Under the pieces are notes generated by a model. That model ran no database searches. It had not been told where the DNA came from and was given only the letters and a program-made list of their open reading frames with translations. Of a stretch of 64,000 bases of DNA, positions 1 through 64,000 are shown piece by piece. Origin of the DNA: Amanita rubescens (lineage: Eukaryota > Basidiomycota > Agaricomycetes > Agaricales > Amanitaceae). The position numbers and the translations under genes were made by a program. Positions within the stretch are counted from its first letter, which is position 1. Each line of letters starts with the position of its first letter. Location of the stretch: assembly GCA_015039365.1 (NCBI GenBank), contig WION01000131.1:62001-126000 (forward strand), in the 5' to 3' direction.

Positions 1-54
1 AAGCCGGACGGCTAATCCTGGAGGACCTGTGATAAGGATATGTTTCTCAGACAT
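1..54 (-). CDS. 5' end of a P-loop NTPase-like gene (partial)
   Basis: Read on the minus strand, an ATG at 54 opens 18 codons beginning MSEKHILITGPPG. This resembles the first strand and the start of a Walker A loop in the NTPCR/THEP1 nucleoside-triphosphatase family, whose members begin with a short basic stretch and then LTGPPGVGKT. Here the expected GKT is not visible: the frame continues LAVRL to the window edge, so either the P-loop is altered or an intron begins there. The rest lies outside the window. It is listed because the start context and the ITGPPG match are hard to explain otherwise, but 18 residues cannot prove a family. Confidence 0.3.
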   Translation of the reverse strand, partial: MSEKHILITGPPGLAVRL

Positions 55-1676
55 CGTCGATAGGTGCGTTCCTGCTCAGTTTGAAGAAAGCCTTCCATCT
101 TATATGCGAGTCTGGCGACAGTGACCCGAGGCTCGACCTTATGGTTCACCGCGGTGAACCCTCGATCCTAGGCTCATGCGATGAACAAGGATCGATTCTT
201 GTTGTCAGAACGCGGGGTGAGAATGGTCTTGGTGTTTGGCCACAGTCACTGGAAAATCCACGTACGGATATATCGAGACCATATTTGACCGCTCCATAAC
301 CTTTCGCGCCGTCAGCGCGGATTCTTATTTGTCATTTTATCACCGCCAGCTAAGGCTAGAGAATGCATGATACCTGAGATCGCTGATCATATGCTCGACG
401 CGGGAGGGATGCCCCAGCTTTCTGCATCATGTCCACGGATCATACGCTCACCGGCCATATTGAAAGCATTTGCGGACCGCCGCTTGTCGAGACATGAATT
501 TCATATACGCTGTCCGATAGAAAGAGTTCCTGCTGATAAGTCGCTGAAGGGCGATGATCTTGTCAATTTTCGCCTTCCCTGTCAGGCAGAGATATCCGGC
601 GTGCCAATTCTTTGTCACGTAACTTGAACACGGCGAAATAGAGGTGGCGCATCTGACGAAACTACTTACTTTACCAGTGTGCAAAGCACAGAAACGTAGA
701 CACTCACGAGGGACAGCGGTGGGGGGTAGCTATGCCTACTTCTTGCGCCGAGTCATGTGGCTTTTCTCATCGTCCGCCCTCACCGTCGTAGGTTGATGGC
801 AGAAAAACATGGGCGTCGTGCGTTACCAACCCACTTGCTCCTCACAAAAATCCTTACCTACTCCAAGGAACGATTGAAGCGCGCTATGTGCTTGCCCACG
901 TCCAGAGGCACGTCCAGCACTCGGCGAGTAGTGGTGGACCGCTGGAGAAGGAGCAAACAAACCATGGGAAAGCAAATCGGCGCCAGTAAGGAAATGAATG
1001 GGGATAGAGTGTCTTTTAACTTATCGCAACTTTGGTGTGCCCTTTTTCAGTCGCCAACGGAAACAATTGCTCCAGACGCCAAGAAACGGGATATTCTGAT
1101 TCACAATGGCCACCCCCATATCATCGTTTGCGTGAAGTACCGAACTGACATCTCCTGCGGATTGGGCCAGCCCGCTGGGGTCCCACTTCCAATTCTGACG
1201 CGACGAGCCCCAACAAGCAACCTACGCCACGCATACAAGGTGATTTCCGATTAACACATCTCGAGCCTAGTCCGATGTTTATCCGATCTGCCCACTTTTG
1301 ACCGACGTTAGCCGGAGCATGTGGCTTGGGATCAATGATGAAATATGCTTGAGGTGGGCAAGATAATCCAGCCATCTGCATCGCTTGCGCGGATCAGCTA
1401 GAGAGGTAAAATAGAACTATCGGACAGCATACGATAGACTATGCCACCGATCGACTCCATGATCCATTCGATACAACTAATGAACAGGGGATTTACTATA
1501 GCGATGCTACATCAGAACTGCAAAACATCCATCAATACCAAAAATAAGGAAGAGTGGGAATGAAAACACTCACAGGATACAACCTGATACAACAGTATGA
1601 GATATTCGGGGAATAAATAGGGATAAAGTAGTCAGAACCCATTCATGCGTTCATGGATAACCACAACCGCCACATA
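55..1676. other. Intergenic, no supported gene
   Basis: Short open frames occur on both strands, the longest 165 codons at 757-1254 (+). None shows a recognisable motif, a convincing exon chain or biased composition. It holds the promoter side of the clipped NTPase-like gene and the 3' flank of BRF1. Confidence 0.5.
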
Positions 1677-4241
1677 TCAGATCTCTTGTTCGTAAGCATC
1701 TTCCCAGGCGTAATTCATTGGCTCATCCTTTTCGTCATCACTCTCGCCCTCCCCATCTTCATCATCGTACGCTCGTTTCCTAGCATCTGAAGCGGCACCT
1801 GTGGATACGGCAGAGACAACGCCAACGGTACCCTCCTCGACGATTAACTGCGGTTCCGTGTATCCTTTTCCATCTTCCATCTGTATTAGCTCCGTATCGT
1901 CCTTCTCGTCCATTCCAGTCGTCATCGTTTCAGCGAGTGATGGTAAACCACCGCTGTCGACAAAAAGCTCTTTCAAAGCATTATAGTTGATCCTCCGGCT
2001 GTATTTGAGATTCTTTTTGACAAGATTCTGGACAGATTCAGTGACGGTAGCTCCAGAGGGTGTTGTCGCGTCTCGAGGTTTGGCTGTCTTGCGACGCTGA
2101 AGATGATGATAAACAAGTGTAAACAGTTTGAAAAAAAAAGTTGCAGCTAACGGGATACGAACCTTCCTACTCTTGGCTGCTGTTGTTGCATCTTGCTGCT
2201 CTCCCTTGGCTAAAATTATCCGTTTAGCAAAAACTCCGTACTCAGGACCGGTACTCGGTTCGCTCCAGATTCTGAAGCGAACCTCGTTCCCAATTCCCGG
2301 TTTGAATAGATACCCACCAGCTAGAGCTTCCAAGTAATCCTTATTCAGCTCAACCCACACTCGCTCTTTGATCTTGGCTTCTTCTTCGTCCAGCAAGAAC
2401 TTGTCCAACTCCTCATCATTCAAACCTAACGTCCAATCTTCTTCTTCTTCTTCCTCTACCTGGCTCACGGCAGAAACGGGCCCGTTGAAAGCCCCATTGA
2501 TGAGGCTATATTGTTGCTCACGCCATGCTGATGCTCGTTTTCTTCTCTCCTCTTCTCGTTCTATCCTTCGCTGCCGTTCCTGCTCTTCTTGTTCTTCTAG
2601 AACGGCGCGCACCTGCGCTGCCCTCCCTTCGCCGAGATACTTGCTGACTTCTTCGACAATCACGTTTTCCATCGTCGTATCAACATAGTCCGAGGTTTGT
2701 TGGGGACCGTCAGGTTCACCGAGTTCGATATTAATGTCAAGAGAGGCATGGAGGCTTTCCGACCGTAAGCTTTCTGTGTACTGTTGGGGTGCTGTTCGAT
2801 ATTGCACAGATTGCTGCAATAGAGCGGGATCGATGTGACTGTTAACCTCTTCGTCTGGATCGGGTGCAAAGAGTGGCATATGGTTCACACCCGCAGGCAT
2901 TGACTCCATCGTCCCCGCCAAGATCCCTTGATGAAGTAGAGCTGGATCAAATAAGGGTTGTGGTGGTGGATGTGGCGTGCTTTCAACTTCTTCCGTTTCC
3001 TCGTCGCTATCTATTCGTTTCCTCTTCCTCTTCTTCTTTGGAGTAGTTTTATCCTTCATCTTCATCCTCCTACCGCCCTCTCCTCCGTTCTCCGTGGATT
3101 CTTGTTGAGATTCCTCAGCCGCCCTCTTCTCTGCTTCCTCTTTCTCCCGACCTTTGGTAAATGCCGGTGGATCCATTTCCTCGTCCAACCAAACTCGCCG
3201 GAAATCGGCAAGAGTTAGCTGACCGCTTGGAGTCTTTCTAAATTCATCCAAGCGCTTTTTCAGGGTCGTATCTGCGATCTTCACGACCTGAACGATCTCC
3301 TCTACGCTTCGTCTGAAATTATTCATCCGAGCAGCCAAAAGGAGAGCTGCGCCGCATATTCCGGCAGGTCTCCTTCCTCTGGACATCCAGTCCCTGTCGA
3401 AGCGGGAGACTAATCGTACTGCATCCGTGGCCACTCTGTTGGTTTCCTCCCCGAATTCAAGCAGTGCGGCGAAGCGGGAGATGTAATGGGAAGGGTCCAC
3501 CAGTGGGAGGCGGAGGTTTAGAGTCTGAACCAACTGGAGATAAGTGTGTCCCAGTTCGAATACGTTGACCTGCCGAGAATTAGTTAATATCACTTTAAGC
3601 GATATATATATGCGCACCTGCAGAAGATCCGAAAAGTCTATTAGCATGTAATTCCATGTCTCCTTCTGTCTGCATGCAACATAAAGGCACACAGCCACAA
3701 CATTGAGACTCTTTCGACCTTTTGTAAATTTATGCTCGACGGCTAGCGTGTAAAGGCGGGTAGCGGCTAAACATATTTGTTCTGATAGGCGAAGGATATT
3801 GGCGATGCTTTGAATTTTCTTATTGGCTAAAGCAAAGAATATAAGAAGAAAAAAACAGAGTATATGCGGCAAATGTTGACCGTACCGTTCGCAATAGTTT
3901 GTTCCCTCGATTCGTGATTCGCTCGATGACCAAGAGGACCAGTCAGATGCGCGCGTGCTAAAAATGTATCGAGTGAGTATGCGGTTCGCGTAGAATTGAA
4001 TGACATACTGGATCCTTGTGCTACAAACGATCCCTGGACAACGGCTGCGCCTGCCGATGTCTCATCGAACCCAAGCTCGCTAACGATTGTGTTTTCTTCG
4101 ACAACTGTCCCACATGACACGCAAAATCCGTTACCCGCCGCATGGTCGTATTCAATCACGGTCCCTCCGCAATCTGAGCATATAGACTGAATTGGTCAGT
4201 CGAAACCACACAATTTCGTTCCAAGGAGATATTCTCACCAT
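1677..4241 (-). CDS. BRF1: Transcription factor IIIB subunit BRF1
   Basis: TFIIB-related subunit of TFIIIB, which recruits RNA polymerase III to tRNA, 5S and other small RNA genes. The N-terminus has a zinc ribbon with CxxC pairs (CSDC and CVSC) in the first 26 residues, followed by GTVVEENTIVSEL. Two cyclin folds follow (LYTLAVEHKFTKGRKS, then MLIDFSDLLQ joined to VNVFELG), then DTTLKKRLDEF, and later an acidic and Lys-rich tail with the Brf1 TBP-binding region around VWVELNKDYLEAL and the RINYNALKELF block. I place the start codon at 4239-4241, cut straight off by a 52-nt intron (4187-4238). Other introns are 3827-3885, 3570-3617 (in frame, 48 nt) and 2097-2162 (in frame, 66 nt). The stop is at 1677-1679. 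Family assignment is firm; the one-codon first exon is inference from the splice signals and the match of the following residues. Confidence 0.93.
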
Positions 4242-4794
4242 ATTTGATGTTCTTGAAGGCTATCAGGGTCAGTTTCAGCAGTCAGGCTGCATCACAATGT
4301 GCCTCAGAAGCGAAAAGATTGGCAGGTCTGATAGCTGAGTCACGGAGTTACGTAACTGTCACTGTCACTGTCATCGACCGTATGTCGCCATCGTAGGGTC
4401 AGAAACTCAGAACTCATGACCGGTCTTATCCGGTGATATATTCAATAGTCTGAAGATCTGATCATTCATCTGACCACACCAATCTGGCTGTCTATGACCT
4501 AATTTGGTCGTGGGTTCTGTCAGCTCAAGCGCTTGCTATGCACGTTCCTGATAAACTCAAATTTGCCCTTGAATACGACCCATGCTAGTTGAAAAGAGGC
4601 TTTCGTAGCGAGACTATCTGCAAATCCTTTGTCACACCCAGTCCCGAGTAGACTTAAAAGCCACCGACCCGCGGTTCTCCCACCCCACTATCGCTAGCAA
4701 CCACTCCCTGCTTTCACTCAGGTACGATTTCACCATCTCCCACATTTTGCACGGTCTGATAAGCAAAATAGCACATCGTCTTGGATAGAGGACA
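4242..4794. promoter_or_regulatory. Divergent intergenic region between BRF1 and F-box gene
   Basis: About 550 bases between two genes transcribed away from each other, so both promoters must lie here. It carries a short repeated ctgtcact pattern near 4357-4372. No canonical TATA box is obvious and I see no third gene. Confidence 0.35.
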
Positions 4795-5985
4795 ATGGAA
4801 ATGATACCATTGGAGATCATCGATCTTTTCTTTAGATTTCTACACCTCGACCGTGACAAACGGACATTGGGCACATGCAGTCTAGTCTGCGCAGCCTGGC
4901 TCCCTTTTGCTCGTTATCGCCTTTTATCGGACGTAACGGTGAAGTTTTCAACCCACGAACGTGACGACGTCATCGAGGACCTCCTTTCATCACCTCTTTG
5001 CACCATCGCTCCCTATATTTGCAATCTACACATCCAAGGTTCATGCCCAGCCCTCTCACCACTATCGATACGAAGTTCCACAGCTGCCATCCGCAGTTTA
5101 CCGAACATCCGAAATGTAACACTTCAGGATATAACATGGCCGTTGATGCCCGTGGAGTTGAAGACCGCTATCGCGTCATTCGATCTCACCTCACTCAGCT
5201 TCTCGTTTGTATTTTTTGCAACGTCACAAGAGCTATATCAGTTGCTCTCCGCATTTCCCACACTCACTGTCTTATCCCTTGGTTATGGCGTCCGGTGGTT
5301 GGGACCCAGTCCGGACACGCATCCATCAAAGCCGCTAAAAAGCGTGCGCAGGCTGTCGCTCGACACGTCAAAAGCCCCGTTGATGTCGTTCCTGCTTCAA
5401 CTCACTGCCCCTGCGTCAATTGATGCCCTCGAGATGCGATTCGTTTCAATAACGCAAAAAATGATGGTGGACGAATTCCTAAACCGCACAACGCTGAAAC
5501 ACTTGACACTCGACTTTGGTAAAATTGGACAAGGTAGGCAGACCGTTCGAAGGAAGCGCCACTTATGTTGATTTCGCAACTCAGGTCCGGGAACGATTCA
5601 TTTTGATCTCGGCTCACACCCCGAACTCCGCTCCCTGACATTAGAAGGTCTAGTCCTGTCGCGCAGTTATTATACAAGTCCGGAAGCGAATTGGGGAGCG
5701 TGCATGACTTTGCTTTCTAGCATCAAATCCCGGAGCATGGAGTCGTTGACAATATGCTTGTCGAAACTCCACTCCGTAGCGGACGTTGACTGGGCTGCGT
5801 TTGACAACGTGTTGGAAGGAGAAGTGTTCAAGAACTTGAAGACGGTGTCTTTGAAGTGCTATATATTAACTGATCCAGATTCCCAGCACTTTCCCCATTC
5901 CGACGCAATTCGTGCTCATCTTCCCAAGGCACACGCTCGTGATCTCCTGGACTTTGAATATATACCAAGCAATCTGTATTTGTAA
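4795..5985 (+). CDS. F-box protein
   Basis: Likely substrate receptor of an SCF-type ubiquitin ligase. The first 45 residues form an F-box: a hydrophobic start (MEMIPLEIIDLFFRFL), then TCSLVCAAWLPFARYRLL, the usual basidiomycete pattern. The rest is a leucine-rich, LRR-like region without clear catalytic residues. One intron, 5534-5584 (51 nt, GT-AG), joins GKIGQ to a second exon that runs PGTIHFDLGSHPELRSLTLEGL and ends ...PSNLYL at 5985. Without the intron the frame stops at 5571. F-box proteins of this kind are strongly expanded in Agaricomycetes, and the substrate cannot be predicted. Confidence 0.85.
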
Positions 5986-6101
5986 ACTGTATAGTTTGTG
6001 TAGTATCAGTAGTGTACCATAGCAAATAACATTGTATCATATATGTACATAACGCATAATTGTAATTCGACGGGCCCTACCCTGCACTCTCAGCTCGTAC
6101 C

Positions 6102-6660
6102 ATGGACAACGCGGAATTTCATGCAGCGGTGACGCTTCTCAGTCCCAAGATACGCTCCACATTTGGCCCATTTCATTCGTTTACCAGGTCTACGATACTG
6201 TCAGATTGATACCAGAACGCCGAGTGACTACATATGGCACGCCACAAACTGCTTTACTGCGTGTCAACCACGACTGAATACACGAACGAATTAGGTCATA
6301 TAGCGAAGCTCATCGGGATGCCAAACTATGCCCGACTCGTCGGACAAGGTAGGTGCACACATTCTGTAAGGTAGATGTTGACAACAAGTGGTATTCGAAG
6401 CCCTCAAGTTCTTGTCACCGGAAACGAACCCACCTGTGCCGTGGCACAGAGTCATCAACTCGGCCGGAGCTATCTCTTCAAGAGGACCTGGGACTGATGG
6501 GGCACAGCGTCAGCGAGAGGTATTAGAAGCGGAAGGCGTCCAGGTGACCACGGGAAGGACGGGAGAGTCGAGAGTTGATCTTGGCAGGTGGGGTTGGTTC
6601 CCGCAACCTAATGAGATCATCGAACAGCATGGTTCCGAAGATGACGTTGCTCAGCCTTGA
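6102..6660 (+). CDS. atl1: Alkyltransferase-like protein (ATL), DNA damage recognition
   Basis: Homologue of the O6-alkylguanine alkyltransferase-like proteins, such as fission yeast Atl1. These bind alkylated guanine, flip it out and pass the lesion to nucleotide excision repair. Four exons (6102-6128, 6188-6236, 6295-6348, 6389-6660) give about 133 residues: an N-terminus of MDNAEFHAA, then YDTVRLIPERRVTTYG, HIAKLIGMPNYARLVGQ, and the active-site segment PWHRVINSAGAISSRG. True methyltransferases have PCHR there; Trp in place of the acceptor Cys is the ATL hallmark. The helix-turn-helix and the Arg of the YAR motif are kept. The intron at 6237-6294 appears to use a GC donor, and the last intron is only 40 nt. 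No methyl transfer is expected. The start is chosen because exon 1 matches the short N-terminus of the family. Confidence 0.85.
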
Positions 6661-7307
6661 AATGAAATGCAGCTGATTTTGCAGACGACAAGATTGCATG
6701 ACACGTTGATGATCGAGAACATCTTGACCCACTGCGCTATCTAGGTTTTAGACAACTAGTGCCCCGCATGATCCAACCGCGCAAAATTGAACGATTCGGT
6801 GCGAGACCGCATGTACGCGGGTGCGTCCAACCTCGTGCGTCCAACCTCATGCGCCTAACCTTCCCAAGCTCAGTACTGGAAATCCACACGAAAGACTCCA
6901 ACCTAACGCGGCACAACCTTCGACTGTCGGAGTGTGGATTAGTTTGTCCTGATGAGGTGAGTGCTAGCGACACGAGCAATATGAATGGTGGTTCTTTAAT
7001 GTCTTGTAGAAACGGTTAGAGATTCGCATCCCCGCAACCTGAAAGGTGAAGGGTTTTACGGCGCAGCAACCGTTCAGGGGAGATCATTGAGCACGTGATC
7101 ACCTTGTGATGCTGCTGCCACTGCGCACGGACCTACATTTGCATGTAAATCATGTGATGTGCGATACACATTTTCTCGTACAATGCCACGCGTACCCACT
7201 CTCGTCTGACGAGATGGTCAGCTACATTTTTAAGCACGATATCGACGTCCCTGGGATCTCTTTTTCAAATAAACCTTTGATCTTTTCTTTCAACCGAGTA
7301 TCCAAGC
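6661..7307. other. Intergenic, no supported gene
   Basis: Contains the 3' flank of the ATL gene and the 5' flank of the next gene. A short direct repeat of gtgcgtccaacctc lies near 6820-6850. Open frames at 6737-7019 on both strands look like chance readings of the same DNA. Confidence 0.4.
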
Positions 7308-8674
7308 ATGAATGCCACTCGTTTCGTATGCTATTCAAACGAGCTTGAATATTGGGACGACGATAACCATCCATGGTAAGCCCATTGGCACGTCATTCCG
7401 TTCGTCTGCTTCTTTTCTCTGTCAGCCGTCGGACTGTGATGTTAATTTTGGACTCAATTAGAACTATAATCTCATCAGCGACGACACCCGAGTCAAGGAC
7501 GTGTTTATGCTTAAAGCCCCCACTGACGCCCCGAGGGATCTTATGTACTTGTGGGACTATCAACTAACCATCCTGAACTCCATTCGCGTTGATGATGAAC
7601 AACTGGAGCTGGAAAACAATCAGGTGCTTTAGACTTTTGATGTCCTTTCTACCGCTTACGCATCCTCTTCAGAACGTTGAGGCGGTGGAATGGTTACGCC
7701 CTTCAAATCTCGAAAAGGCATCGGATTTGATGTGTGTCTACATGGGTCCCAAATATGTTGTACTGTCTTCCTCTTCCACGTCATCTGGCTCGAAGAGAGG
7801 ATCGCGAAACGTAAAGCAACCAAGAATTATGGTGTCTGCCCCTGCTGTGATCGATTCAACCCAGGTTGTCGCCGTGCCCGTCACGACACCTACGGGATCG
7901 GCAATTAAATCAAATGCTCTCTATGATCCTCGCTTTCTTTCCGATTACGGTGGTGCTCTGTTCAACCATACCTTGGCTAAACTAGTCCAAAGGCATATTG
8001 TCGACGAAGAAGGAAAACTTACGCCGCCGTGGCTTGAATACGATAAACTGCGAACAGGCACGGTTGTCCTCATGAGAATATCTTTACGTACATATTCAAT
8101 TACTGCAAGTTATTCACAGAAAAAGGTATGTATGTTTCCTTTCTCTTCTCCCCACGATGTTCATGCCAGTCAGTTTTATCAGATTTACGCGGACAGGATT
8201 AAAGTACTCATGCCTTCATATGAGCCCATTGACACCCGTTCAATACGTCTTTCTATCGATGACTACACAAGGAACGAGGAGGGGCAAAAATCCGACAGTG
8301 ACGACGACTCTTGAAACATTCGACAATGGACCCCCTGTAGATGAGCAGCAGCGGATTTCCGAGGCAATATCTTTTCTCCGTCTTGTTCACATTCGTAAGC
8401 TCATGCTTGGTCTGAAAGTCATCCACAACTGCATCCTCGAGTAACGCTTCACCTACCACACCTCCATTCTCGAATAGTAGCCATCCCGAGATTGCCTCTC
8501 CTGTGGAACAACAGGGTCATGAAGAGGCTTCATCTGCAAGTGGCCTTGTATCTTTTACGACGCCAAGTACCTCAGTTCGGCCATCCGTTAACTCCTCTGT
8601 GAAACAAGCCAAGACATCGGGGAAGAAAAGTGCCAACAAACGTCAAGTCGTCGATGACATGAACCTGGATTAAA
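7308..8674 (+). CDS. Hypothetical protein, multi-exon, unknown function
   Basis: A chain of protein-like segments on the plus strand: ATRFVCYSNELEYWDDDNHPW (7308-7375); YNLISDDTRVKDVFMLKAP and DLMYLWDYQLTILNSIRVDDE (7462-7623); an intron at 7624-7672; NVEAVEWLRPSNLEKASD to SITASYSQKK with an in-frame intron at 8126-8182; then IYADRIKVLMPSYEP. A Ser/Thr-rich basic tail (about 8419-8674) ends KRQVVDDMNLD. I do not recognise a family. The joins are not all clean: the donor at 7376 and acceptor at 7461 leave a stop at the junction, and the tail lies in another frame than the exon ending at 8314. There may be an unseen intron, a frameshift, or a decayed copy. Confidence 0.4.
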
Positions 8675-9001
8675 CTTTCCTCTTTTTTTCTTCTTCTTTC
8701 TTTCACTTACAGTCTATGTAACCACTAAACGAAAAAGAAAAGAAAAAATCAATAACATGCGGTGCGCAGGCACGATGGAAAACGAGAAACAACTTTTAAA
8801 CATACTATTTTCTACATGTGTATTTTCAATCGGTCTTAATGGACAAATGGCTCTATGCTTCATCACAGGACTCCTTGTTGCGGGTTTTGCCGCGCAGGCG
8901 GGCGTAAGGGTTAATTTCGCAAAAAAGGGGAGCGTAACGATTGGTATGGCACGGGTTCGTGAGAAAGGTCACATGATGATTTATTTTAGGAAGCAGAAAC
9001 T
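8675..9001. other. Intergenic, AT-rich 3' flank
   Basis: Starts with a T-rich and then A-rich tract (about 8677-8755) that looks like a transcript end. An 83-codon open frame at 8757-9008 has no recognisable feature. Confidence 0.4.
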
Positions 9002-11137
9002 ATGGTGACCTTCCCCGAGTCCCTCGGCCGCGGGACGACTCTCGGAAGCCTCTGCGATGCCTTCATCGCCTGCGTCTTCACCGTTCTCCACATTTTGCAT
9101 GTATGCTTCTCGACGGTAAATGATATATTGTTTTGCTCCCATTTGGTGCTAATATAACGCTTCAAGTTAAATATTAAATATCGGGAGCTCGCGCACAAAA
9201 AGTTAAAAGGACGGCGTGGGAGGTGAATGTCACCAGCGACACACCTCGGTCCTCATGTATGCTTCATGCCCTTGACGCTCATGCCAAATTCCACCTCTAC
9301 AACCTCTGACGACCTGAGCACCCAGTTCATTACCTTCGGAAACAGCCTCATTCCAATCGGCGCGTTGACGACTCTCATCGGGTCTGACATCGCCGAGACG
9401 CTCACGCTGGGAGGGAGAGGGCCAGCTGGTTTGGTCTGGTGCATCGCCAGTGTGTTCGGAGCCCCTTCTATCATCAAGGCTTGCATCAGCGGGGCATGTC
9501 CCGGGTGGCTCAGATCGCTGCTGGGGTTGAGGAGCATCGCTTCCGATAGAGCGGTCGGGCTGGATTTAAAACTCGGGCGCAAATCCCGCTGGGCAATCAA
9601 AGTCCGGCACACTTTCTACGACGAACCATTGGGCGTATCTTGCGATGCAAAGGCTTTGCGGGTAGACTTTCTTTCTATCTTGTGGAGTTGCGAATGAATT
9701 ATTTATTTACAGAAGGCACACAATGAACCCTTGTCGAGGAACCACCCCTCATGTACAGACGTCTATGCCTTTGACCGTTCGACCATGCGCATGGTTGAAG
9801 GGCTTCAGAAAACTCTTCCTGGTGATCCGCTCACCGTCTACGCAGCTGCTCCACACGGGCCAGGCCCACACCTAATGTATCGCGTCCTGCACCACCGTCC
9901 AGTCGTTGGCACTCGCATTGTCACTGCTTAAGTGCAGTAGAACTGCATTACTACTGGACTAACGGCGCACATCACCTGACGCTCATTTCTACAATCCATT
10001 TCAGTGTTCTTCTTCGTCTCTGGGTGGATCCTTGCCTTTCGAGAACTGTTTCTTGCACGGAGGCTCACTGATATCGGGAACCTCGACACTATCATCGGCG
10101 TATTGCCCACATGGAAGAAGGCTGGCGGGGAGAAGAAGGTCGTCCTTGGTCTCCTTGCTGACCCAAGGACCTCGATCTGGTGGAGGCTCGTGTGGTCTAT
10201 CGGCGGGCTTCTGCATATCGTCTCGCTCATCCTCACCTACTTCATCTTGAGCAAGATGACTCCGGCATTCACACTCGCAGTGGGCAGGATTTCAGGTGAC
10301 TTGGCTTGGCTGTCGCATCCTCACATACTACTTCACCGAGCGCATGGAGCCGATGGCCAATCTCATGATAGTACGCCACCGGTGGCAAGATCTCGATGTT
10401 TTGATGAAGACCCGCAGTCTTGAACCTCACTCTTGCTGCTGCGCAGTACCAGGCCCTCATCCACCCGCGCAGCATAGAGACGTACGTGGACGACTCCTTC
10501 TCCCCACATCACATCATGAACCTGCTCCGTAAGCCTCAGAGGCTGCGAATGTCGTGCAAGCTCTCGCGCGATTTCGACCTGAACAGATCGAAATCAATCG
10601 AAATCGAGATCACTGCCGTGATCGGCGACACCGTGCTTTCGAGCGCCATGTGGATGGTTGGCTCGGACGTGTCCCCGATGGATATGTATGACACCTGCCT
10701 CGTTTTCCTTTCCTTTCCACCACCATCACCATTGCCATCTTCACCGTCCTTCGGGCCCCCCGCCTGCACAATCCACATTCGCCATACCTGCTGCTCGCGT
10801 AGCACATAACGTCGACGAGATTAACCCACCCGACTCAGAGAACCGCATCCCCGTCTTCGTGCCACGCGGCACCGGTAGAGACTCCGAGTACAGTCAAACC
10901 TGGTTGTACTGGATTCCCTGCGGCACCAATCGGTGGCTGCAGATCCGAAGCAAGGTCATGACAGTGTTGGGGCGCTGCACGGCGGAGGTGCTGGACGACG
11001 GACAGCTATCTGCAATACTCGAAGCTGGGAACTTGAATATCAGTTTAACACATGTGAAGGAGGTCAAGGAGACTGTCAAGCTCTCTCGTGTTGGGGTCGA
11101 AGCTCTGTCCAACCTATTACCTAGTAAGGATGAATAA
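9002..11137 (+). CDS. Predicted multi-pass membrane protein, unknown function
   Basis: Several hydrophobic, protein-like blocks in the same order and strand suggest one gene. These are MVTFPESLGRGTTLGSLCDAF (from 9002); a segment with FGNSLIPIGALTTLIGSDIAE and GLVWCIASVFGAP (9330-9661); after an intron at 9662-9712, KAHNEPLSRNHPSC to VVGTRIVTA; after 10004, FFFVSGWILAFRELFLAR and SIGGLLHIVSLILTYFIL; and a soluble C-terminal part ending LSNLLPSKDE at 11135. Helices near 10010, 10200 and 9340-9480 predict membrane insertion. I cannot join every exon cleanly (notably 9100-9240 and 9930-10004), so the model may hold unseen introns or frame damage. No enzyme motif is visible. Confidence 0.45.
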
Positions 11138-11643
11138 CTAGTTATATATTCATACATACATAAGAATTGGAGAAGCATATGAATGAATGTATACCTGGCG
11201 AGAGTCGAGACATTGATACCAACTTGGATACAAAACATATGTATGAACCATGTTTCCCTTTTCATAGGATGTATTCTACCCCTGTTCCAGGCGAAATCAC
11301 GTCGACAGTCACTAGTCATAAGAGGGTCGTCACGATATAAAAGGTCTACTAGATTACTAGTAATTACTAATTGACTAATCGACTAAATGTTGAATGCGTT
11401 TCCATACCTTGGATGACAGATGTTGACGTTGCTGCCCGCGCAATGCGATGTGCTACGTAAAGGACGTGTATAGTGAGTCGGACTGTGACATTAGTAAAGC
11501 AAAGCAACATTTACTCGACACGCTGCCTATCACACTTATATATCAGATCAATTGCTAACGAACAGAAACAATGGAATTTCTAGAAGTACAAAAAAGCGAC
11601 GGGTCCAATTCAACGCTCGTCATCCCAAGTACCTCATTTCCAC
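11138..11643. other. Convergent 3' intergenic region
   Basis: Lies between the 3' ends of the membrane-protein gene and the beta-trefoil gene. It is AT-rich with ctagta-type repeats at about 11340-11390 and has no supportable coding sequence. Confidence 0.4.
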
Positions 11644-12268
11644 TCAGGCCAGATGTAATATCCACCTCTGATACGGGCTATTAGCTTCGCGATCATAAGG
11701 TTGGATGTCCACTCCACTCTCTGATACTTGGGTGACGACGACGCCATCAGGAGTACTGGGAACAAGTGATTTGATCCTGCAAAAACAGAGCTTGTCAGAA
11801 ATGAGGGTAAACAGTTCGCGCCTCGTGAAGAACGCACAGGAAGTCGGTGCGACTCTCATCAAGCACAATTTTCCAGTGGAAAGGTTCCTCCTGTACTTTA
11901 AGAGAACCGGTTCCGGGGGGGCCGTTGGCAGCAAGATAGTAGCCTTCGATGGGAAGGCCCGGAATGCTGCCGATACCGGTGGAGCGAATCGCCCATTCCT
12001 CATGCCTCTTCTTAACTAGCTTCCACTGATCATCGTAATTCAATGAAAGTCGTATCAGAGAATCGGGGAGAGAGGATATCTTACACTTTTGGCCGCGCCT
12101 ACAATGTTCCCTGGGCGTGCTGAGACTGAGAGGGTTTCAGTACAAATAGAAAACGTAGTAGCGCCACAATGCCAACTCACCACTACTGTCGACAGCAGCC
12201 GTCAAGAGGAAGCCAGTTTTCACGTTCTTGATGGGAATGGCGTGGTGCGATTCAGGAAGGGTGGCCAT
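11644..12268 (-). CDS. Small beta-trefoil protein (ricin-B lectin-like / protease-inhibitor-like)
   Basis: A small cytosolic-type protein of about 140 residues in four exons. It starts MATLPESHHAIPIKNVKTGF at 12268, continues with a GNIVGAAK block, WKLVKKRHEEWAI, GYYLAANGPPGTGSL, PFHWKIVLDE and, after an intron with a GTGCGT donor, VVVTQVSESGVDIQPY and a final YQRWILHLA. Three repeats, each ending in a hydrophobic x-W pattern (WKLV, HWKIV, QRWILHL), fit a beta-trefoil fold. Mushrooms use this fold for ricin-B-like lectins and for serine/cysteine protease inhibitors that act against nematodes and insects. No signal peptide is present. Which of those activities applies cannot be told from sequence alone. 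The exon 2/3 junction is the least certain. Confidence 0.6.
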
Positions 12269-12344
12269 AGTTGAGTGTAGTAAGCGACTAGTGAAAACTC
12301 GAAGATGCTGGGGATAGAGAAATGAGATGTAGAAGCTTGCTGGG

Positions 12345-12353
12345 CTTAAATAG
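12345..12353 (-). promoter_or_regulatory. TATA-like box of the beta-trefoil gene
   Basis: Minus-strand CTATTTAAG about 80 bases upstream of the start codon. The spacing suits a fungal TATA element; assignment is by position only. Confidence 0.35.
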
Positions 12354-14074
12354 CACTGACTTTCGAGATTGGATGCGGAGCAGGAAATAATAGTCACTGT
12401 TCACCGTCGTGCATCGTCCGGAACTGTTACCTCGCCGAGTGGTTGGTGCCTTCCCAGCGCCCATACTGGGGATGGTTTAGGCCGTTAGTGTCTACAATGG
12501 GGATGTTGATCTTAGTAGTTGGCCCATTTCAAGTTGACGACGGAGGGATGTGAGAAGTTCCCCACATTCAATACAGGGCCTAGGTCGGCATTCGCAAAAG
12601 CCGGTTCCGTCTCACGTCGTCAGTCTGTCACGGGTCGAATATAAACTTCGCAGGCTATATTCGGGGCAGCAGTGAGAGATTGAGTGATGAGTATTTAAGT
12701 ATCTAGCCGAACACGACCGATCATTGATCATCGATCATGGCGCGACTCGTCGTAATCGATTCTTTTAGAGATTTACATTCTGAGCTAGGACTGAAGTATT
12801 ATTATGGTGCCCAGCGGCTGACAATGCTCGTGCGCTGCGGGCCCTTGTACCGTTTCCGGTTTGAAGATAAGGAACGAGCTTGACAGAAGCAATGGTCGAG
12901 GTTGATTATCGGTGTCAGCTCCGTTAATTTGGGTCCGGGGTAAAGCAAAAATGGTAATAGAAAGAGGGTCAAAACGGTCGCACGGAAGGCATGACAGTCA
13001 TAGAGCATAGGTGAAATGCAGCTTGCCAGTGGACATCGCGGACGACGTGGCCAGTAGCAGCATCACATTTTTCAAACTTGATGGCCACGGCGGCAACGAT
13101 GGCGAGGAGGGAAGAGCTCCGAGTACAGAAACGGCAGTTTTCTGTTCTGTCCGCTCTGATAGGAGGCATAACGCAATGTATTTGCAGTAGCAGGAGGTAT
13201 GAATTACCGGAGTCCAGAGAGTTCCTGAAGTTTGCACTGACACTTGGCTCATTATTCTATTCTTCTGGTCATTGCAAACGGGCGGGGAATCACCGAATTG
13301 CTCAGAGAAAAATCCCAGCAGACATTCGGTACGACCTTATTCTCCTATAAGGGCAGCAGAGAAAATATCCGACCTTACCACCGTTCCCACATGTGGTCCT
13401 ACGGTGACGTGTCAAACGATTTGTTGCGTTGCCTTCAGCGCTGCCACCGCCGGACTCGTTGTTTCTTGTACTCGAGATGGTCGTTGGAGAAGTACCACGA
13501 CTTCTGTAGATGCATAGCGTCATATCGACTAATACGGCGCTTTGGGCCGCCACTATCAATGGCGCAAGAATTTATATAGCTGATGAATTGCACCGGCTTC
13601 ACATCGTACGAGAGGAGTCCAGAATAATCGGTGGGTGGGAGCAGATTGGCGGAGTCGCGAAGAACCTTTGAACGAGTGACATGTGTGTATTTCTCTATTT
13701 CCATATTTAGATGATGACGTACGTCGCCTCCTATCCTCTCACGAAAATACTGCCACGCGCTGAAAGAAAGGAACAAGATGTTGCGAGCCTATTACGTGAT
13801 GCGACTTCTGCCCGATTACTTCGAACTGTACCGAAAAAAGGTCATTATTGTCTCGATCATCAAAAAGAAATGTGTTTCTTTTTATCAATTTGCGATCCGT
13901 GACCGCCTTGTCAAATATTCGAAAAGTATTCGAGAGGTTCTCCAGCACAAATACGAGTCAATACCGGCGAGTGACATCCGAGGACTTAGTCAGTCTACGG
14001 GCACACGATGGCGCAACCTGGCGCAAGCATTCAAGTCTCACTCAGCAAGCGTATTGTTGATTACCAACTCCTAG
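12354..14074. other. Long stretch without a supported gene
   Basis: Many short open frames on both strands around 13000-14070, none with a recognisable domain or a clean exon chain. Those on opposite strands at 13244-13776 overlap almost fully, which argues for chance or for a decayed gene. The end holds the SDR1 promoter. Confidence 0.4.
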
Positions 14075-14080
14075 TATAAA
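14075..14080 (+). promoter_or_regulatory. TATA box of the first SDR gene
   Basis: A TATAAA motif about 80 bases before the start codon at 14159. Confidence 0.4.
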
Positions 14081-14158
14081 GCATAGAGATGCATATAAGA
14101 CACATCATCGATTCATCGCGTTTTACTTAACTGAAGACTACGACCTGACGAGCATCAA

Positions 14159-15263
14159 ATGGCCTCCCTCGCGTATCGCCCCGTCATCATCGTTGCAGGT
14201 ATGTCAGAGAGTGGTGTGATGCGACATGGCCTTACATTCACGACAGGTTTGGGCACTGGTCAAGGAACTGGTGCATCTACTGCGTACGCGCGATTTTACA
14301 TCTGACGACTTCAGTGGTTCATTTGGTTTATAGCCGCCTTTTTGCGAAATCTGGGTATAGTATTGCGTTGCTAGCACGTGGCGCAGATTCAGTGAATGCC
14401 CTCGCAAAAGAAATAACTGAGTCCGGCGGCGAGGTACTTAACCCCTTTCTTGATATTCTTGGATATTGAGTGTCGTAGGCTGCCCCATTCCCAGTACAGA
14501 GCTATTCGCACGAAGAAATTTCTTCGACATGGTCCAAGATTCGAGAGCGATATCCCAAGCCAGCTTACTCTATTCGTGTAGCCGTTTTCAATGCTGCGTC
14601 AGCGGTTTGGAAGGGGTTCCTTGACATTACCCCTGGAGAGGTTCAGGATGTGCTCCAAACCAATGTAGCTGCTGCGTTCGCCTTTTCTAGGGAAGCTATT
14701 TTGGATTTCAAAGAGAACGAGATTCAAGAGCCGATTGGGAAAAGAGGGACATTGATTTTCACCGGTGCGACGGCAAGTGTCAGGGGCAATGTTGTTACCA
14801 GCGCCTTTGCCGCGGCGAAACATGGTCAAAGGGCTCTATCACAGAGTTTGGCGAAAGAGTTTGGAAAGCAAAATATTCATGTTGCACACGTAAGAGCGGC
14901 ATTTTCTCATTGAACCAAGCTAACCGGCGCCAGGCTATAATTGACGGAGGTGCGACACGCGAAGACTCTTTGGTCAGGCGCTAATCTAGCACCCAGGCAT
15001 TAAGACTGGAATTCAGATCGAGCGGCATGATGCTGATTGGGCAGCAAATGCAAACCTTCGACTTGATCCTGACAGCATTGCCAAGGTGCGCTTTGCCGAT
15101 GTATCAATGACGCGCCTTGAACAATCTTTTGCAGTCGTATCTTTATCTTGCCAACCAAGATAATTCTTCTTGGACCTGGGAATTGGACCGTAAGCAAGCA
15201 TATCCAAATATTAGCAAGAAACTGACAAAAGTGATAGTTCGCCCCGCCCACGAGAAATGGTAG
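14159..15263 (+). CDS. Short-chain dehydrogenase/reductase-like protein, copy 1
   Basis: NAD(P)-binding Rossmann-fold protein of the SDR superfamily. Eight exons were traced: MASLAYRPVIIVAG, then LGTGQGTGASTARLFAKSGY (Gly-rich dinucleotide loop) and LLARGADSVNALAKE; QTNVAAAFAFSREA; LIFTGATASVRG; SAFAAAKHGQRALSQSLAKEFG; then IIDGGIKTG and DPDSIAK, with the end WELDLRPAHEKW. The Ser-bearing strand is kept, but the catalytic YxxxK Tyr is Phe (FAAAK). Proteins of this FxxxK subgroup with the VIDGxI tail exist in bacteria and fungi and have no assigned substrate. Paralogue of the next gene, with the same intron positions. Copy 1 has Ala-Ala-Ser where copy 2 has Ala-Gly-Ser before AVWKGFLD. Confidence 0.85.
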
Positions 15264-16252
15264 GAGGGTGCCTGCTATTACTAAGAGTAGTCATACAGGA
15301 TTTGTAAGTTGATGATAGTAATGAATTCGGAATGATCCTAGCCTTGTCATTGTTGCCTTTGTGTTTCATTAAGCTCAAGCATTCGAACGCCACATGCTGA
15401 TCAGGAATGGTCAGATCCGCAGCCGACAACGCCCAAACGGCTTTTCGCCTCTGGCACTATTCGCACCGCTACTACTTTCACAGAGTGGGTCTGCTTTGGG
15501 TATAATTCTTTACATCTTGGACTTGTCGCGCATATGACGTGACGGGGAATGCGGAAATCAGAGTGCCATAGCGACACGACTACAACGCTTGCAGCATTGA
15601 AATGAGTCGTTACTGTCAGAGGTGACGGAATCCGCGTGGTCAGCGGCATAGGTCGGCTCCATGGGGTATGATCTTACGAGATGAAATGAGAACGATCGTT
15701 TCGACTGGTTTCTGGGCAGATGGGGCAAAGAAAATTTGAACGAGATATTAATTTGCAGGGGACTCTGCGTGTTTTGTTATTTTCATACTTAGGCGTCGAC
15801 GATCCCCTCTTGTATGAAATCATTGTGTGTTTGAGAATTAATTTAACACACCTTGAAGTTAATAGATAGTGAGGTTGCGTGGATGCAACTCCAATGTATC
15901 TGCGACTTCGCATTCGTCACTACTTTGGACGGCACCGAAAAGCGGTCTCGAGTAATTCATCACAGGGAAGCGTGCCTTTTTCATGATTGATCATGATTGG
16001 CGATGGATCACATTCAAGAACTCCGGGGCTGGTTGGAGAGTCACTCCCCTGACAGTGATGACGTTGCGTAACGGCCGCTTAGTCAGCCCTCAGACCCTCT
16101 AATAAATAGCACCCCGAGACTGAGTGGTGAGCGCGATGTCGTATCGATTATTGATTACTGTTTCTCAGCCAGTGTTATAAATCCTAGAGACGCAATTTGG
16201 ACGTTTCATCGCTTTTTATTATAACTCAAGACTACAATTCAACGAGTATCAA
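15264..16252. other. Spacer between the two SDR copies
   Basis: About 1 kb. Only the last part, just before the second start codon (about 16220-16252), resembles the matching region before copy 1 (the aactcaagactac and gagtatcaaATG patterns), so the duplicated unit seems to include a short 5' leader. No further gene seen. Confidence 0.45.
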
Positions 16253-17378
16253 ATGGCTCCGACTCCGAGGCCCCTTGTGTATCACCCCGTCGTCGTCGTC
16301 GCAGGTATGTCAAAGAGTGGGATGATTCGATATTGCCTGACGTTCATGAAAGGTCTGGGCGCTGGTCATGGAACGGGTGCATCCATTGCGTACACATAAT
16401 TATGCATTTGATAATTTCATCAGTTGACTTGGCTTATAGCCGCATTTTCGCGAAAGCTGGATATAGTGTTGCGTTGCTAGCACGTGGCGCAGATTCCGTG
16501 AATGCCCTCGCGAAAGAAATCGGAGAATCAGGTGGAGAGGTGCTTTAAACCAGTTTTCTTGATTTCTTCAGACATTGAGTGTGGTAGGCTACCCCATTCC
16601 CAGTGCAGAGCTATTCGCACGAAGAAATTTCTTCAGCGTGGGCTAAAATTCGAGAACGATACCGCAGGCCGCTCTACTCCATTCGTGTGGCCGTTTTCAA
16701 TGCTGGTTCAGCAGTTTGGAAGGGGTTCCTTGACATTACCCCCGAGGATGTCCAGGACGTGCTCCAAACCAATGTAGCTGCTGCGTTTGCCTTTTCCAGG
16801 GAGGCTATCTTAGATTTCAAAGAGAACGAGATTCAAGAATATCTCGGAAAAAGAGGAACTTTGATTTTCACTGGCGCAACGGCCAGCCTCAGGGGCAACG
16901 TCCTTACTAGTGCATTTGCCGCGGCGAAACATGGACAAAGGGCTCTATCACAGAGTTTGGCGAAGGAGTTTGGAAAGCAAAATATTCATGTGGCATATGT
17001 AAGTGTGAATTTTGGAGGATCGACAGAACTAACTGATGCTAGGCAATAATTGACGGAGGTGGGAAGATGTGGATTGTCTGTATTTGTGATGAGGCACTGA
17101 TTTAAGAAACAGTCATTAAAACTGGGGCTCAGTTGGAGCTACGTGATGCTGACTGGGCGACAAATGCAAACGTCCGACTTGATCCTGACAGCATTGCCAA
17201 GGTGCGCTTGTTCGGTACGTTAATGAAACACGCTTTGAAAAATATTTTTAGGCGTATCTCTATCTTGCCAACCAAGATAGCTCTTCTTGGACCTGGGAAT
17301 TAGACCGTAAGAGACATATCCAATATTCAGCAAGGCCTAACAGAAATGATAGTTCGCCCCGCTCACGAGAAATGGTAG
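16253..17378 (+). CDS. Short-chain dehydrogenase/reductase-like protein, copy 2
   Basis: Tandem paralogue of the preceding gene with the same exon order: MAPTPRPLVYHPVVVVAG, LGAGHGTGASIARIFAKAGY, LLARGADSVNALAKEIGE, NAGSAVWKGFLDITPEDV, LIFTGATASLRGNVLTSAF, AAAKHGQRALSQSLAKEF, then AIIDG, IKTGAQLELRDADWA and the same C-terminal PAHEKW. Introns fall at the same codons but differ in sequence and length, so the duplication is not very recent. The Tyr of the YxxxK motif is again Phe, which shows that the change predates the duplication and is under constraint, or came from the ancestor. An oxidoreductase acting through a different acid, or a binding-only role, are both possible. Confidence 0.85.
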
Positions 17379-17475
17379 TTGATGTCGAGTCATTAGTCAC
17401 ACTATTTTAAGCTGATGATGTAATAAAACCTAACCATCGCCTTTTGTTAACCCTAACCTTGGGCTATCTCTGAAA

Positions 17476-20089
17476 ATGACGACTAGCCCGCCAAGTAAGC
17501 GAATCAAGCTGGAGTCGCGGTCGCCTACGACGCCTAAACTATATCCTAATGAGGACATTGTTGAGGATGAAATTCACTGCAGCATTTGTTTGCAAGTAAT
17601 TAATGATCAAACCGTCATACCCAATTGCTCGCACGAGTTTTGTTTTGAATGTCTCTTGATATGGACTAGTAAGTGCACAAGCCCCAACCGTAGGGATAGG
17701 AATGACGTGAAATCATGATATTCCAGAGCAGTCGCGACGTTGTCCATTATGTGCACAAGCTATCGGGGAATACCTGATTCATAACATCAGGTCCAAATAT
17801 GATTTTAGCAAGCACTACCTTGCGCCCTTACGCACCTCACCTGCTCCGCAAGTCCCGCTACATGCAACTAGTTCGGTGCCGACGACACGGGTGGAGCGAC
17901 GGAGGACGGCAAGGGATCGGGAAAGGGAGAGGAGGGAACGCGAGGAGCTGGACGAGGTCGACAAGCTTGAACGTTCTATCATGAAACGGCGGTGGATTTA
18001 TCAGCACCATCTGTACGCAAAGGTGTGTTGACAACTTGCTGCCAAATTTAAAACTCTAATATGACGTCTTGTGAAGCATGTCGCGTCGAATGCTTTCACC
18101 CGATATAAGCCATACCCTTCTCCGGCACAATTTTCAGCCTCCCAGGATCTGATATCGCGCACTACAAGTTTCGTTCGAAGGGAGTTGCAGGTGTGGCCAA
18201 ATCTGGATGTGGAGGTGAGTCGGAACCGCGTAAGTTACTCGACGGAATGAAATTCATGTACCTCAGTTTCTTACAACCTTCACAATTTCGATCATGAAAT
18301 CTATTGATATCCGGTCAGAGTCGGCCGTAAAATTGCTGACAGAGTTTCTGGACATAGATGAACCATACGTCGAGGGCCGCAGACACATCAACGCTGAACA
18401 CTTTGCACATGGTAATTTCGTCGACGTCCTTCGAGATTTATTCTGATAAATAGCATAGAAATTTATTCGTTTGTGAGGTCGCCTTATCGAGACTTATTTA
18501 TTTACGACGATGCCGTGCAGGTGGTGTATAGTCCAACATGATACATTTTTCATGTGACTAATACATGCTTACAGTACGATATACCTACAGATATACCACC
18601 ACTTCCTCATTTTCGGGAAAGTCGCAGGAGATGGAGAAGGTCGCGATCTCTGTCTCGTCCTCCCTCTAGTCGTTCTAGAAGCCACTCGCCCGTATTAAGA
18701 TCCATTTCTCCCCGTGAAGACCCTCATTCCAGATCGGAGAGGGATTCGCGCAATCCGTCGTCACATACCCGATCGCCATCTGACGCAAGTATTCACGTTT
18801 GTGAGAGTGACAAACGTCCTGAATCTGCCCGTCCATCTTCTTCAAGACAAGAAACAAAGAAGTCTTCTCAATCAAAGTGGCGCCAGCCAGATCCGGGGTC
18901 TTCCCTTTCTGGTAGATGTAGAAACCCTTCTGACGACGGTGACGGCTCCCCAAGATCTGTCCCAGGCCAGACATCCGAGAGGTCACGAATGGTCGATCTA
19001 GGTGCTAGGCAACGATCTGAAGACGCTCGCTCTAGCGATACGTCACACCTACGAGATCAGCGGTTTATGAAATTTCATAAAGCACCAATACACCCAAAGG
19101 GAAAGTTGAAAGAGGATGACACAAAGCAGATTTCATCTATCAACATTTACCACGATAACGCTGCAGAATCACATTCATTACCCACACAACCGAGAATAGC
19201 CACGTATAAGCCGCCTCGTAACCGGAGCCTCCGCGAATCCGTGGAGGCATACCTCGGCGGTGGAAGAAGGATGATCCCCGCGGCAGGCAATGATATGAAT
19301 GCGGAACGCAAGGACAGTCAATCACACGCAGAAAATAATCTTTTGTTGCTACCAGGTAGCTTCTGACCTTATCTATCCGAGTCATTGACGAATTTGGTTC
19401 CTTCAACGACAGACAATACACCACAATTGATCATGAGTGGTCGCGAGCCCCGAAATAGCATGTCAGGGACAATCGCGGCGACTGAATTTGAGAACTCTCT
19501 GTATTCAAGCGAGACAAGTTATTCGCCGCTATCCAGACAAAGTTCACAGCAACATTCGTCAGCCCACGATCGTCGTGAGGATCTGAATAAGTCCGTGAAT
19601 GGAGAGTGCTCCGGAAATTCACACGTGTTTCCCAGTTCCCTGTCGAGGCTCGGCCCTCGCGTTCTTGCGAAGGACAGCACAGTTACTCCCCTGGCAACAT
19701 CGTCTCGAGGTGACTCTGGTGGAGAGGCTGACACCGGAACCGCCTGGCCAACTAGCGACAATAACCTGACTCAGATCGAACCTAGTGGCATTAGTCATTC
19801 GCAGTTCGCCGAGTCGGATTTACGATCACGGTTGCTCTCGCGCCTGCAAGAAGGAAAAGAACATGCATGTAATTCTTGGTTTCACAAACATTTCTAACGT
19901 GCGTGAGAGGACTGACATAATCCTATAGTGTCAGCATCGGCCGCGCGCCGCGCCACGGAAGAGCAAGGGCAAGGTTCTAGGTTCATAGATCCGATTATTG
20001 CCGAGGAGCAATTGAAAAAGCGCGCACAGCTACGAATGAAATTGGCAGCTGAGAAACGTGTAATGTTGAGCGGTCACAACGAAGGATAA
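17476..20089 (+). CDS. TOPORS-like RING E3 ubiquitin/SUMO ligase
   Basis: Nuclear RING-finger protein with an Arg/Ser-rich tail, the layout of Topors, which works as a ubiquitin and SUMO ligase. The RING starts at about residue 35: HCSICLQVINDQ, NCSHEFCFECLLIW, then RRCPLCAQAIGEYLIHNI after an intron. A basic RERERREREELDEVDKLE helix, the KRRWIYQHHLYAKHVASN block and a region typical of the family (QVWPNLDVEFLTTFTISIM, LLTEFLDIDEPYVEGRRHI) follow. The C-terminal half is rich in SRSRS-type dipeptides. At least seven introns are supported, including 19356-19412 (LLLLP to DNTPQL) and one just after EGKEHA. The stop is at 20087-20089. The conserved middle domain makes the call safer than the RING alone. 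Confidence 0.82.
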
Positions 20090-20859
20090 GGATGATCACA
20101 CGGGGACTGTTTACTTTTATAGAATCACTTACGGTGATGGCAATTCTATACTTGTTGCTGGCATATCCTGTTTCACAATCCCCTTTACTCGTTGCACACC
20201 ACATGTGTGCAACACCCTGTCACTTTATCCATTCCCTGCCATCAAATTACCTGCGGTTGTTAGAATCTCTGCATTGAATAAAATATATTTTAATATTGAT
20301 AATTAGTGTGTCAGTGCACGAAATACTGCTTTATACTGGAGTAACGGTGTAGGATTAACATATGGGAGGATGACTGTATCATACTATGCAACAATGGAAG
20401 TGGGAATGAGAGATATGGTAAATGCTCGCAAATCATATCTAATAGAGTTCGAGGTCCGTGGGGAGGGAGTGTGCCTGAGAAGCCGTTGGGCGGGTGAATT
20501 GCCGAAACAAAGAGAATTCTAGAATCAACGAGAGCATGGATACCTGTGAAGAGCATGGATGAGTTGAAAGAAATTATGCAGTGTTAGGTATTTTTATGAT
20601 GCGCAGCAAAGGTGTTGCTTTCATGATGAGTAAAGCGAAGGCGATTGCGGAAAGCTAAAGAACGTCGTTTCTCCATCTAGTCAAAAGATATTAAATGGCG
20701 AACTGATTAAGCCCGATCAGTATACTTGAGTGAGAGTTGTGCGAAGATGAATTGATGCAACAAAACTTGGGCGATTGCATCTTTGCCAGTTCCTTTATTA
20801 GACCGGCCATGCACCCCGAGCTTTGAGGGAAAATGATGCGATAGGTGGCTCACACCTGC
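20090..20859. other. Convergent 3' intergenic region
   Basis: Between the 3' ends of the TOPORS-like and homeodomain genes. An AT-rich aataaaatatattttaatatt tract near 20277-20300 probably holds the TOPORS-like polyadenylation signal. No coding signal seen. Confidence 0.45.
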
Positions 20860-22645
20860 TCATCTCCTGTCGCCCATGTGCTCCGTATCTGACGGTGGCA
20901 ATGGTGGTGAAGGAACAGGAGGTGATGGCGTCGCGAATGGAATGACAGTTGCTCGCACCGGATCATAACGACCCACACGAGACTGATGAGGCGGAGGTAC
21001 TTGAGGCGCACTCGGCGGTGCATCCCTAGAGGTTTCCTCAGCGATGAGCTCAGTTGCATCAATTCGATCAGTATTCGGAGTTGAAACAATTGGTAAGAGC
21101 GATGGACGCGCAAGAGGAACAAAAAATGGCTGAGTGGGGGAGACGGGGCCTCGACTAGTGCTTAGGGGTGGCCAGATGGTTGGGCGAGTCGGTAGAGGTG
21201 TGAACAATCTCATGTCCCACTGTGGCTGAGGCTGTAAGGTGGACGGAGGAGGGATGGAACCAGGCGCAGCACTGCCGCCAGTCAAAGTACCAGAAACACG
21301 GGGCGTGTAATGGATGAATGGCCTGTTCATCGTCGCAGGCGGGGCTATAGTATCAACGTAAGGCTGACTCGCTGCGAGTGGCGGAGGAGGGGCTCCAGGC
21401 GGAGAAATGCTGGCTCTCGTTCGCTCCCCCGACCCAAGCGCAATTGGAGGGAGGGCGCAATAAGCGTCCTGATGATGTGAAGGAAAGCTCAATGGTATAG
21501 GCAATAGATTTCCTGGCGTTGGGCTTGTTGGCGGAGAAATTTTGTGCACCAGACGTGATGAACCTGCAGAAGAAGAGTGGACATCGAGTTGACCGATCTG
21601 GGGAAGCGAGATGCTACTGCTGTTGCGGCCACCAAGTGGCGTACCACGTGGATGCATATCCAACCCAGGCACACCTGGTCCGAGCAGCTGTGGTGCATCC
21701 GACAGACTCGAATATGAATCTGGCGTTGAGACTGGGGCACTTGCAGAGTGCAGTGATTGTGAGCTACCGGGAGCCAATTGCATTAATGACTGCGGGTCTG
21801 CACCAGGATGAGTGCTGAAGGAAGGCTGGACCCCGTATTCGGGACCAGATGGAGGCATAGATGAAAATGCACCATACTGAGGATGCTTGGTGTTTGGGTC
21901 ACTCTGGCTGCGTGGTCGTCTAGCCTTCTGACGTTGATTCTACACGCGAATTCACATGAGAAAAATACAATTTAAGAAAGGTTTCCATCATTACCTGAAA
22001 CCAGATCTAGACGTCAATTTAAGATTTGCGTTAGACTCGCGTGTTTGGTTCACACGTACCTGTACCTTCCTTGCGCTAAGGCCGATTAAGCGACCAACTT
22101 CCTCACGCTTTGCAGTGGTTGGAAAGCGAGACTGTTATTGTCATAAAAAAGTGGTACTTACGTTCGACTTGATGGACACATACCTGATTCAATAATGAAT
22201 GGAGGACTGCTGCTTGATAGGGCGTAGTCAACGTTCGCGTCCGCTTTTTCTTGGGTAGAACCGTTTCGCCGGCCGTATTGGATTGTGCACCCTGCGCCAT
22301 CAATGTATTATTACTGGTGGAAGAGCTGGCAACATTGTCTTGTTGACATTGCAGTGACCCCGGAGGCCCATCGGATTCTGAGGTGACATTGGATGATCGA
22401 ATTCGTTTCGCCATATGTTGGTCGGGAATACTACTTTCGATAGGCCGAATAGGTCGAGTGTGCGGTAAGTTGATGTTCGGGAACTCGACTTTTGAGTGCA
22501 GGCCAGAAGGGTTGTCAGTATTTTGTGGAGAATTCTTCTCTTCGACGTTTCTTCGGGAGGCCAGGGAGGGATTCGTAGGGGTAGGGGTAGGGGTAGGGGT
22601 AGGGGTAGGGGTAGGGGATCGAGAGTCAGAGAGACGCTTGGACAT
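20860..22645 (-). CDS. Homeodomain transcription factor
   Basis: Sequence-specific nuclear DNA-binding protein. A Ser/Pro-rich N-terminus with (PT)n, then a 60-residue homeodomain at about residues 133-192: KKKRTRTLTTPYQAAVLHSL, LNQSRFPTTAKREEVGRLIG, LSARKVQ, IWFQ, NQRQKARRPRS. The recognition helix is split by two introns around a 12-nt exon (21995-22006) that codes only IWFQ. Introns lie on both sides (21994 downward with GTAATG; acceptor CTAG at 22007-22010). The long Pro/Ser-rich C-terminus ends DTEHMGDRR. It lacks the three-residue TALE insertion and the linked partner expected at a mating-type HD locus, so a developmental regulator like the fungal hom genes is more likely. Confidence 0.88.
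22576..22617 (+). repeat. (TAGGGG)7 hexamer repeat inside the homeodomain gene
   Basis: Seven perfect hexamers. On the coding (minus) strand they read as alternating Pro-Thr codons near the N-terminus of the homeodomain protein. The G-runs of four could form a G-quadruplex. The unit is telomere-like in look, but its position inside an open exon explains it as a coding repeat. Confidence 0.9.
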
Positions 22646-24477
22646 TCAACTGGGCGTACGCAGCGAAATAGAAGGTTTGTGATAGAGGTTCAGTACATCT
22701 AGCCAGAGATGCAAACAAGAGAAGCAGGGAAGAACCTGCTCTCATGAGTATGATAGAAGTTGCCGACGAGATGGGCCGAAAGGACTGAGTTATATCGCAC
22801 TAGATAACGTTAACTTAGGCGGAAGGGCGATCGGCCATCCCATTAATTATACTTTATGATTTCCAGAAGAGTGACCTAGTGAACGAGCATAACCCCGGTT
22901 GTTCCGAATCTCACCTGGCCCGATTTTGTCTCTCCGCTCATGTCATGCTTTATTGAATTTTTACTTGGTATGCCGATAACTGTTATAGTATGGCACGAAA
23001 GCCGCTTTGCTATATGGTTATCCCCATTAAGCGGTGTGTGTGACAGTGACAGTTTTAGTTCCAAACCGTACGCGACCCTCGCGTAACAACACAATGGGGA
23101 TAAACTCAAAGGGACAACCCCACCATGAATAATTGGAGGTCTGTCGGCATTTCTTGCAATAGACGTGTCCTACGTTCTCCTAGATCGTGCGGGGCTCTGC
23201 TCAGAATTCCATAGCCTTTTCCCCTTCATGGTCGCAGCAAGCTTTTACAGTTGAAACACACTTCGATAAGCTTGAACCCAAAAATGACATTCTGATGTCA
23301 GTTGGATCATCCGCGCCCTTTCATTAACAAACACCGGTGCAAGACGTGGTGATCGATGATCCCGATTCAAAGACCAACGCAAAAATGTTGCGTTCGTCCT
23401 GTCAGTTATTAGATCATTTCATGCACATGCCACTATATGTTGTTAGGCATTACACCGCGGCACAGTCCATTTGAATTCTAGGGACGTCAACCAAGAGCCA
23501 ACAATCAATTGTGCGTGCATTGCCGCCGAATGTCAAGCCAGCCGTCGAGCCCGATCGGAATTGACACAGGCATCGTAATCCACGGTTAAAACACGTGTTG
23601 TGATCACATACAATTATATGTATCGTGTCCTATCGTGTCGGAGGATAGTCTCCGGGTGAGTAAGTATGTATCGTGACAATCACCGTCTTTTGAAGGTTCC
23701 TCTTTTAGCGCTTTTGTATACGCTTGTATGCTTCGCATGCTATTACCGCATCAATTTTTGAAACACTTCTTTGAATTGCAAGGTGGGATTTTGAGTCTTT
23801 GACACTCCTGCCCACCCTCGTACATGCAGGTCATGCAGGTCGTAAACCTTGAAAATCACGCATGACATAAAAATGAAATGGTCCGATGGCGGTTATTAGT
23901 GTCTGCACGCAAAAGGTTAATCTCCCGTCAACAACGTCAGCAAGCTCCAACAAACCAAAAATCTGGCCCACTATTAAAGGACATACTACCACGTGTAGCT
24001 AACAACGAAGCTAATCTAGTTCCCCATGACCCCGTGATAACGTGGCTCGACCCTTGGTATTCATCGCGATCAATGACCATTGGATGCTTACGTGTGCGCA
24101 AAATTACTCGAACGTATTGGAAGCGTATGTCATTGTCGACTTGACGCAGACAACGGGGTGATGAACCTGGGTTAACCTCTCCCAGAATCAGAATCGATGC
24201 ACGTTATTTTCAGCTGCACCTGTTATTTAAAATTAAACGACGGTATCCATCAGTTAGCTCCATGAAAACCTCGAGCACCGCAATAATGTTACACGGACGT
24301 GTGGGACAGCGAAGGCCGTTTTGCGCCAGGCTATGTTGACCATGCGGTCCTGCAGGCCCTGCGCACTTCAAGTCGCGACAATTATTAGTAGACGGCTATC
24401 CTATTTTGGCAATCGCTGTGTGGTACCAAAATTGCTTATCTAATGTCTCACACACAACTCCGCCTGCCACAACAGAA
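22646..24477. promoter_or_regulatory. Divergent intergenic region, 1.8 kb
   Basis: Long upstream region shared by the homeodomain gene (-) and the bromodomain gene (+). Its size suits a developmentally regulated factor. An 88-codon frame at 23878-24144 has no recognisable domain and I do not call it a gene. Confidence 0.35.
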
Positions 24478-27154
24478 ATGGACGAACTCAACGTCCTTTC
24501 TCCCACTTACAGTCAGCCAGGCTCGCCGTCAATATCTCAACTAAGGACACCAGCTCTGAATTCATCTGGGATTACTCTTGTGCTACCTTCTCTTAAGACT
24601 CTGAAGTCATCCAAGAATGGAAAAAAGGCGGGAAAACTGCGTCCGGGCTCGCAATTCCCTGGCGGGTTTTTGGATAGTGATTTGGTAGAAAAGAGGCCCC
24701 CGAGACCCGTCAAATTGAAGCCCCTTAAAGAAGTCTTGACAAAACTCATAACACAGATTAAACGGTGTGTTAATCTCAGGCGTGCTAATTAACGCGTAAC
24801 TTACGAAAAGCATCCCCCAGGAAGGATGACTACGCGTTTTTCTTGCACCCTGTGGATTTAGGACAAGTCCCAGGTTATGCAGATGTGGTCAAACGTCCTA
24901 TGGACTTGGGTACAATGACGACGAAGGTTGAGAAGGGGAGATACCGATCGTTGGAAGACTTTGCAGTGCGTATCCAGAAGTTCCAATCTGTGCTTCATAC
25001 TTAGTCACGAGCATCCCAGTCTGACTTACGATTAGTAACGACGAACGCTAAAGCATTTAATCCTGCCGGTTCTATTTACTACACGGAAGCCGAACGAATT
25101 GAGGCATGGGGGTTAGACCATATTGCAAAGGCCGCACCCACGGTCATTCAATATGAAGCTGACTGGAACATTGACGTCGAAAAAGATGACGAAAGTCACT
25201 TGGTCGATATCGATAATGACGATGACGTCTCTATGGATGTCGAGTCCGTGCATGATGGTCGTTCGGCTTCCGTGGTTTCGCAACCTTTGCCTGGCCCAAG
25301 CAGGAGAGGTCCCCGTGGGCCCTACAAGAAAGGGACTAGCACCACCGTCACAGAAAGCATTGAGGCTGATGGTAGGCTGCCTGGTGCCAAGGATGGCCTT
25401 GGCGCGTTTCTCCCAGGTTCTGACTGGGCTCGCACTATGCTACAGTTGAAAATTAAAGGTATATTTGGTTTTTAGTGTTAACGCGGCTTGATTGACAATA
25501 TTTCTTAGGGAAACGTTATCGCACGAAGAAAGAAAGGCTGCGTATAGAGAAAGAAGGGCCTCCAGTCTTGCCGGAAGGTAGCCTTGATTATACAGAGAGT
25601 AAGCAATATCCTTTTGTCTAGCATAAACTTTCTCACTCTTATTCGTTAAGTGGAAGACCCGTTCTCGGTCTTATCTTTTTTCGTACCCGACCCACCTACC
25701 CGACCTTACCTTACTCCTCTCTACCCGCCTCTATCCTCCTCCGCAATGCAAACTTCCGGACAATCTACACCCATATCTCGGCAGCCACGCTCAGCATTCC
25801 CAACAGCTACCGCAGCTCCGCTTACCTATACGTTCTCCTTGTCTCAGCCGAGTTCAGCGCCCACGTCAACGCTGAAGAGACGGTATTGGACCATCACACG
25901 GAATCCCGTAAGCCGGACAAAAGTCAAAGAAAAAGATGACGACATCGAAATTAGTGACATCCCTGCATGGCAAACTCCGCGGGAGGCACATGCAACCGAC
26001 TTCGGTCCCTTTGCTTTGTTAGCGGGAGAACTTGCGCAGGAGATGCGACGTCGTGGCGTCTCCGGTACAGGGGTGGATGAGGATCAGAGTACAATGCTGG
26101 ACATGATTCGCAACAGTCTAGATTGTGAAACTGGCGCCAAAACTGTTGCAAATGGGGCAACTATAGAGTCACTTCCGGGAACCGAGGAGTTGAGCAGTCC
26201 ATTATTCCATGCGAAGGATTACTGGAGTTTGAAACGAGCCGCGGAGGCAGAGGAGTATCTACGTGATGTCGTGTATGGTGGTATGGACGGTCTGGCCTAC
26301 GTCCGTAGTCTGGCTGAATTTGTAACAACATATTGGTCCGAGGTTTGTGCCCACGTTGTCAACCATCGATCCTCTTCTTATAATCGTGTCGCTATATACA
26401 GGATTCTGCCACAAATTATCGAACTCCTGCCGTCATTGGCATGCCTCTCGCTCAGTGGGTTGAACGGGAAATTGTCTGGCATTTGACAGATGGTCGGCAT
26501 GCACTACTTCAACAGACTGCCGAGCAATTGTCAAGCTTATTGTCGTCCAAAGGAAACGAGCCAACAAGCAACCCAAGTCCATCTAGAAGCGTCGCAGAAC
26601 AGGTCTACCTGTCCCTATATCTCTACCCCGCTGCGATGGTAGCCTTGTCGGCACTGTTACAAATAAAGTCACATAAAATAGATATGGGTGCACTGATAAA
26701 GGCCCCGGAGGAGCTGTTCCAGAGTGAAGAAGAGTGGGCAGGAAAGAAATTTAGAGAGAAGAGGGATCAGAAGACCTCGCTGAAGTCGGAAAGTCTCTCA
26801 GATCCCATGAACGTTGAGACGTCAATGGATTCAGCGGATCAGAATGCCAACCCCCGGACTAATGATGCTGAAAGCCATGAAGAGCTACAAGAGGTGCTAG
26901 ACTATGTTGCGGATGTTATTGTTCGCTACGACCAGGCATTGCGGAAGGGGATAAGCTCAACAGTGATTCAAGGCGAACCAGCGACTGCCAAGGCCGAAGA
27001 ACCAGGTGGAGAGGATCACACGTTGCGCAATATTCGCCTCAATCTACTTGCTCTTGCCAAACGGGCACCTCTGGATACAATAGCTCGTTTACCAAAGGAT
27101 CTTGTTCCAGAGCACATCAGACGATTTGTGCCGACCCTTGGAGGGTCAGTGTAA
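24478..27154 (+). CDS. Bromodomain protein, BRD7/BRD9-like
   Basis: Acetyl-lysine reader, probably part of a chromatin complex. Exon 1 begins MDELNVLSPTYSQPGSPS and ends KEVLTKLITQIK. After an intron with acceptor CCCCCAG the bromodomain continues RKDDYAFFLHPVDLGQVPGY, ADVVKRPMDLGTMTTKVEKG, RYRSLEDFA and, in the next exon, SDLRLVTTNAKAFNPAGS. The FF (WPF-like) shelf, PGY, PMD and the acetyl-lysine-binding Asn of NAKAFN are all present. An acidic linker (DIDNDDDVSMDVE), a GPRGPYKKG patch, a basic GKRYRTKKERLRIEKE segment and a long C-terminal helical part (to FVPTLGGSV) follow; this order is that of the BRD7/9 group. Introns are at about 24773, 24966, 25459, 25600 and 26343. A start 72 nt further upstream (24406) is open but less likely. 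Confidence 0.85.
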
Positions 27155-28555
27155 AACTTAAGCTATAGACTGCGAGTAGTATACATCATAATTTGTACTT
27201 TTTCATAGTGGTACGTCGGTAGGATGTACTTTCATATCCACAGCTGCGTTTCGAACTTGAAACGCTGAGAGCAAACCTTGGCGTCGGACTGCCCGGTTTC
27301 ACTTCGCCCGCTTAAACCATATGCATGTCCAGGATAATAGCGCAGTTACCCCCGAGAGGCCTTGACGCGTTCGCGAGCTACTACGGATCCATGTGTCAAG
27401 TCGTCACATAGACGAGATTGCATGTGCATGTCGACAGATATCGATGTCTAGCGTGGTGCGTCTAGCCTTAAGTAGCAAATTGATTGGATGCCGCAAGAGA
27501 CACTGTCACTTGTTCCTGCCCCTCGCTGTTCCAGATAGCCTGTAATAGCTTCCATCCAACCTATGAATATGGTGACACTAAGGCAACCGACAACCGCAGC
27601 AACTATGCGATCGTATACATAAAGTTGACTGCGAACCTGCTGAACGGTATTAGGAATGCCGTTTTCAACCGTTGATGACCTCATCGTCATATAGCAACAC
27701 GTTTCAAGGTTAAAACCGAAAATGAAACTACCTATTCCGATAACATTAAGGAATCGCAGAGGCCACGATCGAACCTCGAAGACAGTGTGGGAGTTTTCGA
27801 TTGAAGGAGGTATGACCACACGCTGATCAAGCACTGGCATGCGTCAGCTACCTCGTGCAGCGTGCTTGACCACTACACCATGCTACGCCGTACCCACGTG
27901 CTTGAATACCGGATTTCGCGGGGCTATTTCATTCTATCAAGCAGCATCCACAAAGTAGCCCAATATGCAGAGGCGAGATTGATACATCTGATGCGACAGA
28001 GCGTTGCTTAACCGTTAGCTTAAGTTTAGATTTCTTATACGGACTCTCGGCCACCAGCAGATTTCTGTCGTACCTGTGAGATACTAACATGTGTGTTCGA
28101 CATTGGTGTGAGTGTATTGTGCCATTAACAGAGCTCCGATATGCCATGTTTGGGAGGCCCAATAAACAGGCTCAATAGAGTCCGGTTTATAATTCGACCC
28201 AAGACTGAACTGCCTACGCAATTGCAGGGCGTCCGCTATTGAAGAAAACGAGAACTAGAGATTTGAACTCTAGAAGCGACCGGAGCGGATTTAAAGAACA
28301 GAGCACGGCCAGTTTTACAGCTAATAGCGCGATCATCTCACTCCGACACCTACGGCCCGATACGGACCTGGCCAATCAGGCACTCTGACAGCAGAACAAG
28401 CAAAGGAACTGTTCAAATACCATGATGGGGAAGGATATGTCACTAATCGTATGGCAGGTTTCCTCATCAGGATCGGCTCATGGATTCATATGAATACACA
28501 ACTTTTCAATTGCTAAGCCGCCAGCTATTCATTCCTTTCTCCCTCAATCTCCTCC
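27155..28555. other. Intergenic with an unresolved hydrophobic frame
   Basis: A minus-strand frame at 27448-27840 (130 codons) has two hydrophobic segments (FLNVIGIGSFIFGFN and IVAAVVGCLSVTIFIGW) and could be a remnant or exon of a membrane protein, but I cannot extend it. A polymerase III A-box-like motif is at 27870-27880. A perfect five-base T-arm-like hairpin lies near 28262-28280, without a matching tRNA body. Confidence 0.3.
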
Positions 28556-29918
28556 ATGGCGGTCTACCGCTTCCCGTTGAACACTGCGCAGATCGTCGCT
28601 TTGTTCGTGGAGAGCATCTTTTATGGGTGAGTCTATGTGCTGGTTGGCAAGTTTGCCGAACATGAGGTTAACGCGTTGCTTAGTCAGTTGCGTATCCGCT
28701 TTGGTAAATGTTAATGAGGTTTCTGACCGATTGCATTGTAGGCATGTTCTTGATTACGTTCTTTCATTGCCTGCGAGTACTTGTTTGGGAAGATGGTCAT
28801 ATTAAATCTTGGAGGCGACTGCATTGGAAAATGCTTGTTGCGTCTCTGTTGATGTTCATATTTGCTTCACTCGATGTTGCTTTCGGACTGCGGCATAATA
28901 TCGAAGCGTTCGTGTATTTTCAAGGCGGCGCCATCGAAGATTTTGAGAGGTTGTCCAACTGGGTCAACGTAATGAAAATGGTGGATTACGTTGGCCAAAC
29001 ATTCGTTGGGGACGCAATTCTCGTGTGTTCATCTCTCATTGTGGAAATCTAATGTTTATTTTATTGTTTTCGTAGCTCTACCGTTGCTGGGTCATATATA
29101 GTCGGAATTGGCTGGTTATAATGTTCCCTCTGTTAATGTGGCTTGGCGAGACGGGCAAGTTTCTGTTTCAATCGCCTTTCCGACCGGCTTACAAGTTGAA
29201 TTACAGCTTGCGGTATCATGGCAGCTTACAGAGAGGCCACTTTACCAACTGACGGTTCGGGTATGCTTAACACATCCCGCTTATCGCCATGGATCACAGG
29301 CTTGCTCAGTCTAACTTTGGCCATGAATTTGATAACGACCTGTGAGGATTGAACATAAAATATTTGGTCACTAGCTGAATCTTTCCTAGCTCTCATTGTT
29401 TACAGGATTTGGAACATACAACGAGTTCTCAAGCACAGATCAGTGACGACTGTTTTCATGCCACTGACCAGTGTTACGAGAGTTCTCATTGAATCAGGCA
29501 CCTTTTACACCATCAGCATCGTTATACTCTTTGTGGTGTACATGTTATCCAACAACGCTGAACTTGCAGTATCTGATGCTGTGAGTTTTTTTCTGTACTC
29601 ATGAGAACAACTGATAACCGTGTTCCGCAGCTTGTCCAGATTATTGTAGGTCTAACTGTATTTCCTATCCTTGTCCAGTTCAGCTCGACTTCTTCCCAGG
29701 GAATAACATTTAATATCATTATCACTCGGGCAGATCGAGGCGACGCAACCCAGCCTATTGATACAAAAGCTTCTGATGGGACAATACGATTTGCCATGCC
29801 ATTGCATATGATCGACATCCGGACAACTGTCACCAGACACCAAGAACCAGATGAGATCTCAGAGTCCACCGCGAGCCCTATCGGTGCCAAGAGAGCTGGT
29901 TACTGGAATCCTCCTTAG
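28556..29918 (+). CDS. 7TM-like integral membrane protein of a large Agaricomycete family
   Basis: Predicted plasma-membrane or endomembrane protein with about seven hydrophobic helices. It starts MAVYRFPLNTAQIVALFVES. After a 20-nt exon (28684-28703) it continues MFLITFFHCLRVLVWEDG, then VASLLMFIFASLDVAFGL and VGDAILLYRCWVIYSRNW. A GC-AG intron (29155-29206) leads to CGIMAAYREAT; then PWITGLLSLTLAMNLITT, VYRIWNIQRVLK, VLIESGTFYTISIVILFV and finally QIIGITFNIIITR after an in-frame intron (GTAGGT to CCCAG, 54 nt). The VYRIW and GITFN..ITR motifs recur in very many Agaricomycete membrane proteins whose role is unknown. The hydrophilic C-tail ends RAGYWNPP. Confidence 0.75.
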
Positions 29919-30336
29919 GTTGTTACGACAAGGTAATAGGTTGTGTAAATTGGTTGTGTATTATTAGCGTTGTGTTGCTTCTCTACACCGTTTCTTTTCT
30001 TTTCCTGCAGGATCGTGGCGATATAAATGAAAAGCAACTCTAACCTGCAGGTTGTGATGCGTACTGGACAGAAAGCTGTGCATTCTACCATTTACCATGG
30101 CTCTGCTGAATTGCTAAGACTATCTGGGAACTGCCAAGCCAACAGGTGCACCTCATTCCGCGGCAGACGTGGGAATAAATAACATAAAAATAGGTCCGCG
30201 GAAGTCTAGAAACAGGTTGCTATGATGATCAACCTAAATTCCTGTGCGAGCGGTCGCTTCGGCACGGTGCGGCCGTCGCAGCCAGGATATTATATCCACC
30301 TCTTGATTCCTAACCAGTATCGCGAAAACAGGTACC
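29919..30336. other. Intergenic, promoter side of phospholipase D
   Basis: Short region between two plus-strand genes, with a T-rich tract near 29985-30010 likely marking the end of the upstream transcript. No gene seen. Confidence 0.4.
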
Positions 30337-33300
30337 ATGTCTTCTATCCTAAGCGACCTTCTCGATGGCACGGAAGACATCTTTCAGTTGGGCAGGAAGG
30401 GCTTCACGCATGCTCGCAACGAAGTCATAGGTATATTATATCCATCTTCTTTAACTCACGATAACATTTTTCATCTTGCAGGGCGCTTGAATCCCAATCG
30501 TAAGAGCATTGAGCGCGAATCGCGATCATTTTCTCATCGAGAGTTCTAGGTCGACATGATAACCCTGAAGAGATCGCGGAAGATAAGATTCGCCAGCAGA
30601 TTAATGATAGTCACCGTTTTCAGAGCTTTGCGGATGAAAGAAACTTTAATATCGTCAAATGGTCTGGAATTACATTGTGCTATCCATTGTTCCCGAATTT
30701 AAGACAAGGATAGGCACGTCGATGGCCATGATTACATGTGGGCAATATCTGAGATGCTCGACAACGCCAGGGAAGCGATCTTCATTTTGGTACAGCGCTC
30801 ACATATTTGTCGATCAGACGTCTGATTGCTGCGATTCAGGATTGGTGGCTTACTCCGGAATTATACCTCCGCCGCCCTCCTGCCCATTACCCTGAATGGA
30901 GACTGGATCGCGTTTTGAAGCGCAAGGCAGAACAAGGAGTCAAGATCCATGTTATTGTATACAAAGAAGTATGTCCGATCCCAGTCATCGTCAGATAACT
31001 AATCGCCGTTTCCGACTAGGTTACTCAAACGATGAGTATGAGCTCAAAACACACGAAGGTTTGTCCTTTCGATCACTGTCAGGAACCGAGGAAGCTAATT
31101 CAAATATAGAATACGCTTGAAGCTTTGCACCCTAATATAACTTGTATGCGTCATCCTGACCACATTGGAACAAAAGGTGGGCGCTACGTCGAGTATCAAC
31201 GCGTGTCGGTACCTGACCAAATTCAGATGATGTCGAAATCTGGTCTCACCACGAGAAGGTTTATTAAGCGCACATTCCTATCAACGCAATTTGACGTATT
31301 TCCCTGTAGGTTGTCGTTGTTGATAATCATTTCGCAGCTATTGGTGGACTTGATCTATGCTTCGGTCGTTGGGATACGCACAACCATCCTTTAGCTGATG
31401 TTCATCCTACAGAATTTGACAAGACTTTGTTCCCCGGCCAGGACTACAACAACGCGAGAATCAAAGATTTCAAAGACGTTTACAATTATGCGAGTGGTAC
31501 TGTTTCCATTCTTGAAAGCGCAAGGATGCCTTGGCATGACGTCCACATGACCTTTATTGGCCCTGTCGTGCTGGACGTTGTGCAACATTTCGTTGAACGC
31601 TGGAACGAAATAAAGAAGCGCAAGGTACTTAAGTCTCCCGAGCCGTTAGAACGTCCAATTGACCTATTTGTAGTATAGGAAGGAAGAGTAAGTCGTTAAA
31701 CTTCTACTTAGCGACTTCTCACGGCGATCATGAAGTAAATACCCCTGGTTGGCTTTACCCCACGACCTTGGGATCCCAGAGGAAAGCATCTACAGTGAAT
31801 CGAATTCATTCGCCGAACATCACCCGGAAACTCATGTTCCTGTTTTATAGATCACCCACATCTTCATCGGTGGCGTCAGATGGGACATAGATATAAGCAA
31901 CGTTGGATAGGCCCCGACGCTGAAGACACGGACGATTATGTTTATCCGCGCCTGAGAGGGAGCTGCAAAGTCCAAGTCGTTCGCAGCGTATCAGACTGGT
32001 CGCACGGTGTTTTGACAGAACACAGCATCCAGAACGCCTGTATGCCTACTATTTAAAGGTTGTCATCCGCAGATTCATGGTTTTTCGGTAGATATCAAGT
32101 TGATCCAGGAGGCGGAACGATTCGTTTATATCGGTATGTATTTCTGAATCGTCATGAACATTATGAGCCAATGCTTAGTGCTTCCACAGAAAATCAATTC
32201 TTGTATGTCCAAGCGTCGCATTGCAGGGCCGCTCATAACTCACACATGCAAAAGCATATCGAGCACTATCCAAGGTGACGTTGTGAAGAATCAGATCGCA
32301 AGAGCAATTGTGGACCGCATTGTGAGAGCGGCACGAGAGGGAGCCCCATTCACTGTCAGTGAAATCCTATAGGGAATTGCTCGCCGCTGACAGTTCCCCG
32401 CAGGTCGTCGTTGTCATCCCAGAGCTGCCTGGATTTGCCGGTGATGTCAAAGATACTACTTCTTTGAAATTCATCTTGGGAGCTCAATACCGTACAATCA
32501 ATCGCGGAGGCCATAGTATATATGAAGAGGTCCGTAAGGCAGGATACGAACCGTGAGCGCCACTCCACCATTGGCTTCTTGTCACTTAACGCGCCTTAGG
32601 ATGAATTACATCCGGTTCTACCACCTTCGCACCTACGACAGGATTAATGCTCCGTTAGGTAAAAGGGATCCATTCCACTGATATTAAGTCCCTGATCTCC
32701 GTGACAGAAACTTTGATCCGGCAAATGGAAGATAATTCCGGAGTCAAGTTCCTTCAAGCGCAAGTCGCTTTGGCTCGGCAATGGCTCGCGGGTGATCCGT
32801 TGACTCAACAAAAAGAAGTCGCTGTGGTTATTCCTCAAGAAACCAAACAGGGTATCGTGGTTCAGAAACCTGAAAAAGAAAAAGACAAAGACAAAGTTGA
32901 GAATATACCGATTCCAACATCGGAAGATGAAGCGCGTAACATCATTGCACGTTTTGAGAGTGGCGCGCCGAGGGGAGATTCCGGTGTATCAGACAGTGTT
33001 TCGTCGCATGTGCTTCGTGATAAAACTAGTTTACTTGACGAGAGGTGGTATGGTACGGAACAAGAGGAGCTAGATTCGTGAGTCCGTTCGCTTTATTTTT
33101 CATTAATATTTACACTGATGGCGCAGATACGTGACGGAGCTACTTTACATTCATACCAAGCTTATGATTGTAGATGACCGCCGAGTCATTGTGAGTGCAG
33201 GCTTGCAGTGTGCGCGCATTCGTTAAACTTGTTTGAAAGATGGGATCCGCGAATTTCAACGACAGAAGTCAGAAGGCGAGTCTGATCTTGGGGGCATACT

Positions 33301-34059
33301 TCGCTCAGGATGATAACACGGCCAATCTAGGGAGATGGTGATTCCGAAATCGCGCTAGTCGTCGAAGATGTTGCGCAAATCCCCTCAACCATGGATGGTA
33401 AACCTTTCAAGGTCGCTAGCTTCGCTACGACCCTGCGCCGCAAGTTGTTCAGAGGTATCCTGCATTGCCGTACGATAGTTAAAAACGATAGAGATCTCAT
33501 GCATCCTTTACAGAACACCTGGGCCTAATCCCACCCCAAAGCCCTAACCCTAAAGATCAGAAAGTTGCTGCCAACATGAAGCCTGCGCCTCACCCTTATG
33601 ACTATGACTTTGGATCCCGGGAAGACGCCTTGGTGGCCGATCCTGTCGCTGGATCTACGATGCAATTGTGGCAGCAGACTGCCAAGAAGAACCGTGAAAT
33701 CTATACGGACGTGTTCAAGACAGTGCCCAATAACATTGTAAGGAATTGGGAAATATATGAGGTGAACGACATCACATCGTTGTTTTTCAACCGGCGCTGA
33801 TTGGATCGGTCCGCAGCAATACATTCCGAAGGTTAGGGCCGGTCATGTGGCTCCCGGAGTGACCCTTGACAGGGTTAAGGAACGCTTGAGTCAGGTTAGG
33901 GGCCAATTAGTTGAATGTCCCTTGGTCCGTCAATTGTTTTCACGTGCCGTGCCATGCTTCATGCTGATAATGCTATAGGACTTCCTTATTGAAGACAAAG
34001 GCTTGGTATCTGGTCCCGAATGGACGGAATTGAACCCCACGTTACCGATATTCCTTTAG
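30337..34059 (+). CDS. Phospholipase D (two HKD motifs)
   Basis: Hydrolyses phosphatidylcholine to phosphatidic acid and choline; acts in membrane traffic and signalling. About 23 short introns were traced from [16 protein letters not shown] to the stop at 34057-34059. The catalytic core is complete: [20 protein letters not shown], the first HKD ([17 protein letters not shown]) split by an intron after [19 protein letters not shown], then RFVYIENQFFISS, and the second HKD ([13 protein letters not shown]) followed by [13 protein letters not shown] and PH domains, present in yeast Spo14, are missing at the N-terminus, so this is the short fungal form. Oddities: a 14-nt exon (31674-31687) coding YRKED, and a GC-AG intron (33276-33330) right after NDRSQK. 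The acidic and Lys-rich stretch at 32860-32950 is an insertion before the second HKD. Confidence 0.9.
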
Positions 34060-34445
34060 AACATATATCAAAGGCAGTCCTTCTCGATGATCTAGGAAGG
34101 TGCTTGTGTTGTCATCTGTATTAGAATACCTGTGTTATATGGCGCGTGTATCACTTTGTCGTGATGAGTTTGAGATCCTAAGGGGAGAATATGACAACCA
34201 AATTTCGGTTAGAGATCACTCTGATGCATCGGATATATCTGTCTTCGCTGCATAGCTCAACGTCAACTTGACTGCTACTTTGTTTGACTCTCCTGCTCGA
34301 TCGAATCCCGGTCAAATATATAATTACAACTGTAACGCAACACCCGCACTCTCCTCGTTTCGACTCACCGCCCACCATCGCCCAAATTATATTCCGACAA
34401 GAAGCATCAATATGTTGGCATGGTTGATTAATTCGTTCTAGCGTC
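34060..34445. promoter_or_regulatory. Intergenic, upstream of the surface-protein gene
   Basis: Separates the phospholipase D 3' end from the next gene. I see no coding signal. Confidence 0.4.
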
Positions 34446-34453
34446 TATTTAAG
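34446..34453 (+). promoter_or_regulatory. TATA-like box of the GPI-anchored protein gene
   Basis: TATTTAAG about 130 bases upstream of the start codon at 34580, preceding a typical leader. Assigned by position. Confidence 0.35.
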
Positions 34454-34579
34454 GTTTGATGTGCATGCCACATGCGAATTGATTCTGTTCACATCAGAAG
34501 CAACCCCAAAGAACTTAAAAGGACAGTTCGTCCGCACTCCACTCTTGCCTCACGCTCCCAGACAGCTAAGGACCTTGCC

Positions 34580-35448
34580 ATGTTCAAGCATATTCTCGTT
34601 ACTGCTATTTTCTTGGCTACCTTTGCCAATGCCAGTTTGATTGGCTGTAAGTTGTGCCGGCAGTTCATTGCTTTGACAACGTGTTGACTCTTCATGCGAA
34701 GCGACCGCAGTGTTCCGCCGAAGGCTGTTAAACGACCTTCAAAACACCGTTCTGAGACGTCAGACTACCGGGTCTGGGAACAGTACCATCCCTCTGTCGG
34801 CCTTCCCGCCTGAGGCAAGTTGACCAATCCAGTCATCTGCGTTGGCGGTTTTTGAACGGGGTTTACATTCAAATAGTGTCAATCAGGATGTACCGTGGCG
34901 GTTAATGCGATCAACGTATGTCCTGTTTCCACCCGCAAACCATCTCATGTTGTGACCAACTACCCAACAGACATGCGCAAACGCTACTTGCCTTTGCACT
35001 AAAGCCGTAGATAGCAGTCTTCAAGGATGCCTTGACTGCGTTCTGCAATCCTCTGAGGCCGCTAACCTTGGCGCGTCTGCAGGACAAGTCGTGACTCGTG
35101 GGTTTTTTTTCACGTTGTTTTTATCATAATTCACCAAAATTATCGTTTTTTTTAGTCTACAACCAAGAGTGCTCCGGGTCCGGCATACCATCTATCTCGC
35201 TCGCCTCGGGTGTGACTGCGAGTGGGACTGCGACCACTACCGGCACGGAGGTCTACCCGTCCTCAGGTTCCTCATCAGCAGCCGGCGGGACCACTGCCCC
35301 GACCCTCACTTCAACGCCTACGGCAACCGTTGCTACTACTGGTTCCAGCGCTCCTACCTCTACTAAGACGAGCGGCGCTTCTGCGACGAGTGCTAGCGTC
35401 GGGTTACTCACCATCGTGGTCACCTTTTTGGCCGCCTTCATGGCTTGA
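34580..35448 (+). CDS. Secreted, predicted GPI-anchored Cys-rich Ser/Thr-rich protein
   Basis: Cell-surface protein of unknown role. The N-terminal signal peptide is MFKHILVTAIFLATFANAS. Mature region: LRRQTTGSGNSTIPLSAFPP, then a small cysteine domain with CQSGC, NTCANATCLCTK, LQGCLDCVLQ and YNQECSG, which recalls small fungal extracellular Cys domains but does not show the CFEM spacing. A Ser/Thr/Ala-rich stalk, likely O-glycosylated, ends in a hydrophobic tail (VGLLTIVVTFLAAFMA) typical of GPI attachment. Introns: 34647-34710, 34815-34876 (GC-AG, donor GAG/GCAAGT), 34916-34970 and 35098-35155. The start is fixed by the signal peptide. Confidence 0.8.
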
Positions 35449-36239
35449 TAAAATTGTGAACGATTTGCTTACGTCTATACGGATGGTATTTGCTATCGGG
35501 ACCTTCACGTTTGAACAAGATTTATGATCATGGACGTTGCGTTCTTGTTTATATCTTTGTAAGGAATTCTTAGTTTATCGACAGCTTTAGTGCCTCATGT
35601 AAACGAAAAGTTGGACAATGCCAGTTGCTTTTTTTGAATTTACTGAATTTGTCAAGGGGGTTCACATGATATGTAATGTTTTGAAAATCAATATGATAAT
35701 TAATTACGTACACGTCCTTGACCATATGACCTTACCATCTTTTCTATTCACGTGCATGAGCCTATCTGTCAACTGCGAGATGAATGCGAAATCATGATGT
35801 ATCTCGTTTTAAGGTAAAGCCGTACCAACGTGGTATGGAGCGTTGCGAATGGGGTAAAGTGTGTCTATTAGCAATGTTGTACAACTGAACCAAAGCATAA
35901 CCCAGTCAGTAGACGCAAGGCGCTATTCATCATGATCGAGACAGGACCATCCACTTTGTGCTCCCGCATCAAACCAAACCTTGCCTTTTGGTAGTATAAT
36001 AGTTCTAAGAGTCGGGCACGCCTCATGCCATCTCTTCGCTATGTTTCGTTCATCAATGTCCTCCTCGGTATTCATTGTAGCCATGAATGTTATATACTAT
36101 AAAAGTTAGTAAACACCAAAAAAGTCTGCTTATAGCACGCACACACCTGCAGTGATCTAAACTTTACAAGATGAGCTGTGGTTGAATTTAATAATGCCTA
36201 AAAAAATGCAAAAGATAAGCCATACTTTTCGAAACAAGA
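35449..36239. other. Convergent 3' intergenic region
   Basis: About 790 bases, AT-rich, between the ends of the surface-protein gene and the F-box gene. No open frame of note. Confidence 0.5.
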
Positions 36240-37376
36240 CTAGATAGTATATAGCCCCACCGAATTACATTGCGTCAGTAACAAGACGACATGGAGAGCT
36301 TCCAGCCGAGGAAACCTTTCTGCGAGCTGAGCAAACAAGAAAGCTGGCGCTTCGGGGTCAAAGCTGATTAAGCTCAACCTCCGAATAGCACCTGACGTCA
36401 AGGTCAGCGCATCCAGTGTTCCAGTGGCACACCGAGGGAATAACGGCACAGACGCCGTACGCACTCCACGTCCGTGCGCGACCGTGCGAATGATGGGCGG
36501 ACCAGCGTGGACCGCGTTGAACAGAGTCAACGACGGTAACGAGTCTTGCTTGAGCTCAAAATCTGTCGATAGAGGTTCGATATCCATTTCCGGGTTGATA
36601 ATGTTGAACGGGTTGAGGGACGACTTGGCGTTTTGGAAGCCTCGGAGGGTTAATTCCACTATCCCCGGCTGGGATTCGAGGAACCTGGCGAGTGGAGCTT
36701 TGCAATGCAGAGATGTGGTAAAGTGGCGCAGGGAGAAGGTACACCCATCTAGTATCCAAGTGGGAGATTGGTGAGTGGGGAAGTCGAGGTTGAGAAAGTT
36801 GAGTGACGTCAGAGACTTGAGAACGGTGTGTAGCAGACGGTATAGGTTATGAGTGGGTTGGAAAGGCTGCCACTCGACGTCCAGGGAACGAACTAGAGGT
36901 GGGAGAGAAGGATTCCGGGTGAGTGTACGAAGACAGCGTATCCATTGGTGAGTCGGCAGCGACCTCAACGTGATGTCCTGGTATAGAAGCCGGATGGCAA
37001 TATTGTAGAATGCATTGCTTGCTTGGGTGAGCAATGCGAGATCCCCGCGACAGACACGAGAGAAAATCAAGCTGAGCAACTCGGTTGGAAGCCTGGAGCG
37101 AGTGGAGGGGCTGATGGAGGCGTCAGGGTAATCACAACACAAATCCACTAGACCCGATATTCCGTGTCGCGCTCCTCTCCTGATAGTCACCTGCACAATC
37201 TCCTGTCCATTCGGCGTCATGACGAATGATGAACGAATAAATGAGTCGCCAGGGGCGGCGTCGTAGTCGGCGGTCGTGGCAGGTGGGAGCCGAACGAAAT
37301 AAGCTTCATTCAATACGTCGCAGTGTCCGATTACTGGATGGGCCGTTATCAACCATTTTACCTCGACAGTTCTCAA
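36240..37376 (-). CDS. F-box/LRR-like protein
   Basis: A single-exon reading of 378 codons. A Leu/Pro F-box begins at about residue 92 (RLPTELLSLIFSRVCRGDLA, LLTQASNAFYNIAIRLLYQD). It is followed by Leu-rich repeats such as SLTSLNFLNLDFPTHQSP, GIVELTLRGF and DALTLTSGAIRRLSLI. The 90 residues ahead of the F-box (LITAHPVIGHCDVLNEAYF and similar) are unusual for the class and might belong to an upstream exon or an overlong start. A substrate-receptor role in an SCF ligase is expected. The target is unknown. Confidence 0.78.
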   Translation of the reverse strand: MRTVEVKWLITAHPVIGHCDVLNEAYFVRLPPATTADYDAAPGDSFIRSSFVMTPNGQEIVQVTIRRGARHGISGLVDLCCDYPDASISPSTRSRLPTELLSLIFSRVCRGDLALLTQASNAFYNIAIRLLYQDITLRSLPTHQWIRCLRTLTRNPSLPPLVRSLDVEWQPFQPTHNLYRLLHTVLKSLTSLNFLNLDFPTHQSPTWILDGCTFSLRHFTTSLHCKAPLARFLESQPGIVELTLRGFQNAKSSLNPFNIINPEMDIEPLSTDFELKQDSLPSLTLFNAVHAGPPIIRTVAHGRGVRTASVPLFPRCATGTLDALTLTSGAIRRLSLISFDPEAPAFLFAQLAERFPRLEALHVVLLLTQCNSVGLYTI

Positions 37377-37726
37377 GTTCTCATCTCGAAACTATTTTAC
37401 ATCAAATTTGGTAAATTTAACAATTTGGTTGCATGTTCGACGGATATGACATTCCCTACACTACAAATCCGAGTCTAATCGGAACATTACATTACAATAA
37501 ACTCGAAGTTCCCTTCAATTTGGATCGCTCCTTTCCATCATATCGATACCATGTTGTTCAGGACTACTTGAACCCTCTTTCCCATATTTGGATTTTTCCT
37601 AGCAGATAGTGTCATCCCGCTTGAAATACTGGAAATCAAAGAGCTTATTTACCTCTTCAAAATCGGAAGGTGATTCTGGAATCACCGGCTCTCTACCCAA
37701 AAGTTTAAGTCTAATGAATGGTCGAA
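37377..37726. other. Intergenic, no gene
   Basis: Short region between two minus-strand genes: the F-box start on one side, the permease 3' end on the other. Confidence 0.4.
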
Positions 37727-40231
37727 TCAGCGCAAGAGACGATGTTGAACAAATGATACACACATCCAACCAGGCAAGATGCTCCCTGGGGGTATAACCC
37801 ATTCTTCTGCATTGTGGTGGTCAGCGGGTCTTATCCTTCCGCCTGTAGATTTCGACAGAAGGTAGGCAAAACCGTTTAGAAGGACGTAGGATGTGATCCC
37901 AGCAATGACGCCATAGGCGATGCTGCACAGATATCACGTTATCAGTGAAGAATTTTCATATAAAAACCAGGAGATACGAACTTGTATGTCAGGGGAATGA
38001 TAATGAGTGTCAAAAACGCAGGAACGGAATCACCAACATAATCCCAGTTGATCTCCATAACGCTGAAATGCCAATTAATATACGCGCATCGTTGAAACAG
38101 GAACCTTACTTTCGAATCATGAGCGAACCGACGATTACCAGTGCGCTACCCGTGGCCCAAGGGGGTATAGATGCAAAGATTGGTGCAAAGAATACCGAAA
38201 CGAAGAATGCGAGTCCCGTCGTCATCGCTGTTAAACCAGTCTTGCCACCCTCTGATAGTAACATGTATATGTAAGGTGTATCAATTATCGTTGGGCACGT
38301 ACCGCTAATTCCTGTAGCACTTTCAACAAATGAAGTGACAGGACTAGTCCCCATGAGAGCTCCCATGCTGATACAAAACGCATCTACACAGTAGGCAATC
38401 GTTGAGTTTTCAAAGTCGAATGTTACTGGATCACGCAAGCCCGCAAACTTCGCCATTGAATACAGAGTACTGGATGTATTTCAGTCAAGTTATGATGGAG
38501 TTTGTCCAAAAACACGTACCCAGTTGTATCTAATTAGTGTAAAGGGCGGTAAATAATGGTAGTAACAAGGAATTGTTTAATGCTCACCGAGGATGTCGAC
38601 ATAAAGGAACGTAATCAAAGCATACCAGACGCGACCGTTCCTATGTATTAATGTTGAACCACTTGGTATAGTGTATACAAAGGGGAAGCCCACCCGTAAT
38701 TATACTGGTAGTTAAATGTCAGCCTTGTCAACTCAAAGAAGAAATTGGACTCACATCAAGAGCGTTTCCGATCTTCTCCAACTTGCGGAACGCAACAACC
38801 TGCTTGAAAAAATCAAACATTTCATCTCCAGCCGCTGTGTATGGGAAATATGTCACGGCAGTCGGTCGAGGCCAAGAGACGATAGCCGTCAAGAAGATAC
38901 CAATCAGAATGGCACCCCGAACACGGTACATCATCAAGAGTACGGTCACGACTCTGAGAAATGGTAAGTTATCGATGGGAATGAGGAACCGATAGCTATG
39001 ATACATACCCTCCGACGAAAATCCCCAACCACACCGTCGGATTCCTCAGCACTCTGCTATTGCAATATCCGACCAGGTCCGAGCTAATGTAGTCTTGCGG
39101 TAGACATCCTCCCAGAGCGACGAGGGTCGACGTGCTACCGCCTATGATCCCAAGACCACCCGATGCTAGACAGATTTAGCTTCGTCATCGTTTTCTGTGG
39201 CAAAAAAACTCACAGAGACCGATAAACCTGCCCAAATTAAGTTTCTTATCGCAGCTCTAGGCACGGAACGTGTTGAACAGTACTCACGCTATAAATAAAC
39301 CAATACCCGCGCCGACAGCGAGCACGAGAGATTGTGGCATGATTCGAACAAGCCATTGCCGCAAGCCGATGAGGGACAGGAAGAGGAAGATCCATCTGAT
39401 CAGGAGGTGGCGTGAGTGATATCACATGGTGTTCAAATAGATGAAGCATACCCCTCCATGAATACTGCCGCGAGAGCTTCACGATAGGTGATTAGGCCAG
39501 TTCCATGAAATCCTACTACGGAATATGTAAACTGTATCAACCGTCACGATAAGTCAGATGGAGAGTATCATATAGTACGCACGTAAGCATTAAGACCCAG
39601 TCCAGGTGCCAAACCAACTGGCATATTGGCCAACAACCCCATCAAGAATGACGCCAGGGCGGAAATTGCAGCCGTGGTTGTGATAAGGTCACGCCGCACT
39701 TCATTGACGCAGGATAGATAGGTGGTGTCGTTAACGCAACTGTCGGACAAAGTGCACACGCAGGTGCCTCCTGTATCAGATATTATGGACGCATTGACGG
39801 ATATCTGGGGCCCGAAGTGAGGTTATAAATGTCGGTGCGAGCGTCGGAATGTATATAGGACGTACAATGTAAGCCATGGCCGCCTTAAACGCGAGGAGGA
39901 TTAGGGACCTGTTGCTCTTTAACAGCCTGACGAATGCGCTCACCCATGTTGTCAGCCCAGCTCGGATCTCGGTCTATCGTAATATCTGTCGCGTGACCGG
40001 GTGGCCTTGCAAGGAAATGGTGCAGAGACGTACTGTAAACCGTGAACCTGTTCTTTCTTTGGGTTTTCCACATCCGTCGAGTAAAAACCATCGGCCTATG
40101 AATGAAGTTGCGACCTGTTATAGTATGGGCAAAACAGAGTTAACGTAAGTGCCTGTTTTCAGTTGAACACAGATGTAAATAGAACGCACACGTTCGTCCA
40201 AAGCATCCACTAATTGCATTACCTTGCCCAT
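37727..40231 (-). CDS. AzgA-type purine (adenine/guanine/hypoxanthine) permease
   Basis: Plasma-membrane proton symporter for purine bases, of the AzgA branch of the nucleobase transporters (NCS2/NAT-like fold). About a dozen exons: [34 protein letters not shown]; then [10 protein letters not shown] and AAMAYIV (helix 1) with [60 protein letters not shown] and [88 protein letters not shown]. The Gly-rich [10 protein letters not shown] and [14 protein letters not shown] motifs, known to form the substrate region in this family, are intact. The C-terminus ([17 protein letters not shown]) is cytosolic. In Aspergillus such genes are nitrogen-regulated; nothing in the sequence shows that here. Confidence 0.9.
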
Positions 40232-40653
40232 TGCCTCTCGCCTGCGCTACGACCTCGGTTCAAGGGAAGGAGCGAATGATAGGGAGATAATGCCAAACAG
40301 TGCGTTCAAAGCCATGCTGGCCCTTTAGTACTTGCGTTCTATTAATAGGAACTGCCATTTAGTCGTACCTGACAAGATAAGAAATTTGCATAAAACAAGT
40401 GTCCATGTGCACTTTGACGTCTATTCAATGGCTGAGATCACGGGGTCGCTGCGCTGATCGATGCGCCACAGAGGGGGCTTATGGTTACCCTTGACAATCA
40501 TTATGCATACTAACGTGCGGTCGTTCATGCTCAGGTCATGCGGCTACCGCGGGGACATTGGAACGAAGTCTCTGCGGAACACCAAATCACGCTCACGCTC
40601 ACGCGATTAGATTATACTAGTCACGTTACCTGGTCGCGCTACTACCGCGTGTT
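40232..40653. promoter_or_regulatory. Upstream region of the purine permease
   Basis: About 420 bases between the permease start and the transposon. It carries short direct repeats of cacgctcacg (about 40590-40605). The hAT element sits about 430 bases upstream of the start codon and could affect its regulation. Confidence 0.35.
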
Positions 40654-40661
40654 GTGCGCAG
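40654..40661 (+). repeat. Left 8-bp target-site duplication of the hAT element
   Basis: gtgcgcag, identical to the eight bases at 43264-43271 on the other side of the element. Confidence 0.9.
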
Positions 40662-40772
40662 TAAGGCTCCAACCATATAGTATATGTATAGGGTTGAGGG
40701 CGTAAATATACGGATATGGTAATTTACACACTATTTACCATATATATAGAGTTATACAATAACTATATACGG

Positions 40773-43131
40773 TTATTCCAGGAGTTCCACCGAGCCATGC
40801 TTCAGGCGCTTTGCCGGCTTCTGGACGACATCTAGAAGCCCACTCCGGATCCATACCTTCGTCAAAAGGGCCTCGCGAACTGTTTCAGCCCTCAGAGAGC
40901 TACGAAGATCAGTGCAAATATGCCTGGATTTGGAGAATACCCGTTCTACTGCAACACTCGTGGCCGGTATGGCAAGGATGTCGCGTGCGAGTAAAGCAAT
41001 AGTCGGGAACACTCCTGAAAGGTTCTACATAATTCAGACAGGTGCGTAAACAGTCAGATAATGCAATTCTGATAACATACCTTCCATTTGACCAATAAGT
41101 TATCATCCAGTCCACCTCGCCCGCCTTCAAACGAAACATATCGTTTCACCTCTTCTAGCCAAACTTCTGTGGATGCTGAAGTTGTCGGAACTGCAATGTC
41201 AAAGTTGAAAACGTCAAAATCCCAGCCACCGGCTTTGTTTAATTTTGATGAGGATGGATTTGTGATAGAATCGGAAGACTCAGAGTCAGCAGCAGTGGGT
41301 CGATTCTCATGGTATGTTTGCACTACATGCTCTAGCAAGGCCCGAGCACTAGCCACAGCATCTCGTCGAGCCTGAGGGTCCTGAGAATTTGATATGGTGT
41401 TCTGGAACCATTCTACACGTAAATAGGGGTGAAGGGCTATTGAAACTGGCGATTAGATTCAAGCATAGATCAATATTAACCAAACATACCGGTTGCGAGA
41501 ATGTAATATTGATTTTTGAATGCGGGCTCTTTGTATTTTAGCAATTTCTCGCGTCCTGCCTTTGCTGCTGCACGAATATCGGGGCCATATTCATTATTTT
41601 CAGCAATGCGAATCATATGCCGATCGAGTTGTAGGTAAAACGGGAGGACAAAAGGGAGGGTAGGGTGGGTTGAAGAAGACATGCGTAACGTTACTTGCGT
41701 GAATGGCTGTGATCATCATTAGTGTTTGTCAAATAAAATAAGCATATTAGTTAGTACATACCTCTAATATATCAGCTATCTGCTCAAGAATCGACCAATC
41801 TGATGGTTTTAGTATCAGTCCATGTAACTCTGGTACGGCAAAAACCCAGCTATTGATTGCCTGCATTCATAATTTTAGTACTAGTAAATGCAAAAGATTG
41901 ATGATAAGTATACCTCTCGTAACAATAAGGCTCGGCGTATCATCGCATGGGTAAAGTTCCACCGTGTTCGTACATCACGGATGACCATAAGACGTACACG
42001 TTTGGGGTCGTTGCCGTACTTCTCCTGGGTGATTGCATGAAATTTGGCTCGACGCTGAGGTGATGATGTGATTTTTGTCGTGATGAAACGAAGCTGAGTT
42101 GAAGGTGAGTTCAGAGTAGCGTGACCAGGGAACTTGAACGACGTACTCGTTTAAGTGCGCTCTGTCCTTCATATAAGTTGACTGTAATATCGTCGGCCTT
42201 GTTGAAGTCATCCAACTTATCATCTTGGTTCACGTTAGGTTCCTCCTGCTCCATGACCCGAAGTTCATTGTCTTCCATCACATCATAATGAATTGGGTAC
42301 TCCCGACCAAGCAAGTAATGATCTTCTTGATCAGGACTCTCTGCTTCGTCTAGACCATGCAGGAATGCCTGGACTACAAGGTTAACAACATGGGCGAAGC
42401 ATCGTATATGCATGTCTGATGTTTTAGGAATACCATAACGAGTCAACAGGAGATCCGATACCGTTGCAACAGCTACGTCGTTTACTGATGCATTATCTGT
42501 GGTAAGGCTGATAAGGTAAACCATAACATAGGTAAGTATAACGCAGAGTACTAGATGTTACGATCACATATCTTTGATAGCCCCCCACGCTGGCGAGCAC
42601 CCGCAAAAAAGGCATATCCTGCATGAATACCTTCGTGTTCTTTCACCTCCAGTGGTTTGAAGTCGACGATATGCTCAATGAGCTCCCAGTCATCATTGAT
42701 ATAAAAGGCTGCTGTACACGAAAATGTATAGATCATTTGCTTTGTCGTCCATGTATCAGTCGTATACGCTATCCTTGATTTCGTCTCCTGAAACATTGTA
42801 GCAAAACAGTGATCCAATCTATGTGAAGATAGGCTTACAGTAAATAGACGGACAACTTTCCCATGTAGCTCTTCATATATCTTAGACAGTTGATTACGCA
42901 TAGTTGTATCGGTTGGCAACGTGAACCTGATCTTGAGGTAGTTGAACAGGAGTTGGAGCGATGGTATTCCGGCCTCACTTCCACGTTGGGCGAGAGTTTC
43001 AAGTGATATTGATGTGCTTCATCACTAATCCGGTCGATTGGGCCCTTCGGCACTGTCTGAGGCACGAATCGCATAGCCGTGAAGCACGACTCGAGGCTTG
43101 CTTTCTTTGGGCATATTTGCTCCGGAGACAA
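40773..43131 (-). CDS. hAT transposase
   Basis: Cut-and-paste transposase in several exons. Recognisable parts in order: LQLLFNYLKIRFTLPTDTT; after an in-frame intron with donor GTAAGC, ETKSRIAYTTDTWTTKQMIY (the catalytic-core start with Asp-Thr-Trp), FYINDDWELIEHIVDFKPLE; then LTTDNASVNDVAVA and DMHIRCFAHVVNLVVQAFL (second acidic residue and the CxxH helix), and the C-terminal dimerisation region LLARDILAIPATSVAVERVF, SKSRHICTDLRSSLRAETV. The insertion domain (acidic, DEAESPDQEDHYLL) lies between. Whether all joins are open is not settled, so activity is unknown; the N-terminal exons near 43000 are the weakest. Confidence 0.8.
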
Positions 43132-43190
43132 CCGTATAAATAAACTATATACCGTATGTTTACCGTATTTTGACCTTTCCCTCGCAGACC

Positions 43191-43213
43191 CTATACGTAT
43201 ACGTATACGTATA
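43191..43213 (+). repeat. (ATACGT)n subterminal repeat of the hAT element
   Basis: Several copies of a tatacg hexamer next to a palindrome, just inside the right end. Subterminal repeats like these are transposase-binding sites in other hAT elements; here that is inference. Confidence 0.6.
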
Positions 43214-43263
43214 CCATATCTACCGTATATATACGGTAGATAGATAGTACGGTTGGAGCCTTA

Positions 43264-43271
43264 GTGCGCAG
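43264..43271 (+). repeat. Right 8-bp target-site duplication of the hAT element
   Basis: gtgcgcag, matching 40654-40661 exactly. Confidence 0.9.
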
Positions 43272-45660
43272 AAAAGCTGTCAAAGCGGGAGGTCTTCTGT
43301 TCCAAACTTCCATCGCACACACACTCTCCGGACATGTCAGATTATCCAGAAACTCGTACCCTTTTGTTTCTACGTGCTATTCTTGAAATTTGAAGAGCGT
43401 ATGTCTCTAAAAGGTTCACATACGCTTTACTCACGTCGGAGCCAGCAGCCTCAGTCCACCCGTATATCGAATGCAGGTGCTATCAATACTTTGTGGGAAT
43501 TATTATCGCAAGAGGACTACTTGTCGCTCGATGAGAAGTGACTTACTGGTTCCATGGCAGAGCGGGCAGGGCAACGGATTTCCCTTTGACTGTCTCTTAA
43601 GGAGCCATCCACTTAATTCCTCCGCGAGCGCCGAGTTTAGCCGATAGTAATCGATGATAAAGTGATGGTATATACGACTCGTGGTCTAGTTTCAGATTGA
43701 CAGATCCGGTAATCAACTGGATATCATGTAATATACCAAGGTAAACATACCACGTTAACTTTGTTTCGTGTGCGTCTTCAGGCGTCTTCCCATTGGCCGT
43801 GCACTCTCTAGAGTCCGGGAGTCTCCGACTCTCCGTTCCGTCACCTCTAGCCGCTAGCGAGGCCCCACCTGGGATCCCGAAGACGAGTTCGCGTCATGCT
43901 GTAAATATTTTCCGCTGCAGACGACTGGGGTCATCAATCTTATATTGTGCGCATATGACACGGCGTGGTGTTACCTTCCAGGAACCATGCTTTCGGTGAC
44001 GTCAATGAAATATCCCTACGACGCCCATTATGCCAGATCTAGAAACTCGATGGTTCCATACGGCCGCTGCCTGAGATCGAACTTTCTCGCGGCGCAATAG
44101 GGCGTAATAAGGCCTAATCCTAATCTGCGAAACAATAAGAGGGTTTTCGGCCTGGATCAATGATGAATGTATGCATCATGCTGGGGAACCAGTTTCGTCG
44201 TTGGGCGGACAATCAAAGCATGTACCATGTGATGGATGCCACTGCGATAAGTAAGTAAGTGGAGCTCCTATATGTTGCTTCATTTTCGCTTATACATGTG
44301 GACGTACGAAGGGGCAATCCCGTGGTGAATATGCTGTGCGAGCCAAAAACAAGCTAGATACAAAGATATTCTCCTTTATCTCTCTTCGCGCGTGGACGTC
44401 CTATATCCAACAGTTGTACACGGGATCCACAGTCCATTGAGCGGTGCCTTGCGCATTGAAGAATATTGATCGGATGTGTGTGCGCGCCAGATGATCGTGG
44501 CACCTAGTGGCCTGGACTTCAGGGGTGAATAGAACACCAGAACACTATCCCATTGTTAGCTACTAGGTCGTCATCTAGAACAGCGATAGACAGTTCTCCT
44601 TAAATACTAGAAATGAACAATCCGGCGTCATTTGAGGAGTCACCGTGACGAAGTTGAAAATGATGTGAAAAAAACACGAGATTCAGCGGTCCCCTCGTTA
44701 CGCAGAACCGCTAATGAAAGTCTGTCCAGCGCTTTTCGATCTTGTTGATAATTTCGTTTTAGTCATAAGCAGAACAGCTTGAGGAAGAATGAGTCGAACA
44801 AATATTTGTGGCCATTTGGTTGACGGCGGACGTGCCACGTGAAAAACTGCTAGAAAATTGGTAGTCCCTAGGAATACTGTGCATCGGTTTCAGCAGCATC
44901 TCTTGCCATGTACGCTCACTATGTTGTTTCATCGCAGCCCGTTCCTAGGCATTCGTGCTCCAGTACGTTGTACAATCATATGCTACAATGAAGCACGCAA
45001 GCTGCATACCAGGAGGGATCGAACTTCCTCTTCAACAATGGGAAACCTAACAGCCTAGACAGGTCCTGGAAGAATATTTCCGCAACGTCAGCGTGGAGAT
45101 GGTCTAGAGGTTTAATGCTGGTGACATTCATGTTAACGCAGCTTTGTCTCGCTGGGAAATTCCGGTAAGCCACATCCTTACGATCACCCAGAGGCGGTCA
45201 ATCTGATGAACCGTTCTAGCGCGCGTCACAGCAGGAACGGCATCAAAGCACTTCTTATAAGCCGGTGCTTATGGACGCTTCTCTTTGCCCTAATCGCTTG
45301 TTCTCGCGTAGTAGACGACGCATACATTCCTGTGGCCTACGATGGCGATTAAATCAAGGATCTTGTGCATAGATCGTAGTCGTGGGGACGATCCTACCAT
45401 GTTCTAAAATTATGAGTGAGCGCAGACAAATGTATATGAGGTTTTTTTCCCGTTTCTATCGGCTCATCGCCCTTGTCTTTCGCAAAGCATCCGCAAAGAC
45501 ATCATAGCCATACGTCACATTATAGCAAATACACGCCAATTACGTAAATCATATTTGACAAGACCTGAGAAAGCAAGATGAAGTAACTGTCGAAAAGCAA
45601 TGACTACACCCATCAACACGCTGAACTGTTTCTTCAATAGCTGCAGCTCACCTCAAGACA
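43272..45660. other. Long stretch without a supported gene
   Basis: 2.4 kb of mixed composition. Frames of 60-70 codons occur (43793-43999, 44858-45058, 44976-45173) but none has a domain or splice chain. A tRNA-like fold near 45008-45070 fails the length test. This may be a decayed region around the transposon. Confidence 0.45.
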
Positions 45661-46877
45661 TCAGATCGTCCCGCTCAACCTCTGCTTGGTGGCTAACTCG
45701 TCCGCCGCACGCATGGCAGCCTCGGCGTCGCTCAACTTGCTGAACGTTCCCGACTCGGGTAAACCACAACACTTGAAGTCCATGGAGCTCTCACTGCGAA
45801 TGTGACCGATTCCCCCTCGTTTGCTGCCGCCACCACCTTCTCTACCCATCTCAAACCCTCCAACTCCAGCCTCGTTCAGGGATACTCCCGAAGCTGCTTT
45901 CAAGCTCGAGCTCGAAGTCCTCTTCTGGATCTGCTTGTTTAGCCTCTCCAGTTTATCGGACAGCGATAACGAGAACGTGGAGTGGCAATTTTGATATTGC
46001 GTTCCCGCGTTGATCGGTGGGGATGACGGTAAGGACGAAGGGGTGAGTATGGGCGAATGCGTCGAGGATTTTGTCGGGGCAATGATCGTGCTCTCCGAGA
46101 ACGACCTCGGCCTGGACGAACAAGCATGGAAAGCCGGCGCAGGGGGACGGAACGTGCATGTGCCATCGTCGGCAATATGGTTGTACGGATCATCGTAATC
46201 AGGAACCGAGCCCGAATGAGAGTCGCGAAAACCGTGAGCACCGGAGGCGAGGCTTGGCATAGGCGGCTCGGAGAACTCGCGGACTCCAGATGACATACGA
46301 CCGGGAACTTGACTCTCCGCTGAAGGCGTAGCGCGAAATATGCCCATTTTGAAGAACTGCATGACGCTGCGCTCTTGGGAGTGCTGATAGAATAACAGTG
46401 ATGATGGGGTGTGAGAAGAGATGTCGTCCTCCTTGTCAGCCTCCTCGTCTTTCTCTTTTATATCCTCCTCTACTTTGGTGGCTGACTCGGAAAGTTCGGA
46501 ACTGCTGCCGAAGGTAATTTGCTTCAGTTTTGGTTCATCCTCCTCTTGCGACTCGTCCTCACGAATTGATTCTGCATCGCGGCGGGATTTACGACGATGC
46601 ATGGCATGGATCATTACGGCCACAACCAACGCTACGAAGGGAATGACGAACATGGGCACCAATGTGACGACGAGGACCCATGCTGCCGAGTTCCAGTCAC
46701 TGCAGGCGGCAGCGTTGGGATTGCTCGCGGCCCAGTTGTCGTCGTCGTTCGTGGCGTTGAACGTACCTTGAAAATCAAGTGAGCTTAGCGAAATGACTTG
46801 AGGTTGGAGATGACATTACAATTATACGTAGAGGTGTTGTATAAATATGACTTCACGATGAAAGCGGGGGCCGGCAT
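45661..46877 (-). CDS. Single-pass membrane protein with Ser-rich cytosolic tail, unknown function
   Basis: Two exons. The first starts MPAPAFIVKSYLYNTSTYN at 46877; an intron at 46767-46819 leads to CTFNATNDDDNWAASNPN, a short Asn-rich ectodomain with NxS/T sites, then one membrane helix (WVLVVTLVPMFVIPFVALVV) and a basic stop-transfer HRRKSRRD. The remaining 300 residues are acidic and then Ser/Pro-rich with low complexity. Near the C-terminus are a predicted helix (LSLSDKLERLNKQIQ) and SKLSDAEAAMRAADELATK. No signal peptide is clear, so the topology with the short end outside rests on the positive-inside rule. I do not recognise a family. Confidence 0.6.
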
Positions 46878-47351
46878 ATTCCAAGGCGCCTTTGTTGGGA
46901 TTGGAGACGCAGGTAGCGATGGCGTGTAGTGACGGCGCGTAAATGGTTCCCTGAGTCAGGGCACGGTTCTGGACGCGGAAGCGAGGAGTGGTCTTGAGCC
47001 GCAGACAATGATGGTCGAGTTCAGAGGACACTGGGCTTTGTTTCATATGGCTAGCTGAAGGTCATGGAGTAGTATTTCAGATACGCAGTCTAAACTCGGA
47101 CTTGGCACTGGCGTGTGTTCAGGTGCTCCGAATTTGATCCTGCGAAGCTTTCGTGAAGGCTTTCCTCATCTACTGCGTATATATAGGCGTTTGGGGCTCG
47201 GGAGAATGATGTCGAGAATGACGTTATTCATAATTATCAGTAACCTAATGTACGGAAGCGAAGAAAAGGACAGGCTGATGCTCAAATTTCCGCTGAATGT
47301 TTCGCTCACCATTATAACGACGCGTACATGGTCACAGTAATACAGGGCGAA
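46878..47351. other. Intergenic, no gene
   Basis: About 470 bases between two minus-strand genes. A frame at 46822-47046 (-) is an alternative reading upstream of the preceding gene and has no domain. Confidence 0.4.
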
Positions 47352-49088
47352 TCAAGCATAATATGCACGAAAATCCCAAGCCCAACTGTATGCGGGCTTC
47401 TGATCGGCGTCTGCCGGCTTGTGTTCATTAATACGGTCTGCCGTCAGCTTCGCGATTCTCAAGAACAACGTTCCGTCCAGGTTACCAGCACCGGGGAACT
47501 CGGTAGCGCTGAGTCTCGGATCATTCAATCCCTTGAGTCCGTACAACTGGGCATAATGCACCAACGCGCGTTGCAGTTTCGCCACATGCTCTTCTGGATG
47601 AACAATAGCCGATTGCAAAATGGGAAACCAAGGGTTGGCTGGGCTCGTATTAGGCAGCTCCTTCTGCTTGGCTTGTGCAAATCTGTCGATGTCGATTTGA
47701 GCTCTGCCTCTTCCGATCCACCAGGCCAACGAGACAGCAAAGTGAGAACGCAAAAGCAGCGTTTGAGAAGATAGTTGGAGCTTCGGTGCGAGGGAGAAAA
47801 GGAACAAGGATGATGTGACAATATGCAGACTGGATGCGCCGTTAGACGACTCTACAGCCCAGTGAGGGCGCAATGACTTACGTCACGAAATCAGCGTTTA
47901 GAGTTTGGTCCTCCGTCCATCCTGATAACCCGTAAAGGACGGTATACGTCCACGCCAACTCTTCAAGGTTGTCTTCCAGCTCCTTTTTATTTCGTTCCGT
48001 AGCTCCCATGTGCATATCCAAGGACCACTGCCCCGCATACTCGCTAATCAGTCTGCTAAAGTTCTTCATCACGTCTGGATATGTCTTGAATAGATTAGAC
48101 TGCCTGAATCCATCGAACCGTGCATCGTTTGAGATCCGTGCTAGAACTGATAAGGCGTGCAACTTGGTTTCTTTGGGCCTCGAAGGCTCCGACAAGTTGA
48201 ACTTTTCCAACAGGCCCCGTATGTGCGATGCGAGGGTCTCGAATATCTCTGCGCTTCCTTCAGTACCAGCGAATCCGTGAGGAAGAGGGATATGGGTTGT
48301 AATGTCATACAGGCACCGTTGAAAGAACACCGGCGTCAACAAAGCTTCAGATTCGTTATGATGCACTGCAGCCTGCGCAAGACCTGTTATATTGTGGATG
48401 CATTAGATTCTTCCTCTTCCCCGAAAATGATACAACTACCTTCCGCGACCAGGCCAGGGATGTTAAATTCAATCCCATAACCTATGAGAATCAGGGGGTG
48501 GAAGATCAACGCAAGACAACGGCTTAGCATCGCAGGATGCTCTCCAGCGTGACTGAAGTTACAGTCAAACGAGAACACGTATTCTTCAAGTGCGGCTATG
48601 GCACCTCGCTCTCTCACAACTTGAGAAAAGAAGTCGGAATAAGCTCGGAAATAACTTATTTGAAAGTGGGTTATTATCACTATCTTATCGTCGGAATAGA
48701 GAAGAACTCACTTGTCATCGCCGAGGTGTGCCCTCCAATTAGAGTGTGTTATTTCTCCTGGTGATTTTATAGCCGGTAACTGGTGGGACGAATCTTCTGC
48801 GTATGCGTGCTCTAGAGCTATTTCATTTGCTCCAAGTGGCCAGAGAGCAAGGGCGTGGAGCGTCGCATGGCTTTGGATCATGAATCAGAAGTCGCGAATG
48901 AAGTACAAAATGTACTTGTGAAATTTCGTCTCTCTGTTAAAGTAGCAATGCCATTTCTCGTGGCTATCCTTCAGGATATTGACCAGTGTCGCGCTCGTTT
49001 GAGGGTCTGTCCCGGGCAATATGGTGGGAGACACCGATGATCGCTCTGGGCGAGGCGCGGGAAATAGGTCCGAGTTGCATTCCATCAC
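47352..49088 (-). CDS. Questin-oxidase-like protein (DUF4243 family)
   Basis: Member of the questin oxidase-like family, whose characterised relatives in Aspergillus (GedK, AflY) open an anthraquinone ring by Baeyer-Villiger-type oxidation without a standard flavin motif. Five exons: MECNSDLFPAPRPERS; LVNILKDSHEKWHCYFN; HALALWPLGANEIALEHAYA, then EITHSNWRAHLGDD; YFRAYSDFFSQVVRERGAIA, ALEEYVFSFDCN, LSRCLALIFHPLILIGYGIE, FNIPGLVAEG; LAQAAVHHNESEALLTPVFF; and IVTSSLFLFSLAP, FAVSLAWWIGRGRAQIDID. The HALALWPLGA, HPLI..GYG.EF and WRxHLGD blocks are the diagnostic parts. No polyketide synthase is nearby, so the substrate is open; many basidiomycetes have such genes alone. Confidence 0.82.
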
Positions 49089-50513
49089 TGAAGATTGAGT
49101 TTCACTCTGGGGAATACGATATTTCGCATTCTCAAAGGGCCCACTAATTTATATATGGCGCGACTTGTAACGATCGAATTCAAAAGATTCCCGTATGGTC
49201 TCGACATGTCTCAGTTTCGTCGCTATTGTTGATGTTGAGGTGGAGACGCGAAACGTCACGCGCCCTGTACGGTGAGGCTATTGCAAATACCTCCAGCGTT
49301 TTACCAAACGCTCCTGCGATCTTCACATTCGGGCCCGTTGGCAGATTATGTCGCGCTTTCTGTCCATTCTATGATTTGGCCTGTCTGTTCTGACCACACG
49401 ATCTGTAATCTCGTACAAGAGACGAACGAAATCAGGAATTCGAGAGACGAGGTATTCCGCGATCTGTAGAGTTAATGCTTCCTGAGGGAAGAACATTCCC
49501 AACGCTGTAGCGCCACTGACGAAAGTTGGATTGGTAGAGTAGATTGAGATGCAGGTGGGCTTGTGGAAACACACCGTGCGAACTTCTAGATCACGTATGC
49601 AAAAGACCTCTCACCTGCGCAAGTGGTGATCTAGCTGACGCGGCGGCGGCCTGCTTTCTATATATCATATCTTACCAGTGGATATCCTTGTGTCTTTCCA
49701 ACTGCTGCTCAAGACTCCTTGCTTTCCCTCTATGCTTAGGCCCCATTTCCCTCTCGAAGTTTTGACAGACGCTGCTTTAGAATCTTCTTCGATCTTGATC
49801 GACGGCTTGGTTTTATGGCTCGGAGCAAGGGCTGGAGATTACCTCTCTTCGCACTCTAGTCATCTACGCGCCGACGAATTCATGGGCAAGGGAGCCTGAG
49901 GCGGCCCGAGGGAATCACGCGTTAAATGGAGGAAGACAGCGGCAAATATCGTACAAGGGTGACGTTCGGAGTTTGGCAAAATCATTACTAAGGAAGAGGT
50001 TCGCAAGCAGCTTGGATGTGTCGAGCACGCCAACCATGAACAGGGAATGAATGATCAGACGTGCTTAGGATACGTTTCCTTTTAGACCTCGATGTCGCCT
50101 CTTCCTCTTCATACGCAAATACAGCCTTATGACTCTCATATCCGGAGAGGCGAGTCTTCGATAATGTGATAAGTTCCCCAGGCCCATGCCCAAGTAATGG
50201 TGACGGTGAAAACTAGTACCATTTTTGCGTGTTCCAATTGACATTAAATAACATGCTGCTCAGCCTTGATGCATGATGAACGAAAATTAAATCTCATCCG
50301 AGTCAACTTGTAGTTGATAGCAAACCCTCTACTTTAGCACCAAAGTAAAGTCGTTCATTCAAGCTATCAATCGGATAAGATTACAAATATCAGGATATCG
50401 CAAATCCAACACGAGTTTCGTAAAACGATCCGGAATTCATCTTTAGGATACCTAAAATCCTCCAAATCATCCATTCGAACGGTGGTCTGTGCTTTGATAT
50501 GAAAATTGGATAG
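49089..50513. other. Intergenic, unresolved
   Basis: Holds the 5' flank of the questin-oxidase-like gene and about 1.3 kb with small frames on both strands at 49270-49900. The antisense pair at 49323-49574 reads protein-like in places (LQIAEYLVSRIPDFVRLLYE) but has no partner exons that I can find. Nothing is called. Confidence 0.35.
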
Positions 50514-53510
50514 TTAGGCATCCATAAAGCGCTTTCGCTCCTCATAATAGTCATCCTCATTCCACACAAGTAATTCCGAAGGCGTTAAAGGGCCGTTGTC
50601 ATCTCCTGTGTTTTGCACCCAGTGATCAGTAACCAAATTGAATTAAGAAATAGATAAACGAAAAACGGTGCGCACCATCCCATTCCACTGAAGCAACGGG
50701 CAAGTCCAGGAAATCAAAGATATCGGGTGAGTCTGGAGCAAATCCAAAAATTTCGTGCAAGATGCGCAGATCTGTTTCAAGCACGGCGTTCTGTGCCCTC
50801 AAGAAGAGTCTCGACTGACGAGGTTCGCCCAGTCCCAATACGAGCATGTCAGCCGGGCTGAGACGTTGCAGCCCTTCAGAATCCATTGCCCAGAACCACG
50901 GTATTTCAAACGCGTTTTCAACGTCCTGGAGGTTCTGAACAAAGAAATAGACTGCCTTTGGAGCTTGGAAGGACAATGGCGTAGAGAAGCAGCTCTGAAA
51001 GAAGATGTCGCACTTCACGCGTGTCACTAATCAGCGCATCTCATTACACCGTCATCTCCCCCTATTTTAAGTTGGCTTGCATACCTAGTGCCATCATGTG
51101 CTCCGAGAAACTGCTGCACTTCGATTTGATTTGGGACATGATTATTTTGCTTTGGGCTATCCACATCAAGTGATACAGTGGGGGAGCATCAAATTGTGAA
51201 GAACAGCAGATATGGGCGTGGATTCGGTCAGTAGAAACTTTATGGGGTATTGTAAAACTTTAGGAGGTCAATAGTGATTGAACCAATAGTCGCGTTCTGA
51301 ACTTACCGTGTCCAAGAGGCATTCCCAACAGTTATGCGAGACATTCTAATGTCCATGTTCCGTCCAATCGGTGAAAAATAATTCCATCCGTGCCATGTAA
51401 AGCGACATTCACGGTTGAAAGTCAGTCGTGTGGCCCTGACATACCTCATTGGAGAGATCAACATCAATGGACTTTGTGCAGGAAAAAGAAATTGCCATCT
51501 CTTTTTGACCAAAGTGGCATAAATCGCAAGCAAAGATGCCTTTTTGTCGATATAATGGCCATTGGGTATAGTTCTGTGGGATACTAATGCAGTCTGGATC
51601 GCTTCCACGGCATGGAAGGAAAGCTTTGGAATGAAGTAAATTGAGGAGAACCCTGCCAGTTCACAAGGGATGCGTGGAGCTTCCTAAGTGCAAAAACATC
51701 TATGTTATAGAAAATGAGATGTGGTTGACCAAGGAACGCACGATGGATACTTGTAAATGCTGAGAATCGTCCAAATAGAAATGACAGGTGCAATTACTAA
51801 AAGAAACGTAGTCACCCGGCAGCACATGGTAACCCATAGAGTTTGTAGGCAGCAAGCTGTTGAATGCACATTTTTCAATGGATTGACCATCCTGTGCCAG
51901 GAAATCACAAGGAAAGTCATGAAGCCGAAGCTCTTGTATCAAGTAGGAAAAAGCAGCCTTAAGGCAGGAGGTTCAGACCAAAATTTGCGGATGCTGTGAT
52001 ACTAACCTGGCATTCCGCATACTGTATATATGTGGGGTTATTGATTGCTGATAAGTGACATGACGACATACGATCTGGAATAGTCGATACCACTGGTCTC
52101 GTGACTGCGGACACATAATCAAACCAGCTTGCTTGAGTCTTTTAAGGTCTCCATATGAGTGTCAGATGCAAGCTGTCAATCCGAAGTTTAGAAGAGATCG
52201 TATCCCCATGAAATACAAGTGTAGGAACTTTTCTCGATAAACAAATCCCAAAAAGCTGAAGAACATATGGATATCTTGATGTATCAGTGAGAATATATGG
52301 TCTTGGCCGATGATTATGACAAGACTTGCCGAAAATTGTGATCCAAAATCACCTTAACATCGTCCTTAAAAGACTACAATAATATGACCTCCAAATTGTT
52401 ATCAAAGCTAAGCTTGCAATGGTACTCACTTGCCAAGCGGATTTTCCTTTGTATGTTCTAGCAGTCATGATCTGATCTTGAATACGAGCAGTGTATTCCT
52501 CCACTACATCCTGTTCATGTCCATCGTCCAGCCGGAAGCTTTGATATCTCTTCCATGGCACACTGATAGCTCGAATATCACCATATTTAAGGGCTCTGTA
52601 CTGTTGCATGTCAGCCGGGATGGCAATGTGGACGACGATAAGCGTACATCCGAGAAATCAAAATCATCTATTATCCCTGGCGACGCCTGCTCAGTGATTG
52701 CATGGCCTTGGATTGTCTATAAATGGCGTTGTTAGCATCATATGGAGTGGGAAATGGCATACTACATATTGGTTACCGTGAATCTCTGTGATCGTTGATC
52801 CCATAATTGTGATATCCCTAGAGTTTGAGAATATACCAGTCGACGATGTTAATGGTGAAGAATGTGACAATGCCTGCCATATCTTTTGTTAAAACATTTA
52901 TAGTCAATTTTCAACATTGGTACCTGGAGATCGCTACGCAGGCACCTGACTCTGAATTGGTACGAAGATAGAACAGTTTGGTACGCCTTCGCTCCCTGAG
53001 AGCGCTTCCCAAATATCTGCTCCATTTCGGATTGCATGGATGATATAATACTAATTGTTTACGGTCAGCAAGCCTGAATACCCGGAGCGGCGACTATACT
53101 GACCAGAGGAAATTATCGCATATTCTTTTATATTTCTCAGTCGCTGACTCATGTTCTCTTGCATACCGAACAACCGACTCGATAAGGCTTCCGATCTCAT
53201 TAGTGATCACATAAAACTCGTCCCTATTTTTTTTCATTCCCTTTGAAGAAGTTACCGCCAATAAGCATGTTACGCACGCAGAACAAGTAGTCAAACTCGC
53301 CTGAAGCCGTTCCAGCATTCGCGTAAAAATGTCCGCGACGCCTTTGATAGATGGAACATGTTCAAGGTCATCAGCCATCGCGGCGCATCTTGCAATGTCC
53401 AGAGCGCTCCAGACCCAATCGTCAGGAGTTGATCCAGACGCTGTTGAAGGCGCATCTCGCTTGGAAGGCGTACGAACGACTCTGACTTTGCCACTTCTGA
53501 CGAAGGGCAT
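50514..53510 (-). CDS. MLKL-type helical N-terminus plus kinase-N-lobe-like region, multi-exon
   Basis: At least ten exons. The N-terminus (MPFVRSGKVRVVRTPSKRD) is followed by a helical region: WSALDIARCAAMADDLEHVP, SIKGVADIFTRMLERLQ, GMKKNRDEFYVITNEIGSLI, ESVVRYAREHE and MQSEMEQIFGKRSQGAKAYQ. This is the pattern of the four-helix MLKL_NTD-like/adaptor domain of many Agaricomycete NLR-like proteins. A short NSRDITIMGSTITEIHGNQY motif follows. The next part (KYGDIRAISVPWKRYQSF, EEYTARIQDQIMTARTYKG) and LQLFGICLSRKVPTLVFHGD look like kinase strands 1-5, but there is no P-loop Lys pair or catalytic loop. The C-terminal part is of unknown kind (VYFFVQNLQDVENAFEIPWF) and ends RKRFMDA. An intron at 53241-53300 uses a GC donor. 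An upstream ATG at 53567 is also open. Exon joins between 51000 and 52300 are not settled. Confidence 0.55.
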
Positions 53511-54246
53511 GGTAGCAACAGTTTGAGCGCTCAAAGCGGCGCTACAGGCATGCCACTCGGAGGGCAAGGCGTATTTATGCAGAGTTGGCAGTTTCCATAC
53601 GACGAAACTTGGGAACTACCTCCGCTCATGGTCCGTTGGAACACTCGGGGCGTCACGGTTTCCTTGTTGTGATAGCAAAGATATCTCATGCAAAGCTTCG
53701 GGGCCTCTTTTGGCTTGAAAATGCCTCGGAGTCACTCTGCCAACAGTCATCGGAGGTAGAGGAGATCGCAATGATGGATCCCAGGTCGCGGGGGAAATAG
53801 TTGCGCTACCATCGGCGTCACAACCACTTCAGTAACAGAATGAGCAAAAATACACCATGGCGCGCCTATAAGTAGTCACTTGTTCAAATACAGTAACGTG
53901 CGAATTTGTTCTCCTTGTCCGCTCCGAAGATCTGACCAGTGAAACGCACCGCTAAACTCTATTGGCGTATACTCCGATAACATCTGAATTAGATAAAGAC
54001 ATGGCAGCGTTGAGCGTGAGTGAAACTTTGTCTTACATGCTATGACTGCTCAGTGAATGATCAATCAACAGTTCAAGCTGATGACAAGCCCGACCCCGAC
54101 AGTCCATATCTGTTGCCTACCCCGGCTTCCAAACCGCCATTGGCTTCTCGGCTGGCCGATCACTATGAATGAAGAGTGATGGTACCAGTGCGAGATGATC
54201 GATGACATGCTCACGGTGTAAATAAGCACAAACTTTGACCACCTCG
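53511..54246. promoter_or_regulatory. Divergent intergenic region, with a possible tiny exon pair
   Basis: Between the MLKL-like gene and GPI13. A segment at about 54074-54171 reads QADDKPDPDSPYLLPTPASK in a protein-like way and ends HYE before a stop. An ATG with a GTGAGT donor lies at 54001-54017, but the phases do not fit, so no gene is called. Confidence 0.35.
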
Positions 54247-57200
54247 ATGCTGCAGCTCACATGGGTCTTCGCAGTGCACATCATTGGCATTTATCTTTTC
54301 ACTCGCGGTTTTCTCTTATCTCGTCTTTCTCTGTCAGATTACTCCTCTTGTAATCTTTCCAACTGCACTCTCACTCCTACTCACAACCGCGTAGTCTTTC
54401 TCATCATTGATTCACTGCGTTTCGACTTTGTTTCTCCAGACCCACCACTTCCTGCTTCTCCAAACCACCACAATGTACTCAACCTCCCTAGACAACTCAC
54501 TGAAAAACAGCCCACACGCTCATTTATCTTCAATGCGTACGCGGATCCACCAACCACAACACTACAGCGCATCAAGGGCCTGACGACTGGCTCCCTCCCA
54601 ACTTTCGTAGACATGGGAAACAACTTTGGAGGCTCTTCTATAATGGAAGACTCTATATTGAAGCAAATGAGGCTTGCAGGAAAAACAGTGAGGTTGACTT
54701 TTAATATTCCTTCGACAAAACATTCTAACAGAATTCCTGAGGCAAGTCGGCGGCTTTCATGGGCGACGATACGTGGATGTCTGTTTTTCCAGATGCGTTC
54801 CATCCCAACATGACATTCCCATACGACTCTTTCAACGTAGAAGACCTTCACACCGTCGACCAAGGTGTTATAACCCACCTCTTCCCGCTACTGGAAGACC
54901 CATCCAAACCCTTCGACATTCTGATAGGTCACTTTCTGGGCGTAGACCATGTCGGTCATAGAGTCGGTCCAGACCATCCCAGTATGAAAGCTAAACTGCG
55001 GCAAATGAACGATGTTCTACAACGTGTCGTGGACAAACTGGACGACGACACTTTATTGGTCGTTCTCGGTGACCATGGCATGGATCGCTCCGGAGATCAC
55101 GGCGGAGATGGCGAACTAGAGACTTCAGCAGCGCTTTGGATATACAGCAAAGGTCCAGCGTTAACTTCAGCTACTTCCACACCTCCTTCTGGGTTGCTTC
55201 AGTACAAAACATTCCCAGGGAGTGCGACGCGTCATCGTTCCATCCAACAGATAGACATATTACCAACGATTTCGCTTCTTCTCGGACTGCCTATTCCATT
55301 CAACAACCTAGGTTCTGTCATACCCGAAATTTTTTGGCGTACCGGTAACGGCGGCGACTTGAAGCGCGCCTTGGAACTCAACGTTGACCAAGTCAGGAGA
55401 TACCTAGACACATACCGCTCCAGCCCGTCTGGCGGAGAACTCGATGATTCCTGGGATCATATCCAAAACGCGTATGATGCGATTCAATCAGTTTCGCATC
55501 TCAAAGACGCACAGTTGGTCGCTCTTAATAACTTTAACCGCGTTGCTCTCGGAGTCTGTCGAGCTATGTGGGCGCAATTCAATCCAATGCTTATGGGCTT
55601 TGGACTAGCAGTTCTATCCATCGGAATACTCTCAGCTTGGTTTGTATATGCGGCATTATCAAAAGCTCGAAACGACTGGCAAAACTGGGTCAAGGTGCAT
55701 ATGCCTCGCTGTATTCAGTTCGCTAGCGCCGGCGCCGTCATAGGCTTAGTCGCTCACTACTCTGTTTCCACCTATACCCCTGGAATCCGAGTATTCGATT
55801 GGGTTCTATGCTTTGCCTCCCTCGGTTCTTGTCTCGCGTTCATCGTCACTTGTCCCTTCCCACCAGTGACACTCAAGTCTTTCCCCAGTCCTTCTCGCCC
55901 TTCACACAGCAGCCTTCTTCTCCAACTCATTCACATTCTGGGAAGATAGAATAGTGCCTTTCATGCTTGCCACCGCCGTCCTTGCCAATTTCGCCCACCG
56001 TGGTATCACCGCTCCCACCTCCCATCTTCGTCGGCGGATTCTGGGATTCTCAGGCTCTCTTCTTGGTATGCGTACGGTTAATCTCCATCAGTACAGTATG
56101 CAGAGAAGAACAACAACCGTACTGCCATATGACATTCTTCGCCTCGTCTTCCTTACCTTCACCACCCACTCTTGTTCTCATCCTCGCTCTCCCAATCGGC
56201 AGGCATCGTCATACCATTGGTAATCCAACGCATACTGCGAATAACAAAGTCAGATGTAGGCGTTGCCGGCACAATTTTGCAAGTCATCGTCCGTCCTTCG
56301 TTGATAGCCGGTTCTCTCTTCTGGTACGCCGAATGGGCTGATTCGACGCACGTGCTGGGTGCGGGGAACTGATAAAGATTTCTTGGCTGCGGTTTTGAGG
56401 ATGGATTAGATCCTTATTGGCCATATTCGCAATGGGATGGCCGATCTTTGCTGGTCTTTTACTTTGGTGGCGTATCCCGTTGTGTCTCCAGATTGAAGTG
56501 AACGAGGGATCCTGGATCTAAACCGAAAACGCCAGGTTACGGTTCTTGGGTTTGCCAACGCGTTCGGATCGCCGTATTTGTTATTTTGGACGATTTTTCT
56601 TTGTGTGGTGTATGTGAGCGTGCAGTTGAGCGCGCAGGTCGTGTTGGGGCTCGCGACGGTGGCTTTGCTGGCGTATTTGGAAATAGTGGATAGCGTGAGG
56701 GACGCGAGGGTTATAGACGTTGCGTTTGCGACCTGGCGCACCTTCCTCTGTCTTGAATACCCCTTCCACTTCCACTATCCCCTAGCTCGCCAGAAACAAG
56801 CGCAGCAATCCGAACAGCAACTCAACTCCGATTCTCCGATATTGTACCCATCTCACTTCTCGGTCTTCTTACCTTTTACGCAACTGGCCACCAAGCAACC
56901 GTGTCGAGTATACAATGGAAAGCGGCGTTCTTGCTGACCGAAACGGTCAAGTATCCTTGGTCGCCGTTGACCGTCGCCAGCAACTTTTTGGGACCTGTGG
57001 CTGTGTTTGCGGGTTTGGGCGTTCCTTTGGTTGCGGTGTGGAATAGAGCTCCAGGTTATGTCCCAGGACGCCTCTCAGAATCAAAACCGGAAAGAGGAGG
57101 CTGCTGCGTACGATGCGCAGGTGAAAGCGGACAGTACGCTCGCTGGGCTAGGGCGTGATGATTTACTTTGGAATGCTCTTGCTTGGTGCGGCTATGAGTG

Positions 57201-57373
57201 CTGCGATACTGAGGCGGCATCTCATGGTGTGGAAAGTGTTTGCGCCGAGGTTTATGGCGGCTGCGGTGCACCTTTTGGTCGTGGATGTGGGTGTGCTGGT
57301 GGGTGTTGGTGTCGGCGTTGCGAGAATCGCAAAGAAGGTTGGGGAGGTGTTCAAGGGGATGGTGAGGACATGA
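54247..57373 (+). pseudogene. GPI13: GPI ethanolamine phosphate transferase 3 (GPI13/PIG-O), frame broken in 3' half
   Basis: ER membrane enzyme that adds ethanolamine phosphate to the third mannose of the GPI anchor, the point of protein attachment. The catalytic half is clear: a signal anchor (LTWVFAVHIIGIYLFTRGF), VVFLIIDSLRFDF, PTTTLQRIKGLTTGSLPTF (nucleophile Thr), FGGSSIMED; then an intron to FMGDDTWMSVFPDAFHPN, HFLGVDHVGHRVGPDHPSM and VLGDHGMDRSGDHGG (metal ligands). From about 55.9 kb the multi-helix part goes on recognisably (FTFWEDRIVPFMLA, CREEQQPYCHMTFFASS, LFWYAEWADSTHVLG, LLLWWRIPLCLQIEVN, GHQATVSSIQWKAAFLL, MLLLGAAMSAAILRRHLMVW), but each piece lies in another frame and most gaps are too short for an intron. 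Either the gene is decayed or this stretch of the assembly holds indels. The gene is essential in yeast, so an intact copy should exist. Confidence 0.8.
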
Positions 57374-57448
57374 CGGGCGTGTATGGACACTTTCACATGG
57401 ACGTCAAAAAGTGACATGTATCCTATATGCGAAAATGTATATGATACA

Positions 57449-59502
57449 TTAATTTCTGCGATTAATAACTATTTGCTTATCGCCATCCGTTTCCAATGGC
57501 CAGAAAGTTGCACCGATGCCTGGGACCTCACAAGGGTCAATCAGATTCCCATCAGCGAGAACTGTTGCAACCCCGCGGGACGTCTTCATTTGTATTTCGT
57601 ATTTCTGTCCAATCTTGAAGCTAAAGACCTTTGAGACCTTTGCTATATGCGAGGATACGGCATCTCTAGTCCTGAGCGCGACAGGAGCGTGGTCGATGAT
57701 GCTATGGTTCCTATACACTCTCGCTTCGATAATGATCCCGTCCTTTTGCAACCGGTTTTCGATGAAGATACCCTCGGCGATAACGTCATTTTCGTCGGCC
57801 GTTCTGGTGAGTTTCCCTTTCCCGTCTCTTTTGCCCTGTACCCAATCACCATGATACGTCGTACCATCGCAATACGCGGCGATTCCAACGCCGTGCGGCA
57901 ATTTCGCATGAACGCTGCCAATGTAGCGCCAACCTTCATCTCGATTCATCAATACGCCCCATCCTTCTTGGCCCAAGATGTTCCACCTCAATTCCCGAAT
58001 ATACCCTCTACTTCCCGAAATCCCAAATGTGACAAATGCAGCTTGCATTGTTTTTGCTGTGGTTTCGACTGCGGTCCGTAAGGTCTGACTATCATCGAGC
58101 TTGAGAAAGTCATCGATTATGAGGGGGTCCATAAACAAGGAGTAGTAGACCGTTGGAATGGTGGATCCATCATCCCTCGTCATTGGATTACCCCCTTGCC
58201 ACTTCCTGACGGCGCTAGCGTAGAGACGGTACATATTGAAGAGAGGGATGGTCCCCACCACATGAGGGATAAGAACCAAGGCGATAGTCGCACCATCGGG
58301 TCTGTTCATTTCTCCGCGCAAGTGCGTTACATTCGTCAACTTGAATTGGTGGTCGTCCGCCGCACGTTTTTTCTCCAGCAAATCCTCGAATGTAGCCCAG
58401 TCGATCTTGTATCGTTCCTCCTCCGTGTCAAAACGAGGTTGATTACATCTTATGAAATCGTCAGCGGTCTTGTTGTCGGAATTACTGCGGTAAGCATCTA
58501 AGAATCGACGTAATGCGGAACGCGCGTTGATGACAATCGAATCTACTTGGTTTTTCCGCTTTCGACATTCCGCTAATAGGGTCGGGAAAAGAGACTTGTA
58601 GTTATTCTCCAGCTGATCCAGAATGTACCTGCGATCGATCTGTAGATTGACGATACGATTGTAAAAGTCTATAATAGCCTTCAAATCGGCATCTTCCAGC
58701 TCCCGAAAGTTGGTGACGACATTGACCTTGTTGAAGCGGCTGAGGGGAGTCAGGATGATGTCGCAGGGTACACCCTGAGAACCGATTAATTTGGGAGATC
58801 TTCTGATCAGGTCGATCAAGTCGGTTGGTTTAGTGGGCAGCGGATCCCTGAAATTTGAAATCGGACACATAATTGACGTTGACGTTATAATCGTCGATCC
58901 TTGATTTCTGTTCGGAGGAAAGTTCAGCTTCCACTTTGGTACTGAAGGCTTTGGCCATATCCTTGAACGCTTCGAGGTTAAACGTTCCTTTTTTTTTCGT
59001 CTGCGAGTCCTCGGCGCTAATCCTCTCTGTGATATTCCCGACCGCATTTCCACCATACGTGATGCCAGTGACGACATGAGTGGCACCGATGTATTCAATT
59101 TCATCTTCGTCAAGCCTAACGGCATCATGGAGACCCTGCGTATCGAGGTATCTGTGTTCCGTCCGAATGCGTGCTACTGCAGCTACGGTCGTCGAATGGA
59201 TAGAATCTTTGCTTCGGTCAAGATACGAGCCGTACGCGCCAATGGGAATGGCCCCGGACAAAATGGACACCGAAATCCGACGGGGACACCTGCAGTGTAT
59301 TTGCTCTATCCTCGAGGCTTCTGACTTCCTTGTATTCGAAGTCTGTACTTCTTTTAGGAATTGTCTTGATTGTTGCGGTGGCTTTTTCAGTGTCAAACAA
59401 GAATTCGTTCTGAAAGGTAGATGCAGTTGCATCGTAGAGTTGGCCTAACTGAACAGGCCTTGCCAATGCTTTAATTTCGAGTTGTTGTTTGCTCTGATCC
59501 AT
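57449..59502 (-). CDS. SNTX-like/MORN protein, copy 1, with two frame breaks
   Basis: Starts MDQSKQQLEIKALARPVQLG at 59502. The first 210 residues match the N-terminal domain of the stonustoxin (SNTX) family, which belongs to the MACPF/cholesterol-dependent-cytolysin superfold: LGQLYDATAS, SILSGAIPIGAYGSYLDR and the signature GATHVVTGITYGGNAVG. A helical middle (ADLKAIIDFYNRIVNLQ) and an alpha/beta part with ATIALVLIPHVVG follow. The C-terminal third has MORN-type repeats (WRYIGSVHAKLPHGVGIA, YHGDWVQGKRDGKGKL) and a beta-rich tail ending VINRRN. The frame changes near 59.27 kb (at a run of C) and near 58.85 kb (at a run of G), with no usable intron. It is thus a young pseudogene or carries sequence errors. 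No signal peptide is present, so an intracellular protein is expected. Paralogue of 60707-62719. Confidence 0.7.
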
Positions 59503-59804
59503 GGCGGGCTGGAATCCAAAAGTTCATTAGATACTACTCACAACAACTTGAGATACATACAGTAAATCGTCGTTGTGCGAGTAACCGAACGTGAGTGCTA
59601 CGGTACGTGCAGGTGGCAGCATGTTTACTAAGTACTTGATGCGAGCTAGTTCATGACCTCATGTTGTCAGCATTGTGATAATGAGATTCGTTTCTCTAAT
59701 TGGTGATGACGTTCGAGTTGAAGGTGTTCTGTTTGGTTTGGATGATCGGAAATAAAACTAGTACGAAAATAATAACTCGAAATAACTAATAATCTCCTGT
59801 TCGT
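59503..59804. other. Intergenic, no gene
   Basis: About 300 bases between SNTX copy 1 and the HNH gene, both on the minus strand. No coding signal. Confidence 0.4.
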
Positions 59805-60557
59805 TTATCCTCTTCTTACTCCAAATTTTTGCTTCGAAGCATATTTCCTCCATCGCTGTATATCCTCCCGCTGAAGCAGAAGTTCTATGGTATAATAATT
59901 TTGAGCTAGGTCTTCACATCCAGCGACATGATGTACAGTACTATGGCAAGGCCTGACGATTTTAAGAAAGTGTGTTAATTTTATAGGCGACTCAACGCAC
60001 CTGCACAACCACGCAACTGAATTCAACATGCTCTCTGGATGCCACCTCCTTTTGAGCACCTTCTCATGCGTAGACCGCGGTATTAGATGATGATACGTCA
60101 AAGGAACTTCTCTCTCGCAAATCTCGCACTCGGTTGTTCTAGTGGACGACCAAACCGGCGGAGGTGCACATGCCTCCTGGACGAAATCCCGCAACACGCG
60201 TCGGAGGAATGATGTTGATTCCTCTGTGTCTGACGTGACAGCGTACACTATCATCGTATCGAAAAAGGATGTGGGGATAGAATCGAGTGGTAAAACCTCG
60301 GGATCTGGTACGGCGTCACGAGATTCATACGTCGCGGTCTGGAGCGAGGAAGGCAGAGAAGGCCATACCTCGGACGAGAGATACGACGAGAAATCGTCAA
60401 GATCTGATTCTTGCCCTGCGGAATCCAGATCTCGGGAGTTATCTACGACGTCCAGGCGGGCGAGTAGAGTTCGGGCAAGGCAATGTTTGAATACATGGTA
60501 TTGCGATGATTCTTGAGAACTTTGTTCATAGGGCGACATCCGCCGTTGGTGCTTCAC
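59805..60557 (-). CDS. HNH nuclease-like protein
   Basis: A small protein of about 230 residues with a C-terminal HNH (beta-beta-alpha metal) domain: a CEICEREVPLTYHHLIPRST block with the first CxxC and His-His pair, then HPESMLNSVAWLCR joined by an intron (GTGCGT donor) to PCHSTVHHVAGCEDL. The last part runs YTIELLLQREDIQRWRKYAS. The two CxxC pairs bind a structural zinc, and the HH...N...H set would form the catalytic site. The N-terminal 140 residues are acidic and unrecognised. Proteins like this are common single genes in fungi with no known role; a nuclease activity is inferred from the motif only. It sits between the two SNTX-like genes, all on the same strand. The second Met at 60539 is an alternative start. 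Confidence 0.78.
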   Translation of the reverse strand: MKHQRRMSPYEQSSQESSQYHVFKHCLARTLLARLDVVDNSRDLDSAGQESDLDDFSSYLSSEVWPSLPSSLQTATYESRDAVPDPEVLPLDSIPTSFFDTMIVYAVTSDTEESTSFLRRVLRDFVQEACAPPPVWSSTRTTECEICEREVPLTYHHLIPRSTHEKVLKRRWHPESMLNSVAWLCRCVESPIKLTHFLKIVRPCHSTVHHVAGCEDLAQNYYTIELLLQREDIQRWRKYASKQKFGVRRG

Positions 60558-60706
60558 ACCAGGTCACTGTGGTATGCAAGTAGTTGGGGCAGCTCTGTAT
60601 TTAGAAGTACTCTCGGGACCGCTCCCAAGCCTAATTCTAATTCACACACCCACCGCAACAAATCAACTGCAGTACATTCCGGCCATACACGGGAAATACA
60701 AAATAT

Positions 60707-62719
60707 TCAATAAATGGTATTGATTTTAATGGATTTTTGGCCATCTAGGGGCCACGTAGTCGAAGCCTTGCTAGACGCGTCAACGAAAGGCCCATTCGCA
60801 ATGTCCGATTCTGGCATGAATGTATTGTCAACCGAGCACAGGATGACATCAAAGCGCTGGCCAATCTTCAATCCAAAAACATCTGCGATTTTGGCAACAT
60901 GATCTGAGACTGTGTCACGGCCGCCAAGCGCGATAGGCACAAACTTGATAGGTATGTCGTTCCGGAAAAGGGTAGCGTTGACCACAACGCCATCTTCCCT
61001 GACACGATCATCGATATAAACGTTTTCTTCGCCAGTGCCCGTCCTGCTGATCAGCCTTCCCAGACCCTCCCGGCGTCCCTTGTACCAACTCCCCGCATAC
61101 CGCGTTTCATCTGCGTAAGTTATGACGCCTGAACCGTGCTTCATTCCATCCCGAACGTTGCCAATGTACCTCCATTTGTCTTCTTTGTTGATTAAAATGC
61201 CCCACCCGTCTCTGTTCATCGAGTTCCATTCAAGTTCCCCGAGCTTATTCAGCGCGACCCCAAATGTGAGAAACCCGGTTTGTTTGCTATCGCGAATGCT
61301 CGCGATAGCTGTCATCAGAGTCCCGTCTGCATCGTCGAGAAGCCTCAACGTATCGTCAATCTGAGGGTCGGCGTACAGCGAACGATAGATAGTTATCTCG
61401 CCCCTGTCGCCTTCGCCACGTTGACTATCTTCAACTCGACGCCATTCGCGGATATCGTCTGCCAATACTCGGTAGATGTTCAAAAGGTTGACGGTATGAA
61501 CAGATTCCGGGATAACGACTAATGCAATAGTAGCATCGTCCGTTCTATTCATCAACTTCTTCAACTTTGTGACGTCGATTAATTCGAATCCGGAATTATC
61601 AGCGGCTTTCTTTCCTTGCACGAGATCCTCGAATGTGCTTTGGTCGACTTCATACACCCGCTGCTCATCAGTGTACTTCTCTTTCGCAGCTGTTAAGAAG
61701 TCGACATTGGGCGCCGAACCCGGTTTTGAACTGAGGTAAGCCTGGAGGCACTTGCGAAGTTCCCGACGCGCATCTCGCAGGCTTTGGCTTACCCTTTTGG
61801 ACTTCTCGCGACATGCAGCGGTGAAAGAGGGGAAGTAGGTCATATAATGCTGGTCCATCTGGCTAAAAAGATGGATCCTGTTCTGGTCCAAGCTGATGTA
61901 CTTGTCGTAAAAGCTCAGGATCTCGCTGAGCTGCGCTTCGTCCATTTGTTGCACAAAGGAGACCGAACTGAATTTGTCCCTGAACCTCCGAAGTGAAGTC
62001 AAGTGGACCTTCAGAGGCACGCCTTCCCCAGCTGCAGGAGTGGCCTGCACCACCATACTGAGCATATCAGCCGCGTTGGTGGGAAGTGTCGATTCCAACT
62101 GAATATCCGCAAGAAGTCGAACCTCGCAGTCGTATAACTCCAGTTTCTTCTTTTTTTCCATCTGAAACTCGCCGCTAACTTCAAAGAATTTGCACATCCC
62201 TTTCAGGACATCGATTGAAAGTTCTCCGCACGAATCCGTTTTTGTCTTCTTTTGGGTAAAAGTACCGACTATATTGCTACCGTATTCAATGGCGGTGACA
62301 ACATGGGTAGCGCCGTTCTCTTGAACTTGCTCTCCAGTCAACCGGACAAATTTCTTGTTGTCAGGTATGTCTAATCTTTCCGTTTTGGTATGGATTCGAG
62401 CTGTTACAGCGATTGTATGAGAACTGCTGCTGTCATCTGCGCGGTCCAAATATGAACCATAACCATCCACGGCAAGGGCACCAGATAGGATCGAAACGGA
62501 TAGCGAGGCAGAAATATTGAGTGAATGAGCCCTGGATTCGAGACTCTTGATTTCTCGGTAGTCGTATGAGATACCAGAGGCGGGCTCTGGTTTGGATAAG
62601 ACTAGCTGAGTCGGATCGAAGAGGTTTTCATTTATAAAGGTCGAAGTGGTTGCATCGTAAAGCTGGCCGAGATATACGGGTTTGCCGAGCGGTTGAATTT
62701 GGATCTCGCGGACTCCCAT
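60707..62719 (-). CDS. SNTX-like/MORN protein, copy 2, intact
   Basis: One uninterrupted frame of about 670 codons. The start is set at Met 62719 (MGVREIQIQPLGKPVYLGQL) to match copy 1; a further Met at 62773 is open. Domains in order: SNTX-like N-terminal domain, about residues 5-220 (SVSILSGALAVDGYGSYLDR, GATHVVTAIEYGSNIVG); a helical linker with SLRRFRDKFSSVSFVQQMDE and ILSFYDKYISLDQNRI, reminiscent of the SNTX focal-adhesion-like part; an alpha/beta segment (ATIALVVIPESVHTVNLLNI) that may be the thioredoxin-like domain; MORN-type repeats at about 505-560 (KWRYIGNVRDGMKHGSGVIT, YAGSWYKGRREGLGRL); and a beta-rich tail. MORN repeats bind lipids or membranes in other proteins. SNTX of stonefish is a secreted pore former, whereas this protein lacks a signal peptide and the PRYSPRY domain. 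Family is clear; activity is inference. Confidence 0.85.
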   Translation of the reverse strand: MGVREIQIQPLGKPVYLGQLYDATTSTFINENLFDPTQLVLSKPEPASGISYDYREIKSLESRAHSLNISASLSVSILSGALAVDGYGSYLDRADDSSSSHTIAVTARIHTKTERLDIPDNKKFVRLTGEQVQENGATHVVTAIEYGSNIVGTFTQKKTKTDSCGELSIDVLKGMCKFFEVSGEFQMEKKKKLELYDCEVRLLADIQLESTLPTNAADMLSMVVQATPAAGEGVPLKVHLTSLRRFRDKFSSVSFVQQMDEAQLSEILSFYDKYISLDQNRIHLFSQMDQHYMTYFPSFTAACREKSKRVSQSLRDARRELRKCLQAYLSSKPGSAPNVDFLTAAKEKYTDEQRVYEVDQSTFEDLVQGKKAADNSGFELIDVTKLKKLMNRTDDATIALVVIPESVHTVNLLNIYRVLADDIREWRRVEDSQRGEGDRGEITIYRSLYADPQIDDTLRLLDDADGTLMTAIASIRDSKQTGFLTFGVALNKLGELEWNSMNRDGWGILINKEDKWRYIGNVRDGMKHGSGVITYADETRYAGSWYKGRREGLGRLISRTGTGEENVYIDDRVREDGVVVNATLFRNDIPIKFVPIALGGRDTVSDHVAKIADVFGLKIGQRFDVILCSVDNTFMPESDIANGPFVDASSKASTTWPLDGQKSIKINTIY

Positions 62720-63579
62720 AACTGCAGAACTAGAGGTGAGCAATGGTAGGGTGCATAAACCGACAAAACTCACTTATCGACGCTGCACCTCAAAAACGTA
62801 TCAAGACCGCGGTGAGCGTGGCTTCCTCGAGGCTCGAAGTGAGCCCCGGGCTGGCAGCCTCATCCATGTTAGGTTCCAGCTTGGTTCAGTTCATTCCTGC
62901 GAAGGACTTGAGAAGGACTTCTCAATCGATAACGAAGCGCTGTACCTTTTCCATATAAAAGAATTTCTCCGCGTGGGGCAGCGAAGATCCCTTCCTTTTT
63001 TTGAAGAGTTTAGACTCAGAGAAGTCTGAGTTTCGGGGCTTGCCGAGCTTCGGCCCTGCTCCTCTTACAACGATGTTACTCGCTCAGTTTTTGTCTAACA
63101 ACAGGTCTGACGACATGCATTACTCGAGCATTTGGATATCGAGACGGATCTCAACTTGTCAGTATGGAGGTTGACAGACCTGCAGTGGTACAGAACTTCT
63201 TGAAATATGGCAATCTGGAACGTCTGTCATTGGGACTCAGTAATATCCGAGCCAGACTCGAATACTGATCGTAGACATTAACACGGAGCATACTGAATCT
63301 CATAAATGCAAGCCCAAACTCGTTCTGACTCACTCATGGTTACAATTTATCTAACAAGGTATGTTGTTCGCGCTTCAATCATAATTGCTATGTTGAAGCA
63401 GTTATTTAGCGACGAACAAGTGCATTCTAGTCCGAAGCCTGCATCGGTACTTTCACTGTCAGACATAGAGTAATCGTGCTTCTTCCTCAAAACTACTCGA
63501 TCGTTGATAACGCTATTACTTCAGGTACGCATCTGATGATGATGAACAATTCGCGCAAAGCGATACGAGCGATACGATG
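62720..63579. promoter_or_regulatory. Divergent intergenic region, SNTX copy 2 / GTPase
   Basis: About 860 bases. It contains the promoter of the SNTX copy 2 gene and that of the plus-strand GTPase. A short plus-strand frame opens at 63162 (MEVDRPAVVQNFLKYGN) and could be a first exon of the GTPase gene, but I cannot join it with confidence. Confidence 0.35.
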
Positions 63580-64000
63580 GACGAAGTAAATAAGTCCTTG
63601 TTGAAGTAAGTCATCGCTCACTTGAGCCGCATCAAGAGTCACATATCTTCATAGCTCTGTCGACGACCTGGCTAGAGGGATTATTAAAACCGATAAAAAC
63701 CAGTTGAAGGAATACACCATTATACTCGTCGGTAAGAATGCCCTCACCATTCGGTTCGTCCGTTCATCCCTCGCACTGCAGGTGAAACAGGTACTGGTAA
63801 GACTAGTCTGTTGTCCTTGTTTGCAAACATTTTGGCTGGTCGAATTGCTGGTGATTATGAATTTGCACATGACAAGGACAATGAAGCCGGAGGTGGCGAG
63901 AAACATAGTCAGACCAACTCGGCGAAGCTATACGAATTCTGGAGTAATAATGGCGTTAAAGTACGCATCCTCGATACACCAGGGCTTGCAGACACCCGTG
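63580..64000 (+). CDS. P-loop GTPase (AIG1/septin-like G domain), 5' part
   Basis: The start is taken at MDEVNKSLLN. Introns at 63606-63654 and 63732-63781 lead through SVDDLARGIIKTDKNQLKEY and TIILVG to ETGTGKTSLLSLFANILAGR (G1, GxxGxGKT/S), then EFAHDKDNEAGGGEKHSQTN and VRILDTPGLADTR (G3, DTPG). The TIILVGETGTGKTSLL and DTPGLADT pattern is that of AIG1/TRAFAC-type GTPases, often membrane-associated. The window ends before G4, so subfamily and partner domains are unknown. It is transcribed divergently from SNTX copy 2. An upstream exon is possible, since the frame is open back to a possible acceptor near 63524. Confidence 0.75.

Follow-up and report, generated by a model that had tools for sequence, protein, structure and literature searches.

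Stonustoxin and neoverrucotoxin (PDB 4wvm) are the closest described relatives of the proteins considered here, and among the literature matches listed the name stonustoxin is tied mostly to venoms and fish. In an excerpt of one paper, the fish stonustoxin alpha and beta chains are described as a heterodimer, and a glycine (alpha 208, beta 209) is reported to be necessary for the pre-pore (PMC8704401). By its listings, a search of the open-licence literature for work that links SNTX, stonustoxin or MACPF to any of fungi, GTPase, AIG1 and MORN gave no paper on an SNTX-GTPase module. Here, we describe such a pairing in the mushroom Amanita rubescens, in a window of 64,000 nucleotides. A sequence-only reading had noticed two SNTX-MORN genes, an HNH-like gene between them and a divergent GTPase gene at this locus; the arrangement is real (Table 1).

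Table 1. Features of the locus, with positions in the window unless another sequence is named.
Feature	Position	Strand	Basis or remark
SNTX-MORN copy 2, frame broken in window	57449-59502	-	intact allele L005:687-2738 (-), 683 aa
HlpB-like HNH gene, 228 aa, intron 59953-60000	59805-60539	-	HlpB profile match
SNTX-MORN copy 1, 670 aa, single open frame	60707-62719	-	PF24674 and MORN profiles
Intergenic, between divergent copy 1 and GTPase	62720-63576	.	89% identity between haplotypes
AIG1-type GTPase, 5' part	63577-64000	+	exons 63577-63605, 63655-63731, 63782 onward; runs beyond window to L003:2320

The SNTX-MORN Pair and Its Fish Relatives

In a profile search, copy 1 scored above the cut-offs for both PF24674 (MACPF_SNTX; 44.6 bits, cut-off 27) and MORN (37.7 bits, cut-off 22.5). 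The same holds for the intact allele of copy 2 on the second haplotype (contig C124), a single frame with 42 bits for PF24674 and 34.1 bits for MORN, so that the proposed SNTX-type N-termini and MORN tails are confirmed. In the window, copy 2 is split into three frames by two breaks, both in the N-terminal third; when the three pieces were searched singly, MORN exceeded its cut-off in one (31.7 bits), and SNTX was matched in two, with sub-threshold scores of 21.5 and 16.4 bits. Copy 1 comprises a MACPF_SNTX domain (residues ~1-250), a helical region (~250-360) and MORN repeats (~497-585), with residues ~370-490 and the C-terminus lacking a domain assignment. The stretch that separates copy 1 from the GTPase gene is possibly a promoter region shared by the two.

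The copies are paralogs with 39% identity. In searches of the A. rubescens genome, SNTX and MORN matches came from this locus alone; for MORN, no scored candidate elsewhere reached E 0.01. Both paralog clades of the tree contain A. rubescens, A. phalloides and A. inopinata, and the duplication is shown to be ancient. In A. phalloides, the two SNTX-MORN genes carry locus tags 008464 and 008466, leaving one number in between.

A profile built from the 17-row SNTX-MORN alignment retrieved the solved alpha (E 5.2e-35) and beta (E 1.1e-32) chains of stonustoxin, placing the SNTX match, as a likeness between profiles, far above chance level. The part addressed by these profiles is the N-terminal domain, whose SNTX-like fold is predicted from sequence alone. 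All 17 rows carry TH[VI]x6G, and the next residue is G in 12 and S in five, including copy 1; we take the full form of the MACPF-like signature to be TH-[FYVI]-x6-G-G. The absence of signal peptides, also claimed previously, agrees with a simple Kyte-Doolittle assessment, by which none of the four proteins has a strongly hydrophobic N-terminal stretch.

The Amanita and fish proteins thus have in common the MACPF_SNTX domain at the N-terminus and some of the helical region after it, a length of ~700 aa, and the occurrence of two diverged paralogs as a pair. Conversely, the fish proteins end in a PRYSPRY tail and the Amanita proteins in a MORN tail, the Amanita pair has a GTPase gene alongside, and the pre-pore glycine is mostly replaced in SNTX-MORN. 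Neither PF18078 nor SPRY was matched in the SNTX-MORN proteins in the profile search. We also considered whether the central part of SNTX-MORN contains a thioredoxin-like domain; the segment comparison, a weak test with a badly cut animal segment, was empty, and therefore no such domain is claimed.

The Neighboring GTPase and Fused SNTX-GTPase Proteins

With the contig bases that follow the window, the divergent gene encodes 529 aa and passes the AIG1 (PF04548) cut-off (29.8 bits, cut-off 27), which bears out the P-loop GTPase proposed beside copy 1; its exons were picked by eye, and ~63577 is a putative start codon. The P-loop GETGTGKT and the DTPG motif, G1 and G3, are mostly invariant in 22 aligned relatives, and an invariant F-T-N occupies the place at which we assume the G4 base-specificity motif to lie. 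Compared with AIG1/GIMAP GTPases, with which it shares the two motifs and a PF04548 score just over the cut-off, the Amanita protein differs by a long, Cys/His-rich, coiled-coil-like C-terminus and possibly by the TN at the expected G4. Among solved structures, the GTPase profile matched midasin (E 6.5e-10, with no single significant stretch) and septins (best E 6.7e-5), and none of the matches was a GIMAP. PADLOC was run on copy 1, the copy 2 allele, the A. inopinata GTPase and one fused protein, with the GTPase of the window left out. The latter two matched LeoBC (E 2.6e-9 and 1.9e-8) and, weakly, mad8, which we read as a probable common likeness of GTPase domains; copy 1 and the copy 2 allele had no match at E 0.01.

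The strongest evidence for a GTPase partner lies beyond what could be seen at the locus: proteins of other fungi unite both families in fused form. Fused SNTX-GTPase-DUF8206 proteins of 886-1684 aa occur in Glomeromycotina, Mortierellomycotina and one ascomycete (Neocosmospora). In the alignment built from 16 selected fused proteins, the N-terminal half (columns 50-494) aligns with SNTX-MORN (E 6e-31) and the C-terminal half (columns 644-1165) with the stand-alone GTPase family (E 2.4e-35). As a control, the SNTX-MORN and GTPase family alignments do not match each other (E 0.2). The pairing of the SNTX-MORN and fused-protein alignments continues beyond the MACPF domain, although segment 372-490 of SNTX-MORN on its own had no match to the fused-protein alignment. 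Unlike the separate Amanita genes, the fused proteins form a single chain, MORN is absent from their listed domains, and the 16 compared have kept the pre-pore glycine. The search with a fused query returned 56 matches; a G-domain or DUF8206 profile was also listed in 43 of the 51 that bear PF24674, with 11 named fungal genera, a count biased toward long proteins because the query itself is a fusion. One crustacean and one fish match combine other SNTX domains (PF18078, PF21109) with AIG1. As far as the match names show, the fused proteins are uncharacterised. Their alignment also matches the solved immunity-related GTPase Irgb10 weakly (E 3e-4, ~30 residues), with septin-8 scoring alike.

At the level of families, these alignments show a fusion of SNTX with this type of GTPase. 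The joining of matching protein kinds in distant fungi suggests that SNTX-MORN and the GTPase cooperate inside the cell, perhaps in defense.

A Proposed Split SNTX-GTPase Module

The explanation we favor, with a probability of roughly 45%, is that this locus represents, in split form, an SNTX-GTPase module that is old among eukaryotes. Its parts would be two ancient paralogs, with a stonustoxin-type MACPF core and a MORN repeat tail where the fish proteins have PRYSPRY, and a divergently transcribed AIG1-type GTPase with the Cys/His-rich, coiled-coil-like C-terminus. The GTPase would sense a target membrane or be recruited to it, and its nucleotide state would license the SNTX-MORN pair. The pair would then assemble through the MACPF domain, probably as a heteromer resembling stonustoxin alpha/beta, while the MORN/C-terminal part would pick the membrane that the assembled pair either opens as a putative pore or covers with a scaffold. 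Such action would most likely be intracellular and would most likely serve cell-autonomous defense or a damage response, with the HlpB-like gene between the copies probably a passenger.

The GTPase partner, fused in many fungi and a neighbor in Amanita, offers a concrete hypothesis for the intracellular job of the SNTX fold, one that can be tested in fungi amenable to culture. Should the module be defensive, fungi would possess an immune system of pore-former and GTPase, with a logic comparable to that of the GBP/GIMAP and perforin systems of animals. A wider scenario, which we regard as speculative and rather unlikely, is that proteins with an SNTX-type MACPF domain originated as intracellular effectors of eukaryotic cell-autonomous immunity under GTPase control. 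In early-branching fungi and in some animals they would be fused to AIG1-type GTPases, and in mushrooms they would have split into a two-paralog SNTX-MORN pore-former and a separate GTPase; the stonefish toxin would be a derived branch that is exported and has lost the GTPase.

Linkage, Constraint and Alternative Explanations

The alternatives below are not mutually exclusive. According to the first, the SNTX-MORN pair acts alone and the GTPase is a chance neighbor from a large clustered family. The family has 64 matches in ~33 clusters in the assembly (both haplotypes counted), including six on contig C124 and four on C37, several of them besides the linked one; therefore, adjacency by itself is weak evidence. 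Neighbors across fungi were compared indirectly, via the co-occurrence of protein matches on shared contigs, a shared contig being recognized by its length. Among the matches listed, a same-family GTPase lies on the SNTX-MORN contig in four of six named SNTX-MORN species, A. rubescens included. In A. inopinata, the GTPase AX17_004054 and the SNTX-MORN gene AX17_004056 share a contig of only 8384 bases. AX17_004054 is the best-matching GTPase and falls into one clade with that of the window, a clade from which the tree's six other A. rubescens rows are absent (SH-aLRT 95, quick search). In Hydnomerulius (1362886-base contig) and Peniophora (388737-base contig), GTPase and SNTX-MORN lie somewhere on the same contig, and the linked GTPases fall outside this clade. 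Among the 120 of 187 matches listed, drawn from a capped set of candidates, no GTPase lies on the SNTX contig of A. phalloides and none belongs to A. brunnescens. Some species have such GTPases with no SNTX-MORN among the matches, namely A. muscaria and A. thiersii, the latter with a GTPase in the window GTPase's own clade. These species and the size of the family favor a chance neighbor, whereas the many fungi in which these two families are fused and the A. inopinata linkage with a same-clade GTPase oppose it, and we consider this alternative doubtful.

In the second alternative, which overlaps with the favored module, SNTX-MORN is a scaffold or signaling protein that retains the MACPF fold and forms no pore; the GTPase would be its switch, and its role would lie not in defense but in membrane traffic, hyphal fusion or development. 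At the pre-pore glycine position, located by eye through the profile alignment with stonustoxin, SNTX-MORN has Ala in 13, Ser in three and Gly in one of 17 rows. This replacement in 16 of 17 rows speaks for a scaffold, as does the low pN/pS of 0.12-0.22 between the two haplotypes of one individual; derived from few changes, it indicates purifying constraint on the genes, which counts in favor of the split module as well. Against this, the glycine is kept in all 16 chosen fused relatives, and the GTPase locus-tag runs and patchy SNTX-MORN matches would suit a defense repertoire more than housekeeping. We hold the scaffold alternative to be possible, if on the unlikely side.

The coding parts of the two haplotypes in this individual are 98.3-99.6% identical. 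The same degree of likeness is seen in 817 bases that follow the GTPase (99.6%) and in an intergenic segment of 149 bases (99.3%), and therefore the high identity is not special to coding parts. A hypervariable incompatibility locus, also considered, is unsupported because the coding alleles of this one individual are nearly identical and their pN/pS, from few changes, is low.

Thirdly, the pair could be a cytolysin that the fungus directs outward at nematodes, insects or competitors and exports with no classical signal peptide. Proteins lacking a leader can be released, fungal aegerolysins are leaderless, and the SNTX homology would fit; however, the MORN tail and GTPase partner point to the cell interior, as would the GTPase in the same chain of the fused relatives, and we judge such a role quite improbable.

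The HNH-Like Gene Between the Copies

The remaining gene, whose 48-base intron was picked by eye, stays under the Pfam HNH cut-off (15.8 bits, cut-off 21.4). NCBIfam HlpB matches its product at residues 135-222 (E 2.1e-10; 40.9 bits, under the equivalog cut-off of 130), and by this match it is a distant relative of HlpB. An excerpt of PMC3765158, relaying another paper's work, reports that B. subtilis HlpB binds DNA without detectable cleavage and has a role in DNA repair. The protein would therefore read better as DNA-repair-type than as an effector, and the nuclease-effector role suggested previously was rejected as the leading interpretation because of the HlpB likeness. That all four genes form one defense unit with this nuclease as effector is most improbable, the gene order and the single A. 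phalloides tag number (numbering only) being outweighed by that likeness, the reported HlpB properties and the listing of PF01844 or PF14279 in none of the fusion-search matches. The gene is present in one copy per haplotype. Compared with bacterial HlpB/YisB, with which it shares the matched C-terminal residues, the Amanita protein has an N-terminal extension of ~130 residues.

SNTX-MORN genes on two haplotypes

Within the 75.7 Mb assembly that holds the window, a contig of 419349 bases (C124) carries P0001 (F5887DRAFT_1282888, Amanita rubescens), which is 99% identical to SNTX-MORN copy 1. Across 7283 aligned bases at the locus, this contig shares 97% identity with the window (contig C37, positions 62001-126000), and on that similarity it is taken as the second haplotype. 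Copy 1 is a single open frame of 670 residues, with the MACPF_SNTX (PF24674) and MORN profiles both above cut-off. Copy 2, 39% identical to copy 1, is spread across three frames in the window and forms a single 683-residue frame with MACPF_SNTX and MORN on C124, where the window GTPase carries a frame change. Single-base length differences are present inside coding parts of each haplotype, in copy 2 on C37 and in the GTPase on C124 (stretches L005, with the intact copy 2 allele, and L003, with the GTPase continuation); these may be long-read assembly errors.

Among the best candidates scored in the genome, PF24674 gave four matches (one below cut-off), found only at this locus on both haplotypes, and MORN gave four, all within copies 1 and 2. 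By Kyte-Doolittle hydropathy, none of the locus proteins has a signal-peptide-like N-terminus; inside copy 2, a single stretch of 19 residues peaks at 1.86 on this scale.

Features of the window, with coordinates and strands
Feature	Position	Strand	Remarks
TFIIB repeats and Brf1-like TBP-binding domain	1680-4061	-	domain matches
F-box-like weak match	36243-37391	-	slightly below cut-off
Gene adjoining copy 2	54235-57373	+	frame 54759-55946 with type I phosphodiesterase domain; gene continues in several frames
SNTX-MORN copy 2	57449-59502	-	
HNH gene (HlpB-like)	59805-60539	-	
SNTX-MORN copy 1	60707-62719	-	
AIG1-type GTPase	start about 63577	+	runs past window end

As a measure of constraint, pN/pS between haplotypes reaches 0.22 in copy 1, where 8 changes are synonymous and 6 non-synonymous; across the three pieces of copy 2, with 12 synonymous and 6 non-synonymous changes, it ranges from 0.12 to 0.20. 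Haplotype identity is 98.3-99.6% in the coding parts of the locus and 88-89% in the two long intergenic parts. The coding parts are not singled out by identity alone, because the short spacer separating copy 1 from the HNH gene reaches 99.3% and the 817 bases 3' of the GTPase gene (L003:2321-3137) reach 99.6%, above other nearby non-coding parts.

Relatives and homology to stonustoxin

A search for relatives, capped at 8000 candidates scored, gave 19 matches: 17 SNTX-MORN proteins, a neoverrucotoxin from fish and a fusion protein from Acaulospora. Eight of the 17 come from six named fungal species; species tallies refer to named entries, and presence or absence to the matches listed. P0006, a short A. 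phalloides model, has MORN only among its listed domains. The profile of a 17-row alignment (A1; window copy 1 and P0002-P0017) matched the solved structures of stonustoxin alpha (E 5.2e-35) and beta (E 1.1e-32), extending in beta to residue 354 and so covering the MACPF domain and a large part of the helical one, with limits as given in the accessible text of PMC8704401.

Copies 1 and 2 fall into separate clades (support 100/100 each), and both clades include A. rubescens, A. phalloides and A. inopinata; the duplication thus predates the split of these species. In A. phalloides, SNTX-MORN tags 008464 and 008466 are on contigs of equal base count with one tag number between them, like the window, where one gene separates the copies.

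Fusion of SNTX and GTPase domains in other organisms

A search started from the SNTX portion of the Acaulospora fusion (7998 candidates scored) gave 56 matches, of which 51 list PF24674. A G-domain or DUF8206 profile is also listed in 43 of these 51 (DUF8206 in 34), a share that is no estimate of true frequency because the query length favoured long proteins; P0020, among the remaining eight, shows a P-loop motif (residue 499). The fusions occur in 11 named fungal genera (Acaulospora, Scutellospora, Rhizophagus, Dentiscutata, Glomus, Gigaspora, Ambispora, Racocetra, Mortierella, Linnemannia and Neocosmospora), and one further member of the 43, P0072, has animal-type domains. In one crustacean and one fish protein, AIG1 is joined to stonustoxin helical and thioredoxin domains, with PF24674 not listed.

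Profiles were compared between A1, 16 chosen fused proteins (A2) and 22 chosen stand-alone GTPases headed by A. inopinata AX17_004054, the window GTPase being left out (A3). A1 matched A2 at E 6e-31 (columns 50-494) and A3 matched A2 at E 2.4e-35 (columns 644-1165, Cys/His region included); A1 against A3 gave E 0.2. Thus, two adjoining Amanita genes match, by family, the N- and C-terminal halves of a single protein in other organisms. Against solved immunity-related GTPases, A2 gave E 3e-4 over about 30 residues, and septin-8 scores equally.

Linkage of the GTPase to SNTX-MORN genes

The window GTPase (529 residues, spliced by eye) scores barely above the AIG1 cut-off, and its relatives in the A. 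rubescens genome number 64 matches in about 33 clusters, both haplotypes together. Small clusters of AIG1-type GTPases are seen on contigs C37, C124, C104, C20, C8 and C332, and GTPase tag runs occur in A. phalloides (000442-000445) and A. muscaria (several between 005240 and 005252). The start of contig C46 (G000:C46:5-975) repeats the 3' part of the window GTPase gene, with residues 304-529 100% identical; C46 therefore probably overlaps C37 in the assembly.

Species were compared on the best 120 of 187 protein matches, and shared contigs and neighbours outside A. rubescens were inferred from equal contig base counts and locus tags. The closest listed GTPase, AX17_004054 (61% identity over 98%), is on a contig of 8384 bases, and SNTX-MORN AX17_004056 is on one of equal base count. 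Hydnomerulius and Peniophora sp. CBMAI 1063 each have one listed GTPase that shares a contig with SNTX-MORN (1362886 and 388737 bases, respectively), a linkage at the level of whole contigs. Among the matches listed, no GTPase is from the SNTX contig of A. phalloides and none is from A. brunnescens, so the two genes share a contig in four of the six named species, the window's own included. A quick tree covered 108 rows: the window GTPase itself and those 107 of the 120 listed proteins that have 440 to 799 residues. There, four A. thiersii proteins and AX17_004054 share a clade with the window GTPase (SH-aLRT 95), outside which fall the six other rows from A. rubescens and the linked GTPases of Hydnomerulius and Peniophora.

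Possible mechanism

Stonustoxin alpha and beta pair up and form pores via their MACPF domains, according to the accessible text of PMC8704401. By analogy, the fungal SNTX-MORN pair could likewise pair and form pores on an intracellular membrane under control of the GTPase. The sequence-only reading had proposed a possible pore-forming defence locus. A glycine described in the PMC8704401 text as necessary for the SNTX pre-pore is replaced in 16 of the 17 SNTX-MORN rows, which counts against pore formation by the fungal pair, and is kept in 16 of 16 chosen fused proteins. A non-lytic scaffold role for SNTX-MORN proteins is a serious rival. With regard to immunity elsewhere, the accessible text of PMC7316828 places sntx-beta-like genes of salmon close to a QTL for virus load and names them as an eQTL target, as association only.

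HNH gene and other neighbours

The HNH gene product is similar to HlpB over residues 135-222 (E 2.1e-10, with a score short of the equivalog cut-off), and the gene is single-copy per haplotype among the candidates scored. The accessible text of PMC3765158 relates another group's work in which B. subtilis HlpB bound DNA with no detectable cleavage and was tied to AddAB-dependent repair. The HNH gene is treated as a passenger at the locus. The gene adjoining copy 2 probably encodes a GPI ethanolamine phosphate transferase, an inferred name, and the gene with TFIIB repeats is probably that for the BRF1 subunit of TFIIIB.
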